Assembly (NCBI GenBank): GCA_002840435.1
Contig: PHAT01000003.1
Location: 1 to 64,000 of the forward strand
DNA from: Deltaproteobacteria bacterium HGW-Deltaproteobacteria-6
GTDB lineage: Bacteria; Desulfobacterota; Syntrophia; Syntrophales; Smithellaceae
Reading direction: 5' to 3'
Length of the DNA stretch: 64,000 nucleotides
Positions 1 through 64,000 of this stretch are shown piece after piece; the first letter of the stretch is position 1, and each line of letters begins with the position of its first letter. The translations under genes and the position numbers were made by a program. The notes beneath the pieces are model-generated. The model searched no databases. It was not told the DNA's origin and saw only the letters and a program-made list of their open reading frames with translations.

Positions 1-790
1 CATCCTGTCCATTCACATCTTCATGAGGCGTCTTCGGCCCATGGATCATGTAATGGAGGAATGCGCCGCCCAAAACACCGCCTGCGGCAAGCAGACTCAA
101 GGGTTTTAAGAGGTCTTTCCAGACAATCACGGACAGAGGTACTTTCGGATTCACCGGCAGCTCATCGTAAACATCCGGTTTGAATTGCAGAACGTAAATC
201 ACGTGCGTGCCGACCACAAACTTGTCGCCGTAAACATTGGCATCACCGCCCAACTGTTTCACCCGGGCATAAGCTTTTTTGATCATCGCGTCCTTGTCGC
301 CGATGGTCAGAGCGCCGGTCGGGCAGGATTTCACACAGGCAGGAGCATGGCTTTCCTTGATGCGGTTATAACAAAGATCGCATTTGTAAACCTTGTCGGT
401 CTTTTCATCATACTTGGGAATATGGAACGGACAGGCCGCCACGCATTCCTTGCAGCCGATGCATTTCTCATGACGAATCCCGACAGTTTTCATCTCGGTG
501 TAATAAAGAGAGCCGCTGGGGCATACTTTTACGCAGGCTGCGTCGGTGCAGTGCATACAGCCGTCCTTGCGGAAGATCCACGTGAAATTTTTATTTTTAT
601 CCTCATATTCCTGGAAGCGAATCAACGTCCAGGTATTCCACTGCAAATCAGGAGGATTCTGATAGGTGCCCAACTGTTTCGTTCTGAAGCCGGGCAGTTC
701 ATTCCACTGCTTGCAGGCCACCTGGCAACCCCGGCAGGCGGTGCACAGGGTGGTATCAATCAATTTTACGAGTTCAGGTTGTTTATTCAT
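1..790 (-). CDS. fdhB: Formate dehydrogenase iron-sulfur (beta) subunit, 3' end outside window
   Basis: Electron-transfer subunit of a membrane-bound formate dehydrogenase. It should carry electrons from the catalytic subunit through four [4Fe-4S] clusters towards a membrane partner. The protein starts MNKQPELVK at 790, with a GGAGGG ribosome site just upstream. The first cluster motif is CTACRGCQVAC (C16, C19, C22, C26). Further ferredoxin-type Cys groups follow (CMHCTDAAC, CIGCKECVAAC, CDLC). A hydrophobic segment near residues 222-243 resembles the C-terminal membrane anchor of FdnH/FdoH. About 263 codons are visible and the stop lies left of the window. The start is 13 bp after the stop of the catalytic subunit, so the two form one operon. 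A cytochrome b subunit, if present, is outside. Confidence 0.93.
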   Translation of the reverse strand, partial: MNKQPELVKLIDTTLCTACRGCQVACKQWNELPGFRTKQLGTYQNPPDLQWNTWTLIRFQEYEDKNKNFTWIFRKDGCMHCTDAACVKVCPSGSLYYTEMKTVGIRHEKCIGCKECVAACPFHIPKYDEKTDKVYKCDLCYNRIKESHAPACVKSCPTGALTIGDKDAMIKKAYARVKQLGGDANVYGDKFVVGTHVIYVLQFKPDVYDELPVNPKVPLSVIVWKDLLKPLSLLAAGGVLGGAFLHYMIHGPKTPHEDVNGQD

Positions 791-803
791 AGTCGCTTCC
801 CTC

Positions 804-3800
804 CTACAACTTTTCCACGTTGACCATGAACGCCTTGTACTCGGGGCAGAAGGTGTTCGCATCGCCAACGGTTGGGGTTAACATATTCGTGCTGTCGCTT
901 CCGCTGTCCTTGGGAAACAGCCAGCCATAATTGAAGGGCATACCGACCTGATGAACCGTCTTTCCTTCGACGGTAAAAGGTTTAAAGCGCTTCGTCACCA
1001 TGGCAACACAGGGAGCTTCGCCACGTATCGAGGAAACCTTGATGCGCTCGCCGTTTTTAATGCCTTTTTCCCTGGCGAGTTGATCGCCGATTTCCACGTA
1101 GAGTTCCGGCTGCATTTCCAGGAGCCACGCCTGCCAGCGGGTCAAAGCGCCGGTGCACCAATGTTCCGTGCAGGAATAGGTTGTGCAGACATACGGGAAT
1201 ATTTCACTGGCATTAGCCGCTTTATCCATATCGCTTTTGAAGATTTCAGCAGCCGGATTCATCAGCTGTCCGGACAATGGATTCTTGCTGAGCGGCCCTT
1301 CCAGCGGTTCGTAATGCTCGGGGAAGGGACCTTCAGCCATGCCGGGTCCAAACAAAGCACCGACGCCGTCTTGCTTCATGATGAAAGGATATTTCCCTTT
1401 CTCCTTATCCGCCTGCGGCGGCCAGGGTCCATCCGGCACATCGCCCACCCATTTATCGCCCTTCCACTCCAGGATATTGCGTTTGGGATTGTAGGGCTTG
1501 CCGTTCACATCGCAGGAAGCGCGGTTGTACATAATGCGGCGGTTGACCGGCCAGGCATAAGACCAGTTGGGGAAGAGGCCAAGGCCCGTCGGATCTTCCT
1601 TGCCCCGAGACGCCATTCTGTTCAGACCGTCTGCGGTGTAGCTTCCGGAGATACACCAGTTGCCGCAGGCCGTCTTGCCGTCGGCTTGAAGATTGCCAAA
1701 TCCCGGCACCAGTTGCCCCTTCTTGAATTCCGTCTTTGTCTTCTTGGCCTTGTCTTCGATAACGGTGTCTTCCAGGAAAACGCCGTTGATCCGTTTGGCC
1801 ACTTTCATCACGTCCATGTGCCCTTTATTGTCCAAATAATCCCATTTAAGATTGACAATCGCTTCGGCGTTAGGACCGCCCTCCTTTTCATACAGTTTTT
1901 TGACGGCCGCCATAATCTTAATCTCAATTTCGCCGACGGGGAGAGCGTCGCCGGGAGCCTCAGCGGCCTTGTATTTCCACTGTACCCAGCGGCCGGAGTT
2001 ACTCTGCGAACCTTCTTTTTCCATGCTCGCGGCGGCGGGCAGAAGGAAACATTCCGTCTTGTTCTTGGTTGGATCAACGCCGGGGCCTCTCCAGAATTCG
2101 TAGGTCTCATTGTTGAAAATGTTTTCACCGACCAGCCAGTCCAGATTTTGGAGCGCATTGCGGACTTTATTGGAATTCGGAGTGCTGACGGCCGGATCCG
2201 CGCCAATGGCAAAGAATCCCTTGATCTTATCCGCATACATCCTGTCGAACAAATGCATCGTGGAATAGTGCTTCCCGTCTTCCATCTTGGGGAGCCATTG
2301 ATAACCGAATTCATTTTCCTTCGTTGCCTTGTCCTCCCAGTAGGATTTCAGGAAGCTGACAAAAAACTTCGGATAATTCTGATAGTAGTTTGCCGATTGC
2401 GGGTCCTTGGACTCCGGCGTGCATTTGTGTAGATACGCCTTCAGCGTATTGAGAGAAGCAGAGGGCGTTTTCAGATAACCGGGCAGAACATTGTACAGAA
2501 TCGCATGGTCGGTGGAACCCTGAACGTTGGGTTCGCCGCGCAGCGCATTGATGCCGCCGCCCGCGATCCCCATGTTACCCAAGAGAAGCTGGATGATGGA
2601 CATGGTGCGGATGTTCTGGCTGCCGGTCGTATGGTGAGTCCAGCCCAGAGCGTAGCATTCCGTTCCCGCCTTGTCCGGAACACCGGTGGAACTGTATATT
2701 TCATAAACCTTGAGAAGATTTTCTTTCGACACACCCGTGATGCTCGATACCTTATCCAGTGTGTAGCGGGAATAATGCTTCCGCATCATTTGAAAGACTG
2801 AACGGGAATTAGTCAGCGTCATATCCCGTTTGGGAATTCCTTTGCCGTCTTTTTCCAGCACCCAGGTTGCCTTATCGTACTTTCTTTTTTTTGCGTCATA
2901 ACCGGAGAAAAGACCATCTTTAAAATAATAGTCATCCCCCACAATAAAGGAGGCATTGGTGTAATTCAGCAAATAATCTTTGAAGTATTTATTATTCTCG
3001 ATAATGTAGTGTATCATGCCTCCCAGGAAAGCGATGTCCGTTCCGGAACGAAGCGGCACATGAAAATCGCAGCGTGCGGATGTTCTGGTATAACGGGGAT
3101 CAACGTGAATGATCGTTGCGCCTTTTTCTTTTGCTCTCAAAATCCATTTAAAGGCAATGGGATGATGCTCCGCAGCATTGCTGCCCATAATGAGGATGAC
3201 ATCTGCATTTTTTAAATCGCAATAGTGGTTCGTCATAGAACCACGTCCAAACGACTCTCCCAGAGCCGCTACAGATGGGCTGTGTCAGACCCGGGCCTGA
3301 TGATCTATATAGACCATACCCAGGGCACGGCATTTCGCAGTGACCAGCCAGCATTCCTCATTATCAATATTGGAACTGCCATAGTGACCGATTGACTCAC
3401 AGCGATTAACCAGTTCACCCTTGTCATTTCGCTTAACAAAACCCTTGTCACGTGTGTCCTTAACCAAGCGGGCAATCCGGGAAAGCGCAAAATCCCAGTC
3501 TTTTTCCTCCCATTCTGTTCCATAAGGCTTTCGGTAAAGCACCTTGGTCAGACGATGCTTGTTGGCTTCGGTCAGATCGAAGAAACCGGCACCCTTGGCA
3601 CAAAGCGATCCCTCATTAATGGGATGATCGGCATCGCCTTCGATGTTGAAAATTTTACCTGTAGCCTTATCCACGCTACAGACCAGACCACAACCAACGG
3701 AACAGTAACAACAAATGGTGGTTACCTGCTTGGCAATTTTAATACGATCCATTTTGCTAAGCTCGTCCGCGTATGCCCTGGTTGGATTCAGGTTGAGCCC

Positions 3801-3872
3801 TAAACTGGACAGGGCAACCCCGCTGTAAGCGGCGCCGGTCATGGTTAAAAAACCTCTCCTCGTAATTTGCAT
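804..3872 (-). CDS. fdhA: Formate dehydrogenase catalytic (alpha) subunit, selenoprotein with in-frame UGA
   Basis: Oxidises formate to CO2 at a molybdenum or tungsten bis-MGD centre; probably periplasmic. Ordinary translation splits it into a 195-aa and an 810-aa frame, but both lie in one frame separated only by UGA at 3285-3287. The context QARV-U-HSPS matches the FdnG active site, where selenocysteine ligates the metal, so I read one protein of about 1022 aa (FdnG is about 1015). A twin-arginine signal RRGFLT sits at residues 5-10. The [4Fe-4S] ligands C54, C57, C61 and C91 are present. Start at 3872 with GGGAGG upstream. It is first in an operon with the Fe-S subunit. An Mo-type ModE-like regulator is divergent, which suggests metal control (inference). 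Confidence 0.95.
3240..3287 (-). promoter_or_regulatory. Candidate bacterial SECIS region of the formate dehydrogenase mRNA
   Basis: The UGA at 3285-3287 must be followed within about 40 nt by a SelB-binding hairpin. I see only a short helix by eye (CCCA at 3279-3276 with UGGG at 3262-3259, 13-nt loop), so the exact fold is uncertain. The placement follows from the coding evidence rather than from a convincing structure. Confidence 0.4.
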
Positions 3873-3889
3873 AAAAAGCCTCCCGATAA

Positions 3890-3951
3890 CTATGTCAATT
3901 TTGGTCTATGTCAGACTTGGCATAATTTGACCGAAAGTCATAAAAAAGTCA
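3890..3951. repeat. Direct repeats in the formate dehydrogenase upstream region
   Basis: The octamer CTATGTCA occurs at 3890-3897 and again at 3906-3913. The GTCA core recurs at 3937-3940 and 3948-3951. All lie between the fdhA start and the divergent ModE-like gene, where an operator or activator site is expected. No standard ModE palindrome was recognised. Confidence 0.4.
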
Positions 3952-4051
3952 ATATGTTATAATAAGCATAGAACAAATACTCTGAAGTTCAATCATCCAG
4001 CTGTTATTAGATGAAATTGTCCTCATGCAAAAACTATCCAAAGGAATTTTA

Positions 4052-4081
4052 TTGACATTTTGTCACAATCTTCCCTATAAG
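4052..4081 (+). promoter_or_regulatory. Predicted sigma-70 promoter of the ModE-like gene
   Basis: TTGACA at 4052-4057 is followed after 17-18 bp by CTATAAG (4075-4081). It lies about 30 bp before the ModE-like start codon and points toward it. Confidence 0.6.
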
Positions 4082-4112
4082 TAAAAATAGGCAAGCAGAT
4101 AGGGGGTTCCTG

Positions 4113-4454
4113 ATGGAAATCAAGTACAAGGTCTGGATTGAAAAAAACGGAAAAGTGGTCTTCGGCAAGGGACGAGACGATATCCTAAAAGCCGTCGATG
4201 AGCAGCGCAGCCTCAACGCCGCAGCAAAAAAACTGGAGATGTCCTACCGGGCCGCCTGGGGAAGATTAAAAGCCTCGGAAGAACGAATGGGTATGAAACT
4301 CGTGGACATTGGCGTGCACGATAAATCCATGCAGCTTACAGCGCAGGCAAGAGCAATCATCGATCGCTTTGAAAAACTTGAAAAAGACGTGGAAAAACTT
4401 CTACATACCGCAGATCAAGACTTTCAGAAATTAACCCACCAGAACGGGAAATAA
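4113..4454 (+). CDS. ModE-like winged-helix regulator without molybdate-binding domain
   Basis: A 113-aa protein matching the N-terminal LysR-type winged helix of ModE. The helix-turn-helix lies about residues 25-60 (SLNAAAKKLEMSYRAAWGRL), followed by the wing and an acidic/basic helical tail. ModE of E. coli is about 262 aa with two molbindin (TOBE) domains; those are absent here, so any metal sensing is either indirect or lost. It starts at ATG 4113 behind AGGGGG. It is divergent from the formate dehydrogenase operon, a molybdenum or tungsten enzyme, and control of that operon is the natural inference. Short stand-alone ModE-N proteins are common in anaerobes. Confidence 0.8.
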   Translation: MEIKYKVWIEKNGKVVFGKGRDDILKAVDEQRSLNAAAKKLEMSYRAAWGRLKASEERMGMKLVDIGVHDKSMQLTAQARAIIDRFEKLEKDVEKLLHTADQDFQKLTHQNGK

Positions 4455-4470
4455 CTTCCCGTTAAAAAAC

Positions 4471-5103
4471 TTAAGCCTTTATCATTCCTTTTATAAAAAG
4501 ATTGAGACTGTCTCTGACAGTCGTATGGATTCTTTCAGCACGTTTTTCGGGCGCTCCCGTGTAAATATAAAGAGAGATAATGCCGTTGAGCGATCCCCAG
4601 ATAGCGTTCTGTACTTGGCGTATATCAATATTTGGAACAAACTCGCCTGAATGAACACCCTTCTGAAGAATTTCAGAAACCGTACGGATATTTTCATTAG
4701 TGGTGTGAATCAACTGCGTATTTTGCTCCTCAGTCAGATTCATATTTTCCGAATGCAACATGAATGTCATAAGAATTCTGAACAATTCATTGTTATCAAG
4801 AAAAAAATTCACGTAATCACGCGCAAACATCAAAAGGAGTTCCGAAGCGGTTCCTTCCTGTTTGGCAAAATTTTCTACTTCTCGATGACGCTCGATATTA
4901 GCCGAGATCAATATCTGGGTATATATTTCTTCCTTGCTGTCGAAATATAAATATATAGAGCCTTTGCTGACTTCCGCTTTGGCGGCAATGAGATCAACGG
5001 TCACGGATTTAAAACCACGTTCAAAAAACAGCTTACGAGCTGCTTTCAGAATCGAGTTCTTCCGATTTTCCTTCTCTTTCTTTCTTCTTTCTTCTGAGCT
5101 CAA
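4471..5103 (-). CDS. TetR/AcrR family transcriptional regulator
   Basis: A 210-aa repressor with the classic N-terminal TetR helix-turn-helix (VDLIAAKAEVSKGSIYLYF, about residues 38-56) preceded by a very basic stretch. The all-helical C-terminal ligand domain is variable, and its ligand cannot be read from the sequence. The start is TTG at 5103, supported by AGAGGAGA about 8 nt upstream; no ATG fits better. It is convergent with the ModE-like gene, and 265 bp separate it from the thioredoxin-fold pair to the right. A 7-bp inverted repeat (5190-5196 / 5218-5224) lies upstream but has a 21-bp spacer, so it is a weak operator candidate. Confidence 0.88.
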   Translation of the reverse strand: MSSEERRKKEKENRKNSILKAARKLFFERGFKSVTVDLIAAKAEVSKGSIYLYFDSKEEIYTQILISANIERHREVENFAKQEGTASELLLMFARDYVNFFLDNNELFRILMTFMLHSENMNLTEEQNTQLIHTTNENIRTVSEILQKGVHSGEFVPNIDIRQVQNAIWGSLNGIISLYIYTGAPEKRAERIHTTVRDSLNLFIKGMIKA

Positions 5104-5368
5104 AATAAATTCTCCTCTTAAGTCAAGATGAAGACATGTTATATTTGAATTCTATAAAATAATGGAATCATTTATAATCTATCGTAGCCATACGCACTTA
5201 TGACTTACGGTCACAAATGCGTATCGCAATTGGCTGCCTCTGTCAAGGGAAAATACAGATTTTTTGAATCCAAGATGGTCGAGTATAAATTAAACCGGCG
5301 AAAAAATATAGAAATATTTCAGGACCGGCGTTCGGCTAAACCGACTCCGTCCTTAAATTGTGAAACAG

Positions 5369-5956
5369 CTATTGCAATTTCTCAAGCTGGCGAATAATGC
5401 TTTCTAACGGAGGACGTTCGTTAATATCGTGAACATCAATATAGCGAATTATTCCTTTTTTATCGATGATGATAATTGCCCGTTCCGCCGTACCGTCGGA
5501 ACGCAAAATGCCATACCGTGAAGCAACGGCACCGTGCGGCCAGAAATCGGACAGGACATCAAACCACAGCCTGCCCATCTGATTGGTCCAGGAATATAAT
5601 GTTGGAATATTGTCCACAGTAATCCCCAGCAGCACGGCATTATTTTCTTCAAACAATTCCTGAACAATATTATAGCCGGGCCACTGGTCGGAACAAACCG
5701 GCGTCCAGGCGGCAGGCACAAAGGAAAGCACAACATTCTTTTTGCCGATATAATCTTTGAGAGAAACTTCTCTTCCGCTGACTGCTTTGAGCGTGAAATC
5801 CGGCGCGAGCTGTCCTACTTTCACCTTTAAAATACTATCCACCGGTTTGAGCTTACCGACCTGATAGATATTGCCCTTATAGGCATCGGACAGAGCAAAA
5901 GCATTTGATGCAAAAGAAACAACAAGAAATATCGTGACAAGAAATCGCTTGTTCAT
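5369..5956 (-). CDS. Exported peroxiredoxin (AhpC/TSA family)
   Basis: Reduces peroxides through a cysteine thiol, probably in the periplasm. The N-terminus is a signal peptide (MNKRFLVTIFLVV...SNAFA, cleavage near residue 21). The mature part begins with the peroxiredoxin core (GQLAPDFTL at about 48-56). The peroxidatic cysteine is in PVCSDQ (C88). No clear resolving cysteine is seen, so it may be a 1-Cys type. It lies 9 bp after the next gene upstream (TlpA-like protein), in the same orientation, and that protein could be its reductant. The export of a peroxiredoxin is notable, since most are cytoplasmic. Confidence 0.85.
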   Translation of the reverse strand: MNKRFLVTIFLVVSFASNAFALSDAYKGNIYQVGKLKPVDSILKVKVGQLAPDFTLKAVSGREVSLKDYIGKKNVVLSFVPAAWTPVCSDQWPGYNIVQELFEENNAVLLGITVDNIPTLYSWTNQMGRLWFDVLSDFWPHGAVASRYGILRSDGTAERAIIIIDKKGIIRYIDVHDINERPPLESIIRQLEKLQ

Positions 5957-5965
5957 AGCCGCCCC

Positions 5966-6538
5966 CTATTTGACGTTCCCCAGTTTGATGACTTCAGCCA
6001 GAAACGCTTCGATATTTTCATGCGCGCCCAGTCTGGAATAAACTACTTCCGGTTTTTTTGAACCATTTAACTTCACAGCGATAAAATAAGGTGTGCGGAC
6101 TTCGCCGACGATTTTATGAATCGAAAAATCCGCATCAGGAACCAGCGGAAACTCCACCTTATACTTCTTTTTAAAAGTATTCACTTCAAACTGGGAATTT
6201 CCGGCGCCAATACCGATAATTTTTATTTTACCCTTGAGTTTGGGATTATTTTCCATTAGGTCATAGAACCGGTTAACATTGGGTGCATCCTTCTGGCAGT
6301 AAGGACAATACATGCTGAAAATCTGGATAATCAGCACCTGCGCCTTAACCTGATTCGGCGAAAATGTTCCGGACCCGGAAAGGCCCAGATATTTGAGTTC
6401 CGCAGAATCGGAAGGTTTCAAAAGCTTCATATCGGGCAGCGTACTACCCACCTGCGGGGGCACATTGGAAGCGGCCAGCACGGCCACGCATGTTATAAGA
6501 AGCGTGATGGTTATAATGAAAGCTAATCTCTTTTTCAT
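5966..6538 (-). CDS. TlpA/ResA-like periplasmic thioredoxin-fold protein
   Basis: A 190-aa protein with an N-terminal signal or anchor helix (residues 4-22) and a thioredoxin fold. The active site CPYC (C78, C81) is in the expected place after a beta strand (VLIIQIFSMYC). The cis-Pro segment is RTPYF, near residue 150. CPYC is also the glutaredoxin-type dithiol, so a reducing role is plausible. It is co-transcribed with the peroxiredoxin (9-bp spacing) and sits just downstream of the CoxE/MoxR pair. Start ATG 6538 follows GGAGG. The specific substrate is not evident. Confidence 0.82.
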   Translation of the reverse strand: MKKRLAFIITITLLITCVAVLAASNVPPQVGSTLPDMKLLKPSDSAELKYLGLSGSGTFSPNQVKAQVLIIQIFSMYCPYCQKDAPNVNRFYDLMENNPKLKGKIKIIGIGAGNSQFEVNTFKKKYKVEFPLVPDADFSIHKIVGEVRTPYFIAVKLNGSKKPEVVYSRLGAHENIEAFLAEVIKLGNVK

Positions 6539-6555
6539 GGCTTATACCTCCTCAT

Positions 6556-7749
6556 TTAATTGCGGGATATTAAGTGATGCACTGCTTTTTCCAGTCCGTC
6601 GAGAGACAATTCAAACATGGGAAAGATACCGGCAATCTGCTTGACTGTCCACGTGTAAAACCAGTGATCCTGGGATTGCGGATTGAGCCAGACAGCATGA
6701 CGAAAGTTCTTGGACAAAAACTTCAGATATTCCACCGACGAGCGTGATTCATTCTGACCGACATAAATCGCCCCCCGGGGATCAGACAGTTCATAAGGCG
6801 CCATGGAAGCATCACCAACAATTATCAACCGCGTTTCAGGATCGGAGCGGGCAAATTCGTCCACCCGCACCGGTTTCTTGTAACGTTGCGCATCGAGCCA
6901 GACATTGGAATAAATCGTATTGTGGAAAAAATAAATTTCAAGTTCTTTGAACTGAAACTGCGCGTAATGAAAGAGCACCTGGACAATATCCACATAGGGA
7001 TCCATCGACCAGCCGCCATTATCGATGAGCAGTTTGACTTTCAGGCGGTCGGCCAATCTGCGGTCGAAAATGATTTCTATTTCACCGGCGTTGCGCATGG
7101 TCTGATAAATCGTCTTGTCAATATTCACAATGTCCTTGGGTCCCGCCGGCTGAAGATGCTTGAGGCGTTTGAGTGCTTCTCCGATTTGTGAGGCGTTGAT
7201 GGGACCGGATTGCGAATAGTCGCGGTAACGGCGCTCCATGGCGACTTTGATGGCTGACTTGTTGCGTGATTCACCACCCACGCGCATACCGCCCGGATGT
7301 GTGCCGGAATGACCGGTAGGCGATGTGCCGTGTGTGCCGATCCATTTATTGCCGCCGTGATGGGCTTCGGTCTGCTCCTTGAGACGCTTCAGGAAATGGG
7401 CAACCAGTTCGTCAGGCGTCATCTTTTTGATCTGTTCTTCGGAAAGCCCCAGCGCGTCGGCCATTCCCTCCGGATCTTTGAGCCATTCAGACAGCATCGC
7501 CTTAACCATATCGGAAAGTTCCGCATCCGTCGGCTCCACGTCGGCCATCCCGTGAAACGCCACGGCAAACGCCTGATCGTAAATGTCGAAATAGCGTTCG
7601 CTTTTCACCAGCAGAGAACGCGTGACACTGTAAAAATCATCAAGCGACGAAATAAGCCCCATGCCCAGCGCTTTTTGAAGCCTCAGAAAAGACGTGGGCG
7701 TCACGGGAATACCCTTGTCGCGCAACGTATAGAAAAAATTAGCAAACAT
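6556..7749 (-). CDS. VWA-containing CoxE-like protein
   Basis: A 397-aa member of the CoxE-like family, which usually works with a MoxR AAA+ ATPase in metalloenzyme maturation or activation. The start is placed at ATG 7749 (MFANFFYTLRDKGIPV); a longer frame to 7809 would overlap the MoxR gene. The C-terminal half is the von Willebrand A-like domain, but the MIDAS motif is altered: LLIDNGGWSM in place of DxSxS, as in several CoxE-like proteins. The MoxR stop lies 10 bp upstream. The target enzyme is unknown; formate dehydrogenase nearby is a possibility only. Confidence 0.85.
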   Translation of the reverse strand: MFANFFYTLRDKGIPVTPTSFLRLQKALGMGLISSLDDFYSVTRSLLVKSERYFDIYDQAFAVAFHGMADVEPTDAELSDMVKAMLSEWLKDPEGMADALGLSEEQIKKMTPDELVAHFLKRLKEQTEAHHGGNKWIGTHGTSPTGHSGTHPGGMRVGGESRNKSAIKVAMERRYRDYSQSGPINASQIGEALKRLKHLQPAGPKDIVNIDKTIYQTMRNAGEIEIIFDRRLADRLKVKLLIDNGGWSMDPYVDIVQVLFHYAQFQFKELEIYFFHNTIYSNVWLDAQRYKKPVRVDEFARSDPETRLIIVGDASMAPYELSDPRGAIYVGQNESRSSVEYLKFLSKNFRHAVWLNPQSQDHWFYTWTVKQIAGIFPMFELSLDGLEKAVHHLISRN

Positions 7750-7759
7750 GCGTTTTACC

Positions 7760-8596
7760 TTACTGATGGGATGCCAGGTAAAGATCCGTGCTCTTTTTGA
7801 ACAACACACCTAAAAAAGGAACGCTGTTCGATTTCAAACTTTTAATCTGAAAATCCGGATCGGCCTGCAGGGCGCGCATCCAGTTGATCAGCTCGCGTGT
7901 GGCGGGCTTCTTCTCGACACCACGCACTTCCCGCAGACGATAAAACGCATCCATGCAGGCGGCGGTCAAATCCTTGTTCAGATCGGGAAAATGCACGCTG
8001 ATGATCTTGCGCATCATATCGCGGTCCGGAAAAGCAATATGATGGAAATTGCAGCGCCCCAGAAACGGATCGGACAGATCTTTCTTTGCATTGGAGGTAA
8101 TAATGATCACGGGCCGGTTTTTCGCCTTGACGGTACGGTCGACTTCCATGATGTCAAACTGCATCTGATCAAGAATATCGAGCATGTCATCCTGAAAATC
8201 AGTGTCGGCCTTATCGATTTCGTCAATGAGCAAGACCACTTTTTTTTCAGCCGCAAACGCCTGACCGATTTTGCCCATTTTGATATACTCTTCGATATTG
8301 CTCACGTCGCGCCCGGAATCGGAAAAACGGCTGTCATTAAGCCTTGTTAGCGTATCGTACTGATAAAGGGCATCGATCAGTTTCATGCTGGATTTAACAT
8401 TCAAAATAATCAGCGGCATGCGCAACGATTCGGCTATCGCATGGGCAAGCATGGTTTTCCCGGTGCCGGGCTCGCCTTTGAGCAACAGGGGCATCTCCAA
8501 TGCCATAGAAATATTAACAATTTTAGCCAGTTCATCATCCAGAACATAACGGGATGCCCCGGCAAATTTTGCGGAACGGTTTTCAGAGGTTGTCAT
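7760..8596 (-). CDS. MoxR-family AAA+ ATPase
   Basis: A 278-aa AAA+ chaperone-like ATPase. Walker A GEPGTGKT is at residues 41-48 and Walker B VVLLIDEIDKAD at about 120-131. The sensor-1 region ITSNAKKDLSDPFLGRC includes the arginine-finger candidate. MoxR proteins remodel or activate partner enzymes together with a VWA protein, and the CoxE-like gene follows directly. The start at ATG 8596 has AAAGGAG 8 nt upstream. It is probably the first gene of a short operon that may run on through the thioredoxin-fold genes to 5369. Confidence 0.92.
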   Translation of the reverse strand: MTTSENRSAKFAGASRYVLDDELAKIVNISMALEMPLLLKGEPGTGKTMLAHAIAESLRMPLIILNVKSSMKLIDALYQYDTLTRLNDSRFSDSGRDVSNIEEYIKMGKIGQAFAAEKKVVLLIDEIDKADTDFQDDMLDILDQMQFDIMEVDRTVKAKNRPVIIITSNAKKDLSDPFLGRCNFHHIAFPDRDMMRKIISVHFPDLNKDLTAACMDAFYRLREVRGVEKKPATRELINWMRALQADPDFQIKSLKSNSVPFLGVLFKKSTDLYLASHQ

Positions 8597-9024
8597 TACT
8601 TTCTCCTTTAATACTTTTTAACCCGGCAGGCATTATTTGATTAAAGCCGCGGAGCATTTCATCAATACTTCATAAGAGCCATAACATGATTTGATGGAAA
8701 AATTAACATCGAATATCGGGTTAAACAGCACGGATTAAGAGGTGGCCTCTTGCAGGCTTCCGAATTCCCGGTCAATGCGGCGGTTCGGTCGATTTATAAA
8801 CAGCTGACCGGACAACGGATCGCCAGGATAAAATAAGCCACCATGGCCTGTACCCGGGATAGCGAATACTTTGCCGATGGCAGCGCAAAATGGCGCCGCA
8901 CCCCGTATTTTCCAGTCAAGATTTCCTTGACATACAAAACCCCGTTTCCTATACTGCTTCCTGAAAAAGCGCATTATTATCAAATCAAAACGCTTTGTCC
9001 AACCTGTAATAAAAGGAGACCGTT
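8597..9024. other. Intergenic region, 428 bp
   Basis: No gene recognised. A minus-strand 82-codon frame (8735-8983) has no ribosome site and overlaps the promoter for the lipoprotein gene. The right part holds that promoter. Confidence 0.5.
8927..8955 (+). promoter_or_regulatory. Predicted sigma-70 promoter of the DUF1566-type lipoprotein
   Basis: TTGACA (8927-8932), an exact 17-bp spacer, then TATACT (8950-8955): close to consensus. It is about 70 bp before the lipoprotein start. Confidence 0.75.
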
Positions 9025-9504
9025 ATGAAAAGATTATTAAGAACTATTTTTGTTATCGTCTTACTTCCCGTGATGGTGTCAATGATTGTAGCTTGCGCAG
9101 GCAAGGATCGTTTTATCGTCCATCACGGCAACGGAACAGTTCTGGATACAAAGACAAACCTGATGTGGGCGGGAAAAGACAACGGCAGCGACGTCAGCTG
9201 GACTGCCGCGAAATCCTATTGCGAGAATTACAGCGCCGGCAACTATAATGACTGGCGGATGCCGACAAACGATGAGTTGGCAAGTTTGTATGATGCACAA
9301 CAAACCCAGAATGCGCCCTGCGCCGGCAATTTCAGTATTCACCTCGCCACGGAGTTGATTAAAATAACCTGTATCGAAACGTGGTCATCTGAAGCGCGCG
9401 ATTCCCAGGCTGCCAACTTCAATTTCGTTCAAGGCAATCAGCGCTGGTATCCACAGATTCAAACCTATGGCACACGGGCGCTTCCGGTGCGTTCCAACAA
9501 ATAG
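9025..9504 (+). CDS. DUF1566 (Lcl C-terminal-like) lipoprotein
   Basis: A 159-aa exported protein. The N-terminus is a lipoprotein-like signal (MKRLLRTIFVIVLLPVM) ending in IVACAG, so C24 or nearby would be lipidated. The mature part matches the DUF1566 / Lcl domain: a TKTNLMWAG opening, WTAAKSYCEN, NDWRMPTNDEL and a final GTRALPVRS. Such domains are common in deltaproteobacteria, as secreted or surface proteins with no settled function. Four Cys in the domain could form disulfides. The start follows AAAGGAGA. It is monocistronic between a good promoter and a hairpin. Confidence 0.82.
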   Translation: MKRLLRTIFVIVLLPVMVSMIVACAGKDRFIVHHGNGTVLDTKTNLMWAGKDNGSDVSWTAAKSYCENYSAGNYNDWRMPTNDELASLYDAQQTQNAPCAGNFSIHLATELIKITCIETWSSEARDSQAANFNFVQGNQRWYPQIQTYGTRALPVRSNK

Positions 9505-9534
9505 GCCTGACGGATATTTAATTTACAGCTTTGG

Positions 9535-9577
9535 CAACGCCCCGTCGCATTGCTCACGGAAATGTAACGGGGTGTTG
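9535..9577 (+). terminator. Hairpin after the lipoprotein gene
   Basis: CAACGCCCCGT (9535-9545) pairs with ACGGGGTGTTG (9567-9577), 11 bp with one G-U. The loop is long (21 nt) and the following U-run is poor (CTTCTATTT), so it is only a moderate terminator. Confidence 0.5.
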
Positions 9578-9695
9578 CTTCTATTTCCATCAACCGCCTT
9601 GGCAAGCCTTAGGGGCATGAGATGAATGTCTTGATATTGCTCCAAAATGCGGTAAATTAATGCTCGTCCCGCGTGAGCGGGATTAAAAATAACGC

Positions 9696-9833
9696 TTGAC
9701 TATTGTATACAATTACTCTAGGGTCCGTTCAACTTCGCGGGTCATACTGAAAAAAGCGAGGGAATAAGTTGAATGGTGTCATGATAAAGCGCAAGGTCGG
9801 CCGCCTTTGGTACTTTTAATTGGCGGCCTTTTT
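9696..9833 (+). ncRNA. Candidate terminated leader RNA or small RNA upstream of the cold-shock gene
   Basis: A -35-like TTGACT (9696-9701) runs into a 12-bp palindrome ATTGTATACAAT (9702-9713). Next comes a possible stem GTTCAACTT...AAGTTGAAT with an inner TCGC/GCGA pair (about 9727-9773). A strong terminator ends it at 9833. This would make an RNA of about 100 nt, either a free small RNA or an attenuator leader for the cold-shock gene that begins 57 bp later. The -10 box is poor (TAGGGT), which limits confidence. Confidence 0.4.
9799..9833 (+). terminator. Intrinsic terminator upstream of the cold-shock gene
   Basis: GGCCGCC (9799-9805) pairs perfectly with GGCGGCC (9822-9828), followed by TTTTT. 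It ends whatever is transcribed ahead of the cold-shock gene. Confidence 0.75.
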
Positions 9834-9890
9834 GTTTCTGCCACAGTGATAATTCGACTTAGGAAATTTTGAGAAAGGAGGATTAGTACT

Positions 9891-10091
9891 ATGTCAGAAG
9901 GTAAAGTAAAGTGGTTCAACGAACGCAAAGGCTTCGGCTTCATCGAGCAAGAGGGCGGCGGAGATATTTTCGTGCACTTCAGCGCCATTCAGTCCAGCGG
10001 CTTCAAGACGCTGAATGAGGGCCAGCCGGTCAGTTTCGACGTGGTTCAGGGCAAAAAAGGCCTGGAAGCGGAAAACGTCAGAGCACTTTAG
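9891..10091 (+). CDS. cspA: CspA-family cold-shock protein
   Basis: A 66-aa single cold-shock domain that binds single-stranded RNA and DNA and melts RNA structure. RNP1 is KGFGFIEQ (residues 13-20) and RNP2 is DIFVHFS (about 25-31). The length is typical. A strong ribosome site AAAGGAGG is 9 nt before ATG 9891. A terminated leader precedes it and a strong terminator follows, so it is a monocistronic gene. Its own promoter was not clearly seen; transcription may depend on read-through of the leader terminator, which would fit the leader control known for csp genes. Confidence 0.95.
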
Positions 10092-10109
10092 TCGTTGATT
10101 TAAAACCAG

Positions 10110-10150
10110 AGAAAAGCACGCCGTGTGTCATAACGCCGGCGTGCTTTTCT
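10110..10150 (+). terminator. Strong terminator after the cold-shock gene
   Basis: AGAAAAGCACGCCG (10110-10123) pairs perfectly with CGGCGTGCTTTTCT (10137-10150), a 14-bp stem whose 3' arm ends in a T-run. Confidence 0.9.
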
Positions 10151-10301
10151 AATTTAATACCCTCACCCTCCCAACCCTTAATATTTCTTGACAAAAACAG
10201 AACATTCGAGTTAATCCAGACCAATTTTTTGGCTCGCCGTCTCGTGGCGGGTTCCCTATAAAAGACTATATTACAGCTAACGGATACGGCCGCGACGACC
10301 T

Positions 10302-10337
10302 GGCCACCTGATGACCTGAAGGTCACACAAGGTGGCC
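10302..10337. repeat. Hairpin with GTGTGACCTTCAGGT core (dispersed repeat copy 1)
   Basis: GGCCACCT (10302-10309) pairs with AGGTGGCC (10330-10337). Inside is a second inverted repeat, TGACCT-GA-AGGTCA. The reverse complement of the core, GTGTGACCTTCAGGT, recurs at about 30479-30493, and a shorter match at 30463-30475. Confidence 0.6.
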
Positions 10338-10412
10338 CGGGGCCGCAAACCGTCCTGTGATTCAATTAAAATAACAGCGTGCATCACGACTCGGAACAAG
10401 AGGGGGAGTAAA

Positions 10413-12095
10413 TTGTATTTCTCGGATGAAACACAAAAGACATCAAGGCAACTGACCGAAAAATGGCAGGGCGATGTTCAAAAATCATTAAAAACCAATC
10501 CCGATCAGAAGGAGCGCTTTGCGACCGTTTCCGATCTGGACATCAAAAGACTTTATACGCCGGAAGATTTAAAGGACATGGATTTTGCCCGCGATATCAG
10601 TGTTCCGGGCGAATTCCCCTATTTGCGCGGCAACCAGGTTACCGGTTACCGCGGACGGCACTGGACTTTCCGCATGTTTGCCGGCATGGGCAGCGCTCAG
10701 GATACCAACGCCCGCTGGCACATGCTTTTGCGTGAAGGCCAGACGGGTTTGAGTACCGCCTTCGATTTCCCCACCCTCATGGGCTATGACAGCGACTCAC
10801 CCCGATCTCTGGGTGAAGTGGGCAAGTGCGGGGTGGCCATCGACACGCTGGAGGATTTTCTGGCATTGATTGACGGCATTCCGCTTTCTCAGGTAACTAC
10901 CTCCATGACCATCAACCCGCCAGCCACCGTGCTCTGGGCCATGTATTGCGCGGCAGCCGAAATCAAAGGGGTGCCGCTTACCAGAATCGGCGGGACGATT
11001 CAAAACGATATGCTCAAGGAATTTATTGCACAAAAGACGTTCATGTGCCCGCCGGAACCCTCCATCAAGCTCATCTCGGACACCGTGGAGTTCGGCGCCA
11101 GATACGTTCCGCGCTGGAACACGATCAGCATCAGCGGCTATCACATCCGGGAAGCGGGCGCAACCGCTGTTCAGGAACTGGCTTTCACCCTGCGCGACGG
11201 CATCGAGTACGTTGAAGATGTCATCCGCCGCAAGAAAATGAATGTGGATGACTTCGCACCGCGTCTGTCTTTCTTTTTCAATTCGCACATCGACTTTTTT
11301 GAGGAAATCTGCAAGCTCCGCGCCGCGCGCCGCATCTGGGCCAAAGTGATGCGCGACCGTTTCGGTGCAAAAAACCCCCGTTCGCTGTGGATGCGCTTCC
11401 ACACCCAAACCGCCGGGTGCTCATTGACCGCGCAGCAGCCCTATAACAATATCATCCGCACAACCGTCGAAGCGCTGGCCGCCGTCATGGGCGGAACCCA
11501 GTCGCTGCATACCAACTCTCTGGATGAAGTATTCTGCCTGCCGTCCGAACAAGCGGTGGAAATCGCGTTGCGCACCCAGCAGATTCTGGCCGAAGAAACG
11601 GGCGTGGCCAATACCATTGATCCGCTGGCCGGTTCCTACTTTGTGGAATCCCTCACCAATGAAATCGAGGAAAAGGCCTGGGAATATATCGAAAAGATCG
11701 ACGCCATGGGCGGTATGATTGCCGCTGTTGAAAAAGGCTTCCCGCAGATGGAAATCGCGGACGCCGCCTATCAATTCCAGCGACAGGTTGAAACCAAAGA
11801 AAAGATCATGGTTGGCGTCAACAAGTATGTTACCGAAGCGCAGCATGCGGTGCCCTTGGTGGAGATCGATGAAAAAATGGGCGAGGAGCAGATCAAACGG
11901 GTTCAGGATGTCCGCCGCAAACGGGACAACCGCGCCGTGAAACAATCGCTTGACGACATCCGTACCGCCTGCAAAACGGGAGCAAACGTGATGCCGTATT
12001 GCATTTCGGCAGTCAAGAATCTGGCCACCCAGCAGGAAATCTGCGATGTTTACCGTGAAGTTTACGGGGAGTATCGGGACCCGGGATTGTATTAA
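10413..12095 (+). CDS. mcmA1: Acyl-CoA mutase large (catalytic) subunit, methylmalonyl-CoA mutase type
   Basis: Adenosylcobalamin-dependent carbon-skeleton mutase, most likely methylmalonyl-CoA/succinyl-CoA. It is a 560-aa stand-alone catalytic subunit of the split type. Family signatures include RGRHWTFRMFAG, GQTGLSTAFDFPT, GGTIQNDMLKEFIAQKT, ISISGYHIREAGATAVQE and GGTQSLHTNSLDE. The start is taken as TTG 10413 because GAGGGGGAG lies directly upstream; the longer ATG at 10332 has none and starts inside a hairpin. Two positions differ from classical MCM: FDFPT for FDLPT, and Lys in PPEPSIK where MCM has Arg that contacts the substrate carboxylate (my alignment by eye). Another mutase specificity is therefore possible. 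The B12 subunit follows after 31 bp. Confidence 0.9.
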   Translation: MYFSDETQKTSRQLTEKWQGDVQKSLKTNPDQKERFATVSDLDIKRLYTPEDLKDMDFARDISVPGEFPYLRGNQVTGYRGRHWTFRMFAGMGSAQDTNARWHMLLREGQTGLSTAFDFPTLMGYDSDSPRSLGEVGKCGVAIDTLEDFLALIDGIPLSQVTTSMTINPPATVLWAMYCAAAEIKGVPLTRIGGTIQNDMLKEFIAQKTFMCPPEPSIKLISDTVEFGARYVPRWNTISISGYHIREAGATAVQELAFTLRDGIEYVEDVIRRKKMNVDDFAPRLSFFFNSHIDFFEEICKLRAARRIWAKVMRDRFGAKNPRSLWMRFHTQTAGCSLTAQQPYNNIIRTTVEALAAVMGGTQSLHTNSLDEVFCLPSEQAVEIALRTQQILAEETGVANTIDPLAGSYFVESLTNEIEEKAWEYIEKIDAMGGMIAAVEKGFPQMEIADAAYQFQRQVETKEKIMVGVNKYVTEAQHAVPLVEIDEKMGEEQIKRVQDVRRKRDNRAVKQSLDDIRTACKTGANVMPYCISAVKNLATQQEICDVYREVYGEYRDPGLY

Positions 12096-12126
12096 GAGAT
12101 AGATTTATATCGAGGAGATTAATGAT

Positions 12127-12531
12127 ATGTCGTCAAGAAAAATTCGAGTGATGGTGGCCAAACCGGGACTGGATGGTCACGACCGCGGCGCGCGCATCCT
12201 GGCCCGCGCATTTCGCGACGCCGGTTTTGAAGTCATCTATACCGGATGCCATCAAACCCCGGAACAGGTCGCCTTCGCGGCCATTCAGGAGGACGTCGAT
12301 CTCGTAGGCCTGAGTTGTCTCTCGGGTGCGCATCGCATTTTGTTTCCAAAAGTGGTGGAACTGCTGCGCGAAAAGAACGCCTCCGACATTACGGTCATCG
12401 GCGGCGGCATTATTCCTGAGCAGGACTTTCAGATGTTGTATGACGCGGGCATCCAGGCCATTTTCACTCCCGGCGCATCGCTGGACTCCATTGTGGACTG
12501 GATTCGCACGCATGTCCAGAGCAGAGACTGA
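12127..12531 (+). CDS. mcmA2: Acyl-CoA mutase small subunit, B12-binding
   Basis: A 134-aa Rossmann-like cobalamin-binding subunit that pairs with the preceding catalytic subunit. The base-off/His-on motif DGHDRG (D-x-H-x-x-G) is at about residues 16-21. [14 protein letters not shown] and [11 protein letters not shown] are typical of the domain. Length fits the archaeal/deltaproteobacterial split mutases. It lies 31 bp after the large subunit, with a GAGGAG site before ATG 12127. Confidence 0.95.
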
Positions 12532-12553
12532 CTGAAACCCCGATAAAAAACGA

Positions 12554-13528
12554 ATGATGGAAACCACAAAAAAAATATGCGCGGGCGACGTCCGCTCCGC
12601 CTCCCGCCTGATCCGTGATCTGGAAGATAAGCTGCCGCAGGCACGGCCGCGGCTGAAGCAGCTTTTTGTCCACACGGGCAAATCGCTGATCATCGGCATC
12701 ACCGGGGCACCGGGCGCCGGCAAAAGCACCCTGACTGACGCGCTCATCGGCGAATTCCGCAAGCAAAAAAGGACGGTGGGTGTTCTGGCGGTTGACCCGA
12801 CCAGCCCTTTTTCCGGCGGCGCCATCCTGGGCGACCGCGTCCGCATGCTCAGACACGCGGAAGATGAAGGCGTGTTCATCCGATCGCTCGCCACACGCGG
12901 TGCTCTGGGCGGTCTCTCACAGGCCGCAGGCGACGCTATCCATGTGATGGAAGCCATGGGTAAGGATATCGTGATAGTCGAAACGGTCGGCATCGGCCAG
13001 CAGGAACTCGATATTATCCACCATGCCCACAGCGTCATCGTCGTACTGGTGCCCGGTATGGGCGATGAAATTCAGACCATGAAAGCCGGCATCATGGAAA
13101 TTGCGGATGTCTTCGCCATCAACAAAGCCGACCGTCCCGGCGCAAAACAGCTGCAAACGGAGCTTACCTCGCTGCTCAACGCCTCACCGCTGCCGCCTTC
13201 TGCATGGCGGCCGCCGATTGTGAGCATCGGCAATCTGTATGAACCCGTGGGCTTTGCCGAAAAAACGGCGGAACTCGCGCAGAAGATATCGGACCATCAC
13301 GCCCATCTGCTGATCAGCGGACAACTTTCCGAACGAATGGAACGCAAGGCGCTTATGGAAATCACCGATGCGCTTAAAGCCTGCATACTGGAACCGGTGC
13401 TGAATCAGCTGATCGCCGGCGGCGAATTGAAAAATATTGCTGAAAGAATTAAAAACCGGGAAGCCGATCCTTATACCGAGGCGGAAGCCATCGCCCGCCG
13501 CTTCCTCAAGTCAGGAGACATGCCATGA
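12554..13528 (+). CDS. meaB: MeaB/ArgK-type G3E GTPase, mutase chaperone
   Basis: A 324-aa GTPase that protects and reloads the B12 mutase with adenosylcobalamin. P-loop GAPGAGKS is at residues 51-58; the following VDPTSPFSGGAILGDRVRM is a family hallmark, and the base-specificity motif NKAD lies near residue 195. It is 22 bp after the B12 subunit and its stop overlaps the start of the adenosyltransferase by 4 bp, so cofactor delivery genes are translationally linked to the mutase. Confidence 0.95.
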   Translation: MMETTKKICAGDVRSASRLIRDLEDKLPQARPRLKQLFVHTGKSLIIGITGAPGAGKSTLTDALIGEFRKQKRTVGVLAVDPTSPFSGGAILGDRVRMLRHAEDEGVFIRSLATRGALGGLSQAAGDAIHVMEAMGKDIVIVETVGIGQQELDIIHHAHSVIVVLVPGMGDEIQTMKAGIMEIADVFAINKADRPGAKQLQTELTSLLNASPLPPSAWRPPIVSIGNLYEPVGFAEKTAELAQKISDHHAHLLISGQLSERMERKALMEITDALKACILEPVLNQLIAGGELKNIAERIKNREADPYTEAEAIARRFLKSGDMP

Positions 13529-14124
13529 CACCGCTCGTGAAGCAAAAAGCGAAAAAAACTAAACCGGCCCATCCCAAGAAGACAATATCCGCACCCGCTC
13601 CGGCCGCCCGTGGTCTGGTCATCGTCATTACCGGCAACGGCAAGGGAAAAACCACTTCAGCTTTCGGGCAGGCCCTGCGCGCCGTGGGCCAGGGCTATAA
13701 AGTCTTCATCCTGCAATTTATGAAAGGACGGGACTACGGCGAGTTTGTGGCGGCTGAAAAATATCTGCCGCGGCTGACCATTCTCCGCACGGGCCTGGAC
13801 AGCTTCGTCATGCGCGACAAACCCGCCCCGGTGGATATTGAACTCGCCCGGCAGGGCTTTGAACTGGCCAGAAAGGCAATTGCTTCGGGCAAATACAATA
13901 TGGTTATCCTTGATGAAATTAACGTCGCGGTCGATTTTAAACTCATCCCTCTGGCAGATGTAGTTAATTTGATTAAAGACAAACCGCCGGCGCTTGACCT
14001 GATTCTCACCGGCCGTTACGCGGCCAAAGAAATCATGAAGCTCGCCGACACGGTCAGTGAAGTTAAAGAAATCAAACATCACTATGCCGCGGGCATCAAA
14101 GACCGCGCGGGCATCGAGTATTAG
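13525..14124 (+). CDS. cobO: Cob(I)alamin adenosyltransferase, CobA/CobO/BtuR type
   Basis: Makes adenosylcobalamin, the cofactor of the mutase encoded just upstream. P-loop GNGKGKTT is at residues 37-44, and FMKGRDYGE and ILDEINVA are typical of the CobO/BtuR family. The first 29 residues are basic and low in complexity (KQKAKKTKPAHPKK), an extension not needed for catalysis. It starts at ATG 13525 in an ATGA overlap with meaB. Having the enzyme in the mutase operon suggests dedicated cofactor supply. Confidence 0.93.
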   Translation: MTPLVKQKAKKTKPAHPKKTISAPAPAARGLVIVITGNGKGKTTSAFGQALRAVGQGYKVFILQFMKGRDYGEFVAAEKYLPRLTILRTGLDSFVMRDKPAPVDIELARQGFELARKAIASGKYNMVILDEINVAVDFKLIPLADVVNLIKDKPPALDLILTGRYAAKEIMKLADTVSEVKEIKHHYAAGIKDRAGIEY

Positions 14125-14141
14125 TTTTCAGGAGAACGATT

Positions 14142-14885
14142 ATGTTTGCATGGTTGACCAGCCCTGAAGCCTGGGTTGCTCTGGGAACCCTGACGGCCCT
14201 GGAGATTGTTCTGGGGATCGACAACATCATTTTTATTTCAATTCTGGTAGGGCGTCTGCCTTCCGAAAAAAGAAACCTTGCCCGTAACATAGGACTCATG
14301 CTGGCAATGGGCACCCGTCTGGCACTCTTATTTTCCATCGTCTGGATATCCAATCTGATCCAGCCCTGGTTTACAATCTTTGGCCAGGCTATCTCCGGAC
14401 GGGATATCATTTTAATTGGAGGAGGATTATTCCTGCTGGCCAAAGCGACTCATGAAATTCATAACAGTTTGGAAGGCATTGAAGAAAATAAGCCGGCATT
14501 AAAAACGACAAAGATGGCGGCGGTTCTTGCGCAGATTGCCGTTCTTGATATCGTTTTTTCACTGGATTCGGTCATCACGGCGGTCGGGCTGGCCCAGCAT
14601 ATATCGATTATGGCCATCGCGATTATTCTGGCCGTCGCCGTCATGCTGTTTGCCGCCAAACCGATTGCCAACTTTGTGGATGGCCACCCGACCATCAAAA
14701 TTCTGGCCTTGTCTTTTCTGATCCTGGTGGGCGTCACGCTGATTGTTGAGGGTTTCGACGTGCATGTACCGAAAGGCTACATCTATTTTGCGATGGCGTT
14801 TTCCGTAGCGGTGGAAATGCTTAATCTGCGTTTGCGTAAAAAACAGATCAAGCCCATCCAGTTGAGAAAAGAAATTACGGAATAA
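14142..14885 (+). CDS. TerC-family integral membrane protein
   Basis: A 247-aa protein with about seven hydrophobic segments. The two internal repeats carry the TerC acidic motifs EIVLGIDNIIF (about residues 21-31) and DIVFSLDSVITA (about 135-146). TerC/Alx-family proteins are linked to metal-ion (Mn) export and tellurite resistance; the transported ion cannot be read here. It lies only 17 bp after cobO and may be the last gene of the mutase operon, though a functional link is not obvious. Start ATG 14142 follows AGGAG. Confidence 0.9.
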   Translation: MFAWLTSPEAWVALGTLTALEIVLGIDNIIFISILVGRLPSEKRNLARNIGLMLAMGTRLALLFSIVWISNLIQPWFTIFGQAISGRDIILIGGGLFLLAKATHEIHNSLEGIEENKPALKTTKMAAVLAQIAVLDIVFSLDSVITAVGLAQHISIMAIAIILAVAVMLFAAKPIANFVDGHPTIKILALSFLILVGVTLIVEGFDVHVPKGYIYFAMAFSVAVEMLNLRLRKKQIKPIQLRKEITE

Positions 14886-14894
14886 CACGACAGG

Positions 14895-14921
14895 AAAAAA
14901 CGGCCGTCGCGTGGACGGCCG
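14895..14921 (-). terminator. Terminator of the cheC transcript
   Basis: CGGCCGTC (14901-14908) pairs with GACGGCCG (14914-14921). Read on the minus strand it is followed by TTTTTT (14900-14895), so it ends the cheC side. It sits between convergent genes. Confidence 0.8.
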
Positions 14922-14938
14922 CAGAAAATAAAAGGGAA

Positions 14939-15586
14939 TCAGCACTCGTACTGATCCAGAAAATTATGCAGCGCCGTCTTCAGCCAGGCAAAAGACTCTT
15001 CACTGGTAACGATAAATAAATAACCGCTGATGTTTTTTTCATTAAATTCAAAGACGGTTCTTAATACAATGGCCAGATCGTCCTCGGCAAAGAGGCTATT
15101 CGATATAATGCCGCGCTGACTTCTCTCCACCACCACCCGGGGCGGGGAATAGGTGATGACATCACCCAGCAATTCGGCAATTTTCCCGATGCAGGCGCCG
15201 ATCAAAATGTTGCCGACTTCGCGAAACGTTTCTTTTTCCAGTTCATTGATCGGGTCCGATTCAAAGTATTCATCCGAACCGTCGAGCAGAGACAGAATCT
15301 TTTTGCCGCTGTCCGCCGGAAATACCAGAAAGGCACTACCCTTGAACTTTCCCCAGAAATTCTGTTCGACCAGTGAAACCTTATCATAATCTTTGATCTC
15401 GGCACTGATATAGGGCGGAAGATCCGACGAGCGCAAAAGCTTGATATAAGGCACACTGAGAATAACAAATATGTCGATGTATTCGGCAAGATCAGACGCC
15501 GCACGGCCGAAGGCGATATTCATGATTTCCTGCAGAATGTCCGTTTCTTCCTCAGTGATCAATGATTCCTGTATACTTGAATCCAT
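14939..15586 (-). CDS. cheC: CheC-family CheY-P phosphatase
   Basis: A 215-aa protein with the two pseudo-symmetric CheC/FliY motifs E-x2-N. The first is in LQEIMNIAFGRAASDL (about residues 18-33) and the second in REVGNILIGACIGKIAELLG (about 121-140). Both sites are intact, so phosphatase activity is expected. It follows the CheY-like gene by 3 bp, which gives a two-gene signalling unit in which CheC would dephosphorylate that receiver. No chemotaxis kinase or receptor is in the window. Confidence 0.88.
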   Translation of the reverse strand: MDSSIQESLITEEETDILQEIMNIAFGRAASDLAEYIDIFVILSVPYIKLLRSSDLPPYISAEIKDYDKVSLVEQNFWGKFKGSAFLVFPADSGKKILSLLDGSDEYFESDPINELEKETFREVGNILIGACIGKIAELLGDVITYSPPRVVVERSQRGIISNSLFAEDDLAIVLRTVFEFNEKNISGYLFIVTSEESFAWLKTALHNFLDQYEC

Positions 15587-15589
15587 AAA

Positions 15590-15970
15590 TTAGTCCCGTT
15601 CCTTCAGCACACTCTCAACTTCTAAAATTACAGCGGTGATATTTTCCCTGGTCGGTGGTTTTTTGACAACGGAATAAGCACCGAGGTCGTGCGCTTTGGC
15701 GATGGCTTTAACCTGAACATCGGCAGTGGCCACCACCACCATCGCCCGGGGATCCAGCCTGATGATTTCCTGCAGGGCATCAAAACCATTCATGACCGGC
15801 ATGGTGAGATCCATGAAAGTCATATCCGGTTTGATTTGCTTGAACAGTTCCACACCGATCTGACCATTGGCGGCGTCGAACAGTTCATAGCCCCGGTCCT
15901 TGGGAATGCAGCTTTTGATGATTTTAATGGAAACAGGTGAGTCATCAACGATCAATATCTTTTTTATCAT
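15590..15970 (-). CDS. CheY-like single-domain response regulator
   Basis: A 126-aa stand-alone receiver domain. The acidic pocket D9-D10, phospho-acceptor D54 (FMDLTMP), switch Thr T82 (VVVATAD) and K104-P105 are all in place. There is no output domain, so it acts by binding a partner. It is co-transcribed with cheC (3-bp gap) and a diguanylate cyclase lies upstream in the same direction. Confidence 0.92.
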   Translation of the reverse strand: MIKKILIVDDSPVSIKIIKSCIPKDRGYELFDAANGQIGVELFKQIKPDMTFMDLTMPVMNGFDALQEIIRLDPRAMVVVATADVQVKAIAKAHDLGAYSVVKKPPTRENITAVILEVESVLKERD

Positions 15971-16064
15971 GAATCGTCCCTATACGCAGAGATAGACTAT
16001 TTTATTTCCGGCACATGCATCTCTCTTGAATCGAAAGACAGGATTATTTTAATAACCGATACTT

Positions 16065-17012
16065 TCAGTGGACAACTTCAATCTGGTTGCGTCCCCTGTT
16101 TTTTGCCGTATACAAGCCATCGTCAGCTTTTTTCAGCAGCATATCGGGCGTTGTTGCATCCGGCCCCATGGCGGATACGCCCAGGCTAATTGTAACGCGA
16201 ATCCCCTGTCCCTGATATTCAAAAAGATGATCGGCGACGGTTTTCCGGAACCTTTCAGCAAGGATCATGGCCGCTGAAACCGGGGTTTCCGGTAAAAGGC
16301 AGCAGAATTCCTCGCCGCCGTAGCGCGCCAGGATGTCCCCGCTGCGTGTGGTCTCGCTGATCAATGTGGTAATTGCTTTAAGAACATAATCGCCGCACTG
16401 GTGGCCGTATGTGTCATTGACATTTTTGAAATGATCAACGTCCAGCATGATCAGGCTTAAAGGGTGACCGTATCTGGCGTGCCGCTCCATTTCTTCCTTG
16501 ATGTGCGTTTCAAAACTGCGGCGGTTGTTCACGCCGGTCAAAGAGTCGATCCTGTTGAGCGCCAGCAGCTTTTGTTCAAAATTAACCGCTTCCGTCATAT
16601 CGTGCACGGCAATGAACAGATATTCAATGTCTCCATTCTCATTACGCAACGGCCCCATGGTGCAACTTTGCTGCATATGTTTGAAATCGGAATCAAACGA
16701 ACTGATCGGCTTAAACGGAAACAGATAATGATGAAGTCTTTGAGAAAAGAAACAGAAATTACCAAAAGTGAAAACCGTCTTACAGTTATTTAAAAACCGG
16801 GGTCGTTTCAAGTTGGGAAAAACATCATAAATAAAGGATCCAATGACGTCTTCGGCCGCCGCTGTGCTGTGCAGCTGCATCCAGCGGTTCCAGTGTCTCA
16901 CGCGCAGGTCACGATCCAGGATCACCAGACCGATATCCACCATGTCAAACACTTGCGAGAATACTATTGATTTGATGTTTTGTATCCCTGTGTCTGCCGA
17001 ATCCGGTATCAT
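16065..17012 (-). CDS. PAS-GGDEF diguanylate cyclase
   Basis: A 315-aa protein predicted to make cyclic di-GMP. The N-terminal half (about residues 15-140) is PAS-like: a VDIGLVILDRDLRVRHWN opening and a C-terminal GDIEYLFIAVHDMTE. The GGDEF domain fills residues 150-315, with active site GGEEF at 232-236. An inhibitory I-site RSGD is at 223-226, so product feedback is expected. No transmembrane segment is evident, so it senses a cytoplasmic signal. The upstream ribosome site is weak. Confidence 0.92.
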   Translation of the reverse strand: MIPDSADTGIQNIKSIVFSQVFDMVDIGLVILDRDLRVRHWNRWMQLHSTAAAEDVIGSFIYDVFPNLKRPRFLNNCKTVFTFGNFCFFSQRLHHYLFPFKPISSFDSDFKHMQQSCTMGPLRNENGDIEYLFIAVHDMTEAVNFEQKLLALNRIDSLTGVNNRRSFETHIKEEMERHARYGHPLSLIMLDVDHFKNVNDTYGHQCGDYVLKAITTLISETTRSGDILARYGGEEFCCLLPETPVSAAMILAERFRKTVADHLFEYQGQGIRVTISLGVSAMGPDATTPDMLLKKADDGLYTAKNRGRNQIEVVH

Positions 17013-17124
17013 AAGATTAAGGAGTATCCCTTCAGCGTCATTCAGATCGTTTTTGGGTACTTACATGAATTGATGATGCTTTTCAAGTCAATTTAAGCCT
17101 GTGCCGGATATCAGATCGCCCTGT

Positions 17125-17892
17125 TTATTTCGCCTGCATCCGCAAGGCGCCATCGATCCGGAGACAGCAGCCATTCAGCATGGTATTTTCGATGATATGT
17201 AAAACCAGTTTCGCATATTCCGCGGGTTTACCCAATCGCTGAGGAAAGGGCACGTCTTTGGCCAGACTTTTTTTTACCTCGTCGGGATAACTATCCATCA
17301 GGGGTGTTGCAAAGAGTCCGGGGGCGATCGTTGCAACCCGGATACCATAATCGGCGCATTCACGGGCTATCGGCAAGGTCATGGCAACAATGCCGCCTTT
17401 GGACGCACAATAAGCCGCCTGCCCGATTTGTCCCTCAAAAGCCGCAATGGACGCCGTATTAACAATCACGCCTTTTTCCCCTTCATCATTGACTGTATTG
17501 CCGTTCATCTCCTCCACAGCCAGCCTGATAACATTGAGCGTTCCCCCGAGATTAATCTGGACAACTTTATAAAAGGATTCCATCGACAGCGGCCCTTTCC
17601 TGCCCAGAATTTTCCCCGGATTAGGGATGCCTGCACAATTGACGGCCACATTCATTTTTCCAAAAGTATCCGTAGCTGTTTTAATGGCCTTTCGAATGTC
17701 CTCTTCGCTGGTCACATCCCCATGCACGAAGGCAACATTATCTCCCGCGGCATCCGCAACGCTTTGGCCTTTCGCATCATCAACATCCACAATGACCACT
17801 CTGGCTCCTCTGGCAACCAATTCCAGCATGGTGGCCTCTCCCAGACCGGACGAACCTCCGGTGACTAATGCGACAACGTCCTTATGATTCAT
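17125..17892 (-). CDS. SDR 3-hydroxyacyl-CoA dehydrogenase (type II, HSD17B10-like)
   Basis: A 255-aa short-chain dehydrogenase. NAD-binding motif TGGSSGLG is at 11-18, NCAG at 85-88, and the catalytic triad is S148, Y161 and K165 (YCASK). The closest family by pattern is the bacterial/mitochondrial type II 3-hydroxyacyl-CoA dehydrogenase ([32 protein letters not shown]), which acts in beta-oxidation. It has its own strong ribosome site (AAGGGAGGGG) and is 118 bp from the end of the fatty-acid-like operon, so it may be separately transcribed. Confidence 0.85.
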
Positions 17893-18009
17893 ATCCCCTC
17901 CCTTGAACTGCTGATTATAGGAAAGCTTAATAATAAAAGACTATTAGCATAAGACAAGCAGCATGACAACAAAATATGCCAAAACTTTTTCCATCAGAAC
18001 ATCAATAAA

Positions 18010-18666
18010 TCAGACAATATAAGCATACGCGATATAATCTCCGTCATGACTGATACTGATTTCAATGCCGGATGGAACGCCCGCAATATAAAGGCGCGGC
18101 GGCATAAGCCCGCCGTCTTTGGTCTCGCGGATGATTCGCATATCCTCTTCCGGCAGTTGCAAAGCGGCGGCAAGTGAACGGACCAGCCTTACCCGGGCGA
18201 ACAATGATGGATCCGCGCCGCCAGAGGTTTCCTGATCGGGCATCCGATCAACATGAGCAATGATATTATCCATCACGCAAAAAGCATCGACCGCTATGCA
18301 ATGAAGGTATGAGAAAAATGGAAACAGACGAACGTAAACAGCGTCAAAACCGGGAACAAATACCGCTCCGTCCCGGTAATCTTCTTTTAACGTTTGAAGG
18401 CCAACGGGAGAATTGACAGACGCCTGAAAGCAAACAGACCAGCGGCGCGGCACAAAGGCCGCGCCGCTGGTCTGTTTCTGAATCACTTTATAAGCCGCTT
18501 CCTTGCATGCCCAGAAAGACCAGAGCGCCGCATCCGGATCACCGGAACTTCGGACCTGCTCAATTTCAGTATCGGTGAGTATTTTCCTCAGAAAGCGCGA
18601 ATCCGTGCTTTTTTGTCCGTTCGGCTGACTGGTCAAATCCACGATATCGTTCCCGATGTGCGGCAA
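18010..18666 (-). CDS. 4'-phosphopantetheinyl transferase, AcpS/Sfp-like
   Basis: Attaches the pantetheine arm to an acyl carrier protein, presumably the one encoded four genes upstream. Motifs are GNDIVDL near the N-terminus and FWACKEAAYK (about residues 51-60) with the Mg2+ and CoA-binding residues. The start is taken as TTG 18666 (L-P-H-I-G-N-D), because GGAGGAGA lies upstream and the sequence before it looks non-coding in this frame. That gives 218 aa and a 101-bp overlap with the acyltransferase gene. It is the last gene of the operon. A dedicated transferase supports a specialised rather than housekeeping pathway. Confidence 0.82.
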   Translation of the reverse strand: MPHIGNDIVDLTSQPNGQKSTDSRFLRKILTDTEIEQVRSSGDPDAALWSFWACKEAAYKVIQKQTSGAAFVPRRWSVCFQASVNSPVGLQTLKEDYRDGAVFVPGFDAVYVRLFPFFSYLHCIAVDAFCVMDNIIAHVDRMPDQETSGGADPSLFARVRLVRSLAAALQLPEEDMRIIRETKDGGLMPPRLYIAGVPSGIEISISHDGDYIAYAYIV

Positions 18667-19390
18667 AATAAGTCTCCTCCATTTGCGCGAGCTTCTGAAT
18701 AATCTGCGACGCATACTCCCGTTGCGCGCGAAGCCCTTCCTGAACCACCGGCGTGGGTTGAAACACTTCCATCTGCGCGTAAAACTTATCACCCCAAGCG
18801 GGGATCAGGCTGTATTTGTGCTGCTTGTCGCCGCGCAGATAGATGCACATGATTTTGCAGTCCTCCACATCCTGAATAAACCGGCCGACACCGTAGGAAA
18901 AATTTTCTTTATCGACACGGCCGGTGCGTGATCTTCCCCCTTCGGGAAAGATCATAATCGTGTGCCTGTTGCGTAAGAGATAAATGCATTGATCGAGAAC
19001 CCGTTTCATCTTTTCGCGGGAACCGCCGCGATCAACGGGAACGCATTTGGACAGGTAGCATAAGACGGCCAGAAAGATATTGCTTTGAAAATTGCTTCTT
19101 TCCGGCAGATTCCAGGCCAGCCGCTTGTAATGAATAATGTGTCCGGCCAGACTGAACGAGACATAGCTCAGGATAAAAGAGTCAACCATGGTTAAATGAT
19201 TGGCGCACATAATCCAGGGCCCCTTGTGTGCGGCAAACGCCGCCGCGCACTGACGGCGGAGTTCCCGCAGGTTCCTGATCCGGTAATGCATCGCATGCGC
19301 AAGGATAAAGTAAAAAGGCGCCACAAAGATAATAGTCAAACGCCCTAAAAAATTTTGCAAATGCAGCATAAATCTGGATCGCGTATCCAT
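18566..19390 (-). CDS. 1-acyl-glycerol-3-phosphate acyltransferase-like (PlsC family)
   Basis: A 274-aa membrane-associated acyltransferase. The catalytic HX4D motif is in CANHLTMVDS (H65, D70), with the acceptor motif FPEGGRSRTG at about 149-158. An N-terminal hydrophobic stretch (residues 18-34) suggests peripheral or integral membrane attachment. The C-terminus carries a short charged tail that overlaps the phosphopantetheinyl transferase start by 101 bp. It could transfer the finished acyl chain from the operon's ACP to a lipid; the true acceptor is unknown. Confidence 0.85.
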   Translation of the reverse strand: MDTRSRFMLHLQNFLGRLTIIFVAPFYFILAHAMHYRIRNLRELRRQCAAAFAAHKGPWIMCANHLTMVDSFILSYVSFSLAGHIIHYKRLAWNLPERSNFQSNIFLAVLCYLSKCVPVDRGGSREKMKRVLDQCIYLLRNRHTIMIFPEGGRSRTGRVDKENFSYGVGRFIQDVEDCKIMCIYLRGDKQHKYSLIPAWGDKFYAQMEVFQPTPVVQEGLRAQREYASQIIQKLAQMEETYFAAHRERYRGFDQSAERTKKHGFALSEENTHRY

Positions 19391-19396
19391 AGTTGT

Positions 19397-19645
19397 TTAC
19401 CCGAGTTTCTGTTTTACAATGCTGACTGCATCGCCGATGGTGCGGATCTTATCCGCCTCATCATCATCAACGCTGATGCCGAAAACGTCTTCACATTTGA
19501 TAATCACATCGACCAGACGCGCGGAATTGACTTTCAAATCGTTCAATATGTGAGTATCGAGCGTTGCTTTCTCTAAGAGCGTAACGTCCTTAGTGTATGT
19601 CTTTAAAATATTAACCATCTCTTCAAAAATCTTCTTGTCATCCAT
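19397..19645 (-). CDS. Acyl carrier protein with atypical attachment motif
   Basis: An 82-aa acidic four-helix carrier. The usual DSL attachment motif is replaced by NSA: LKVNSARLVDVI, with S41 as the pantetheine site. The helix-II face and the length otherwise fit ACPs. Start ATG 19645 follows AAAGGAG. It sits between the KASII-like gene and the acyltransferase. The changed motif and the dedicated transferase suggest that it does not exchange freely with the housekeeping fatty-acid enzymes. Confidence 0.85.
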   Translation of the reverse strand: MDDKKIFEEMVNILKTYTKDVTLLEKATLDTHILNDLKVNSARLVDVIIKCEDVFGISVDDDEADKIRTIGDAVSIVKQKLG

Positions 19646-19673
19646 TTTCTTAACTCCTTTAATATTATTATTA

Positions 19674-20954
19674 TTATTTTTCTTCCCACTTTTTAAATAT
19701 GATACAACTATTCACATCTCCGAAGCCGAAACCGGCCTTGGCCAGATATTTCAATTCAGGAAATTCCAGACATTTCTGCGGAATTTTTGCCGCAAACGGC
19801 GCGATATCCGGGTGCACGTCTTCGCTGTTGATCGAGGGATGTATAAAACCCCGGTAAATCTGAAGCACGGCCGCCACGCTTTCAATAGCCCCGGCAGCGC
19901 CGAGGCAATGGCCGATCAAGGACTTGGTCGAATTAATATACGGAAAGGTATCGGGCGTTCGTTCCAGTGCTTCCGCCCAGTTCCTGACTTCAATGGGATC
20001 AGCATAGGTTGCCGTCAAATGACCGTTAATAGCATCCACCTGATGCGGATCAATCCCCGCGTCGGCCACGGCCATGCGGATGCATCTTTTCACGCCTTCA
20101 GGATTGGGAGCGGTCATGGAACCGCCCATTCGCTGCCCGCCGCTGTTCACAGCGCCGCCGATGACTTCGGCATAAATTCTCGCTTTCCTGGCCAGCGCGG
20201 TTTCCAGGTCCTCCAGAACCAGCATGGCGCCGCCGGAACCGGGAACAAAACCGCAGGCCGTGGCGGATAACGGACGGGACCCTGCGGTCGGGTTGTCGTT
20301 ATACTTCCGGCAAATGACACGCATGGCATCAAAGCCGCCCCAGATATAGGGCGTGGCGCCTTCCGAACCGCCCGCGATCATCCGTTTGGCCAAGCCCGTT
20401 CTTATTCTCCAGAGAGCGTCGATAATGGCTTCGTTACCCGTGCTGCAGGCCGACGAATTGGATGTCACCTGATTCCCCGCGCCGATCAAACCACCGATGC
20501 GGGCGCTGGTGCCGCTGTTCATCACCTGCTCCACAACACGGCTGCCCAGTCGTCTGACCCTGCCTTCATTAACCATGGGCACGACGGTTTGCGCAATCGT
20601 GTCCATCCCGCCGATACCGGACCCCGCAATAACACCTGTGTCCCAATCCACGGTTTCATCATTGTTGTCCGGCATGCTGAAACCCGCGTCCTTCCAGGCA
20701 TCCACAGCCGATACGGACGCATAACCGATATTGTCATTGATCGACAGCAGTTTTTCGTGATCAAAATAGCTCTTACGGATCGCATCAAAATTTTCCGGGA
20801 CACCGGCGATCTGACAACCAAACTTCAATTCTTCCAGCAACGGCTGAAAACGGATACCCGACCGGCCTTCGCGCAACGCCTGTTCAAAATTATCCAGGCC
20901 ATGAGCGTTAGGGGCCGCAACGCCCATTCCTGTCACGACAACTCTTGTTTTCAT
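19674..20954 (-). CDS. Beta-ketoacyl-ACP synthase, KASII/FabF-like
   Basis: Chain-elongating condensing enzyme of 426 aa. The catalytic triad is complete: C170 (NSSACSTGNEA), H312 (AINGHLTATY) and H349 (SLIGHCLGAAGA). The start is ATG 20954, which overlaps the FabZ-like stop by 4 bp (ATGA); a longer frame to 20990 lies inside that gene. The histidine motif NGHLTAT differs from the usual NAHGTST, so this is a divergent branch, more like those in specialised aliphatic or polyene pathways. Confidence 0.88.
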   Translation of the reverse strand: MKTRVVVTGMGVAAPNAHGLDNFEQALREGRSGIRFQPLLEELKFGCQIAGVPENFDAIRKSYFDHEKLLSINDNIGYASVSAVDAWKDAGFSMPDNNDETVDWDTGVIAGSGIGGMDTIAQTVVPMVNEGRVRRLGSRVVEQVMNSGTSARIGGLIGAGNQVTSNSSACSTGNEAIIDALWRIRTGLAKRMIAGGSEGATPYIWGGFDAMRVICRKYNDNPTAGSRPLSATACGFVPGSGGAMLVLEDLETALARKARIYAEVIGGAVNSGGQRMGGSMTAPNPEGVKRCIRMAVADAGIDPHQVDAINGHLTATYADPIEVRNWAEALERTPDTFPYINSTKSLIGHCLGAAGAIESVAAVLQIYRGFIHPSINSEDVHPDIAPFAAKIPQKCLEFPELKYLAKAGFGFGDVNSCIIFKKWEEK

Positions 20955-21421
20955 GTTTCCACTCCCATTCCGGCTAATTTTCCCGTGCAAACCACTTCGC
21001 CATTTTCTCTTTCCATACTGACATCCACTTTTAATGCCCCTTTACGCATGTATATTTTTTTTCCTTTCACAATCACTCTTTCACCGGGCAACACGATGCC
21101 CTTGAACTCAACATCATCGGCCAGTGAAAAAAGGCTCAGCGGACCTTTCATTTCACTGGGCCGCACATTTCTCTGGCAGGCCAGCAGGTACATGCCGTAA
21201 GCCACCACGCCGATCTGTGCCATCGACTCCACCAGAATCACGCCCGGCGTGATCGGCCTGCCGGGAAAATGCCCCGGATAGAAAAACTCGTCTTCGCGAA
21301 AACGGTAGGCTCCGACAATTTCCTCTTCATTCAGTTGAAGGATCTCATCAATGAAACGGAACGGCTTTTGCTGCGGCACCAGCGCAAGCACTTCCTGCTT
21401 GATGCTGTCATCAGCCTCCAT
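20951..21421 (-). CDS. FabZ-like hotdog 3-hydroxyacyl-ACP dehydratase
   Basis: A 156-aa hotdog protein that dehydrates 3-hydroxyacyl-ACP. The active-site block PGHFPGRPITPGVILVESMAQ includes H51 and E65. It is coupled to both neighbours: its start overlaps the FabG stop by 11 bp and its stop overlaps the KASII-like start by 4 bp. Together they give one reduction-dehydration-condensation module. Confidence 0.9.
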   Translation of the reverse strand: MEADDSIKQEVLALVPQQKPFRFIDEILQLNEEEIVGAYRFREDEFFYPGHFPGRPITPGVILVESMAQIGVVAYGMYLLACQRNVRPSEMKGPLSLFSLADDVEFKGIVLPGERVIVKGKKIYMRKGALKVDVSMERENGEVVCTGKLAGMGVET

Positions 21422-22136
21422 AAAGGCCCCCGTTGACGTGAATCACCGAGCCATTGATGTAGCTTCCTTTTCGGGCCAGGAAGGCAACCACTTCTGCGAT
21501 TTCCTCAGGTTTTCCGATGCGCCCAAGCGGTATGCCCGCCATGATTTTTTCTTTCACTTCCACCGGCAGTTCGAAGGTCATGTCCGTTTCGATAAAACCC
21601 GGTGCAACAGAGTTGACCAGGATATTGCGTCCGGCCATTTCCTGGGCCAATGATCTGGTAAAGGCGTCAAGCGCCGCTTTTTCCATCGTGTAGGGAATCT
21701 GTCCCGCATTGCCCGTATGGCCGACCACACTGGAGATATTGATGACACGGCCGGCTGAACTCCGGATCATGAATTGCCGCAGAATCCTTTTGGTCAGATA
21801 CCAGACACCTCGCGTCAGCGCCCGCTGTTCGTCAAACTGCTCCACCTTCATCGATAAGATATCAGCGTTGATGGACTGCCCGGCATTGTTGACCAGAACA
21901 TCCACGCGCCCAGCCGCTTCTTTTATTTTCCCGATCATCGCGTCAATCTGTTCGATACTCGACAAATCCGCCTGGATCAAAAAGCCGTCTTTGATTTCAG
22001 CAAACAGCGCCTGCGCTTTTTGTTCGCTGCTACGGTAATGAATGCCGACATGGAATCCGTCTGCGGCCAAAGCACGACAGCATGCGGCGCCGATTCCGGT
22101 GGCGCCCCCCGTTACCAATGCAACTGGTTTATCCAT
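21411..22136 (-). CDS. 3-oxoacyl-ACP reductase, FabG-like SDR
   Basis: A 241-aa short-chain dehydrogenase that reduces the beta-keto group. Motifs: TGGATGIG at 9-16, NNAG at 83-86, and catalytic S135 or S136 with Y149 and K153. The C-terminal ...INGSVIHVNGGLYGG is typical of FabG. It overlaps the genes on both sides by 8-11 bp. Confidence 0.9.
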   Translation of the reverse strand: MDKPVALVTGGATGIGAACCRALAADGFHVGIHYRSSEQKAQALFAEIKDGFLIQADLSSIEQIDAMIGKIKEAAGRVDVLVNNAGQSINADILSMKVEQFDEQRALTRGVWYLTKRILRQFMIRSSAGRVINISSVVGHTGNAGQIPYTMEKAALDAFTRSLAQEMAGRNILVNSVAPGFIETDMTFELPVEVKEKIMAGIPLGRIGKPEEIAEVVAFLARKGSYINGSVIHVNGGLYGG

Positions 22137-23127
22137 GATTGTTATCCTCTACTTTCAACATCAAATGAGCCCAGGACAGCCCGGCTCCGACGATGGACAT
22201 CGCAATGCGGTCGCCCGGCTGAACATCCTCCCAGTGCGCGGAAAGCACAGACGGCGCGCCGCAGCAACCGGTATTGCCGAATTGATCAACGCCATACCAG
22301 TGATCCGCAGGCAAAATACCTGCGCGCTCGCAAACCGTCGTGAGCATGATAAGATTGGCCTGATGGCCGATAAATATAAACCGCTTCGCCTCATCGGCAT
22401 AAACGTTCTTCAGATGTCTCACACCTTCGGTTGTCTTGCGGATGGCAAACCCCTGAACGGCATTGCCGTCCTGATGAAAACGCCATTTCCAGTCTATACC
22501 GACTTTTTCACAGGCCGATGGACGCGACCCGTAACTACAATCGCAGAATACGGTGCGTGACGGAACCTGTGCGGATACAATCGCGGCGGCGCTGCCGTCG
22601 CCAAACAAAACCGCGACTGCCCGATCGGAATAATCCACCGACTTGGTCAGGGTTTCCGAATCAACCACCAGCACATACGGCGGCAGAGTTTCCGGCTGCA
22701 TTTTGGACAGAAAATTCATCTGCATCCCGAAAGAACTGCACGCCGAATTCATATCCAGGCAGGGCACTTCAATGCCCAATTCTGCGGCGACGGCGGAGGA
22801 CTCCGCAGGCGCGATGTTGTCCGGCGAGGAACTGCCGGCGATCACCATGCCGATATCTTCAGGTTTAAGCGATGCACGTTCGAGCGCTTTCCTGGCGGCC
22901 TGCGCGGCCATCTGAGCATTTTTATAACACCCCGCTTCAAAGGCGGCCCGGAAATCGGCATTTTTAGTCTCTTTAATGTAATCCAGAGGCAGGACCGTGC
23001 GGCGATTGACGATGCCGACGCGTTCGAGAATCCAGTCGTTCGACGTGCCGATGTCCAAATCTTCCAGAAACTTGTTGGAGATGATGTTCTCCGGATTAAA
23101 ATGCCCCATGGCATGTAGGTACAGCAT
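22129..23127 (-). CDS. Beta-ketoacyl-ACP synthase III-like (FabH family)
   Basis: A 332-aa condensing enzyme that normally starts chains from an acyl-CoA. The KASIII triad is C130 (DMNSACSSFGM), H255 (FIGHQANLIM) and N285 (QFGNTGCCGAPS). The NTGCCGAPS segment differs from the NTSAASIP of typical FabH, which suggests another starter unit. It lies 4 bp after the acyl-CoA dehydrogenase gene and overlaps fabG. Start ATG 23127 follows GGGAGA. Confidence 0.87.
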   Translation of the reverse strand: MLYLHAMGHFNPENIISNKFLEDLDIGTSNDWILERVGIVNRRTVLPLDYIKETKNADFRAAFEAGCYKNAQMAAQAARKALERASLKPEDIGMVIAGSSSPDNIAPAESSAVAAELGIEVPCLDMNSACSSFGMQMNFLSKMQPETLPPYVLVVDSETLTKSVDYSDRAVAVLFGDGSAAAIVSAQVPSRTVFCDCSYGSRPSACEKVGIDWKWRFHQDGNAVQGFAIRKTTEGVRHLKNVYADEAKRFIFIGHQANLIMLTTVCERAGILPADHWYGVDQFGNTGCCGAPSVLSAHWEDVQPGDRIAMSIVGAGLSWAHLMLKVEDNNHG

Positions 23128-23130
23128 AAC

Positions 23131-24330
23131 CTAAACGATCTCCCGCCCGATGATCATGTTCTGTACTTCGCGGACGCCTTCATAAATATCAACGATGTGA
23201 GCGTCGCGCGCCAGTTTTGATATTTCGTATTCCGCGGTGAAACCGTAACCGCCATGCAGGTGCAGGCCTTCCGTTGAGCAAAACACGGCCGCTTCCGCGC
23301 AGGTGTTTTTCGCCAGCGACGCATAGAGACCGGCGTCGTCTGCTTTTTCCTGAATTTTGCAGCAGGCTTTCATCAGGGACAACTCCGCCAGTTCAACTTT
23401 CTTCCACATGGTGGTGAGCATGTCCCGGGCCACCGGCAAATCGCAGATGCGCTGGCCGAATTGTTTACGTTCGCGGGTATAGGCCAGCGTCACATCCAGC
23501 GTTCTTTTGGCCAATCCCAGTCCAATGGCCGCAACCATCGGACGCGCGAAATCAAGCACATCCACGATATATTTAAACCCAAAGCGGCGATCTCCAATGA
23601 TCTGATCAGGCTGGATGATGACATCCTCAAAAGTAACACTGGCCGTGTTGGACAGCCTTTGCCCCAGCTTATCTTCCGGTTTGCCGATGATGATTTTCCC
23701 CCCGGTGGGCAGATCAATCTCCCTGACAGCGCTTCCGACATCAGGCAGTTCGGCGGAGGTCACGTGGGGAACGGGGATGACGACACACGCCATAAAGTTG
23801 CTGGTGGGTTTGCCGACTTTGCACAATACGGTAAATTGAGATGCATAAGATGCGTTGGTGATAAAACACTTGGAGCCATTTAAGACGTAAGTACCGTCAT
23901 CGCGCTTCGCGATGAAGCTGGTCATCATGGAGTTATCGGAACCGGCACCCGGTTCAGTCAAACAAAATGAAGCCAGCAGCGGCTTTTCAACAAAAGGACG
24001 CAAAAATCTTTCCTTCTGCTCATCCGTTCCGTGCTGGCTGATCACAACATTGGCCAGATCGTTGCACATGGCGGATGTAGAAATGCCCGTATCGCCGTAG
24101 GATATTTCCTTGATAATCAGCGCCGAGGAAAACACATCGACATCAAATCCCTTGACTGATTCCGGAATGCACAAATTGATCACGCCCATTTTCCAGGCTG
24201 TTTCAATAATCTGCCAGGGAAACTTGTGCGCCTTTTCCAATTCCAGAATGTGGGGTGTAATCGAATTTTTTACCAGCTTGCGCACGGTATCCAGATAGAG
24301 CAATTGATTTTCACTGAAACTTAAATCCAT
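23131..24330 (-). CDS. Acyl-CoA dehydrogenase
   Basis: A 399-aa FAD enzyme that introduces an alpha-beta double bond. Signatures include LTEPGAGSDNSMM, YVLNGSKCFITNA and HGGYGFTAEYEI. The catalytic base is probably the Glu in DIYEG near the C-terminus (E384). In a biosynthetic operon it may prepare an unsaturated starter or act on the product; it could equally run in the reductive direction. It lies 27 bp after the carboxyltransferase gene. Confidence 0.92.
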   Translation of the reverse strand: MDLSFSENQLLYLDTVRKLVKNSITPHILELEKAHKFPWQIIETAWKMGVINLCIPESVKGFDVDVFSSALIIKEISYGDTGISTSAMCNDLANVVISQHGTDEQKERFLRPFVEKPLLASFCLTEPGAGSDNSMMTSFIAKRDDGTYVLNGSKCFITNASYASQFTVLCKVGKPTSNFMACVVIPVPHVTSAELPDVGSAVREIDLPTGGKIIIGKPEDKLGQRLSNTASVTFEDVIIQPDQIIGDRRFGFKYIVDVLDFARPMVAAIGLGLAKRTLDVTLAYTRERKQFGQRICDLPVARDMLTTMWKKVELAELSLMKACCKIQEKADDAGLYASLAKNTCAEAAVFCSTEGLHLHGGYGFTAEYEISKLARDAHIVDIYEGVREVQNMIIGREIV

Positions 24331-24357
24331 AATCTGCCTTTCGTCTCTGTAATTTGT

Positions 24358-25752
24358 TTAAGCAATCCCGTATTTCGCCTTCAAAAACTTTTCCATCGTG
24401 GCGGGGTATAGAATATAGGCCAGCACATCTTCGTCGCTGCGGCCCAGATCGCCAAGCTTCTTTTTTGCGTCATCGATTTCCGGTTGAAGAAGATCAGCGG
24501 GCCTGCCGGTAATCGGCTCCGATCCCAGCTTGTAATTCTTCAGTAATTTTTTGGTTAATTCCGCGTCAATCGGCACAGGCGTTTTACCATACAAGCCCAG
24601 CACCAGATCTTTCAACTGATTGGACACCCGCACATAGCGGCCGAAAAGAACGTTCAGAACGGCTTGCGCGCCGATGATCTGCGATACCGGCGTCACCAGC
24701 GGCGGATAGCCCATATCTTTGCGCGTTTGCACGACTTCTTTCGTAATTTCCCCCATGCGGTGCAGCGCCTTCATTTCTTTGAGCTGGCTGGCCAGATTGG
24801 AAATCATGCCGCCGGGAATCTGATGGGCAAGCACTTCCGTATCGATGATGGAAAGTTTATGATCGGCCAGATGAACTTTATAGTTGGGAGCAATTTTCTC
24901 CAGATGTTCGCCTAAAGTGATCAGTTTGTATAAGTCGAGGCCGCTTGCGCGCTGTGTCCCGGTAAGGGCGGCAACCAGCGGTTCAACAGCGGGCATGGAG
25001 GTCCGAAGCGCAAAAGGCGCCAGGCACGTATCGACAATATCAACACCGGCTTCGATGGCTTTTAAATAGGTCATGGAGGCCATGCCGCTGGTATAGTGGG
25101 TATGCAACTGCACCGGCACCTTGATTTCCTTCTTCAACGCCGAAATCAAATCATAAGCATCATAAGGCGAGAGAAGCCCGGCCATGTCTTTGATACAAAC
25201 GGAGTCCGCGCCCATTTTTTCCAGTTCTTTGGCTTTGGACACATAAAAACCAAGGTTATAGACGTCGCCGCCCAGGCGGACATCGGTCAGCGAATAACAG
25301 AGCACGCCCTGAAAGTGTTTTTTGTTGGCCTTAATGCTTTCTACGCAGGTTTCAATGTTGCGATAATCATTCAACGCGTCGAAACAACGGAAAATATCGA
25401 TGCCGATCTCGCAGGCCTTATCGACAAACGCCCTGACAACATCATCGGCGTAATGGCGGTAGCCCACCAGATTCTGGCCGCGAAGCAGCATGGTAAAAGG
25501 TGTCTTTTTAATATATTTTCTTAAAATTCTCGGCCGCATCCACGGGTCTTCCTGTAAAAAACGATGCATGGTATCAAAAGTGGCGCCGCCCCAGACTTCC
25601 ATCGCGTGAAAACCGCAACTATCCATTTCTTCAGCAATGGGAATCATATCGTCCGTTTTCATTCTGGTTGCATAGATGGATTGATGGCCATCGCGAAACG
25701 TATTGTCCTGAATTTTAATCGGGTTATTTTTTTCTTTAACTGAATTTTCCAA
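24358..25752 (-). CDS. Biotin-dependent carboxyltransferase (5S / pyruvate carboxylase B type) lacking biotin domain
   Basis: A 464-aa carboxyltransferase of the oxaloacetate decarboxylase alpha / transcarboxylase 5S / pyruvate carboxylase subunit B family. Motifs: DNTFRDGHQS (substrate and metal site), LLRGQNLVGYRHY, the biotin-site Lys in VCIKDMAG, and metal ligands HTHYTSG. No C-terminal biotinyl domain (AMKM) is present, so it needs a separate biotin carrier. Start TTG 25752 is supported by GGGAGG. It is between fabD and the acyl-CoA dehydrogenase, so it may help make malonyl-CoA or methylmalonyl-CoA extender units, or connect to the mutase; both are inferences. Confidence 0.9.
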   Translation of the reverse strand: MENSVKEKNNPIKIQDNTFRDGHQSIYATRMKTDDMIPIAEEMDSCGFHAMEVWGGATFDTMHRFLQEDPWMRPRILRKYIKKTPFTMLLRGQNLVGYRHYADDVVRAFVDKACEIGIDIFRCFDALNDYRNIETCVESIKANKKHFQGVLCYSLTDVRLGGDVYNLGFYVSKAKELEKMGADSVCIKDMAGLLSPYDAYDLISALKKEIKVPVQLHTHYTSGMASMTYLKAIEAGVDIVDTCLAPFALRTSMPAVEPLVAALTGTQRASGLDLYKLITLGEHLEKIAPNYKVHLADHKLSIIDTEVLAHQIPGGMISNLASQLKEMKALHRMGEITKEVVQTRKDMGYPPLVTPVSQIIGAQAVLNVLFGRYVRVSNQLKDLVLGLYGKTPVPIDAELTKKLLKNYKLGSEPITGRPADLLQPEIDDAKKKLGDLGRSDEDVLAYILYPATMEKFLKAKYGIA

Positions 25753-25797
25753 AACTAAAACCTCCCTTGTGAAGTACGTTTTCTTTTCTGGTTAATG

Positions 25798-26748
25798 TTA
25801 TTGGGGATTGGCAAAACTCTTTTCGGCGCCCGCAAAACTAATAATGGATTCGCAAGCAACACCGATGGTTTTAAAGAATTCACGCAACGGGCGTCCCGGA
25901 CCGATTTCATAAATCCGGGCTGCGCCGAAGGCCAGCGCCTGCATGTTTTCGCGCCAACGCACGGCGTTGGAAAGCTGACTGACCAGATTGCCGATCACCG
26001 CGTCGACGGAATCGGCATGAAATGACCCCTGATAATTGGAAGTCACCCTGGGAGCATTCTGCGCATTAAATGAATGACTGAATGCTTTTAAAGTCCCGGC
26101 AAAAGGCTCTTCAATCTTTTTCATAAAACGGCTGTGGAAAGGCGCACTGACATTGAGTTGCACAAACCGGTATGTTTTGGGCGCTGCAAATAATTCCCTG
26201 CATCGATTTTCCGCTGCGGGCAATGCGCCGGCGTCTCCGCTGATCACCACCTGATTGGCTGAATTGATATTAGCAACATCGATCGGCAGATCCGAGAGCA
26301 TTTTCTTCAACGCCTCGACGTCTATTCCTTCGGATATCACCGCCGCCATCGAGCCTACGCCCACCGGAACGGCTTCCTGCATCAATTTTCCACGCTCGCG
26401 AACAATTTGTACTGTATCGGCAAAAGGCATGACGCCCGCCGCAACAAGCGCGGTAAACTCTCCCAGGGAATGGCCGCCGAAATAATCGGCTTTAAATCCG
26501 TATTTTTCCGCAAGTCCCCTTAACATGGCCACTTCGGTGGTCACAATGCAGGGCTGCGTATATTCCGTCAGATGAAGTCTGGCATCTTCATTAAAACAGA
26601 TGGATGCAACATCCAATCCGAGGGCGTCTGACGCTTCTTCAAACGTCATTCGGCACACGGGAATCTGGTCGTAAAAATCTTTCCCCATCCCCTGCCTTTG
26701 CGATCCCTGTCCGGGGAAAACAACTACCGTGTTTTTCATTTCACTCAT
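25798..26748 (-). CDS. Malonyl-CoA:ACP transacylase, FabD-like
   Basis: A 316-aa acyltransferase that loads the extender unit on the ACP. Motifs: GQGSQ at 13-17, nucleophile S94 in GGHSLGEFTAL, and SAPFHSRFM with the partner His. It is the first gene of the ten-gene operon, behind a weak GAGGA site. An operator-like palindrome and a promoter lie 260-300 bp upstream. Confidence 0.92.
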   Translation of the reverse strand: MSEMKNTVVVFPGQGSQRQGMGKDFYDQIPVCRMTFEEASDALGLDVASICFNEDARLHLTEYTQPCIVTTEVAMLRGLAEKYGFKADYFGGHSLGEFTALVAAGVMPFADTVQIVRERGKLMQEAVPVGVGSMAAVISEGIDVEALKKMLSDLPIDVANINSANQVVISGDAGALPAAENRCRELFAAPKTYRFVQLNVSAPFHSRFMKKIEEPFAGTLKAFSHSFNAQNAPRVTSNYQGSFHADSVDAVIGNLVSQLSNAVRWRENMQALAFGAARIYEIGPGRPLREFFKTIGVACESIISFAGAEKSFANPQ

Positions 26749-27005
26749 GTATATTCCTCAACACAAACGCTTCAAGAGAATCTATGGTTAACAACCAGCA
26801 ACCGACCGCGATAAAGCACAATCCATACCACTAAAATAATATTCTGAACAACCCTCCAGAAGAAGGAATTCATTCATTATTTACGACGAGAACAGCTATT
26901 CATTCACCTCCTTATTCATTGTTTTAACGTGTAATTTATTTTGCACTGCGAACAGATATACGCACAAGAAAAGTTATGATATTACGCACACTGAAGTTGA
27001 CATTA

Positions 27006-27054
27006 TAATACTTCATGGTGCAGAAGTATTAAAACGAAGATTAACCTAAGTCAA
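27006..27054 (-). promoter_or_regulatory. Predicted promoter with palindromic operator upstream of the fatty-acid-like operon
   Basis: On the minus strand TTGACT (27054-27049), 17 bp, TAATAC (27031-27026). A perfect 9-bp inverted repeat, TAATACTTC (27006-27014) and GAAGTATTA (27023-27031), overlaps this -10 box and extends downstream, so a bound repressor would block transcription. The leader to fabD (26749-27025) is AT-rich with several ATTCATT copies, and otherwise shows nothing I can name. Confidence 0.6.
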
Positions 27055-27083
27055 GTTGAAATTACGGCACATTTTTCAGGAAA

Positions 27084-27659
27084 ATGTTCACAATGCCGCT
27101 CCATAGAAAATTTTATAATCGCCCGACACTCACCGTCGCACGCGACCTCCTGGGAAAAAAACTGACCCGGCGAATCAACGGCGCGGAGCTGTCCGGAATC
27201 ATTACCGAGACCGAAGCCTACCTGGGAACAAAGGACAGCGCCTGCCATACATACGGGGGGAAAACCCTTCGTAATGCAGTTATGTTTGGCCCACCGGGCC
27301 ATGCCTATGTGTATTTTACTTACGGCCTGCATTACCTGTTGAACATGGTGACGGAAGAGGAAGGCAATCCCTGCGGCGTTCTGATCCGGGCGATTGAACC
27401 GCTTTCCGGTCTTTCCGAAATGCGGACGCGCCGCAAACAACCTGATAAGCTTCTGACCAACGGGCCCGCCAAATTGTGTCAGGCGCTGGACATCACCAGA
27501 TCTTTTAATGGCTGGGACCTGACAAAAGGCATGCACTTATGGGTGGAAGATTTTCAAGCAGTCGCGCCTGAGTCTGTTTTATCCACGCCCAGAATCGGGA
27601 TTGATTACGCCCAGAAGAAAGACAGGGAAGCCCTTTGGCGATTTCTGATCCGTTCCTGA
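27084..27659 (+). CDS. mpg: 3-methyladenine DNA glycosylase (AAG/Mpg family)
   Basis: Removes alkylated purines from DNA by base excision. A 191-aa protein with the family blocks DLLGKKL, GIITETEAYLG (catalytic Glu), MFGPPGHAYVYFTYGLHYLLN and GPAKLCQALDI. An in-frame ATG at 27093 (MPLHRKFY) is an equally good start. It is divergent from the fabD operon and would share the palindromic region, though nothing links their functions. Confidence 0.93.
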   Translation: MFTMPLHRKFYNRPTLTVARDLLGKKLTRRINGAELSGIITETEAYLGTKDSACHTYGGKTLRNAVMFGPPGHAYVYFTYGLHYLLNMVTEEEGNPCGVLIRAIEPLSGLSEMRTRRKQPDKLLTNGPAKLCQALDITRSFNGWDLTKGMHLWVEDFQAVAPESVLSTPRIGIDYAQKKDREALWRFLIRS

Positions 27660-27698
27660 ATATCCTGGCAGCCTGAAGGCCACATGAGGGCGCTACTC

Positions 27699-28772
27699 CT
27701 AATCCTCTGATGTTTTCCGCTTTTGTTCTTCCTGAGAAAGTTCCAGCAGCAATTTCCAACTGGCCAGAAAAAATGCGGCAACCACCGGCCCCAGAACAAA
27801 TCCGGAAAATCCGAAAACCGCAATACCTCCCAGCGTGGAAAGAAAAATCAACAATGAATGCATCTGAATATCTTTGCCCAGCAGAATGGGCCTGAGCAGA
27901 TTATCTATGGAACTGATCACGATCGCTCCGAACACCAGAATGGCAATACCCTGCCAGATGTGTCCCAGAAGCAACATGATGATGCCTGCCGGCGCCCAGA
28001 TAATCGCATTGCCGATGGCCGGCACAATGGAAAGACCGATCATCAGCACACCCCAGACCAGCGCCCCTTCGATGCCCGTGATATAAAAGACCAGACCGCC
28101 CAGCAATCCCTGAATACCTCCAATGACAAAGGTAAACTTCAGCGTGGCCTTCGACGTCACAAGGAACTCGGAGATGAAGGTATCCAGATGACGCCTGTCC
28201 ACCGGCATGTAATGAGCGATGGCATCGACAAAATCATCTCCGTCGCGTAGAAAGTAAAACAGGCAGTAAAGCATCACGGCAAACTCGACGAAAAAAACAA
28301 TCGTATTTCCCGTGAAGGCGGACAGGTTGGAGACAAGGAAATTGGTGGCAACTTTTAAAAGTTCAATGGATTTATCCGTAATAAATTGCTGATCCAGGTC
28401 GAACCGGGCCAGAATCGGGTGCTGACTCAAAGCGTTGAGCATGCCGGTAAGTGAATTCATCCAGGAACCCCTGCTGGAATTGATCGAAGTGTATATTTCA
28501 AGAGATTCGCCAACCAGCAAAGTGAGAAGGAGCACAACCGGTAAAATAAATGTGATTAATACAGCCCCGAGCGCGAGACCGGCAGAGAGATTGGGGCTTT
28601 TTAATTTTCGATGCAGCCGTCCATACAACGGAGCAAAAATCGCAGCCAGCAAAACCGCCCAGAAGATCGCAAAGAAAAAAGGTTTCAGGATATAACCGAA
28701 TAAGAGCGTAACGATCCCCAGCAAAAGAAACAAGATTAACGTGGGAAAACCGGCAAACAGTTTATCAAACAT
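27699..28772 (-). CDS. AI-2E family transporter (PerM/YdiK type)
   Basis: A 357-aa polytopic membrane protein with about eight hydrophobic segments. It opens with two adjacent helices (FPTLILFLLLGIVTLLFGYI). Family signatures include VIGGIQGLLGGLVFYITG and WGVLMIGLSIVPAIGNAIIW. Such proteins were named for autoinducer-2 export, but many act as ion antiporters, so the substrate is open. Start ATG 28772 follows AGAGGT; it is convergent with mpg. Confidence 0.88.
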   Translation of the reverse strand: MFDKLFAGFPTLILFLLLGIVTLLFGYILKPFFFAIFWAVLLAAIFAPLYGRLHRKLKSPNLSAGLALGAVLITFILPVVLLLTLLVGESLEIYTSINSSRGSWMNSLTGMLNALSQHPILARFDLDQQFITDKSIELLKVATNFLVSNLSAFTGNTIVFFVEFAVMLYCLFYFLRDGDDFVDAIAHYMPVDRRHLDTFISEFLVTSKATLKFTFVIGGIQGLLGGLVFYITGIEGALVWGVLMIGLSIVPAIGNAIIWAPAGIIMLLLGHIWQGIAILVFGAIVISSIDNLLRPILLGKDIQMHSLLIFLSTLGGIAVFGFSGFVLGPVVAAFFLASWKLLLELSQEEQKRKTSED

Positions 28773-28800
28773 GGCATACCTCTTATGGTGTCAGACCTTC

Positions 28801-29721
28801 CTAGAAAAACGGATTCATTTTACTTCTTCTGCGGTAAAAACTTAACTGCAATTGCCGTCTGATGAGGACGGATTTCACATGAATCACCCGGTAGCTGTAA
28901 CGGATATTCTTTCCCAGGCGGTCCGGATAGGCCCCGGCATGAACATTCAGTTTGGCTGTACTTGCAGCCACCTTTCGAAACAGGTTGATTTCTTTGCCGA
29001 CCACACAGACGCCGCCGTTCTTTACGGCATCAAGCATTGCGGGACCTGATTTTTCGCAGGCCGCATAGGTCACGACCTTACCCATATGATACAGCGAATG
29101 GCCGTCACTGCCCCCGGTAATCGCTTTTTCCAGATGCAATCCCAAACGCGCGCACCGTAAATTCCAGCGATGAATATTTTCGGCATTAATGACTTCCACC
29201 CCGTCCACGGATTCCAGAAGACGACCCAGTCGGGACTCATCGAAATTAATATTACAAATGCCGGTATAGGCCACGCAGAAGGGATGCGGGAAAATCGTCA
29301 CGGAAGGAAAGAGCCTGGCGCAATGGATAATTTCTTCCATGCTCAGTCTGGTGGAGCTCATAATGTCCCGCCCGAGGAAAGGTTTGATGTACTTGGTATA
29401 AAACTTCTTTAAATGCTGGCGCGTGTAAAAATACACCAGGATGTGCGTGCCCTCGCGTGATGTAATCTCTATCCCGGGAATAAACGGCACATCTTTGTAG
29501 TTATCCATTTCCAGAGCGCCCCGGATGTCATTATGATCGGTGATGGCAATGCCGATCCCCAGAGCACGCGCCCGCGCGGCAATTGCCTGTACGGAATCGC
29601 GTCCATCCGTGTAACGCGTATGAAAATGCATATCAAAGACGGCATGACTCTTGCGCAAAAACGCAAGATCAGGTTTTTCAAATGCTATTTTTTTACCAGC
29701 CTCATCCGCCGCCATCATACC
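28801..29721 (-). CDS. PHP-domain metal-dependent phosphoesterase
   Basis: A polymerase-and-histidinol-phosphatase fold hydrolase of about 306 aa. Metal ligands are in FDMHFHTRYTDG (HxH), ITDHNDI and IPGIEITSREGTHIL, and FPHPFCVAYTG. Family members hydrolyse small phosphates or nucleotide ends. The start is uncertain: ATG at 29721 or 29718 lies next to CAGGGTGG; 29751 is also possible, and a longer frame reaches 29805. The C-terminus is rich in Arg and Lys. It is divergent from the HD-domain gene. Confidence 0.82.
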   Translation of the reverse strand, partial: GMMAADEAGKKIAFEKPDLAFLRKSHAVFDMHFHTRYTDGRDSVQAIAARARALGIGIAITDHNDIRGALEMDNYKDVPFIPGIEITSREGTHILVYFYTRQHLKKFYTKYIKPFLGRDIMSSTRLSMEEIIHCARLFPSVTIFPHPFCVAYTGICNINFDESRLGRLLESVDGVEVINAENIHRWNLRCARLGLHLEKAITGGSDGHSLYHMGKVVTYAACEKSGPAMLDAVKNGGVCVVGKEINLFRKVAASTAKLNVHAGAYPDRLGKNIRYSYRVIHVKSVLIRRQLQLSFYRRRSKMNPFF

Positions 29722-29860
29722 ACCCTGCTTGTAAATTCCGATCACTGCCATATTCTTGAAACAGTTAACACATATCAACAATAATCTCAAACAGGCCGCA
29801 GACAATTGTTTGCGTGGAAAACCAGGACTGTGATATGATTACTCCGTAAAGGAGGTATCC

Positions 29861-30412
29861 TTGAAAAACGATTTGACCTTTTTTTTGAAAGCCCTGAATT
29901 TTTCCGCCGGAAAACACCGCCATCAGAGAAGAAAAGACACTGCCGCCTCGCCCTACATCAATCATCCGATCGAAGTCGCCAATATTTTATGGACGGTCGG
30001 CGGGGTTTACGATGAGAGCACGATCATTGCCGCCATCCTTCACGACACGATTGAAGATACGGACACAACCCCTGAAGAAATTCGCCTGAGCTTCGGCGAC
30101 GATGTTCTGGCTTTGGTGCTGGAGGTGAGCGATGATAAAAGCCTGCCCAAGCAGGAAAGAAAACAAAGACAGATTACACACTCGCCGCATCTGTCCTGGC
30201 GGGCCAAACAAATAAAACTGGCGGATAAAATATGCAATGTCCGTGACATGGCTTTCGCTCCACCTTCTCAATGGCCGAGGCAACGGAGGATCGATTACCT
30301 GCAATGGGCCCAGAATGTGATTGACGGTCTGCGGGGCGCCAATGAAAAGCTGGAACAACACTTTGACGACACGCTGGCCGCAGCCAGACAAACCCTTACC
30401 GAAGAGACATAA
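29861..30412 (+). CDS. HD-domain protein, ppGpp-hydrolase (MESH1/SpoT-HD)-like
   Basis: A 183-aa stand-alone HD hydrolase. The metal-binding signature is ILHDTIEDTDTT (HD about residues 61-62), with an upstream H in YINHPIEVA and a following KLADKICNVRDM. This is the pattern of the SpoT hydrolase domain and of small alarmone hydrolases. No synthetase domain is present. The start is TTG 29861, well supported by AAAGGAGG. Confidence 0.85.
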   Translation: MKNDLTFFLKALNFSAGKHRHQRRKDTAASPYINHPIEVANILWTVGGVYDESTIIAAILHDTIEDTDTTPEEIRLSFGDDVLALVLEVSDDKSLPKQERKQRQITHSPHLSWRAKQIKLADKICNVRDMAFAPPSQWPRQRRIDYLQWAQNVIDGLRGANEKLEQHFDDTLAAARQTLTEET

Positions 30413-30451
30413 TAACCATCGGTGAAAAACTATTTGAAAGTCATCCCGGTG

Positions 30452-30505
30452 ACCCGGCACTTGTGACCTTCAGGTTACGTGTGACCTTCAGGTTAAGCGC
30501 CGGGT
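30452..30505. repeat. Tandem GTGACCTTCAGGTTA repeat inside an inverted repeat (dispersed repeat copies 2 and 3)
   Basis: GTGACCTTCAGGTTA occurs at 30463-30477 and 30481-30495 (18-bp period). Flanking arms ACCCGGC (30452-30458) and GCCGGGT (30499-30505) are perfectly complementary. The core matches the hairpin at 10302-10337 in inverse orientation, which suggests an REP-like intergenic family. Confidence 0.6.
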
Positions 30506-30556
30506 TGCAGAGTTCAATAACGTCATCCTGACATGACGCGCTTTGGAATACTTTGG

Positions 30557-32260
30557 TCACTTCACGGTCATACCCACAACTTTGTAGTTAAACTCGTAAT
30601 TCAGCGCGCCGCTCCAGTCCTCGGCAAAGACGCCTTTGTAACGTGTGCCGTAGACAGGCCCGACAGGCTTGCCGTAAGTATAAAACCAGTTCATGATCGG
30701 CGATCCTGAAAATCCCAGCGCGATCCAGTAAGCGCCGGGCATTAAAACCGGCTTCTCCTTATCGGCGAAGACAAAGTCCACCCAGCGGTAACCGGGCTTG
30801 CCGGATATATCATCCAGGTTGATCATCTGCGTTGTAAATAAAGGATCGCCGGGCTTGCCCCCTTCATCCTTGAACACATCCACCCAGAGCCAGCCCTCGC
30901 CGCCGAATTTATGAAGAGCCAGTCCTACTTTATGAAGCGTCACCGGCTTTGCCAATTCAACAACCTGAGCATACTGCGTAGCGTTAGTGGTGACATACTC
31001 CGCCGTTTCCACCAGAAAATTACGGGACATTTCAAAAGAACCCTTTCCCTTGTCTTTGGTCACACGGGGAAAGGCGAAGTCAATATTTTCGGGAAATTCC
31101 GTGTTGCCGTAAACATAAGGCACATTGTAGCGCAGCTCTTTCTTTTTGTCGGCGGAAATCACAATCGGAGGAGGCGGAGGAGGAGGCATTTCTATTTTCT
31201 TGAACTGCGCCTGAACATTGGGCCCCAGAAGAAGATTTTTCGGACCGTAGTTCTGGCGCGTAGCCGATACTTTTGTGGAATCGGAAAGGAATGTGCCGCC
31301 AATGTTTTCCTGCAGCTTGGGTTTGGTGCGCGCCCCGGCACTCTGTGCCCAGCGGACCAGACCGTCATTTTTTGTTTCGTTATTATCGACGCCTACTTCG
31401 ATGCGGACAAAGCGGTTGGAAATGAAAAACTGCATATTCTGGGGATCATAGGGAATCCAGCCCAGATCGGGAAACCAGACCTCCACCCAGGAATGCCTGC
31501 CCTGCCCCATTTTAAACGTCAGGGTACCCTTTTCCCAGGCCACATTAAACGGCTGATTCATGGTGACGCCGTTGACAATCCGCACCGGAACCCCGACATT
31601 CCGCAGAAGCGCCGCGGTCAGGTGAGAAAAATTCTGGCAGTTTCCCTTGCCGGATTGCAGGGAATAAAGCGCGTCGTACTGTACGGGAGGATTAACGTAG
31701 CGGACATGATCCACCACCCAGCTCACCACTCTCTGGACGGCATCGAACTGTGTTTTGACATCTTTGGTCAGTTTGAGTGAAAGCTCCCGTATGGCCGGAT
31801 CATTCGTCTGCACCTGTTCGGAAGCCTGCAGGTAAACTTTGAGATGATCGGGCACTTTGGTGAGCGGAAAAGGCGCCTCCGAGTCAATGGCTTTCAAGCC
31901 GGTATTGGTTTGAGCGTCGAAAGATATGACGGCGTCAACAATCCCCGGCACCGTGGTCCAGGAAGCCTGGATGATCTTATTGCCGCGGGCGTCGGTGTTT
32001 TCCGTTCTTTCCTCGGCCTCCGGCGTAAATTTGACTTTAAAATTAGTGATCTGCTGTTTGTACGTGGGAGAATCAAAGCTTTCAGGCGCGACAAAGCTTA
32101 AAGTTAATTTTCTCATGGAATCGCCGGCCGTAATCTGATGCTGCAATTCGTAATGGATCGTGGATGCCATATCGCCCTTCACCGTAAAATTCTCGGCCAG
32201 AACAGGTCCGGATGTCATAAGCAGCATGATAACAAGAATGGCTTTCAGGCTTTTCATCAT
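30557..32260 (-). CDS. Exported transglutaminase-like protein
   Basis: A 567-aa protein with a signal peptide (residues 1-22, ...SGPVLA). The transglutaminase/protease-like core has a full triad: C208 (GKGNCQNFSHL), H256 (RHSWVEVWF) and D272 (IPYDPQ). A proline run (about residues 360-370) then leads into a C-terminal beta-rich region that looks like a carbohydrate- or protein-binding module. Bacterial members of this family are usually peptidases rather than cross-linkers. It has its own start at 32260 behind GGGAGA and is not in an evident operon. Confidence 0.85.
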   Translation of the reverse strand: MMKSLKAILVIMLLMTSGPVLAENFTVKGDMASTIHYELQHQITAGDSMRKLTLSFVAPESFDSPTYKQQITNFKVKFTPEAEERTENTDARGNKIIQASWTTVPGIVDAVISFDAQTNTGLKAIDSEAPFPLTKVPDHLKVYLQASEQVQTNDPAIRELSLKLTKDVKTQFDAVQRVVSWVVDHVRYVNPPVQYDALYSLQSGKGNCQNFSHLTAALLRNVGVPVRIVNGVTMNQPFNVAWEKGTLTFKMGQGRHSWVEVWFPDLGWIPYDPQNMQFFISNRFVRIEVGVDNNETKNDGLVRWAQSAGARTKPKLQENIGGTFLSDSTKVSATRQNYGPKNLLLGPNVQAQFKKIEMPPPPPPPIVISADKKKELRYNVPYVYGNTEFPENIDFAFPRVTKDKGKGSFEMSRNFLVETAEYVTTNATQYAQVVELAKPVTLHKVGLALHKFGGEGWLWVDVFKDEGGKPGDPLFTTQMINLDDISGKPGYRWVDFVFADKEKPVLMPGAYWIALGFSGSPIMNWFYTYGKPVGPVYGTRYKGVFAEDWSGALNYEFNYKVVGMTVK

Positions 32261-32389
32261 AAAGCGTCTCCCTTGTCGGATATTTGAACGAAGAAATAAT
32301 AGCTGAGGTAAGCAATGAATGTCAACAGAAACAAATTCTGTCTTTACTTAGTGAATACATCAGCTTAACAGGCTTGGGCAAAATTGTAA

Positions 32390-32417
32390 TTGACAATGAA
32401 CCATTTATGGATAAGTT
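32390..32417 (+). promoter_or_regulatory. Predicted promoter of the HesB-like selenoprotein gene
   Basis: TTGACA (32390-32395), 16 bp, TAAGTT (32412-32417); about 50 bp before the start codon. The -10 box is only a partial match. Confidence 0.45.
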
Positions 32418-32466
32418 AGCGAAAAGTTTGATGTCGAAAAGACATCGTTAATAAGGAGGAGTATAA

Positions 32467-32778
32467 ATGCTGACAGTTACAGACAAGGCCTTGGAAGTCA
32501 TTAAGGACTTTCTCAAGGACAAAAATGCTGATGCGGCGATTCGCATAACCATGTCAATGGGGTGATCCGGGCCCGCTTTGGGTATGGCTCTGGACGAGCC
32601 TAAGAATGAAGATGAAGTGATTGATGAAAAAGGAACGAAATTCATCATTGAAAAAGATCTATTCAACCAGGTTAAACCGATCAACATTGATTTCATTACG
32701 ACGCCTCAGGGGGCAGGTTTTAAATTGACAGCCAACCTGGCCGAAGGTGACGGTTGCGGTTCCTGCAGTTGCCATTAA
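32467..32778 (+). CDS. HesB/IscA-like selenoprotein with in-frame UGA at codon 33
   Basis: A 103-aa iron-sulfur-type protein if UGA at 32563-32565 is read as selenocysteine. The frame runs from ATG 32467, behind AAGGAGG, through MSMG-U-SGPALGMALDEP to GCGSCSCH and TAA. The position of U33 is that of the first conserved cysteine of the HesB/IscA fold, and HesB-like selenoproteins are known from deltaproteobacteria. A hairpin right after the UGA (32566-32573 with 32586-32594, 12-nt loop containing GGG) fits a bacterial SECIS. A normal gene finder would keep only codons 38-103. It is monocistronic, with a strong terminator. Confidence 0.88.
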
Positions 32779-32784
32779 TGAAAA

Positions 32785-32815
32785 GGGGGGAGAAGATTCT
32801 CCCCCCTTTTTTTTT
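32785..32815 (+). terminator. Strong intrinsic terminator after the HesB-like gene
   Basis: GGGGGGAGAA (32785-32794) pairs perfectly with TTCTCCCCCC (32797-32806), then nine T. Confidence 0.92.
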
Positions 32816-32821
32816 GACATT

Positions 32822-33724
32822 ATGATTCAAGACGACAAAATTATTCAAAAGCTCGACACAGCCGACGATCTGTTGAAACAGGGGAAGTACGGGGAAGCCA
32901 TCGCCCTTCTCGAAAACATTCACGGAATTTATCCCCGGGAAGAATCCGTGCTGCTTCGTCTGGCCTGGGCGTCCTGGGATAACGGAGATAAAGCATGCGC
33001 CATTTCCTACTGGGAAATGCTGCTGGATCGGGAACTTCAACGCAAAGTCTTCACCGGGTTCGCCTATGATGAGCTGGTGCGGATCTACAAGCAGGAACGT
33101 CAAAATGAAAAACTGGTCGCTCTTTGCGAAAAAGCCGTGAGCGTTCAGACGCAGGATGTCGGGCTGCTGGAAGAACTGGGAACAGCCTATTTTCTGGCCG
33201 GCCGGAGCGATAAGGCCTGCGACGTTTTTAAAAAACTCGCGTCGCTGGAAGAAGACAATCCTGCTTTCTGGTGCCGCCTGGGCGAGGCTCTCTTTGCCGC
33301 CGGACGCGCAGAGGAGAGTGAAACCGCTTATTTGCAGGCGGGTAAAATTGATCCGGAGCAGGTTGACCGTTATTATTTCAAGATAGCCGATTTGTTTGCC
33401 AGAGACGGACGCCACGCCGAGGCTAAAAGACTGCTGGAAAAATGCACTGCCGCCAACCCGTCTCAACCGCTATATTACTGTTGCCTGGGAGATGAACTGA
33501 TTGGCCTGGGCAAGACCGATGAAGCGCTGCTTGCCTACGAAACAGCCGCCAGACTCGATCAGGGCAGCGCCGGCACTTACTACAACCGGATGGGCAATAC
33601 CTTCATGAAAGAAAAACTATTCGGCCGGGCGGCCGCTGCTTTTCAAAAAGCCATTGACTACGAAAACCTGCCTCCCTACTGCCAGAATCTGGCAGCGGCA
33701 CGTAAGGCCCTGGGGCAAACATAA
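32822..33724 (+). CDS. TPR-repeat protein
   Basis: A 300-aa soluble protein made of tetratricopeptide-like helical repeats; clear units include LLKQGKYGEAIALLENIHGIYP, GTAYFLAGRSDKACDVFKKLA and GDELIGLGKTDEALLAYETAA. No signal peptide, so probably a cytoplasmic scaffold. The start is the ATG at 32822 (MIQDDKII), just 6 nt after the terminator T-run and without a ribosome site; an upstream frame to 32747 runs through the terminator hairpin. Translation may be leaderless or depend on read-through. Confidence 0.8.
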   Translation: MIQDDKIIQKLDTADDLLKQGKYGEAIALLENIHGIYPREESVLLRLAWASWDNGDKACAISYWEMLLDRELQRKVFTGFAYDELVRIYKQERQNEKLVALCEKAVSVQTQDVGLLEELGTAYFLAGRSDKACDVFKKLASLEEDNPAFWCRLGEALFAAGRAEESETAYLQAGKIDPEQVDRYYFKIADLFARDGRHAEAKRLLEKCTAANPSQPLYYCCLGDELIGLGKTDEALLAYETAARLDQGSAGTYYNRMGNTFMKEKLFGRAAAAFQKAIDYENLPPYCQNLAAARKALGQT

Positions 33725-33771
33725 CCGGCATAAGACACCATGCGGCAAGCCGGCGCCGTCAGGAAAAACGG

Positions 33772-34284
33772 CTAAACTTTTTGCTGTTTGCGTAAAATGC
33801 CATTAAACACATGATAAAAACTTTCATGCTCCGCTAAGGCTTTTTTAAAGATAGTCTCAATGTTATCCACCTGGCTTTTATTGATGATGACATTGACGCT
33901 TTTATTGTAAGCCGTCATATTATCCAATGTTTTCAAAGCCGCGCTGATCAGCACGACAAAAGTCTGCCTGCGGGTAACCATCGGCAGGCCTTCCAGATTC
34001 CACACAATGCTGTTTACATTGCCGGCCGGCGTATCAAAATTTTCATTGACGACTATGACGTTGAAAATTTGAAAACGCATGAATTTGATAGCCTCTCCGC
34101 AGGACTTCGCTTCCACAACAGCGTATCCCTTGCTTTTCAGCATGCTGACTATTTTTTCCCGGGCGGCGGGGTCCTGTTCACAAACCATAGCCGTATCGCC
34201 TTCCGGCGCCATGAAACCAAAAGGACGGCCTTCGGCATCATCCATTGCACCCGCAGGTGCCGCTATTGTCGCTTCAGCAGACAT
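33772..34284 (-). CDS. Pseudo-receiver domain protein beside pilU/pilT
   Basis: A 170-aa protein with a CheY-like fold in residues 30-160 (TAMVCEQDPAAREKIVSML). The phospho-acceptor Asp is replaced by Asn (VVNENFDTP, N80), and the acidic pocket is reduced to one Glu and Asp. It should not be phosphorylated normally. Start ATG 34284 is set by AAAGGAGA; a longer frame to 34302 has none. It is 39 bp after pilU in the same direction, so it may control pilus retraction or twitching. Confidence 0.75.
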   Translation of the reverse strand: MSAEATIAAPAGAMDDAEGRPFGFMAPEGDTAMVCEQDPAAREKIVSMLKSKGYAVVEAKSCGEAIKFMRFQIFNVIVVNENFDTPAGNVNSIVWNLEGLPMVTRRQTFVVLISAALKTLDNMTAYNKSVNVIINKSQVDNIETIFKKALAEHESFYHVFNGILRKQQKV

Positions 34285-34323
34285 TACTGATCTCCTTTGC
34301 ACTAAATTACCGGCAAGGCATTT

Positions 34324-35517
34324 TTATTTTTTCTGCCAGGGCGGAACACTGACCTGAGGCTTGCCGTACCCCTGGTCCACTTCCAGTTTTCCGATATCCG
34401 TTGTTTTTTCGCCACGGGTGTTCTTGATGGCGTCAATACCCCTGTTGACGTTCGATTTATTGGAGGCGTAAGCCTTGGCTGTATCTTCGGAAATCATTCC
34501 CTTTTGATAAAGATCGACGATGCAGCTGTCAAAGCTCATCATCCCGAAGGCCTTGCTCTGTTCCATAATATCGTAAAATGATTTCCCTTCGGATTCCCCG
34601 TGCAGAATCGTATCTTTCACCCGCAAATTGGATCCCAGGGCTTCAAAAGCAGCGACACGTCCGCCGCCTTCCTTGGGCAACAGGCGCTGGCAGATGATCC
34701 AACGCACGGTATCCGCCAGACGGATGCGGATTTGATTTTCTTCCTCCGAAGGAAACATGCCCAGGATACGATTGATGGTAGAGCCGGCGTCAACCGTGTG
34801 AAGCGTGCTCAAAACAAGGTGGCCGGTTTCCGCGGCGGAAAGCGCGATTTCCACGGATTCGCGGTCGCGCATTTCACCGACCAGCACGACTTTGGGCGCC
34901 TGGCGGAGCGCGGCGCGCAGGCCGCTGGAAAAGTTGTCGAAGTCCTTACCCATCTCCCGCTGATTGATGGTGGCCTTTCTCTGCCGGTGCGTAAATTCCA
35001 CAGGATCTTCCAGTGTAATAATATGGATTGATTTCTGCTCATTTATTTCGTTAATCACGGCGGCAAGCGATGTGGATTTACCACTGCCCGTGGACCCGGT
35101 TACCAGCACAATGCCGTTTTTTTCGCCGGCGACGCGGTAATAGGCATCCGGCAGCTTCAAGTCCGCGCAGGATGGTATCGTGGTTTCCAGTTTTCTTAAA
35201 ACAATCGAGTAATGACCGCGCTGTGAGAAAATATTGACGCGGAACCGGGCAACACCGGGCAGTTCATAGGATAAATCGCAGGAGCCTGTGGTCAGCAGAT
35301 CATTGAGAAGACGGTGGTCCTGATTAATCAGGTTCAAGGCAAAAATTTCCGTTTGAAACGGCGTTAATTTTGTAAAGGGCGGCGTCAGATCAACACCTGT
35401 CAACTGGCCTGAAGCTTCCACCTGAAAAGGTTTATCCACCGTCAGATTCAGATCGGAAATGCCGCGATGAGACTCCAGCATTTTCATCAAGATATTATCA
35501 ATTTCCTGTTTTCTCAT
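34324..35517 (-). CDS. pilU: PilT/PilU-family retraction ATPase (PilU-like)
   Basis: A 397-aa secretion-type hexameric ATPase for type IV pilus disassembly. Walker A GSTGSGKST lies near residue 140, the Asp box in ITLEDPVEF, Walker B in VVLVGEMRDRE and the His box in STLHTVDA. The long C-terminal tail (about residues 345-397, ...YGKPQVSVPPWQKK) is typical of PilU rather than PilT. It is 20 bp after pilT. Confidence 0.88.
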   Translation of the reverse strand: MRKQEIDNILMKMLESHRGISDLNLTVDKPFQVEASGQLTGVDLTPPFTKLTPFQTEIFALNLINQDHRLLNDLLTTGSCDLSYELPGVARFRVNIFSQRGHYSIVLRKLETTIPSCADLKLPDAYYRVAGEKNGIVLVTGSTGSGKSTSLAAVINEINEQKSIHIITLEDPVEFTHRQRKATINQREMGKDFDNFSSGLRAALRQAPKVVLVGEMRDRESVEIALSAAETGHLVLSTLHTVDAGSTINRILGMFPSEEENQIRIRLADTVRWIICQRLLPKEGGGRVAAFEALGSNLRVKDTILHGESEGKSFYDIMEQSKAFGMMSFDSCIVDLYQKGMISEDTAKAYASNKSNVNRGIDAIKNTRGEKTTDIGKLEVDQGYGKPQVSVPPWQKK

Positions 35518-35536
35518 AAGTAAACCTCGATATGTC

Positions 35537-36619
35537 TTATGCCTCGGTAAAGTCCGTGGGCGGACTTTTCAGGAGCTGTCGGAATTTAGATTTATCGTTG
35601 GCCTTGTTGTAAGCCTCTTCGCCACTGATCCACCCTTTATTGACAAGATCCATAATGGCGTCATCCAGGAGCTGCATGCCATATTTTTTACCGGTCTGCA
35701 TCATGGAAGGAATCTGGAAAGTTTTGGATTCGCGGATGAGGTTGCGAACCGCCGCAGTAGCAATCAGAATTTCCATCGCGGCGCAGCGCCCTTTCTTATC
35801 AATTCTTTTAAACAGAACCTGAGCGATGACTGCCCGCAAACCATCGGCCAGAGTGGAACGGATCTGCATCTGTTCACTGGAGGGGAATACTTCAATGATT
35901 CTGTCCACCGTCTTGGGCGCGCTGGTCGTGTGCAATGTGCCGAAAACCAGATGGCCGGTGGAGGCCGCCTCAACAGCCAGAGAGATCGTCTCCAGATCGC
36001 GCAATTCGCCGACCAGGATGATATCCGGATCTTCACGCAAAGCGCCGCGCAGCGCCGAACTGAATGTTTTGGTATGGACACCCACTTCCCGGTGGTTGAC
36101 AACGCAGCTCTGGCTCTGGTGGACAAATTCGATCGGATCTTCAACCGTGATAATATGGTCTTTGCGGGTCCGGTTTGCTTCATCGATGATGGCCGCAAGC
36201 GTTGTCGATTTACCGGAGCCGGTCGGTCCGGTGACCAGAATGAGACCGCGCGGCAGCTGGGCCAGTTTGGAACAAACCGTGGGCAGTGCCAGCTGTTCAC
36301 AGGTCAATATCGTGCTGGGAATTTCACGGAAGATGCCGGCGATCCCGTATTTCTGCTGGAAAAAATTTGCGCGGTAACGGGCCAGTCCGGGTATTTCATA
36401 GGCAAAATCAACATCCCCCGTTTCTTCAAATACCTTAATTTTATTTTCGGGCGTGATTTCATACAAAAGAAGCTTCAAACTTTCATTGGTGAGAACATCG
36501 TATTTGATGCGTTCGAGGTCTCCGCGTATTCTGATGACCGGCTGCTGGCCTGAAACAAGATGGAGGTCGGATGCACCCTGTTCATGCATCAACTGGAAAA
36601 AAGCGTCGATTTTTGCCAT
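35537..36619 (-). CDS. pilT: Type IV pilus retraction ATPase PilT
   Basis: A 360-aa motor for pilus retraction and twitching motility. Motifs: GASDLHL at the N-terminus, Walker A GPTGSGKST near residue 132, ITVEDPIEFVH, Walker B ILVGELRDLET and GTLHTTSAPKT. The AIRNLIRE signature of PilT appears as AVRNLIRE. First gene of a pilT-pilU-pseudo-receiver operon, behind GGGAG. No pilin or assembly genes are in the window. Confidence 0.93.
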   Translation of the reverse strand: MAKIDAFFQLMHEQGASDLHLVSGQQPVIRIRGDLERIKYDVLTNESLKLLLYEITPENKIKVFEETGDVDFAYEIPGLARYRANFFQQKYGIAGIFREIPSTILTCEQLALPTVCSKLAQLPRGLILVTGPTGSGKSTTLAAIIDEANRTRKDHIITVEDPIEFVHQSQSCVVNHREVGVHTKTFSSALRGALREDPDIILVGELRDLETISLAVEAASTGHLVFGTLHTTSAPKTVDRIIEVFPSSEQMQIRSTLADGLRAVIAQVLFKRIDKKGRCAAMEILIATAAVRNLIRESKTFQIPSMMQTGKKYGMQLLDDAIMDLVNKGWISGEEAYNKANDKSKFRQLLKSPPTDFTEA

Positions 36620-36830
36620 GGCTGTCTCCCGTGTATTTTATTTTAATCTAAAAAAAACGGTTATTATCAAGATTTCTTTGTCGAGCGGTCAATCCATCGC
36701 ATATCTGGTAATCCGATGATCTCCGACACGGGTGAGAGTATAGAAAAAACGGGTCTGTTTTGTCAAGCCAAGATTAAGATTTGCGAGGGGGGTTTGTTTT
36801 TTCAGCGCTCGTCCTTTCGCCAACTAATTC

Positions 36831-36859
36831 TTGACACTTGCGCAAACTATCTATATGCT
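36831..36859 (+). promoter_or_regulatory. Promoter of tRNA-Ala
   Basis: TTGACA (36831-36836), 17 bp, TATGCT (36854-36859), 18 bp before the tRNA. Confidence 0.8.
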
Positions 36860-36877
36860 CGCCACGTTTTTTCGGTC

Positions 36878-36953
36878 GGGGATGTAGCTCAGCTGGGAGA
36901 GCGCGGCGTTCGCAACGCCGAGGCCAGGAGTTCGATCCTCCTCATCTCCACCA
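36878..36953 (+). tRNA. tRNA-Ala, anticodon CGC
   Basis: A full cloverleaf of 76 nt with CCA encoded. Acceptor GGGGATG pairs with CATCTCC (one G-U), D stem GCTC/GAGC, anticodon stem CGGCG/CGCCG with loop TTCGCAA (anticodon CGC, reads GCG), T stem AGGAG/CTCCT with TTCGATC. Its 3' end is followed at once by an integrase gene and is the likely attachment site of the island. Confidence 0.95.
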
Positions 36954-36988
36954 AGACCTCATCCAATAAAGTCCAAAGAAGTCCACGA

Positions 36989-37013
36989 AACCCGCTTCCA
37001 GAGCGGGTTTTTT
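36989..37013 (+). terminator. Terminator of tRNA-Ala
   Basis: AACCCGCT (36989-36996) pairs with AGCGGGTT (37002-37009), 5-nt loop, followed by a T-run. Confidence 0.85.
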
Positions 37014-37131
37014 GTTGTTCTTTGTCCAATTACGTGCTATAAGATTTATCAACATCCGGCGTTTTTGGGGGTACAATTACCCAAAATACCCCCAGCATAA
37101 AAACAAGATACCCCCAAAACGAGGTAATCAC

Positions 37132-38364
37132 ATGCCACTCAATGAAGTGAAGGTCCGTAACGCAAAGCCGAAAGAAAAATCTTATAAGCTTTCTGACAGC
37201 GAAGGTCTTTATCTGTACATCACAGAAACGGGCGGCAAGCTATGGCGCTTCAAGTATCGCTTCGATAATGATGGCAAAGGGAAAAAAGAAAAATTACTCG
37301 CCTTCGGTAAATATCCCGAAGTAAACCTTTACGATGCACGTCAACGGCGCGACGATGCACGGAGGCTGCTTGCAAATAACGTTGATCCCGGCGCGGTTCG
37401 TAAGGCACAGAAACAGGCCAAGGTTGAAGAAACTGAAACCTTCGAGGTCATAGCCAGAGAATGGCACAACAAATTTAAAACAAAATGGGCGGAAGGCCAC
37501 GCTCTAAAATACATGCGGCGCCTGGAGCTTGATCTTTTCCCGTGGATTGGCAAACGGCCAATCAAGGATATTACAGCGCCGGAGTTATTGGCGGCAATAA
37601 GACGCACAGAAGCACGAGGCGCGATAGACGGGGCGCACCGGTTGAGAGGTATCTGCAATATGATATTTAGATATGCCACTGCCACCGGACGCGCCCGGCA
37701 CAATCTGGCGCAGGATCTAATAGGTTCAATACCACCTGCACAGAAAAGACATCTGGCAGCCATCACAGAGCCGAAGGAAGTCGCCAAGCTTCTCCGGGCT
37801 ATCGATGGTTATCATGGTTCGTTTATCGTGCGGTGTGCTCTCAGGCTATCGCCGCTTGTATTTGTCAGACCGGGCGAGCTTCGCCACATGGAGTGGAGCG
37901 AACTTGATTTTGAAAATGCCGAATGGAATATCCCAGCACACAAAATGAAACTCCGGTTGCCGCATATCGTACCTCTATCAAGGCAATCTCTTGAGATTCT
38001 GAACGAAGTAAAACCACTTACAGGCGGCGGGGTTTATGTTTTTCCAGGAAGGACATCGAGCAGACCGATGAGCAATAATGCGATATTGGCCGCGCTCCGA
38101 AATATGGGCTACACTGCGGAACAAATGACACCGCATGGCTTCCGGGCAATGGCGCGAACGATATTAGATGAAGTTTTGCAAGTCCGTGTTGATCTTATTG
38201 AGGCGCAATTAGCGCATAGAGTTCTTGACGTATTAGGCAGAGCCTATAATCGAACGAAACACTTGCCTGAACGCCGGAAGATGATGCAGACATGGGCTGA
38301 TTATCTAGATGGATTAAAGGTCGGGGCAAAGGTGATAGCCTTCCCGAAGGGAGGTTCAAAATGA
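37132..38364 (+). CDS. int: P4-type tyrosine integrase
   Basis: A 410-aa site-specific recombinase that would move the island into and out of tRNA-Ala. The N-terminal arm-binding DUF4102 domain (residues 1-90) starts MPLNEVKVRNAKPKEKSY. The catalytic set is complete: R246 (VRPGEL), H335 and R338 (PHGFR), H362 (AHRV) and nucleophile Y372 (RAYNRT). The start is ATG 37132 with GAGGT upstream; an upstream frame to 37012 overlaps the tRNA terminator. The stop overlaps the start of a 30-aa frame. Confidence 0.95.
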   Translation: MPLNEVKVRNAKPKEKSYKLSDSEGLYLYITETGGKLWRFKYRFDNDGKGKKEKLLAFGKYPEVNLYDARQRRDDARRLLANNVDPGAVRKAQKQAKVEETETFEVIAREWHNKFKTKWAEGHALKYMRRLELDLFPWIGKRPIKDITAPELLAAIRRTEARGAIDGAHRLRGICNMIFRYATATGRARHNLAQDLIGSIPPAQKRHLAAITEPKEVAKLLRAIDGYHGSFIVRCALRLSPLVFVRPGELRHMEWSELDFENAEWNIPAHKMKLRLPHIVPLSRQSLEILNEVKPLTGGGVYVFPGRTSSRPMSNNAILAALRNMGYTAEQMTPHGFRAMARTILDEVLQVRVDLIEAQLAHRVLDVLGRAYNRTKHLPERRKMMQTWADYLDGLKVGAKVIAFPKGGSK

Positions 38365-38453
38365 CGTTTACTGAAGAACTAAAGCGATGGCGTAAAATGA
38401 CGCCGGATGAGATAGTAAAAAAATGGATAATTTATTTTCTAACCGAGCAATAA
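38361..38453 (+). CDS. Small 30-aa protein coupled to the integrase
   Basis: ATG 38361 overlaps the integrase stop (ATGA), and GGGAGG is at the right distance inside the integrase end. The product is MTFTEELKRWRKMTPDEIVK plus ten residues. It looks translated, but no family is recognised. It could modulate excision. Confidence 0.5.
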   Translation: MTFTEELKRWRKMTPDEIVKKWIIYFLTEQ

Positions 38454-38479
38454 GTAGAAATGTGAACAGAGCACTACAG

Positions 38480-38516
38480 TTTTTGGAATCTATAGTACCA
38501 TTGTAGGTTCCAAAAA
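38480..38516. repeat. Inverted repeat downstream of the integrase
   Basis: TTTTTGGAA (38480-38488) pairs with TTCCAAAAA (38508-38516); the helix extends inward through CTA/TAG. It has A after the 3' arm rather than T, so it is not a standard terminator. Confidence 0.5.
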
Positions 38517-38602
38517 AATACATTATTGCAAACTATCTGGGTCAAAAACAGGTACCAAAGTAATTCCATTAAAAAGAATTTTTTGATGAAGGGCTTATTT
38601 AT

Positions 38603-39865
38603 ATGGTTGAGAACAATGATCCAAAAAAAGTTTTAGAAATGTACAAGCTCATTGAAGCACATCGCTATAGTGAGTCGTGCCTTCCAATTTATGATTTTCT
38701 AATTGAAGTACAAAACGAACTCCTAAGGAATGCGAAGAAAGATGTAAAAATAATTATAAATGAAGAAGATATTTTTAATCAGTGCAAAAGAGCCTCTTTT
38801 GCAGACTCTAATTATTTTGGGATAAGTGTTGTAATTACCAATAACATTATTGTGCCATTGTTTATAGCTGATGCAATCCTGAAATGCGAAGAAGAAGATG
38901 TGATTGAATGTGAATATTCATCAAACCCTAACTTGCAAGATATTAACAATGCCATTGAAATAGCATGGCATTTTATAAGAAATAATTATGCTTTCAAAGA
39001 TTTCAGTACGAAAGAAAAAACACTCGATCTTGTGCAATCGTTCTTTTTTTTAGATACAGTGACTGAAGATAATTATGATGCTTTTAAAAGATGTTTAGAA
39101 GATTGGATTCAAAGAGTAGAATCCTACGAAAAAAAGAATGATAAGGTTTGGAAAGTTGAAGAGTATTTTCGAGATGGCAATCGGCAAAAATTAGTTATAG
39201 AGATCCGTGAGTCAGAAAGATTATTAGAGAAATTGCTATTTACAATAGCCAAAGGCGAAAAATTTATAAGAGGATGTTTAATAGATATTGCAGAGGAATG
39301 GGAAGCGCAAAGATCAAGTCATAATTTAAAGAAAGTAGATGAACGAAGAGTGCTGTATGCCCGAGCACAAGTATCGTTATGGCCCGATGAAAGTTTGAAA
39401 GATAAGAAATTTATTTCAACTTTGAGAAACATGCAAATGGTTGATGATTACAGGGACAGGAAACTTACAATAAATATAGAAAAGGCTACAAATGAACTTC
39501 TTAAAATAGATAGAAATAAGAAGAATTATGGTCCCGGAAATAAAAAGCAAAAGAAATTTGTATTAACGATTGAGCATAAAAAACTTATAGAAAAAGCGAT
39601 ACCTGAAATACTGGTGATTTTAGATAAATTTTATCCTGTAAAAGATTCGACATACGAAGCCGAGGCTAAGAAATTTTCTGCCAATTGTATGGTATTAAAA
39701 TCATCAGATATGAATTTTGTTTGGAAATCCGTACGAGATGATAAGGGAAAAGTAGATTTAGCAAAGCGTATACTGGAAAAATATATTAAAAGAATTACCA
39801 ATGAAGATATTACACAAGATTCATTACAAAAATATTTATCTGGAAAATTAAGACATCAAGTATAA
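38603..39865 (+). CDS. Unknown 420-aa soluble protein of the island
   Basis: Not recognised. A charged, lysine-rich, mostly helical protein without signal peptide or membrane segment. The middle (about residues 185-300) is rich in E/K/R and may form long helices. The codon use is AT-rich and unlike the core genome. Start ATG 38603 follows AAGGG at about 9 nt. It stands alone between the integrase and the HTH genes. A role in defence or in DNA maintenance is possible, but there is no direct evidence. Confidence 0.7.
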   Translation: MVENNDPKKVLEMYKLIEAHRYSESCLPIYDFLIEVQNELLRNAKKDVKIIINEEDIFNQCKRASFADSNYFGISVVITNNIIVPLFIADAILKCEEEDVIECEYSSNPNLQDINNAIEIAWHFIRNNYAFKDFSTKEKTLDLVQSFFFLDTVTEDNYDAFKRCLEDWIQRVESYEKKNDKVWKVEEYFRDGNRQKLVIEIRESERLLEKLLFTIAKGEKFIRGCLIDIAEEWEAQRSSHNLKKVDERRVLYARAQVSLWPDESLKDKKFISTLRNMQMVDDYRDRKLTINIEKATNELLKIDRNKKNYGPGNKKQKKFVLTIEHKKLIEKAIPEILVILDKFYPVKDSTYEAEAKKFSANCMVLKSSDMNFVWKSVRDDKGKVDLAKRILEKYIKRITNEDITQDSLQKYLSGKLRHQV

Positions 39866-40026
39866 ATATTAAAATACATTAGATTTTTCCTTCCTTACCG
39901 AAAATCAATTATCAATAATTGGTTAGTCTGGATTATTCAACGACAGTTAAATAAACTCCTTTACGCGATTTTGGTTGGCCATAAACATCCCACAAAATTA
40001 AAAAACAAAGGAGGATTTAACAACTA

Positions 40027-40248
40027 GTGAGTCATAAAAATCTACCTACCGAAGGTTATTTGAGGTTGCATACAATACTGGGAACGAAAGAAATGCCAGC
40101 TATAATTCCTGTATCTCGCTCCACTTGGTATGCCGGAATTAAAAAGGGCATCTATCCTCGACCTTACCGACTATCAGCAAGAATAAGTGTCTGGAAGGTT
40201 GAAGATATTCGAGATCTGATCAATCAATCTAATACTGCAAAGGAATGA
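40027..40248 (+). CDS. AlpA-like HTH regulator / excisionase
   Basis: A 73-aa MerR-type helix-turn-helix protein. The core PVSRSTWYAGIKKGIYPRPYRLSARISVW is the AlpA/Prophage CP4-57 regulatory pattern, with residues 25-60 as the DNA-binding unit. It starts with GTG 40027, with AAAGGAGG 13 nt upstream. AlpA proteins activate P4-like integrases, which fits the integrase upstream. Confidence 0.85.
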   Translation: MSHKNLPTEGYLRLHTILGTKEMPAIIPVSRSTWYAGIKKGIYPRPYRLSARISVWKVEDIRDLINQSNTAKE

Positions 40249-40395
40249 AATATGATCAACCTTCCTAAATGCCAGACACAAGCAAATTGCTACTTGACGA
40301 AAGTACTCCGGCGTTCAGCGGTCACTTGTTAAAACAATAGGGTCACGGGTTTTTTTATAATAGTAATTGTAAATCATTTTAGGAGGTCTTGTGAC

Positions 40396-40692
40396 ATGAC
40401 GGAAAAAACAAATCAAGACAAATTGGCAAAAGTAAAACTCCCCGGGATAAAAACGGGTGAGCTTTTGGAAAAGATTTACTTAAGCGAAAAAGAAGTGGCG
40501 GCGATGACAGGAATCGCTATTGCAACCTTGCGAAATGATCGGCATTTAAGACGGGGTATTCATTACTGCAAAGTTGGGAAAAAGACTGTTAAATATCGAT
40601 GGGAGGATGTGAAATCATATATGGAGCAGTGCCTGATCACTTTTGATGAGAAGCAAAAAACATTCAAAAATGAATATTTAAAAACAACCTAA
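40396..40692 (+). CDS. HTH DNA-binding protein, excisionase-like
   Basis: A 98-aa protein with a MerR/excisionase-type motif: YLSEKEVAAMTGIAIATLRNDRHLRRGIHYCKVGKKTVKYRWEDV shortened here to its key parts, LSEKEVAAMTG and LRNDRHLRRG. It differs from the preceding AlpA-like protein. Start ATG 40396 is behind TAGGAGGT. It is 12 bp before the next gene, so the two are co-transcribed. Confidence 0.78.
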   Translation: MTEKTNQDKLAKVKLPGIKTGELLEKIYLSEKEVAAMTGIAIATLRNDRHLRRGIHYCKVGKKTVKYRWEDVKSYMEQCLITFDEKQKTFKNEYLKTT

Positions 40693-40704
40693 TAAGGATA
40701 AAAT

Positions 40705-41289
40705 ATGACAGATAAAATAACTTATTTTTCGGTCAATAATTTTCGATCAATAACTTTTAGTTCAGCGACATGGGACACAACAGGAAGAGCACACGAAGTT
40801 GCTATTGAATTCTTCAATAGACTACCCGATGACATAATAGATGACTTGGGTATAGTATTTAAGGAAGATCCTTTCTACGAAACAACTCTCCATATCCCGA
40901 TAGAGAAAGCCAACGCCATATCAAAAAAAAGAGGTCTGCCCTACCGATTTATTATCGACTTCTGGACCTTCAAGGAAGACTTGGTCGATGCATTTCTCCA
41001 TACTAATAATATTTTATGCTGGGATGTGATGAGTGAGTTACTGCGGACAAAGTACGGCATGGAAGATGACGCAAGTATTAAGTTTTCTTTTAATATTTGG
41101 GAACATTTTATAAACGAAATTCAAAAGAAGTTACTGAATTATGTTTTGCAGTATAGTGTAGAAATAGATGAGTTTGGTGGTCACCGAATCATCGTTAAAA
41201 ATCTATCAGCAGCACAAAAGGGAGCAAAAGACTTGATAATATCGATTGCTGAAGGATTTCTTGCTAATATTAAAAAAGTTGGAGAATAA
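40705..41289 (+). CDS. Unknown 194-aa protein
   Basis: Not recognised. Soluble, acidic, mixed alpha-beta by inspection, with no known motif. Start ATG 40705 follows AAGGA and lies 12 bp after the HTH gene. The C-terminal GHRIIVKNLSAAQKGAKDLI could be a folded beta-alpha unit. A role paired with the HTH protein is possible. Confidence 0.65.
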   Translation: MTDKITYFSVNNFRSITFSSATWDTTGRAHEVAIEFFNRLPDDIIDDLGIVFKEDPFYETTLHIPIEKANAISKKRGLPYRFIIDFWTFKEDLVDAFLHTNNILCWDVMSELLRTKYGMEDDASIKFSFNIWEHFINEIQKKLLNYVLQYSVEIDEFGGHRIIVKNLSAAQKGAKDLIISIAEGFLANIKKVGE

Positions 41290-41423
41290 AATGAATGTAG
41301 ATATCCATATTAGATCAATGCTCAATGTCTTCATTCCCGCAGCCCAGCGGCTTGTGGGCCGCCGTAAAACAGGTTGGTCCATTATTTGTTAAGGACATAT
41401 AACAATATATTCAATTATCTAAC

Positions 41424-41452
41424 TTGACTTGGTCGTATTTCTATTATGTAAT
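41424..41452 (+). promoter_or_regulatory. Predicted promoter of the SNF2 helicase
   Basis: TTGACT (41424-41429), 17 bp, TGTAAT (41447-41452); about 33 bp before the start codon. Confidence 0.65.
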
Positions 41453-41484
41453 GATAATGACAGAAAACAAGAGGAGTATGCATC

Positions 41485-44208
41485 ATGATATCAGATACGT
41501 TTTCTCATGACATCCGCCGGGCATTGAATTATCTGGCCAGTCGTTGCGACTACGCTCAAACCGCCGATGGCGTTGGATTCAATGGCTGCGACACAATCCT
41601 GGGCCATGCTTTGGTCGAAAAAGAACCTTGGACGGAACGCCAGCTACTGGCTGCGGCTGGCCTAGTCGTTAAGTATCAAAAACAATGGATTAGCAACATT
41701 AAACTTGATCTGAATGCAGTAAAAACCCTGCTGTCCAGTCGGCCAAAGGCAACCGAACGGCTCAAGAAGCGCGACTTAATCAAAGGCGAGATCTGGGTTG
41801 AAAGCAATCGCTTGTTTGTTAAAACGGACTACAATGAGAAGGTCCTCCATGTTATGCGCAGCCTCATAGGCTCACGCTGGGACAAGGAATCAAAGATTTG
41901 GTCAGCCGATTGTTGTTCTGAAAACGCCGCCGACGTCGAATCTCTTGCCCAGGAATTCGGTCTTACGCTCAACAAAACAGCCGAATGGAATAATTTTCAG
42001 AGAGTCCGGCAGGTCAAGGTTGACGGCAATGAGTTGATCATCAGCGGCGTCAATGCCCGCCGAGTGCGCGGTATGATCAATGAGATTGACGATGACAATC
42101 CTAGCGGTACCAGCGGCAGCGACGTGTCCTTTGGCTATCGCTTTCCCGACACCACCAGTTTTTCCATCCCCCTTAACTCTTGGAACGCTGGCAATGCATT
42201 GCTCTGGCTGAATGGGCTCGATGAGCACTCCTACCTCTCATGGGCGATCGAGTGTTGCGCCAAATTACTGTCAGAGCAGGTCGAACTTCTCCACCAGCGA
42301 GAGAGTGAGAACTATAGCCGCACGCAATCTTTGGCCCTTCCGGATGAGATCCGCGATTCGCTTGTTTCGACCTTGCCGCCCGACTTTGCGGCCAAACTGA
42401 TGCCGCATCAGTGGGTCGGCATCCAATCTATTGCGAAACACCATCAAGTCATCCTGGCTGATCAACAAGGACTCGGAAAGACAATCGAGATCCTGGGCGC
42501 CTTGGAATCGACTAAAGCCTACCCTGCCATTGTCGTCGCCCCCGCCACAGCACTTCTGAACTGGCGCGATGAAGTGGCGAGCTGGCTGCCGCAGCGAAAG
42601 GTTGCTGTCCTCGGCGGCAAAATCGCGAAGGCGGATAAAGGAGTGCCGCCAGAGCAGGCCCACATCATCATTCTCAACTATGAGATGTTCGGCAAAGAGA
42701 CGGATCGCCTAGCGATCACTCGTCCCGCGACTCTGGTGGCGGATGAGGCCCAATATCTTAAGGGCCACGATTCTGCGCGAACCAAAGCTGTCGCGTCTTT
42801 TTGCAAGGACAACAAGATTGGTAGGATCATCGCGTCGACCGGCACACCGGTCATGAACCGCCCAAGTGAACTGCTAACCATCTTGAAGCTGCTACCGGAG
42901 ATGCTCCAGGAACTCGGCGGCTTCTGGTACTTCGCCAAGCGATACTGCGCGGCCGTTCACTGCCGTGCTTATTTCGGTGGGTACTGGGATTTCTCCGGTG
43001 CGCAGAATCTCGGGGAACTCGCCAATAGGATTCGCGCAACGGGCCGGTTTGTCAGGCGCGAAAAAGCAGCGGTGCTCAAGGATCTGCCAGCAAAGCAGCA
43101 TGATTTTCTGCCGATCGAGATCCACAACCGCGACGAATACCAGAAAGCGACGCATGATTTCTCGGAATGGTTAAAGACAGTAATCAAGATTGACAAGAAG
43201 AAACACAATGATGATGAAAGTACCCAGTTGCAGATGGCGGCCAGGTGCCTTGGAATCGATGAGGATGACGAGTTCTTCGACCTTAATCATATCTATATTG
43301 CCAGCCAGTCGGATCGCGCCGACGCGCTCCGGCGGCTGACCGCACTGCGACAGCTTGCCGGGACAGGTAAGGTTCGGGCCGCAGTTAAGGTGATCCGCAA
43401 AATTGTTAATGACGAAAAACAGAAACTTGTTGTGTTTGCCTATCACATTGAGGTGCAGGACGCTCTGATTGCGGCGCTGGGTGCGGATGGGCAAAAACCG
43501 CTATCCATCAAGGGCGACATGACACTCAGTGAGCGACGCAAAGCTATCCATACCTTCCAGCACGACCCAGGGGCAAGGCTCATCATTTGCAGCCTCAAAG
43601 CCGCCCAAACGGCAATCACGCTGACCGCCGCCAAGCGGGCACTTGTGGTGGAACTGGATTGGACGCCCGGCGCACTGGACCAGGCTGAGGACCGCATTCA
43701 TCGAATAGGTCAGGTTGATCAGGTGGTGATCACATACCTCATTGCTGACGGCACTCTGGACCAGCGCATGGCAGAGATACTGGAACGCAAGCGAACGATT
43801 ATCAACAAGGTGTCCGGTGCTGCAATGTATGGATACAAGAAGGATGGCAAGCCCCGTATGCAGGCACCTGGTCCCGGGCGCAAAGCATTGACTACTACAG
43901 AACGCAAAGCACGACGCGCCGGGACTAAGGCGTTGTGGCAAACCAGGAACCTTGATTACATGCGCGATTATATGCGAGAACGACGCAAGAAAGACAAAAT
44001 CCGCGTTGCCCAGAATGTTATAGAGGAGTATAGGGACATTCGTAGCCTAGGTTACAAAGGTATGGTGCGCGAACTGAGTGAACAGTCTAGTCGCTACAGA
44101 TTTTCGAACTACCGAGAAGACATGCTGGCAGCTTACAAAACCGCACTGAAGGCACAGGCCGCGCTCAAAAAGTTGGGCATCGAGGAAACGATTGAACCGC
44201 CAGAATAG
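41485..44208 (+). CDS. SNF2-family DEAD/DEAH ATPase with HARP-like N-terminal part
   Basis: A 907-aa double-stranded DNA translocase. The N-terminal 280 residues include SRWDKESKIWSAD, which resembles the HARP substrate-binding domain of SMARCAL1-like remodellers. The motor has ILADQQGLGKT (motif I, about residue 330), LVADEAQYLKG (II), IASTGTPVMN (III) and a C-terminal helicase lobe ending in EDRIHRIGQ (VI). A basic tail (about 810-907) follows. It may act in fork remodelling or in defence; DISARM and others use SNF2-like proteins, but no methylase is present here. Its base composition is less AT-rich than its neighbours, so it may have come from another source. Confidence 0.9.
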   Translation: MISDTFSHDIRRALNYLASRCDYAQTADGVGFNGCDTILGHALVEKEPWTERQLLAAAGLVVKYQKQWISNIKLDLNAVKTLLSSRPKATERLKKRDLIKGEIWVESNRLFVKTDYNEKVLHVMRSLIGSRWDKESKIWSADCCSENAADVESLAQEFGLTLNKTAEWNNFQRVRQVKVDGNELIISGVNARRVRGMINEIDDDNPSGTSGSDVSFGYRFPDTTSFSIPLNSWNAGNALLWLNGLDEHSYLSWAIECCAKLLSEQVELLHQRESENYSRTQSLALPDEIRDSLVSTLPPDFAAKLMPHQWVGIQSIAKHHQVILADQQGLGKTIEILGALESTKAYPAIVVAPATALLNWRDEVASWLPQRKVAVLGGKIAKADKGVPPEQAHIIILNYEMFGKETDRLAITRPATLVADEAQYLKGHDSARTKAVASFCKDNKIGRIIASTGTPVMNRPSELLTILKLLPEMLQELGGFWYFAKRYCAAVHCRAYFGGYWDFSGAQNLGELANRIRATGRFVRREKAAVLKDLPAKQHDFLPIEIHNRDEYQKATHDFSEWLKTVIKIDKKKHNDDESTQLQMAARCLGIDEDDEFFDLNHIYIASQSDRADALRRLTALRQLAGTGKVRAAVKVIRKIVNDEKQKLVVFAYHIEVQDALIAALGADGQKPLSIKGDMTLSERRKAIHTFQHDPGARLIICSLKAAQTAITLTAAKRALVVELDWTPGALDQAEDRIHRIGQVDQVVITYLIADGTLDQRMAEILERKRTIINKVSGAAMYGYKKDGKPRMQAPGPGRKALTTTERKARRAGTKALWQTRNLDYMRDYMRERRKKDKIRVAQNVIEEYRDIRSLGYKGMVRELSEQSSRYRFSNYREDMLAAYKTALKAQAALKKLGIEETIEPPE

Positions 44209-44814
44209 CCGCTTTTTCTTGGTTATATTTGTCGAATGAATCTATATAAAATCTGCGCATAGCCGAATCTATTTATTTTGAAGATGAAATCAATAATCAA
44301 GGCTGCACTTTTTTGACAGCCAGTGTCTAATTAAATTTTATGACAACCATTTCTATAAGTCTCGACATTGGACAGCCCGCCGAATCAACGATTATCGCTC
44401 AAAAGAAAGCACTGGTTATCATTCGAGACTGTTTGTACAGATCGGCATGTATGACATCCGCTTTCCACCGCTTTAGACTATATTAAGACGGCAAGAAAAG
44501 GGGCGGTCGGCGGCTACTGACTAATCATAATAATGCAGCTTTCTCCTTGATAATCTCAATCGTTTGTCACGAAGCTAAATCATTATTTTCCATATTTCTT
44601 CTCGATTTGGCCAGACGGCAGCTTCCATGTGCCAAGACCAAACTTGTATTAATTTAGCATGATTTGCATCAGAAATCTGTTACAGCAGCGCAATGATACT
44701 TGCATAAGACTTTCAGAAAGTTATGTGTAAGTTTGGTTTTTACGAAATTACATTTAAGAAAATATTAGGCCGTTATTTATCAGGCATAATTCACCTAAGA
44801 AGTTTTTCTTATAA
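44209..44814. other. Intergenic region, about 600 bp, between convergent genes
   Basis: Nothing convincing. Short frames have no ribosome site. No clear terminator, repeat or RNA gene seen. Confidence 0.5.
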
Positions 44815-47190
44815 TCACTTTCTATTGCTTATCAATGCCTCCTCAAAATCAACGGGGTAATGCGTCTTTAGATATGCCGTTTGATAAGAGATCATTGAAT
44901 AGGAGGTGCTATGAGACTTATTGAAACCATATTTGGCAAATGTTTCCATCTTGTTCCAGACTGCTTTAGCTTGATTTTCGTTTATCAGTTGTTCTTTAGC
45001 TCGTGCTAGGAATTTAAGCTTACCTTTTTCAATTTCTACGCTTCTTCCCTTGCTCAGCAATTTGCGCAATGTATTGGCTTCGGCCATTGTATAGCCACCT
45101 ATAACATTGGCAATTTGCATGACCTGTTCCTGATAAAGGATGATTCCATATGTTTCTTTTAAAATGGGTTCAAGCTGTGGCAGTTCATAAGTGATTTTTA
45201 TTTTGCCATTTTTACGATTGACAAATTCAGTTATTATTTTCATTGGATCCGGACGGTATACAGCAATTAAAGCCATCAAATCTTCAAAATGATCCGGTTT
45301 AAACTTGATCAGAAGTGCCTTGATTCCGGGATTTTCAAACTGAAAAACACCATCGGTATCGCCTTTCATCAGCAGGTCATATGTTTCTGCATCATCGAGT
45401 GGCAAGTTATAAATGTCAATTTCAATTCCTTTTGATTTTTTGATTAAATTCAAGGTGTTTTTAATTACAGTTAGTGCCTTGAGCCCCAAGAAATTAAACA
45501 TCGTCAGTCCGACTGCCTCAATATCTCTCATAGTGAATTGAGAAACAATATCGTCGTTCTGTGCAAACAGGGGGACAGTTTCAACCAAAGGCGTTTCTGA
45601 AATAACAGCACATGTTTCGTGAATAGATGAATGGCGGTTAAGGCCTTCCAAAATTAGTGAAAGTGACAGTAGCTTGTCAATTTGAGGATTCATCTTGCAT
45701 TCCTCGGCAAATCTGGGCTCCATTTTTAAAGTATCTGCAAGAGAGATATTAAAGACATTCGGTACCAGCTTAACAATCTTGTCCACAACGCCATAAGGAA
45801 TGTTCATTACTCTGCCTACGTCATGGATAACCGCTTTGGCCGTCATTTTTTCAAACATTACAATTTTGGAGACCTTATTTCTGCCATATTTTGTTGTTAC
45901 ATATTTGATTAATTTCTCCACCCCTTCCTGACAAAAATCAATATCTATATGCGGCATACTGATATTATTGAGATTCAGAAATCCTTCAAAATATAAATTG
46001 TACCGAATAGGGTCGATATCAGTGATTCTGAGAGCATAAGCGAGAAGACTTCCAGCAACAGAACCACGTCCCGGTCCTACCGGTATATCATGGCGTTTGG
46101 CATAATTGACGTAATCAGACACTATTAGAAAATAGCCTGAAAACCCCAATTTTTTAATAATCTCCAACTCTGTATGCATGCGTTTATTATATTTTTCCCG
46201 AACAACAGCCGCTCCCTCATTTTGGTATTTCATAATAGTGGGCAGAAGCTTTTCCAGCCCTTCCACGGCTTTGCGTTCCAGATAACATTCCGAAGTTTCC
46301 TCCGTATTTTTCAGCACGAAATTTGGTAAATAAAACTTATTAAATTCCAGTTCTAGATTGCACCTATCGGCAATGCTGACTGTATTGGCAATGGATTCCG
46401 GCATTGTAGCAAAAAGACTCTGCATTTCAGCTGGTGATTTGACATAAAATTGATCCGATGTTATCGGTATGCAGTCATTGCATTCAATGGTTTCTCCCTT
46501 CTGGATGCACACCAGAACATTGTAAGCTTCAGCATGTTCGGCATTTAGATAATGACAGTCATTAGTCGCGACTAGTGGAATGGACAGTTCCTCGCTCAGT
46601 TCAATCAAGCCCTGGTTGGCAATCTTCTGATCAGAAATGCCATGTTTCATGATTTCCAGGTAGAAATTGTCTTCACCGAATATTTTTCGATATTCACAGG
46701 CGACAATCCGCGCTTCATCCATGTTTCCCCGAACAATATTGGAAGCTATCTCGCCATACAGGCAGGCGCTCGATGCAATGAGTCCCTCAGAATACTGCCT
46801 AAGCAAATCTTTGTCCACACGCGGATGGCCACAAAAGCCTTCGATATGAGCGGCTGAGACCAGCTTCAGCAGGTTTTTATAACCCTGTATGTTTTTGGCA
46901 AGGAGAATTAAAGGACGTGTGGATTCAACGATGGTGGACTTCTGCTTATCAAAACGACTCCTGGGCGCGACGCAGATTTCGCAGCCGATGATCGGTTTGA
47001 TCCCGGTTTTTTGGGCCTGCTGATAAAACTGGATTGCACCAGAGAGATTGCCATGATCAGTCATGGCTATAGCAGCCATCTTATATTTTTTTGCCTTTTC
47101 GAAAAGATCAGTAAGACGAATGGTGCTGTCAAGGAGACTGTATTCCGTGTGAAGATGAAGGTGGACAAAATCTGCTTTTGCGTTTGCCAT
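44815..47190 (-). CDS. DNA polymerase III alpha subunit-like, C-terminally shortened
   Basis: A 791-aa replicative polymerase of the C family. It has the N-terminal PHP domain (HLHLHTEYSLLDS, MTDHGNLSGA), the palm with IDIDFCQEG and FEDLMALIAVYRPDPM (three catalytic acidic residues present; the usual RPGPM is RPDPM), and the finger ending at FNKSHSTSYSMISYQTAYLKTHYP. It stops there with ALISNRK. Full DnaE is about 1150 aa, so the HhH, clamp-binding motif, OB fold and tau-binding region are all missing. All three frames after the stop are broken, so this is no simple frameshift. Start ATG 47190 (TTG 47202 is possible). Last gene of a five-gene operon. Confidence 0.87.
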   Translation of the reverse strand: MANAKADFVHLHLHTEYSLLDSTIRLTDLFEKAKKYKMAAIAMTDHGNLSGAIQFYQQAQKTGIKPIIGCEICVAPRSRFDKQKSTIVESTRPLILLAKNIQGYKNLLKLVSAAHIEGFCGHPRVDKDLLRQYSEGLIASSACLYGEIASNIVRGNMDEARIVACEYRKIFGEDNFYLEIMKHGISDQKIANQGLIELSEELSIPLVATNDCHYLNAEHAEAYNVLVCIQKGETIECNDCIPITSDQFYVKSPAEMQSLFATMPESIANTVSIADRCNLELEFNKFYLPNFVLKNTEETSECYLERKAVEGLEKLLPTIMKYQNEGAAVVREKYNKRMHTELEIIKKLGFSGYFLIVSDYVNYAKRHDIPVGPGRGSVAGSLLAYALRITDIDPIRYNLYFEGFLNLNNISMPHIDIDFCQEGVEKLIKYVTTKYGRNKVSKIVMFEKMTAKAVIHDVGRVMNIPYGVVDKIVKLVPNVFNISLADTLKMEPRFAEECKMNPQIDKLLSLSLILEGLNRHSSIHETCAVISETPLVETVPLFAQNDDIVSQFTMRDIEAVGLTMFNFLGLKALTVIKNTLNLIKKSKGIEIDIYNLPLDDAETYDLLMKGDTDGVFQFENPGIKALLIKFKPDHFEDLMALIAVYRPDPMKIITEFVNRKNGKIKITYELPQLEPILKETYGIILYQEQVMQIANVIGGYTMAEANTLRKLLSKGRSVEIEKGKLKFLARAKEQLINENQAKAVWNKMETFAKYGFNKSHSTSYSMISYQTAYLKTHYPVDFEEALISNRK

Positions 47191-47202
47191 ATTTTTATCC
47201 AA

Positions 47203-47538
47203 TCAGTCTGAGTGATTTTTTATTTGACCCGTATTCGTTCCTATGGAAATGCAGCGATCATCCCAAAGTTCAGTCATGCCGAAGTCTTTAACATTAGTAA
47301 CTTCAAGTCTGGGAAGTCCTTGTTTGTCGAGCCAGGCGTGAATGAATTCAATTGCCGCTGGACCTTCAGAAGCTCGTGCAGTAAAGATTTTGACCTTTTT
47401 CCCTTCGCCTATCCAGCGCTGAACACGTTCAACCATAGGCGTGATCGGTTTCCCAATATGCTGGACTCCAATCCAGCCATGATATTCGGCCAGCGTTCCG
47501 TCCAGATCGACACCAATCCAGAATTCAATTTCACTCAT
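47203..47538 (-). CDS. Small HAD-like hydrolase
   Basis: A 111-aa protein with a HAD motif I WIGVDLDGTLAEY (D10 and D12), a Thr/Lys-bearing middle KVKIFTARASE and a terminal metal motif WDDRCISI. Small HAD-like proteins of this kind are frequent in phages and mobile elements and act on nucleotide or polynucleotide phosphates. It ends right before the shortened polymerase gene and starts behind GGAGA. Confidence 0.8.
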   Translation of the reverse strand: MSEIEFWIGVDLDGTLAEYHGWIGVQHIGKPITPMVERVQRWIGEGKKVKIFTARASEGPAAIEFIHAWLDKQGLPRLEVTNVKDFGMTELWDDRCISIGTNTGQIKNHSD

Positions 47539-47563
47539 GAATATATTGTCTCCGTTTTCAAAA

Positions 47564-48643
47564 TTATTGGGTAAAAGAACTGCTTACGAAAAGCTTTCCT
47601 TTCTTGTCTATATCAAGGATGGCTTTGTGAAAAACGACCGAACACAAATTATCTCTTTTCTTCAACTGAGCAAAAGCAACGTTAAGTCGATTAATTATGG
47701 GCTCTATCAAAAGGGGGTGAAAGTCTGGAGCAAGAAAGCAGGCATTTATTCTTTCTTTATTTTTGACCAGATTTGTAGAATCATAACAATCTTTATCTGA
47801 TGGCTTTTGGGTTCTAACATGCCCTGCTATCATATCGCGCACAATGGCTGTATAAAAGAGCAGCTCTGACAGAATGCCTAGCGGAGTATTCCCTTTCTTT
47901 TTAAGTTCAAATATCCAAAATGATTTTTCATCTCCTGAATCTGCTACCAAGTCCACGCAGGCCTTTTTTCCTGGAAAAAGAGCATTATCGTCAAGAACTG
48001 CGTCGTGAAACACGCAAGCAGGAAACTGGCGATAGATATCGCCAGTATTAAAGGAACTTACAAGACAGTCCTTATCCGCCCCACCTTTGCACAGCCGCCA
48101 CTCAATTTCTGTTTCGCTTAACTCGGATAGGTTTTTTGTAGGATTATCCTTGCCTTTCCCACGACCATTTTTACCAATGTTGCTTTGAAGCCTGCCTTCA
48201 TTTCGATATTTCGTATAGAGACAGTCACTATTTAGGCGTTCTTTTATTGGATCACTAAGTTCGAACCACGGTTCATGGCTCCCTTTGCCATATAGTGAGT
48301 CAAAGAAGCTAAGGCGAAACAAAAACCGTTGGTAATGCTGCCATGTTGTCTTATTTGTCTTATTTGTCTTATTTATTTTTGGAAATTCTACGGAGAACTT
48401 ATAACCTTTATATACAAATTCTTTCAAGACGAGTAACCAACCCTCAAATGCACTTACATTGCATTGCATGTTACTTTGAATCGCATTTTCATTGATACGT
48501 AATGTTATTTTTCCGCTTTCTTCAATTACTTCTATATCCCTTGGCCATTTGAGATTGGGGGTTTTTGTGTGTTTTGAGGGAAGTGGCATTGTTGCATATG
48601 CCTTCTTCATCTTTGTCTCCAATATTGATTTTTCAATTATCAT
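47564..48643 (-). CDS. Unknown protein with PD-(D/E)XK-like motif
   Basis: A 359-aa protein, not assigned to a family. Residues about 230-275 contain ACVDLVADS ... SFWIFELKKKG ... SELLFYTAIVRDM. This is the D-(10-15)-ExK arrangement of PD-(D/E)XK nucleases, followed by the usual helix. A 9-bp triplet repeat (48349-48375) encodes NKTNKTNKT. Start ATG 48643 follows AGAGGG. It is the third gene of the operon, 43 bp after the MBL gene. A nuclease role is inference from one motif. Confidence 0.6.
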   Translation of the reverse strand: MIIEKSILETKMKKAYATMPLPSKHTKTPNLKWPRDIEVIEESGKITLRINENAIQSNMQCNVSAFEGWLLVLKEFVYKGYKFSVEFPKINKTNKTNKTTWQHYQRFLFRLSFFDSLYGKGSHEPWFELSDPIKERLNSDCLYTKYRNEGRLQSNIGKNGRGKGKDNPTKNLSELSETEIEWRLCKGGADKDCLVSSFNTGDIYRQFPACVFHDAVLDDNALFPGKKACVDLVADSGDEKSFWIFELKKKGNTPLGILSELLFYTAIVRDMIAGHVRTQKPSDKDCYDSTNLVKNKERINACFLAPDFHPLLIEPIINRLNVAFAQLKKRDNLCSVVFHKAILDIDKKGKLFVSSSFTQ

Positions 48644-48686
48644 GTAAACCCTCTTGGCTAAAAATTAATGATATAATTTACTGAAG

Positions 48687-49925
48687 CTAAATAGTTGCGA
48701 TTTCACCATCTTTGAGCACCATCACATTTTTGAACTGTTGAAAGTAGGCATTTGCGTGTTCAGTATGCACCGGCACCAACATTTTCGGCTTCAGTGCTGC
48801 TGCATATGTTTTTAAATCTTCAACCGTCGCATGCCCACTGGTATGGGCATAGACAAAGTTGACGTGTGGATCGTTTCGATAGGCAGCTATGGCCTCAGCC
48901 CCATAATAATCCTTGTTCGAATATGAAAGATAACCGAGCCATTGCGAGTAGATGACGTTCGCTGGTTTTGTTGTCTTATACAAATCAATAATCTTGAAAT
49001 GAGACATTTTGCCGAAAAATAAGTAATCATGGGGATTGGTTTGGAGCTCTTCTTTATGGACACGATACTTGTAGAGGCGTTTGCGGAAATCGCCGAATAA
49101 TTCGGGATGTTTTTTGAGTGTATTGTCACGGCTATAAGAAGCGTAAACCTTAACCAATTCCCATTCCATATTAGGTACATTGTCAGATACGAGTTTGAGT
49201 TGTTCAAGGACCCAAGCCGTATATATGTCAATTACAATGGTCTTATGTGCCCGTATGCAGGCCCGGACAGCTGACGCAATCCGATCAATGTTCTGGGAAG
49301 ATGAAATGAGAAAAGTGATATTTTTCTGGTCTTTAATGGTTTCATATATTTTTTGTTCGACAGCTTCTTCTGTGGGGAATTTGTCATTACTTCGCTCAAG
49401 CATGGTTCCTTCCATAAAGAGCAGATCAATATCTTTGGGCGGTTTTTTAATGATATTATCAAAAAGGACTGATTTTCTACCATGCGCCCGGAAATCGCCA
49501 CTATAGAATATTCTCTTCCCTTCTGCCTCGATCAGAAAACCGTAAGCATCGGCGGCGGAATGATCGACAAGATATGGCGTAATTTTAAAGTCCCCCACTG
49601 AAAAGTGCTGCCAACTTTTGAAATAACGAAATTCGTTAGCGTGCAGTTTATTACTTAAAAGGATTCGCGTTGCATCAATAAGGTGTTTTCCCAACTCGCC
49701 TATATACACCGGTATGGACGGATCAAGGGTATCAATAAGGCCGAAATGATCCTGATGAGGATGGCTGATCAGAACAGCATCCGGTTTAAATGAAGATACA
49801 TCAAGTTTCCTGCTGTTCGCAGTTAGTGGCAACCCCAGATCAAGAAGGATCGTAGTATTTGCCGTCGAGAGTTGGATGCAAGTCCCGCCGATTTCCTGAG
49901 CGCCACGATGGATGATAATATTCAT
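48687..49925 (-). CDS. RNase J-like metallo-beta-lactamase-fold hydrolase
   Basis: A 412-aa protein. The zinc site is complete: SHPHQDHFG (H55, H57, D59, H60), VDHSAADAYGF, YSGDFRAHG, and a late HTSGHATVEDL with VPVHTEH. This arrangement matches the MBL/beta-CASP nuclease group that includes RNase J, but it is shorter than RNase J (about 550 aa) and lacks its C-terminal domain. It is translationally coupled (ATGA, 49922-49925) to an upstream 89-aa protein. Confidence 0.85.
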   Translation of the reverse strand: MNIIIHRGAQEIGGTCIQLSTANTTILLDLGLPLTANSRKLDVSSFKPDAVLISHPHQDHFGLIDTLDPSIPVYIGELGKHLIDATRILLSNKLHANEFRYFKSWQHFSVGDFKITPYLVDHSAADAYGFLIEAEGKRIFYSGDFRAHGRKSVLFDNIIKKPPKDIDLLFMEGTMLERSNDKFPTEEAVEQKIYETIKDQKNITFLISSSQNIDRIASAVRACIRAHKTIVIDIYTAWVLEQLKLVSDNVPNMEWELVKVYASYSRDNTLKKHPELFGDFRKRLYKYRVHKEELQTNPHDYLFFGKMSHFKIIDLYKTTKPANVIYSQWLGYLSYSNKDYYGAEAIAAYRNDPHVNFVYAHTSGHATVEDLKTYAAALKPKMLVPVHTEHANAYFQQFKNVMVLKDGEIATI

Positions 49926-50191
49926 TCGGTGATTACCAGAGTAACCTGTTCTTTGGCTGGTTCAATCTCGATCTTTTTCACAATGAATGGCCACTCATCA
50001 AAATTCATCTTTTCGTATGGCATTCTATTCGGTCCATCAAACAAACGCTGTACATCTTGCCAATGAATCTTTTTCGGCGGAAATGAACGCCCTTTTATTT
50101 CTTGCCGATTGGCAAACCGAACTTTAAGGGTAACGTTGCCATCACCACCTTGGAAAAGCTCATGGTACTCTGGTAGGTTATTTACACTCAT
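49922..50191 (-). CDS. Unknown 89-aa protein, first gene of the MBL-dnaE operon
   Basis: Not recognised. Small, with a beta-rich pattern (NVTLKVRFANRQEI, VKKIEIEPAKEQVTLVITE). Start ATG 50191 follows AAAGGAG. The stop overlaps the MBL start by 4 bp, so the products are probably made together, for example as a partner or inhibitor of the nuclease-like protein. Confidence 0.75.
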   Translation of the reverse strand: MSVNNLPEYHELFQGGDGNVTLKVRFANRQEIKGRSFPPKKIHWQDVQRLFDGPNRMPYEKMNFDEWPFIVKKIEIEPAKEQVTLVITE

Positions 50192-50216
50192 GGTCGCAGT
50201 CTCCTTTCACAATATT

Positions 50217-50244
50217 TAATTAACTTTACAGTTTATAAGTTCAA
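50217..50244 (-). promoter_or_regulatory. Possible promoter of the MBL-dnaE operon
   Basis: Minus strand TTGAAC (50244-50239), 16 bp, TAATTA (50222-50217). Both boxes are one or two bases off consensus. Confidence 0.4.
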
Positions 50245-50355
50245 CAATTCCACATGACAGATGAGATAACTCTGATACCTACCTTGTCTCGAAAAACGCA
50301 TAACATAACTGTTGCGGTTGTAATAAACATAACTAATGGATTTCATCAATAGCAG

Positions 50356-50403
50356 AACGACAACCGTATGTCGCATTATTTTTTAAGACATACGGTTGTC
50401 GTT
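50356..50403. promoter_or_regulatory. Perfect 17-bp inverted repeat between divergent units
   Basis: AACGACAACCGTATGTC (50356-50372) and its exact complement (50387-50403) are separated by 14 AT-rich bases. No T-run follows on either strand. It lies between the MBL operon and the WYL regulator, so it is a likely operator for that regulator. Confidence 0.65.
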
Positions 50404-50464
50404 TCACCGTTGATTTATAATAATAAACCAAATATGTAGGATCATAGTCAAAGGAGAATTAACA

Positions 50465-51403
50465 ATGAAGGCTACAGAAAACCCCAAAAAGCGCCTCATT
50501 CGCCTCGGTCAGATTCTTAAGATATTTATGGAACGAGAGAAGGTTTCCACAACTTGGCTGAGCAAACATTTTCAAACAACGCCAAGGACCATTCAAAGAG
50601 ATCTTATACTGCTAAAGGAAGCCGATTTTCCTTTAAATGAACCATTCCGCGGCAATTATCAAATCGACAAGACCCTATTAAAAAATTTTGATGTTTTTGA
50701 TGATACGGAACTTGCTATGGTTATTGCCATCAAGAATCTCGTCGGGCAACTTGGCGAACCATTTGAGCAGGCAGCGGGTGACATCTTTAATAAACTGTAT
50801 GAGGATGTGACTACCTCCCCGGTTTTCATCAAAATTGATGATTCCGTAATTTTAGACAAACGCCAGTTCAATAAGATTGTTAAAACTATTCGTGAAAAGA
50901 GGCAAGGGACATTTCTATATGAGGGCTTCTCTCATCATGAATTTAGCGTAGAACCTTATCGAGTCTGCTTCTTCGACGGATTCTGGTATCTAGTGGGAAA
51001 GGATCTTCGCGATCAACAATTTAAGCGGTATGCATTAGATAAGATCAAGGACTTCAAACCTCTTAATAAAAATTTCCGCTGCGTGCCAGCGCAGGTTGAC
51101 CGGATGCTAAAGGAAAGCGGCAATATCTGGTTTTCCGCGGAAAGAAATATTGAAGTCGTTGTAGAAGTTGATAAATCCTGCGCTCATTACTTTCGTCGCC
51201 GCAAGGTGCTTCCGCATCAGGAGATCAAGCAGGAGCTGACGGATGGCGCAATCATTGTTTCCTTCAAAGTAGGCAGCCTTGACGAAATAAAAAACACTAT
51301 TAAGGTTTGGCTACCCAATATCAAGATAATTCAACCGGAAGAGCTTAAAAATATATTTTTGAAAGATATGAAGGCATGGATCTCCTGGCAAAAGGAATCA
51401 TGA
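50465..51403 (+). CDS. HTH-WYL transcriptional regulator
   Basis: A 312-aa YafY/PafC-like protein. The N-terminal DeoR-type HTH is STTWLSKHFQTTPRTIQRDL (about residues 27-46). The WYL domain occupies about 145-225 (FEPYRVCFFDGFWYLVG has the motif as FWYLVG), and a WCX C-terminal part follows. These regulators sense nucleic-acid fragments or ligands and are frequent in defence and mobile loci. Start ATG 50465 follows AAAGGAG. It faces away from the MBL-dnaE operon across the 17-bp inverted repeat. Confidence 0.9.
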   Translation: MKATENPKKRLIRLGQILKIFMEREKVSTTWLSKHFQTTPRTIQRDLILLKEADFPLNEPFRGNYQIDKTLLKNFDVFDDTELAMVIAIKNLVGQLGEPFEQAAGDIFNKLYEDVTTSPVFIKIDDSVILDKRQFNKIVKTIREKRQGTFLYEGFSHHEFSVEPYRVCFFDGFWYLVGKDLRDQQFKRYALDKIKDFKPLNKNFRCVPAQVDRMLKESGNIWFSAERNIEVVVEVDKSCAHYFRRRKVLPHQEIKQELTDGAIIVSFKVGSLDEIKNTIKVWLPNIKIIQPEELKNIFLKDMKAWISWQKES

Positions 51404-51629
51404 TCATACAAATTAAACATGCTTATCATTCATTTTCAATCTCTACCACATCAACCGCACATTCCAACCTTAGCTGATATGCATTTGACGAGTCGATTTC
51501 ACGTGGTTTCTAATTGGTTTTCGACCTCAATTTGCGAATAGCCTTAAAAGCAACGAAAGAAGTGACTATTTTTTTCATTTAAGGTCTTGGTCAAATAAAT
51601 CGAATAATGCACTGAACGGCCTTTGACTT
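51404..51629. other. Intergenic region before the structured RNA
   Basis: AT-rich, no gene or clear signal seen. Confidence 0.5.
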
Positions 51630-51666
51630 AAAGTAACTGAAAGTAAATAAAAGTAGCGTAAAGTAA
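51630..51666 (+). repeat. Four AAAGTAA boxes with exact 10-bp period
   Basis: AAAGTAA at 51630, 51640, 51660 and AAAGTAG at 51650. The copies lie on one face of the helix and end 44 bp before a -35 box, the place of an activator array. They could also be replication iterons. Confidence 0.7.
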
Positions 51667-51710
51667 AACTTGGTAATTAATGTAATTATATGATTTTATT
51701 TAAATAATGC

Positions 51711-51738
51711 TTGAATGTTTTTATTTGTATGGTAAAAT
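51711..51738 (+). promoter_or_regulatory. Predicted promoter of the large structured RNA
   Basis: TTGAAT (51711-51716), 16 bp, TAAAAT (51733-51738) with an extended TG in front of the -10 box. Transcription would start near 51745. Confidence 0.7.
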
Positions 51739-51744
51739 ACAAAC

Positions 51745-52916
51745 AAATTATAAATTTCAGTAGACCGCTGAACACCACTGACAGGGTAGTGGGTCGGCAA
51801 CGAACAGTTAATTAGAAAGTCGAGAACCCCGTGAAAAATCTCGGCTGGTAAAGTTAAACGCGAACCTCTAACAAGAATCTGGGTGATAGAGGTGAAAAGT
51901 CGATAAGTAAATCAGAATATCTGTACCTGCGGGCGAATGTAATTTCAGGATAATTAAGAATTAGAAAAATGGTAGCTGCAACCTGCTGCGAACACCTCAA
52001 AAGTAAGCGGGCAGAATGATCATACAATTAGGCCCATGGGCTGCGAATACATAAAAAAGGTGGGAAAAACGAGGATCCTCTCGACCACCCTGCCATCACC
52101 GTCGCCAAGGAATCTGTCGACCTGTCGAAATAGCAAAATAATCCAAAAGCCGAAGCAAGAAACAAGATCACGCTTTCCCCTAAAGAATTTGCCGTTTTTT
52201 AGAGGGAGGGTCCAGCAGCGTCAATGACTGGTAAGCCAACTAGTTAAATAGCTGTCTGGGGAGACCGCGTGGTGCTGGGAAACCAGCCTGCCATGTGGGA
52301 ACGAGGGCTGCTCGCGAAGGCGAGCTTCTACTCACTATCTGATCGAATTCGGGCGACCGTGATGGTAATCGAGACGTGGTTTGAACCCACACAGGGGGCC
52401 GGCAGTAATGCCAGAACCCTGCCGGAAGGGGGATTTTGCATATCGTAAGACTTGCAAAAAAATAGCTCAACCCTTCAAGCACCCAAAAGCGTTAAGGCGG
52501 GGGTGCAATCCGGGACGGAATGTAAAGGCGCTAGGCCATAGCTGCTTCGAAGCATTATGCGTGACAAGAAATCCCCATAATGGGGAGAGTAAGGCGATTC
52601 TTCTGGATTCTATCGCTTAACCATAATGTGGATACGCAACGCCTAACCATTCCTTAACTCTTGATTATTTAAACGGGTAACCGCCGAACGGCTCACTGTA
52701 AGTGAGAGCGAGGCGGGAGAAGCATTGCTGATCACCGTTCGAGGACCAAGGCAGGGCAGTCTTAGTACAAGCCTGATCGGTTGGCGCCGATCAAGAGGGG
52801 CACGGGAAAGGCAATATCCGAGATCTGTTTTCTTGCAGCAATAGGGGAGTCTGGCAACTTCCCGCCCTCATTGAGGGAGAGCCGGGAGGCTGCCAAAAAT
52901 AACCGGGAGGTAAAAA
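51745..52916 (+). ncRNA. Candidate large structured RNA (about 1.15 kb)
   Basis: A gene-free stretch full of perfect local helices: ACCTCT 51864-51869 with 51888-51893; GGTGG 52059-52063 with 52085-52089; GCTGG-GAAA-CCAGC 52274-52287 (GNRA tetraloop); GCTCGC-GAAG-GCGAGC 52310-52325; CCGGCAG 52399-52405 with 52419-52425; TTTTGCA 52434-52440 with 52453-52459; GCACCC 52479-52484 with 52501-52506; TCCCCA 52572-52577 with 52581-52586; CCGCC/GGCGG 52681-52716 enclosing CTCAC/GTGAG; GATCGG 52775-52780 with 52787-52792; and a three-tier hairpin 52853-52894. It has higher GC than its surroundings. It starts at a strong promoter and leads straight into a 202-aa gene with a terminator after it. No group II domain V, rRNA or known riboswitch was recognised. 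Confidence 0.6.
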
Positions 52917-53525
52917 ATGGCAATTAGCAATTGGATTGAATTTACCACATTGATTCTAAATTTTTCTGGACATGGATACTTTGAGTATTCATCATTTAAA
53001 ATTCCAGAAAAGAAAATGAAAAAAGCAGAGCAGATTGATGAACTAATCATTAAAAAGTACCCGGAAGTCAAATACAATAAAGATAAAAGATACCGCTGTA
53101 AGAAAGCGGGACTGGCCAATTTTACCTATATTCGTTGGAATAATGTAGGCGTGATCTTACGAACTGCTGGTAACGTGCAGGCAAGGCACGACGCGGATAA
53201 GTTTATCAACCTTTGCGAGGTGCCCTTGACCTTTACCGTGGGAAGTATGATCGAGATAAAGATTGCTAAGGGCAAGGCAGGTCGTAAATTTACCGCGTTC
53301 CTGTCAAAACAATCTTTTCGCGAAATCAAGGCGATCCTAAGGGAAAATATAAGACACCACAGGATGGATATAGCAAAGATGTATTGGGATCACCTCGGAT
53401 CACTGCCAGCTTTTGGCGGAATTTTGGGACAGATTATGGAACTGTTTAAATGGCTAAAGGTGGAGACAAAGGTCGCAGGCGTGAAAAAGTGGATTTGGTG
53501 CCGGTTGGTGCTACGACCACTCTGA
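52917..53525 (+). CDS. Unknown basic 202-aa protein linked to the structured RNA
   Basis: Not recognised. Very basic (KYNKDKRYRCKKAG, KIAKGKAGRKF, REIKAILRENIRHHR), with an aromatic C-terminus; well suited to bind RNA. No reverse transcriptase, HNH, RuvC or LAGLIDADG motif. Start ATG 52917 follows GGGAGG at 52905-52910. That site repeats the octamer CCGGGAGG found in the 3' arm of the preceding hairpin (52882-52889 and 52903-52910), so the site may be masked by strand exchange. It ends 15 bp before a terminator. Confidence 0.75.
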   Translation: MAISNWIEFTTLILNFSGHGYFEYSSFKIPEKKMKKAEQIDELIIKKYPEVKYNKDKRYRCKKAGLANFTYIRWNNVGVILRTAGNVQARHDADKFINLCEVPLTFTVGSMIEIKIAKGKAGRKFTAFLSKQSFREIKAILRENIRHHRMDIAKMYWDHLGSLPAFGGILGQIMELFKWLKVETKVAGVKKWIWCRLVLRPL

Positions 53526-53540
53526 TCATGTTAGCACTTC

Positions 53541-53573
53541 GCCGTATAAGCCAAATGGCTTATACGGCTTTTT
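53541..53573 (+). terminator. Strong terminator after the 202-aa gene
   Basis: GCCGTATAAGCC (53541-53552), AAAT loop, GGCTTATACGGC (53557-53568), then TTTTT. A perfect 12-bp stem. Confidence 0.93.
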
Positions 53574-53651
53574 ATGCAAAAATATTCAGTTGTGTTTAGA
53601 CAGCAGGGCATTAAGTATGGGAAGATCGCAATTTAAATGATATGCCCGCAG

Positions 53652-54440
53652 TCATGCTGGCATATCATCTCTTTCTAGCCAGGATCCATATTCATCAAGG
53701 TATCCACCTTTCTTCATGATAATTGCTCCGCCAAGAAGGACGAAAATAATTGGCAATACCAAGACGGCATTACCCATCAGGAATGCAAAGATTAGAAATA
53801 AGACGGACAAGGTGAACATAGAGCGATTAATAATCTTTCTCATCCTCCTATTGCTGTTTGTTTTTATAACAAAAGCTTCTTTGCGTAATTCCGCCCTTTG
53901 ATTCAGCCCTGCTAAATCTTCTACTTTATACTGCCCATTTGAATTTCGTTTTGCTATGGTAACCGCACGGCCACGGAAATTGTGAATAGTAAAATAGTGC
54001 GTGCCACGTCCTGTGCCAGCTTCAGAGCCAGTTGTCTTATAATAGTCAAAGTTTACCAGCGCATTGGCCCCTATTGCGATCGCGCCATCAATTGCGTCAT
54101 TTTTGGCTTCTTGCGGGGAATTTCTGGAACTACCATGTACTATCCAGTTACCATATTGAATAATTTCCCAACCCTTAATGATACTTTCCTTTGAGGTGAT
54201 AAGGGAGTCCGGAACTTTGAAAGTCAATATGTCAGAAGGATTTAGTAAAGAACATTTCAATGCCTTGTAGCCTTTCGGCGTTGCTCTTTCATCAAAAGCA
54301 ACAATGGCTTCTTCACATATCTTATTGATCTGACTTTTATCCGCGAATTCATTCACGTGAAAATAATAGTCTCTTCCGTCATCGCCTTTAATAAAGCCAT
54401 AATTTTTACTCGGCAGATACGTCTTAATTATCCCTTTCAT
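53652..54440 (-). CDS. Cold-shock-like / YbjQ-like / two-TM fusion protein
   Basis: A 262-aa protein of three parts. Residues 1-50 are a cold-shock-like OB fold (KGIIKTYLPSKNYGFIKG with RNP-like YYFHVNEF). Residues about 90-165 resemble YbjQ/heavy-metal-binding domains (NDAIDGAIAIGANALVNFDYY). Residues about 200-240 hold two membrane helices (MFTLSVLFLIFAFLMGNAVLVLPIIFVLL shortened: FTLSVLFLIFAF and VLVLPIIFVLLGG). Start ATG 54440 follows GGAGGC. The function of this combination is unknown; it could tether RNA at the membrane. Confidence 0.72.
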   Translation of the reverse strand: MKGIIKTYLPSKNYGFIKGDDGRDYYFHVNEFADKSQINKICEEAIVAFDERATPKGYKALKCSLLNPSDILTFKVPDSLITSKESIIKGWEIIQYGNWIVHGSSRNSPQEAKNDAIDGAIAIGANALVNFDYYKTTGSEAGTGRGTHYFTIHNFRGRAVTIAKRNSNGQYKVEDLAGLNQRAELRKEAFVIKTNSNRRMRKIINRSMFTLSVLFLIFAFLMGNAVLVLPIIFVLLGGAIIMKKGGYLDEYGSWLERDDMPA

Positions 54441-54796
54441 AGCTTAGCCTCCATTCTTCACAGAAAAATGAATATGATTTGTTGGTTTATTGCGAAAAAT
54501 CGTGCAGTTATATTTTATTTTGTTATAGTTGAATTGACGTTATCTAAATTCTTAACAATGACCCAAAACAATTGGCGCTGCATTAGAAAGGTAATATCGG
54601 CTTTATTGATATTCAGGCCTGTAAAAGCTTCAATTGTTTTTGTTTCACGCTCAGTCCGACATATACCTCCAGGTACATAGGCCCCTTGTCGTGATCGTTC
54701 GGTTCTTTTGTAATGTCCAAAGTTTATTGACTCGATCGACTTTGCTGGCCTAGCAGAACATCTTCACGGCGCGTTAAGGCCAGTCTTTGACTGATT
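54441..54796. other. Intergenic region, about 356 bp
   Basis: AT-rich left half, no convincing gene or RNA signal seen. Confidence 0.5.
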
Positions 54797-55078
54797 TTAC
54801 TTTTTTGCCCTTTTCGCCTCATCTTCCCGCATCTTTTTTAAAACGGCTTCAGTATCTTTTATACCCTTATCCAAAGACTTGGTGGCTTTCTTTACTGCTT
54901 TTTCCACTTCTTTGGCCAGGGCTCCAAGAAGCATCTCCTCCCTGTTGCTTGGCCCGCTTTTGCAGCGCAAACGGATAAACTCCGATATACTGACGCCTGA
55001 TTTGTTCGCCTCCTTCTTAAGCCAAGCTTTGAACTCAGTGGTAGTTAAGAATGTAACCCTTGCTGTTTGAGGTGACAT
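54797..55078 (-). CDS. Ribbon-helix-helix protein (antitoxin- or MobC-like)
   Basis: A 93-aa protein. The N-terminus ARVTFLTTTEFKAWLKKEA-NKSGVSISEFIRLR is a typical ribbon-helix-helix unit, and the C-terminus is a charged coiled-coil-like helix (ALAKEVEKAVKKATKSL). The start is ATG 55078 with GGAG upstream; a TTG two codons earlier is less likely. No toxin gene lies beside it. MobC-type accessory proteins share this layout, but no relaxase is in the window. An 8-bp inverted repeat upstream may be its own operator. Confidence 0.75.
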   Translation of the reverse strand: MSPQTARVTFLTTTEFKAWLKKEANKSGVSISEFIRLRCKSGPSNREEMLLGALAKEVEKAVKKATKSLDKGIKDTEAVLKKMREDEAKRAKK

Positions 55079-55113
55079 GGCCAACTCCTTTCGCTTTATT
55101 CATTGTTATCATT

Positions 55114-55135
55114 ATAATGTTCATTATAACATTAT
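55114..55135. promoter_or_regulatory. Inverted repeat upstream of the RHH gene
   Basis: ATAATGTT (55114-55121) and AACATTAT (55128-55135) form a perfect palindrome with a 6-bp spacer, 36 bp before the RHH start. Further CATTAT copies flank it. Autoregulation is typical for such proteins. Confidence 0.5.
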
Positions 55136-55929
55136 TTGCATTATTTGTCAAATGTTATCGGCGGTAATCAAAAATTATATGAAAATTTAACATTATGAAA
55201 AGAATTATTAAAAATAATACGATCTACAGATGCTGTTTGGGTGTTTCGCAATCAGCAGCGACCTCATATGGTCCAAAAGGCAAAAGATTCGGAATTCGAA
55301 AGCCAGCCCTTGTTCTAGCTGAACACGGATTCTCCAGCCTTAAAACGAAAACTACTCTATACAGCAGTTACCCAAACCCAAAAGAGTCACTGCCTCCATA
55401 ATAAGAGGAACATATGAATTAGGAAATTAATACCGGAAAGCAAAGAATGTTCATTTTCATTATTTTATATGGGACAATAAAGAAGAAACGGATTCGAAAA
55501 GGGAAGAGTTGTCTGATTGAAATGAAAACAGAACTTTTTGCAGGATGAGATAATAGGTAAAAGTTTTTTTGCAGTAAAATAATGATAATCAAAGGGCAAT
55601 AAGTAACGCGTCATGAAATTTCATGGGTATCAACGTCGGTTCCCGTAAAGCTCGCTATTTGGCAGCACGCTCCCCTTGGTAATTAATCCCTATAAATATA
55701 GTTATAAAAATAAACCCATTGGAAAAGTGATAAAGGCTAGTAATTATGGGAAATGTGGCATGATCTGGAGGTGATGCCGGATTTTTTCGAACATTATATC
55801 AATTGGACACTCATTTCACTTCCAACTATTATTACCTTTTTGCAAAGCAAAAAATAATTGTCTGAAACGATGCACTCAAAGACATTTACTTTAATGTTCA
55901 TTTCGTTGAGCTCAAGTGCTCACTCGTTT
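55136..55929. other. Intergenic region, about 790 bp
   Basis: AT-rich. A 68-codon plus-strand frame (55195-55401) and a 34-codon frame (55753-55857) lack proper ribosome sites. No clear repeat or RNA structure seen. Confidence 0.5.
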
Positions 55930-56571
55930 TTACAAATCTCCTTCTTGAAGAACACGACCGAATCCATTTTCTTCCAAATACCAGTATGTAAAATGTTTCG
56001 ATAGCCAGCTTGCAGTTTTCTCTTCAGCCAATGGCCGGTAACGGGAGGTATAGATCACCGGTATGCCGAAACGAGCTTCCAACGCATCTAATGTGCCTGA
56101 AACAGCATTTGGATGAGCTAAAGTGTTGTATTCATCCTGATCATAGGGAGACTTGATGTCTTCGTAGCTTGCTTCAATCATTAAGGCTCGCCAACGATAC
56201 TTTGTCATTTTTTCGCATTGTTTTAAAAAGCGGTCACGCTGCTGGATTAAGGTCGTTATGAGATCGGTTAAAGTCTTTCGTTCCAAAACCAATAATGCCT
56301 CCATTCCTTCTATGCTGTAATCACCTGCCTTTAGTGTTTGCCTCTTTTCATCTGCAATCCAATTTGGAAATCGACTAAAATCAAAAGGATATTTTTCACG
56401 GGTGTCTATCAAGACAACCGGTTTAGGAATCTGTCGGGTAATACTGTGCCCATCTCGTTTGGCGATCAATCGACCAGTCGGCGGTGCTGCCGGATTGTGT
56501 TCCCGTATAGATATTTCAGGATTATATGTGTCATCATCTTTTTCTGATACAGCTGAATTGATTATTGTCAT
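55930..56571 (-). CDS. ERCC4/XPF-type nuclease
   Basis: A 213-aa protein with the XPF nuclease core: VVLIDTREKYPFDF, KAGDYSIEG and LVLERKTLTDLITT, i.e. the GDY...ERK-x3-D site. No helicase or HhH domain follows, so this is a stand-alone nuclease domain as found in phages and mobile elements. It would cut branched or single/double-strand junctions. Start ATG 56571 fits the AGGA; another ATG is two codons earlier. It is 27 bp after the WYL gene, in the same direction. Confidence 0.85.
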   Translation of the reverse strand: MTIINSAVSEKDDDTYNPEISIREHNPAAPPTGRLIAKRDGHSITRQIPKPVVLIDTREKYPFDFSRFPNWIADEKRQTLKAGDYSIEGMEALLVLERKTLTDLITTLIQQRDRFLKQCEKMTKYRWRALMIEASYEDIKSPYDQDEYNTLAHPNAVSGTLDALEARFGIPVIYTSRYRPLAEEKTASWLSKHFTYWYLEENGFGRVLQEGDL

Positions 56572-56598
56572 ATTCATCCTAATTTTTTCACTAAAATA

Positions 56599-57609
56599 TT
56601 AAAGATTGTTATAGCAATCTGCTAATTTAACAATTTTCGATTTTAATTCTTTTACGATCCTGTTCGGCTTTATGAGAGTTGCATGTTCTCCAAAGGAAAG
56701 AATCCAGGAGATTAGCTCCGGCTCTGAAGATGCAGTAAATTTTAAAATGATTTTATTTTTACCCTTCATCACAATTTCCTGATCCGGGCTCCATTCCCGC
56801 TCCGCCACATAAGCGCATGCCCAACCGGTGAAGACCACTTCCACTTCAAAGGCTTCATCTTTAATAATGCCGAAATGCTGGTTGAATGTTTTTTCGAAGT
56901 CAAATTTATCAGGCTGAAAACTAATATCCGTCATCTCCACTGATTTCATTCGATGCACCGCCAGCAATGGATCAAATTCCGGTGTATGGTAGGGTTTGCC
57001 TGGTTCTTTGGCTTTTTGCGCGTGAAGATACATCGCATCATGATGTGAAAAGAGCTTTAGCGGCTTGATGTGATATGTTTTAGGGCGCGCAGCATCGATC
57101 CCCTGATAGGTCAATTTGCAGACCTTTTGCTTCTCCATAGCGTCAATCAGTGTATGAATGATTTGATGTTGCGGCGTATAATCAATTGTGCCTGGTCTAA
57201 ACGCGGCAAAATGGCATCCGCCGATCTGTCGTCCATCGGCAAGCGCAGCCTTACTCTTGTAAATTGCTTGAGTTGCCTCTTCATAGAGCTTTTTGCCAAT
57301 AAGATGTTGCGTGAAAGCTTTGCACATTTGCAGCGACTGAAGTTCCGCTTCGGTCAATGGAATATTCCGAAGCGAAGCAGTAGCTTTCTTAATTCGATAA
57401 AAGTTTTTGTTGCCCTTCTTTATTTCTTCAATATCGATCCCATAGGATTTGCGGATATTATCAATCAATCGCAAAACCGTCTGTTTGGAGCATTCAAGCA
57501 TCTTTGCAAGTTCCGTCAGCGAATGACTCTCTCCCGAAAAAAGCAAACGAACAAACAGGCCAATCAGCTTTTCGCCGTAACTTTTATAAAGATCACGTTT
57601 TGCGGGCAT
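56599..57609 (-). CDS. HTH-WYL transcriptional regulator (second)
   Basis: A 336-aa regulator. N-terminal HTH is LTELAKMLECSKQTVLRLIDNI (about residues 32-53), the WYL-type domain is about 150-240 (KVCKLTYQGIDAARPKTYHIKPLKLFSHHDAMYLHA in the family pattern; the W of WYL is replaced by M-Y-L), and a WCX part follows. Start ATG 57609 follows AAAGGAG. It is divergent from the AAA-ClpP operon and co-oriented with the ERCC4 nuclease. A perfect palindrome (57711-57722) lies in the divergent promoter region. Confidence 0.88.
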   Translation of the reverse strand: MPAKRDLYKSYGEKLIGLFVRLLFSGESHSLTELAKMLECSKQTVLRLIDNIRKSYGIDIEEIKKGNKNFYRIKKATASLRNIPLTEAELQSLQMCKAFTQHLIGKKLYEEATQAIYKSKAALADGRQIGGCHFAAFRPGTIDYTPQHQIIHTLIDAMEKQKVCKLTYQGIDAARPKTYHIKPLKLFSHHDAMYLHAQKAKEPGKPYHTPEFDPLLAVHRMKSVEMTDISFQPDKFDFEKTFNQHFGIIKDEAFEVEVVFTGWACAYVAEREWSPDQEIVMKGKNKIILKFTASSEPELISWILSFGEHATLIKPNRIVKELKSKIVKLADCYNNL

Positions 57610-57710
57610 AGATACTCCTTTGATTATGATTGCAGATAATCTAACGTTTTTAAAGAATATCTTATCGTGCCCTTTAAGTAAACATGAAAAATATAAATCG
57701 TACCGCTAAA

Positions 57711-57722
57711 TGGAACGTTCCA
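57711..57722. promoter_or_regulatory. Palindrome TGGAACGTTCCA in the divergent region
   Basis: A perfect 12-bp palindrome between the WYL regulator and the AAA operon. A related GTTCC-N7-GGAAC stands before the ClpP-like gene (60075-60091). Confidence 0.55.
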
Positions 57723-57795
57723 CTGTTATGATTTATCCAAAAGCACGAAGCCCCCAAAATGAGATTTGTGCAAAATAATCGGAAAGGATGAATTG

Positions 57796-60024
57796 ATGAT
57801 TCACAAAAGATACGGGAGACGTTCCGATCAATCCGGAATGGTTAACTACAATCTCGATAAACATGAACGCTTTATTCTATGTAATTGCGCCATTTACCTG
57901 GATCGACTGCTTGCCACATATTCGGTTGTAGACGCTGAAACGGTCAGCATATTAGCGGACGTTTTAGGGCCTGACATCAGCGGGCTAAAAAATACGCTTA
58001 AGAAGATAATGTCTCTTCAGAAAAGCGAAGGAAGGGAGGAGGATATAGAGGATAATCTTCTTGATCCTGATAACGAATCGGATGCAATCTGCCGGATGCT
58101 TCGGACAGCGGGTAAAAAAACACATAAGGAATTTATTGCGAGCAGTAGATCCGCTCTCGAAAAGCGAATCAAGAAACTGGCCTATTCCGGGAAAAGTGAA
58201 GCAGAAAAGAGGCTCTGTACTCTGGTAAAAATGTTCTGTCTGTCAGATGAAGAGAAGACGCTCGCCGCGTTCATTTACATTGTTACGGTCTGGCAGCAGG
58301 CCGAAACTTATTTTGTGGACCATCTGCATTGCCAGGATATTTTCGGACGGCGCTATCTGAAAATGGTGTTGCAAATGACCGACGCGGAACTCAACCAGGC
58401 TTTGACAGGTACGTTTGCACGGATTGAGTTTTTTGATCTTGACCAGCGCCGCTTCAACCTGAACGATAATTTCGCAATCTTCTTTCAAAAGCCGTTCAAT
58501 GAGTTGCTTAAAAAAAGCTATTTTAGCCGCTTTTCAGGGAAAACAATTCCGTTGGAAAGTCATCTGGTCGATCCGGTTGTCACGGAGCATATTATCAACC
58601 TTTTGAAAACAAAAAGGAAAGCGCCCAACCATATTCTTCTGTATGGCCCTCCGGGAACGGGAAAAACAAGCTATGCGCTGGGATTGGCGCAGAAGCTCGG
58701 AGTATCCGCATACGAAATCATGCGTGAGGAACGCAATACGGCCAGCACACGGCGCGCTGCGATTCTTGCCTGCCTGAACATGACCAACAGCGGAGACGGG
58801 TCTCTAGTAGTGATCGATGAAGCGGATAATCTACTTAATACTCGCCAGTCGTGGTTTTCCCGTGGCGAAACCCAGGACAAGGGGTGGCTGAACCAACTGC
58901 TGGAAGAACCATGGACCAGAATGATTTGGATCACAAACAATATCGACGATATTGAATCTTCTGTCTTGCGCCGCTTTGCCTTCAGCGTCCACTTTCGTGA
59001 ATTCAACCGACGCCAGCGGTTCATTCTGTGGGAATCAGTGCTGAAACGTCACCATGTAAGAAACCGCTTCCCGGATGAGGAAATCAACAAACTGGTGGCC
59101 CGTTATCCCGTCAGCGCGGCCATCATCAACATGGCCGTCGCCAAAGCACTGGAAACATCTTCAGCACGACACTCTGCCTTTCAAGATATTATGAAGATGA
59201 ATCTCGACGCTCACTTGACGCTCCAGAACAACGGTGTAAAACCAAGGACGGCAGACAGGATAGATGATAATTATTCCATCGACGGACTCCATATTGAAGG
59301 AAATCTGCCCACGATCATGGAGCAGATAGAAGCTTTTGACCGTTGCCTGCGAGAACCCGATAACCATGCTGTCAGAAACTTTAATCTGCTCTTTTACGGT
59401 CCGCCCGGTGCCGGGAAGAGTGAACTGGCGCGCTATATTGCCAATCATCTGGATAGAGAGTTAATGGTCAGGCGTGTCAGCGACATTATGAGCAAATATC
59501 TGGGTGAGACGGAGCAGAATATAAACCGGGTATTTTCCGAGGCGGAGGCTATGGAAGCCGTCCTGGTCATTGACGAGGCGGATTCATTTCTTTTCAACAG
59601 GGAGTTCGCGGTACGATCCTGGGAGATCAGCCAAACAAATGAATTTCTGACGCAGATGGAGCGTTTCAGGGGTGTCCTGATCTGTACGAGCAATCGCTTT
59701 GCAGATCTGGACTCTGCTTCCATCCGCCGTTTCAACCATAAAGTCGGTTTCCGGCCCCTGAAGCCTGAAGGGAATGTCATCTTTTATAAAAGACTGCTTA
59801 CCGGCCTGAGTGAAACCCCTCTCAACAGTATGGAAACAGACATGCTGGAACAAATCCATGATCTGACACCTGGGGATTTTCGCATCGTGAGAGACCGTTT
59901 CGCGATCTTTGAAGCGGAACGAATCTCACACACCATGATGATTGATGCCCTGCGTGAGGAAGCGCGCGTTAAAAAGGTGCAGGAGGGAAAGAAAACCTTT
60001 GGCTTCATGCGGAGCAGAGCATAA
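57796..60024 (+). CDS. Tandem AAA+ ATPase (two intact AAA domains)
   Basis: A 742-aa protein. The N-terminal 270 residues are helical and unassigned. AAA domain 1 has Walker A GPPGTGKT (284-291) and Walker B VVIDEADNLL (about 338-347). AAA domain 2 has Walker A GPPGAGKS (535-542) and Walker B VLVIDEADSFLF (about 589-600), then a sensor TSNRFADL and Arg-finger SIRRF. The layout is CDC48/Vps4-like, so it should form a hexamer that unfolds protein. The start is ATG 57796, placed by AAAGGA; an earlier GTG at 57766 is less likely. It heads an operon with a ClpP-like protease and a second AAA protein. No ClpX-type IGF loop is certain, though the C-terminus ends TFGFMRSRA. Confidence 0.85.
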   Translation: MIHKRYGRRSDQSGMVNYNLDKHERFILCNCAIYLDRLLATYSVVDAETVSILADVLGPDISGLKNTLKKIMSLQKSEGREEDIEDNLLDPDNESDAICRMLRTAGKKTHKEFIASSRSALEKRIKKLAYSGKSEAEKRLCTLVKMFCLSDEEKTLAAFIYIVTVWQQAETYFVDHLHCQDIFGRRYLKMVLQMTDAELNQALTGTFARIEFFDLDQRRFNLNDNFAIFFQKPFNELLKKSYFSRFSGKTIPLESHLVDPVVTEHIINLLKTKRKAPNHILLYGPPGTGKTSYALGLAQKLGVSAYEIMREERNTASTRRAAILACLNMTNSGDGSLVVIDEADNLLNTRQSWFSRGETQDKGWLNQLLEEPWTRMIWITNNIDDIESSVLRRFAFSVHFREFNRRQRFILWESVLKRHHVRNRFPDEEINKLVARYPVSAAIINMAVAKALETSSARHSAFQDIMKMNLDAHLTLQNNGVKPRTADRIDDNYSIDGLHIEGNLPTIMEQIEAFDRCLREPDNHAVRNFNLLFYGPPGAGKSELARYIANHLDRELMVRRVSDIMSKYLGETEQNINRVFSEAEAMEAVLVIDEADSFLFNREFAVRSWEISQTNEFLTQMERFRGVLICTSNRFADLDSASIRRFNHKVGFRPLKPEGNVIFYKRLLTGLSETPLNSMETDMLEQIHDLTPGDFRIVRDRFAIFEAERISHTMMIDALREEARVKKVQEGKKTFGFMRSRA

Positions 60025-60074
60025 CCGGCCAATTATTTCAACACAGTGCATACGCCATTACTATTATTTGATTC

Positions 60075-60091
60075 GTTCCGTAATATGGAAC
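60075..60091. promoter_or_regulatory. Inverted repeat GTTCC-N7-GGAAC before the ClpP-like gene
   Basis: GTTCC (60075-60079) and GGAAC (60087-60091) match the half-sites of the palindrome at 57711. It may be a second operator for the WYL regulator. Confidence 0.45.
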
Positions 60092-60144
60092 ATCAATAGG
60101 GTACAAAGTAATCGCGCAACAAATATTAAAGGAGGCATAGGACA

Positions 60145-60711
60145 ATGTCAAAAGAAGAAACGAAACGGGACGACAAAGGGCTGAGTGAATACGGAATCAT
60201 CTATTTATCCGGAGAAATCAATAATGAAAGCTCGGAGGCTATCAGCAAACAGATCATTGAGCACAACATTAAGGGAAATATCAGCCAGATACAGTTTATC
60301 ATCAACTCTCCCGGAGGGTCATGTTCTGCCGGATTCTCCATCATCGACATGATGGAATGGTCCCGGATTCCTGTTTATACCACCGGCATTGGAATGATTG
60401 CATCCATGGGACTGCTGATTTTCATGACCGGAGAGCAAAGTCATCGAGTCATTACAGCGCGCACTTCCGTCCTTTCACACCGCTTTGCCGCAATGAGTAT
60501 CGGCAATCACAGCCAGCTGATCGCAGGCAGGAAAGAGGAGGACATGACCCACGAGCGTGTTATTCAACATTACCTGACTTATTCCAAAATCAAAGACCGT
60601 TCCGAACTGGAGAGTTACCTTTTGAGGGATGTTGATACCTGGCTTACCCCTGAAGAAACATTGAAATTTGGACTTGCCGACATTGTTGAACATTCACGCA
60701 AACGCTCATAA
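60145..60711 (+). CDS. ClpP-like serine protease
   Basis: A 188-aa ClpP/S14-family protein with all catalytic residues: S87 (GIGMIASMGLLIF), H112 (VLSHRFAA) and probably D164 (DVDTWLTPEE). The oxyanion region is INSPGGS (54-60). The length equals a processed ClpP, but the sequence is divergent (IYLSGEI in place of the usual FLGGPI). Start ATG 60145 follows AAAGGAGG. It lies between the two AAA genes and is 12 bp before the second. No ClpX or ClpA is present, so the AAA proteins are the likely unfoldase partners (inference). Confidence 0.88.
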   Translation: MSKEETKRDDKGLSEYGIIYLSGEINNESSEAISKQIIEHNIKGNISQIQFIINSPGGSCSAGFSIIDMMEWSRIPVYTTGIGMIASMGLLIFMTGEQSHRVITARTSVLSHRFAAMSIGNHSQLIAGRKEEDMTHERVIQHYLTYSKIKDRSELESYLLRDVDTWLTPEETLKFGLADIVEHSRKRS

Positions 60712-60723
60712 GGAGAGATAACT

Positions 60724-62994
60724 ATGAGAGAGCAGACATCAATCATGAATACGAACCACACGGCCACTTCGCAGGCAGGGCAACTGGTTTCACTGACCGC
60801 CCGCCGTGAGCAGATAATTACCGAAGAACCGTTTTCTGATTACCATGATTATCTGGAAGCAATGGAACATGAACACATGTTAATATTAGCTCGCATATTG
60901 CTTTCTCAACTGGAGACAAACAAGCACAACAATTCCGATTTTTTGCGGGCCATGGCCATAGCCGGTTTAACACAGGAAGAGGCAACACCGGAAATACTTG
61001 CTGAATTGATTAAAAATGAAGAAGAACGAAACTGTGCCAAAGCCGCTGCTGCCGAGCAGGCCGGCGTGGATATTCTCTTTTTAAAGTTCTGCCGTGAAAA
61101 TAAATTGGAAGGTTTTAGCAGAAGAATAATAATGCTGTTGCTGATATCGGCCACAAGCAATCGCTTTGTGCAACTGTTCGACCTATGCAATTTCGGTGAA
61201 ACGGCAAGAAAGAACAATAAATTCAGGGTAGGTACAATTGTAAACATTATTTGTCATAATTATCGGGAACAGCTTGATTGCCACAAAATCTTCAGCCAGG
61301 ACTCCCCTCTTATACAGCAGGGTATTCTGTATATGGACAATTACTATGATGATGCTTCAAATGTTCTTGAAAAGAAAGTGTGCCTTTATGAACGATTCGT
61401 TCGTTATCTGATCGACGATCAAAACCTTTACAAGAGTTCTGCCAGCATTATTCAGCGTGAAACCGGCACCGTTAGCCTTGAGCAGGTTGTCATCCCGGAT
61501 GAAACGAAAAAGGAACTGGTTTCACACATCAGCAATTACCTTGCATTCAGGGACAGCAAGGATGCAAATATCCTTGATGAATTTTATAGTTACGGAACAG
61601 CGCTGGCAATGCTGTTTTACGGTCCTTCTGGAACAGGTAAGACCATGATGGCCCAGGCACTGGCCTGCCACTTCAACCGGCCGCTCTATTCACTCAGAAT
61701 GAGCGAATTCAAGAGAAGGGACATCTACATCCCATCTGAAGATGTCATGAAAGACTTATTTCTAGAAGCTGCCATGAATTCCGGAATTGTCTTTCTTGAT
61801 GAAGCTGACGATTTTTTCGAGAATGACTCCTATTTGGCCAGTTTATTATTAATTCAAATCGAAAAAGCCCACTGTGTTGTCATATTGTCGACAAACAAGC
61901 CGGTGGATCTCGACCCGGCAATGGATCGCCGTCTGTCCCTGAAAATCCATTTTCAAATCCCGTCGTTAAAACTTCGTCACAGGATGTGGCAGGCATTGAT
62001 GCCTGATTTTATAAAACTATCGTCTGATGTTGATTTCAACCTTCTTGCCCAGCGCTATCATTTTACCGGCGGGCTCATTAAAAACAGCATTTTTATAGCT
62101 CTCACCACCGCTCTGATGTCCGGTAATAACGGATATTCGCTTGTCACCATGGACATGATTGAAAAGGCCGCCGAACTGCAGGTAGATCAGATGGTGGATA
62201 TGAGTGATTTATATCAAACTTATACGCCTGCATGCAAAATCAATGATTTGCAGATTAACCCTCTGCAGAAAAACGAACTGGTTAATGTCGCAAAGGCTTA
62301 TCGAGTCATTATGGAACAAAGCCTGGGGCTGAACATGCTGATTACGTCAAGTGATATTGAGACAGGGATCAAAGCTGCTGAAGCGCTGGCTTATGAATGT
62401 GATCTGAAAATCAAGAAATACGATTACATGAACTTGTATCTCAAAAATGGTCACGATGATAAGGTTCTTGACCCCGTCACGCAAAAAAAGATTTCACCCA
62501 TGAATTATGCCTTCGCGGAAAACACAGGGGAAACTTCATTGTTGCTGTTTGTCGATTATACCGGCGTTGTCAAGTGGACGAAAGACAACCAAACGACCAT
62601 TGATGATCAAGATCGCAGAATCATGCATCTGGAGATGCGTTGTCATCTTCGCGAATATCAGGGGCTTTTCTGCATGGTTACAATCCAGCCACTCGAAGGG
62701 ATACTGCCGGTTGAATTCAATCTTCATTTCAATATGGAATATCCGACAGAAGAAACACAAATACGACAATGGGAGAAATACCTGCCAAAAAGTAAAATCA
62801 GCAGTGATCAGCTGTTGTCATTGGTGGAAAACAATCCCATGCATGCTGCCGAAATCGATTTTATTGCGCGGCAGGCAATCATTCAGGCAACGGTCAAATC
62901 TGTTTCCGATGGGCCGGGTGTTAAAGATGTTAGTGATGTGATTTTCCGCTATCGTCCCAAACGCTTGACTCCGCTTTTGTTTGGAAACCCATAA
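60724..62994 (+). CDS. AAA+ ATPase with second, degenerate AAA domain
   Basis: A 756-aa protein. Residues 1-260 are helical and unassigned. The AAA domain has Walker A GPSGTGKT (300-307), Walker B FLDEADDFF (about 357-365), STNKP (sensor 1) and an Arg-rich DRRLSLKIHF. The C-terminal half (about 490-756) looks like a second AAA in which Walker A has become TSSDIETGI and Walker B FVDYTG, so it cannot hydrolyse ATP. The pair with the tandem-AAA protein suggests a hetero-oligomer. Start ATG 60724 follows AAGGAGA. Confidence 0.82.
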   Translation: MREQTSIMNTNHTATSQAGQLVSLTARREQIITEEPFSDYHDYLEAMEHEHMLILARILLSQLETNKHNNSDFLRAMAIAGLTQEEATPEILAELIKNEEERNCAKAAAAEQAGVDILFLKFCRENKLEGFSRRIIMLLLISATSNRFVQLFDLCNFGETARKNNKFRVGTIVNIICHNYREQLDCHKIFSQDSPLIQQGILYMDNYYDDASNVLEKKVCLYERFVRYLIDDQNLYKSSASIIQRETGTVSLEQVVIPDETKKELVSHISNYLAFRDSKDANILDEFYSYGTALAMLFYGPSGTGKTMMAQALACHFNRPLYSLRMSEFKRRDIYIPSEDVMKDLFLEAAMNSGIVFLDEADDFFENDSYLASLLLIQIEKAHCVVILSTNKPVDLDPAMDRRLSLKIHFQIPSLKLRHRMWQALMPDFIKLSSDVDFNLLAQRYHFTGGLIKNSIFIALTTALMSGNNGYSLVTMDMIEKAAELQVDQMVDMSDLYQTYTPACKINDLQINPLQKNELVNVAKAYRVIMEQSLGLNMLITSSDIETGIKAAEALAYECDLKIKKYDYMNLYLKNGHDDKVLDPVTQKKISPMNYAFAENTGETSLLLFVDYTGVVKWTKDNQTTIDDQDRRIMHLEMRCHLREYQGLFCMVTIQPLEGILPVEFNLHFNMEYPTEETQIRQWEKYLPKSKISSDQLLSLVENNPMHAAEIDFIARQAIIQATVKSVSDGPGVKDVSDVIFRYRPKRLTPLLFGNP

Positions 62995-63005
62995 AGGAAT
63001 GACCG

Positions 63006-63056
63006 ATGCCGCTTGAAAATCATTTTGAGGGTTATGACGACCAGATTATCCTCTAA
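63006..63056 (+). pseudogene. 16-aa fragment similar to the start of the last gene
   Basis: MPLENHFEGYDDQIIL, from ATG 63006 behind AAGGA to TAA 63056. It resembles MSFENHYEGF at the start of the 121-aa protein at 63593, also at DNA level (TTGAAAATCATT, GAGGGTT). It looks like a leftover of a duplicated 5' end, or it is a real tiny peptide. Confidence 0.5.
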
Positions 63057-63083
63057 GGCCATGACAAGGAGGCGATAACAATC

Positions 63084-63518
63084 ATGCGTGGATATTATAA
63101 AGAAAATGAATCTGGGGAACTTGTTTTTATTCCTTCCGGCGAAATGCCCAATCAGCAGGTTGGCATTTACTGGTTTATCGATAACGAAGTAATCAAGGAT
63201 GCTGTTCCCTTTAAAGATGGCGAGCCATATGGCGAAGTAATCCAGTATGGCAGTCACTTCGATTTTTGGCAAGCCCTGCAACCCACTACAGAAATCGAGA
63301 AGAAATTAAAGTCCCATGCTTACGACGCTTATCCGCGAGGCCGGATTGTATTCTTTCCAGCACGGAAGGTGTTTCGTATTTATTCGGATCATTGTTTAGA
63401 TACTGATGATTTAAACAAAGTTTTGGAATCATTTGAGATTGAAGATTTTGACATTGAAATTAAAGATGACGAGCATTACCGCTGTGCCGGGTGCAATCCT
63501 TTTTATGTTGATATTTAG
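63084..63518 (+). CDS. Unknown 144-aa protein
   Basis: Not recognised. Acidic, beta-rich, with a final CAGCNPFYVDI; the pair of Cys could bind metal. DNA behind it has AAGGAGG at the proper distance. It is 90 bp downstream of the second AAA gene, in the same direction, so it may belong to the ATPase-protease operon. Residues LDTDDLNKVLESFEIEDFDIEIKDDEHY shortened: a strongly acidic stretch between 105 and 132. Confidence 0.7.
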   Translation: MRGYYKENESGELVFIPSGEMPNQQVGIYWFIDNEVIKDAVPFKDGEPYGEVIQYGSHFDFWQALQPTTEIEKKLKSHAYDAYPRGRIVFFPARKVFRIYSDHCLDTDDLNKVLESFEIEDFDIEIKDDEHYRCAGCNPFYVDI

Positions 63519-63592
63519 AAAAGATGAATGAACAGTTAACGGACAAATTGGTATTTAAGCCTTTTTGTCAATTAAATTGAAAGGAGCGACCT

Positions 63593-63958
63593 ATGTCATT
63601 TGAAAATCATTACGAGGGTTTCGCGAAAGAAAAAAAATTTAATTTAATTCTTGCGCAGTCTCTTTGTGAATGCCCGGTACTGCAAGCCCGTACTGTAAAA
63701 AGAATAATAGCCCATGTGGACGAAGGATTTGTCAAAGATCTATTCAAAAGAAGACCATGCATCAGAAGATTGGTTTATATCGGATGTGGCTGTGTTGAAT
63801 TCCCATGCCCTCATGGGGATTCAAAATATTTTAAGGAAGGAGAGATATACACATCAATCGATTTCAATGGTGGCACCTACACAATAGAAGGATATGAAGA
63901 CGGGAAAACGAGGATAGGCAGTGCGTATTTTGAATGGCTTAAAGATGACATTCAGTAA
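63593..63958 (+). CDS. Unknown 121-aa Cys-containing protein
   Basis: Not recognised. It has Cys at CECPVL, IGCGCVEFPCPHG: a cluster CGCx4CPH that could ligate zinc. Start ATG 63593 follows AAAGGAG. It is 75 bp after the 144-aa gene. A 16-aa relative of its N-terminus lies at 63006. The stop at 63958 is 42 bp before the end of the window. Confidence 0.7.
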   Translation: MSFENHYEGFAKEKKFNLILAQSLCECPVLQARTVKRIIAHVDEGFVKDLFKRRPCIRRLVYIGCGCVEFPCPHGDSKYFKEGEIYTSIDFNGGTYTIEGYEDGKTRIGSAYFEWLKDDIQ

Positions 63959-64000
63959 TAAATATATATAATGCGCTGAAATTGCAATATGAGGAATGGC

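Follow-up and report, generated by a model that had tools for sequence, protein, structure and literature searches.

A long structured RNA beside a divergent acpG gene in a Smithellaceae contig: most likely a circularly permuted group II ribozyme, with a probable reduced maturase as its partner

Contig PHAT01000003.1 of Deltaproteobacteria bacterium HGW-Deltaproteobacteria-6 (assembly GCA_002840435.1) carries, ahead of a gene for a basic protein of 202 amino acids, more than one kilobase of DNA that is rich in predicted helices and apparently devoid of genes. What kind of RNA is encoded there, and what is the protein encoded next to it? We analyzed the first 64,000 nucleotides of the contig (hereafter the window), for which a sequence-only reading had proposed a large structured RNA tied to a basic protein in an apparently mobile element. 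This association is supported by the data presented below. The RNA does not represent a new class, and the protein is not the orphan it was taken for.

Organization of the locus and its genomic setting

The long structured RNA lies at positions 51757–52916 (all features given here are on the forward strand unless stated otherwise), upstream of the 202-amino-acid ORF. No plausible gene was found in this region among ORFs of at least 60 amino acids; three of 63–80 amino acids lie inside the RNA and one of 83 amino acids, on the other strand, overlaps its end. A promoter-like pair was found by eye at the place where a promoter had been suggested, with a TTGAAT -35 box (51711–51716) and a TAAAAT -10 box (51733–51738) separated by a 16-nt spacer. 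The protein gene, designated acpG hereafter, occupies 52917–53525 and is followed by an intrinsic terminator with a perfect 12-bp stem and a T-run (53541–53574, by eye). The unit had previously been delimited to 51745–53573; the end of these bounds matches the terminator, and the start falls 7 nt after the -10-like box.

The gene-less RNA, the protein gene and the perfect terminator are all present as had been described, and the unit is no chance pattern, as it recurs in a second genome of the genus, that of Deltaproteobacteria bacterium ADurb.Bin151 (G014; locus L003, the same as L019). The two proteins are 60% identical, the RNAs are identical at 741 of 1104 aligned positions (67%), the terminator stems are near-identical, and TTGACA/TAGAAT stands at the aligned place of the promoter-like pair. 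In a fold of 82 predicted pairs covering the 5' part of the RNA plus domain 5, 18 pairs have been retained although both partners changed, the structure having been predicted from the same two sequences that were used for counting.

The surroundings point to a mobile element. A tyrosine integrase gene (37012–38364; Pfam Phage_integrase, Phage_int_M and Arm-DNA-bind_3) adjoins a tRNA-Ala(CGC) gene (36878–36953), the probable attachment site, and 16 bp of the tRNA end (36931–36946) recur at contig position 112769 in a search of the window plus the next 100 kb. On these two grounds the locus probably lies inside an integrative element of about 76 kb inserted at tRNA-Ala, a setting that fits the plasmid homes of most relatives. 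A WYL neighbour occurs in 7 of 21 genomes, but it is paralogous, so that synteny defines no empty site. Besides the integrase, the probable element, of which 36878–64000 lies in the window, encodes a SNF2 helicase, a DnaE-like polymerase, an ERCC4 nuclease, AAA ATPases and WYL regulators.

Group II anatomy of the RNA

Rfam, which presumably contains models of OLE, GOLLD, ROOL and HEARO, gave no match to any of these four in the RNA region, either at gathering score or up to E 10. The general Rfam comparison that had been recommended was likewise empty, the RNA matching no family at gathering score and no relevant one up to E 10. Such a scan of the window alone would miss a group II identity, because the group II intron model RF00029 reaches its gathering score in only 2 of 11 loci scanned, at the same D5-D6 of a Planctomycetes K2D plasmid (pK2D_1, L004) and of Leptolyngbya pLBX (L007).

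The canonical domain 5 (D5) of group II introns consists of 3 + 5 bp, a 2-nt bulge, 5 bp and a tetraloop. The sequence-only reading had singled out a GCTGG-GAAA-CCAGC tetraloop hairpin while stating that no feature of known large RNAs was recognised. This hairpin is present at 52274–52287, and it is part of a conserved element with the exact D5 layout, CGC-GUGGU-GCUGG-GAAA-CCAGC-CU-GCCAU-GUG (52266–52297), including the catalytic triad (CGC) and the 2-nt bulge (CU). The overlooked feature is thus D5 of a group II ribozyme. Just 3' of it lies domain 6 (D6, 52303–52333), delineated by alignments and by the model CM R1, with a conserved UUCUA and a bulged branch-point A that the alignment would place at 52330.

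A descriptor combining the D5 layout with GGGCGA[CT] within 220 nt, designed after the loci had been seen, has a single site in the window, at 52266, and gave one match in 20 Markov windows of equal size. CM R1 was built without the window, from six sequences of five loci (L004, both copies of Calothrix plasmid5 or L006, L007, an Acidobacteria MAG, L016, and a Planctomycetaceae MAG, L017), and its sole match in the 64-kb window was 52266–52372 (E 7.7e-13). The model was then run on 16 of 28 sources (the window and L001–L027), a set that left out the five training loci, the copies L001, L002, L018 and L019, and L014, L015 and L020. All 16 were matched, 14 at the previously located D5 and two (L023 and L025) at new sites, with one extra row at chance level (L003:524, E 0.51). 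For L023 and L025, a second model representing the 3' part of D1 (CM R2) agrees with the new matches, about 300 nt further on. CM R1 matched none of L014, L015 and L020; the RNA of the last lies on L027.

Counting of D5 pairs in 15 sequences (excluding L016, L017, L021, L023, L025, L027 and the second copy in L006) showed pairing in 96.9% of cells (72.7 in shuffles), and 9 of the 13 pairs differed at both positions; this is not an independent proof, because these D5s were chosen by a descriptor that demands pairing. The comparison of pairs between the window and the second genome of the genus is free of this selection bias.

Among the 16 sources matched by CM R1 are Polaromonas pPNAP05 (L027, E 1.8e-12) and Thermus pTT8 (L021, E 1.1e-4). 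Of these, the P. naphthalenivorans plasmid bears a circularly permuted (CP) RNA that was found active, and pTT8 is named as a carrier of such an RNA (Roth et al. 2021, PMC8637638). OLE, GOLLD, ROOL and a wholly new RNA class were rejected on the Rfam scan, the descriptor and CM R1: the RNA groups with CP group II ribozymes published in 2021, and 51757–52916 is most likely a ribozyme of this known kind.

According to PMC8637638, the CP group II ribozymes (T-large RNA) have the domain order D5-D6-D1-D2-D3-D4, and GGGCG next to D6 is their 5' splice-site motif. In the window, GGGCGAC is found at 52351–52357, where D1 would begin, and the reversed internal splice sites read ACU/ATCTGATCGAATTC/GGGCGAC, with the NU typical of the 3' splice site. 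Applying a rule in which the 3' splice site falls six nucleotides after the branch A and the 5' splice site at GGGCG, we obtained for pPNAP05 a circle of 32 nt, equal to the published length for P. naphthalenivorans (PMC8637638). The same rule predicts for the window a 14-nt linker between the two sites (52337–52350) and hence a 14-nt RNA circle, just under the published range of 15–86 nt (PMC8637638).

D1 is placed at 52351–52650, with an approximate end, as judged from an order and spacing of blocks common to known-type loci; two of its conserved blocks are ATAGCTCAAC (52462–52471) and GAGTAAGG (52587–52594). D2-D3 is tentatively placed at 52651–52850 by eye; there, AGTACAAGCCTGATCGG from 52764 resembles AGTACCGAAAGCCTGGACCG in pPNAP05, also by eye. 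A D4-like hairpin (TGGCA..TGCCA, CTTCCCG..CGGGAGG; 52852–52895, by eye) stands just 5' of the gene. CM R2 matched the window at 52462–52580 with an E value of only 1.4; it found the right place in four of the eight window-type loci (E 0.7–4.1) and missed the other four, and it was strong (1.7e-8 or better) in four of five held-out known-type sources, missing L021. Since CM R2 is weak in the window type, the homology of D1–D4 in the window rests on the ordered short blocks. Inspection of the window by eye revealed no clear EBS1-IBS1 pairing.

The window RNA shares with CP group II ribozymes the order D5-D6-linker-GGGCG, the anatomy of D5 and D6, a home on a plasmid or element and an adjoining AcpG gene. 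It differs in its 5' extension of about 510 nt before D5 (51757–52265), which is conserved with the second genome of the genus in alignment and fold and occupies the place held by P1/P2 in known CP RNAs. The D5 triad is CGC in five of the eight window-type loci, the window included, versus the AGC given in PMC8637638, and the D5 loop is of the GNRA type in seven of the eight versus TAAT in most known-type loci examined.

AcpG and its likeness to group II maturases

The protein had been regarded as an orphan. Profiles of eight window-type and 15 known-type AcpG proteins, the latter including those of pPNAP05 and pTT8, were aligned by hhalign with a probability of 99.6 (E 1.6e-23), which identifies the 202-amino-acid protein as a divergent AcpG. 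Against the pTT8 protein alone, which we take to be TTHC007, the window-type profile gave a probability of 48 (E 1.9e-4), and the AcpG of the Planctomycetes plasmid shows 19–23% identity to eight proteins of the known type. Those window-type proteins whose start is clear are shorter, at 195–233 amino acids versus about 260 in PMC8637638. In that paper AcpG (the TTHC007 family) is presented as a protein often found beside CP RNAs and without homology to any other protein class. Here, on the other hand, a group II reverse transcriptase (RT)/maturase fold is predicted.

AlphaFold models were obtained for the AcpG of the window (pLDDT 85.8, pTM 0.80) and of the Acidobacteria MAG (pLDDT 82.3, pTM 0.71), two proteins that are 26% identical, both models being built from the same five sequences. 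Both are predicted to have an RT palm plus thumb (X) fold. In a Foldseek search of the PDB, the window model had no match at E ≤0.001 and its first two matches were group II intron RTs (0.06 and 0.097). When Foldseek's own candidates were re-examined with VIA-align, a tool whose note warns that best Z scores of 7–8 are common without true kinship, ranks 1–14 for the window protein were all group II or group II-like RTs (Z 9.4–8.3), led by 8t2r_D (Z 9.4, 3.2 Å, 172 aligned residues). For the Acidobacteria protein, ranks 1–12 were of the same kind (Z 9.1–7.8), with 6me0_C at Z 9.1 (4.4 Å, 181 aligned). Later ranks were mostly DRT, retron, spliceosome, DGR and telomerase proteins and viral polymerases, and a Rev1 domain came 16th for the window protein. 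No entry of the viral structure library matched at E ≤0.001.

Searches of the protein and its relatives with Pfam, PHROGs and NCBIfam, and with HMMER against the PDB, returned weak matches only, none of them to RTs, and Pfam RVT and GIIM had no match in AcpG. A structure-free comparison was therefore made between a profile of 23 AcpGs and another built from 24 group II intron-encoded proteins that genomes of the phylum carry; the latter set was widened from a first collection of two sequences, 24 of 39 loci passing a filter for length and YxDD, and columns with more than half gaps were dropped. The score was 33.5 (hhalign probability 26%, P 7e-4), compared with a mean of 13.8 and a maximum of 23.4 for 100 column-permuted controls and 15.7 for the reversed one. 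The alignment puts RWNNV on RYADD (RT5) and extends past RT7 to where the thumb begins. Taken singly, the window-type profile scored 33.4, and the known-type profile, at 22.8, fell within the range of the controls. Neither YxDD nor FxDD occurs in 22 of the 23 AcpGs, the window protein included. The AcpG of Paraphotobacterium (L011, 3905–4624) has YIDD at the RT5 place and is perhaps a less decayed member.

In ordinary group II introns the protein gene is carried by D4. The acpG ORF of the window is not inside D4; it starts just 3' of the predicted D4 place, beyond the D4-like hairpin seen by eye. Compared with group II RT/maturases (8t2r, 6me0, and the GsI-IIC RT 6ar1), AcpG shares a predicted fold of the palm end plus thumb and a profile similarity running from RT5 to the thumb; it differs in being about half as long as the matched chains, in lacking YxDD, in having its gene outside D4 and in its permuted partner RNA. 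On these predicted features, we suggest that AcpG probably represents a group II intron-encoded protein that has been reduced and is catalytically dead.

The most serious alternative accepts the CP RNA and holds that AcpG does not derive from an intron-encoded protein, its palm-thumb appearance reflecting convergence or a general RNA-binding fold. RT matches are indeed absent from the sequence searches, the best Foldseek E value is 0.06, the structural Z scores of about 9 are modest by the tool's own note, the hhalign probability is low and the known-type profile alone does not rise above the controls. Against this, group II RTs rank first for two quite divergent AcpGs, the structure-free alignment falls in the same register and exceeds all 100 permuted controls, and the RNA next to which AcpG is encoded is a group II ribozyme too. 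We consider such an independent origin unlikely, and favour the reduced intron-encoded protein. As far as we searched, the predicted group II RT/maturase likeness appears to be what is new here, the CP RNA class and AcpG being already known; in open-licence papers the likeness was not found in print, and among the matches listed AcpG (in this sense) and TTHC007 occurred only in PMC8637638.

Prp8 is an RT-like protein without RT activity that sits beside the D5-like catalytic RNA of the spliceosome. The Prp8:Aar2 entry 4i43_B was matched at Z 7.5 by the window AcpG and at Z 6.7 (8.4 Å) by the Acidobacteria AcpG; Prp8 is far larger than AcpG and the likeness is at the level of fold only.

Proposed mechanism, domain order and distribution

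We propose, with reasonable confidence, that the locus is transcribed as a unit comprising a CP group II ribozyme and AcpG, a likely shrunken intron-encoded protein that would act as maturase or chaperone. The anatomy, homology, gene order and predicted fold on which this model is based were computed; splicing of the window copy, binding and the maturase role are inferred. The transcript would fold with D5 and D6 upstream of D1, by analogy with the RNAs of PMC8637638; the bulged A of D6 (52330) would attack the 5' splice site, immediately 5' of GGGCGAC (52351). The end released in this way would attack in turn at the 3' splice site, which follows 52336, and the products would be a branched ribozyme RNA and the 14-nt circle. 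AcpG, having kept the palm end and thumb (maturase) part and lost the YxDD polymerase motif, would bind the ribozyme as maturase or chaperone. The gain for the element might be, at a guess and with low confidence, a branched RNP able to cleave complementary RNA or single-stranded DNA in trans; trans cutting by the CP ribozyme is one possibility raised in PMC8637638.

Could the RNA instead be an ordinary or decayed group II intron, with D1–D4 upstream of D5 and an unrelated RNA in the downstream half? The 510 nt of structured RNA ahead of D5 would suit this, and CM R1 also matches probable ordinary introns (matches in 11 of 59 relative genomes, one of them the CP RNA of G014), so that D5-D6 alone is no proof of permutation. 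In that scan 53 of 489 candidates passed a first-look filter, by which the window's own site, recovered by a direct search, was probably missed. Matches of CM R1 in further relatives, G007, G018 and G067 among them, include several near base 63 of a contig and probably represent repeated ordinary group II introns. The domain order nevertheless leads us to reject an ordinary intron as the main reading. GGGCGA[CT] follows D6, via a linker of 12–46 nt, in 21 of 22 stretches (the rule fails on L021, and L010 is doubtful), as it does in the published Polaromonas RNA; AGCTCAA lies downstream of the 5' splice site in 17 of the 22, and AGTA[AG] then follows in 14. In addition, the genome itself has no GIIM-bearing protein (0 matches), and the compensatory changes between the window and the second genome of the genus speak against decay. 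An unpermuted intron is thus very improbable. A separate large RNA class unrelated to group II introns deserves scarcely any credence: the empty Rfam result would agree with it, but RF00029 in L004 and L007, the D5 descriptor, CM R1 and the shared AcpG homology contradict it.

Returning to the CP ribozyme with its AcpG partner, a broader interpretation, for which we see even chances, is that the pair is a stand-alone splicing-type machine, combining a group II catalytic core with a domesticated, polymerase-dead remnant of that core's own RT. It would be an independent bacterial parallel to the pairing of catalytic snRNA with Prp8, in which the window-type branch, its acpG fixed directly behind D4, keeps the ancestral RNA-protein linkage and which plasmids and integrative elements retain for cutting RNA or DNA in trans. 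Few large ribozymes have been discovered in recent years, and those of the CP group II kind are among them. Should AcpG indeed be a dead maturase in reduced form, the RNA would have retained its helper, and the two together would be a small, expressible model of a self-splicing intron turning into a ribozyme plus a protein scaffold, a step presumed in the origin of the spliceosome. The proposal would be a first testable working model for the RNA-AcpG pair; the maturase reading predicts the binding mode of AcpG, which can be tested in Escherichia coli, some of whose plasmids bear the known-type pair.

Gene order mostly differs between the two types. All eight loci of the window type have acpG downstream of the RNA and in the same orientation. 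Among the 13 known-type loci whose RNA was located, the gene and the RNA lie on opposite strands in 12; the exception is pMtBL (L010), a small Pseudoalteromonas plasmid that carries an acpG relative and, where no genes are listed, a CP group II RNA. Searches with the protein and its relatives reached plasmids and genomes from distant phyla. In the annotated plasmid relatives, namely the Planctomycetes K2D plasmid pK2D_1, Planococcus pA26H1 (L005), Calothrix plasmid5 and Leptolyngbya pLBX, 1.3–1.7 kb without annotated gene lie directly upstream of the protein gene. The unannotated Acidobacteria and Planctomycetaceae MAGs have the same RNA motifs upstream, overlapped by long mechanical ORFs. PMC8637638 does not appear to name Planctomycetota, Cyanobacteriota or Acidobacteriota as phyla with CP RNAs, and its main text contains neither of the first two words.

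Of 99 genomes searched as relatives, two had the protein, one of them being the query genome, and a three-row profile matched 1 of 395 genomes of the phylum, the query genome itself. A scan of the genome collection with a protein pattern gave four loci; as this was the only such scan, the window type is probably undercounted. Four scans of viral contigs gave no relative, and no phage record had the window protein. A weak match to Gluconacetobacter (E 0.08) led to 32 plasmid records, of which the 30 listed came from Proteobacteria and Thermus. In the proteobacterial relatives a similar RNA lies mostly on the strand opposite to the protein gene.

E. coli plasmids of about 30 kb account for at least 10 of the 32 records with an acpG relative. 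On one of them, pFHI_NMBU_11_03 (L012), a known-type CP RNA at 4698 (- strand) is divergent to the acpG relative, and the pair, a tractable model, lies near a T4SS-family ATPase gene and ccdAB. AcpG relatives also occur on a Thermus plasmid (L014, 2151–2915) and a Novacetimonas plasmid (L015, 5001–6164), with no CP RNA found in the stretch examined. The reverse situation, CP RNAs without AcpG nearby, is reported in PMC8637638. Calothrix plasmid5 has two D5-D6-GGGCGAC copies, at 1637 and 3788, 2.1 kb apart, with acpG directly after the second only, an arrangement that points to duplication or to a shared AcpG acting on both RNAs.
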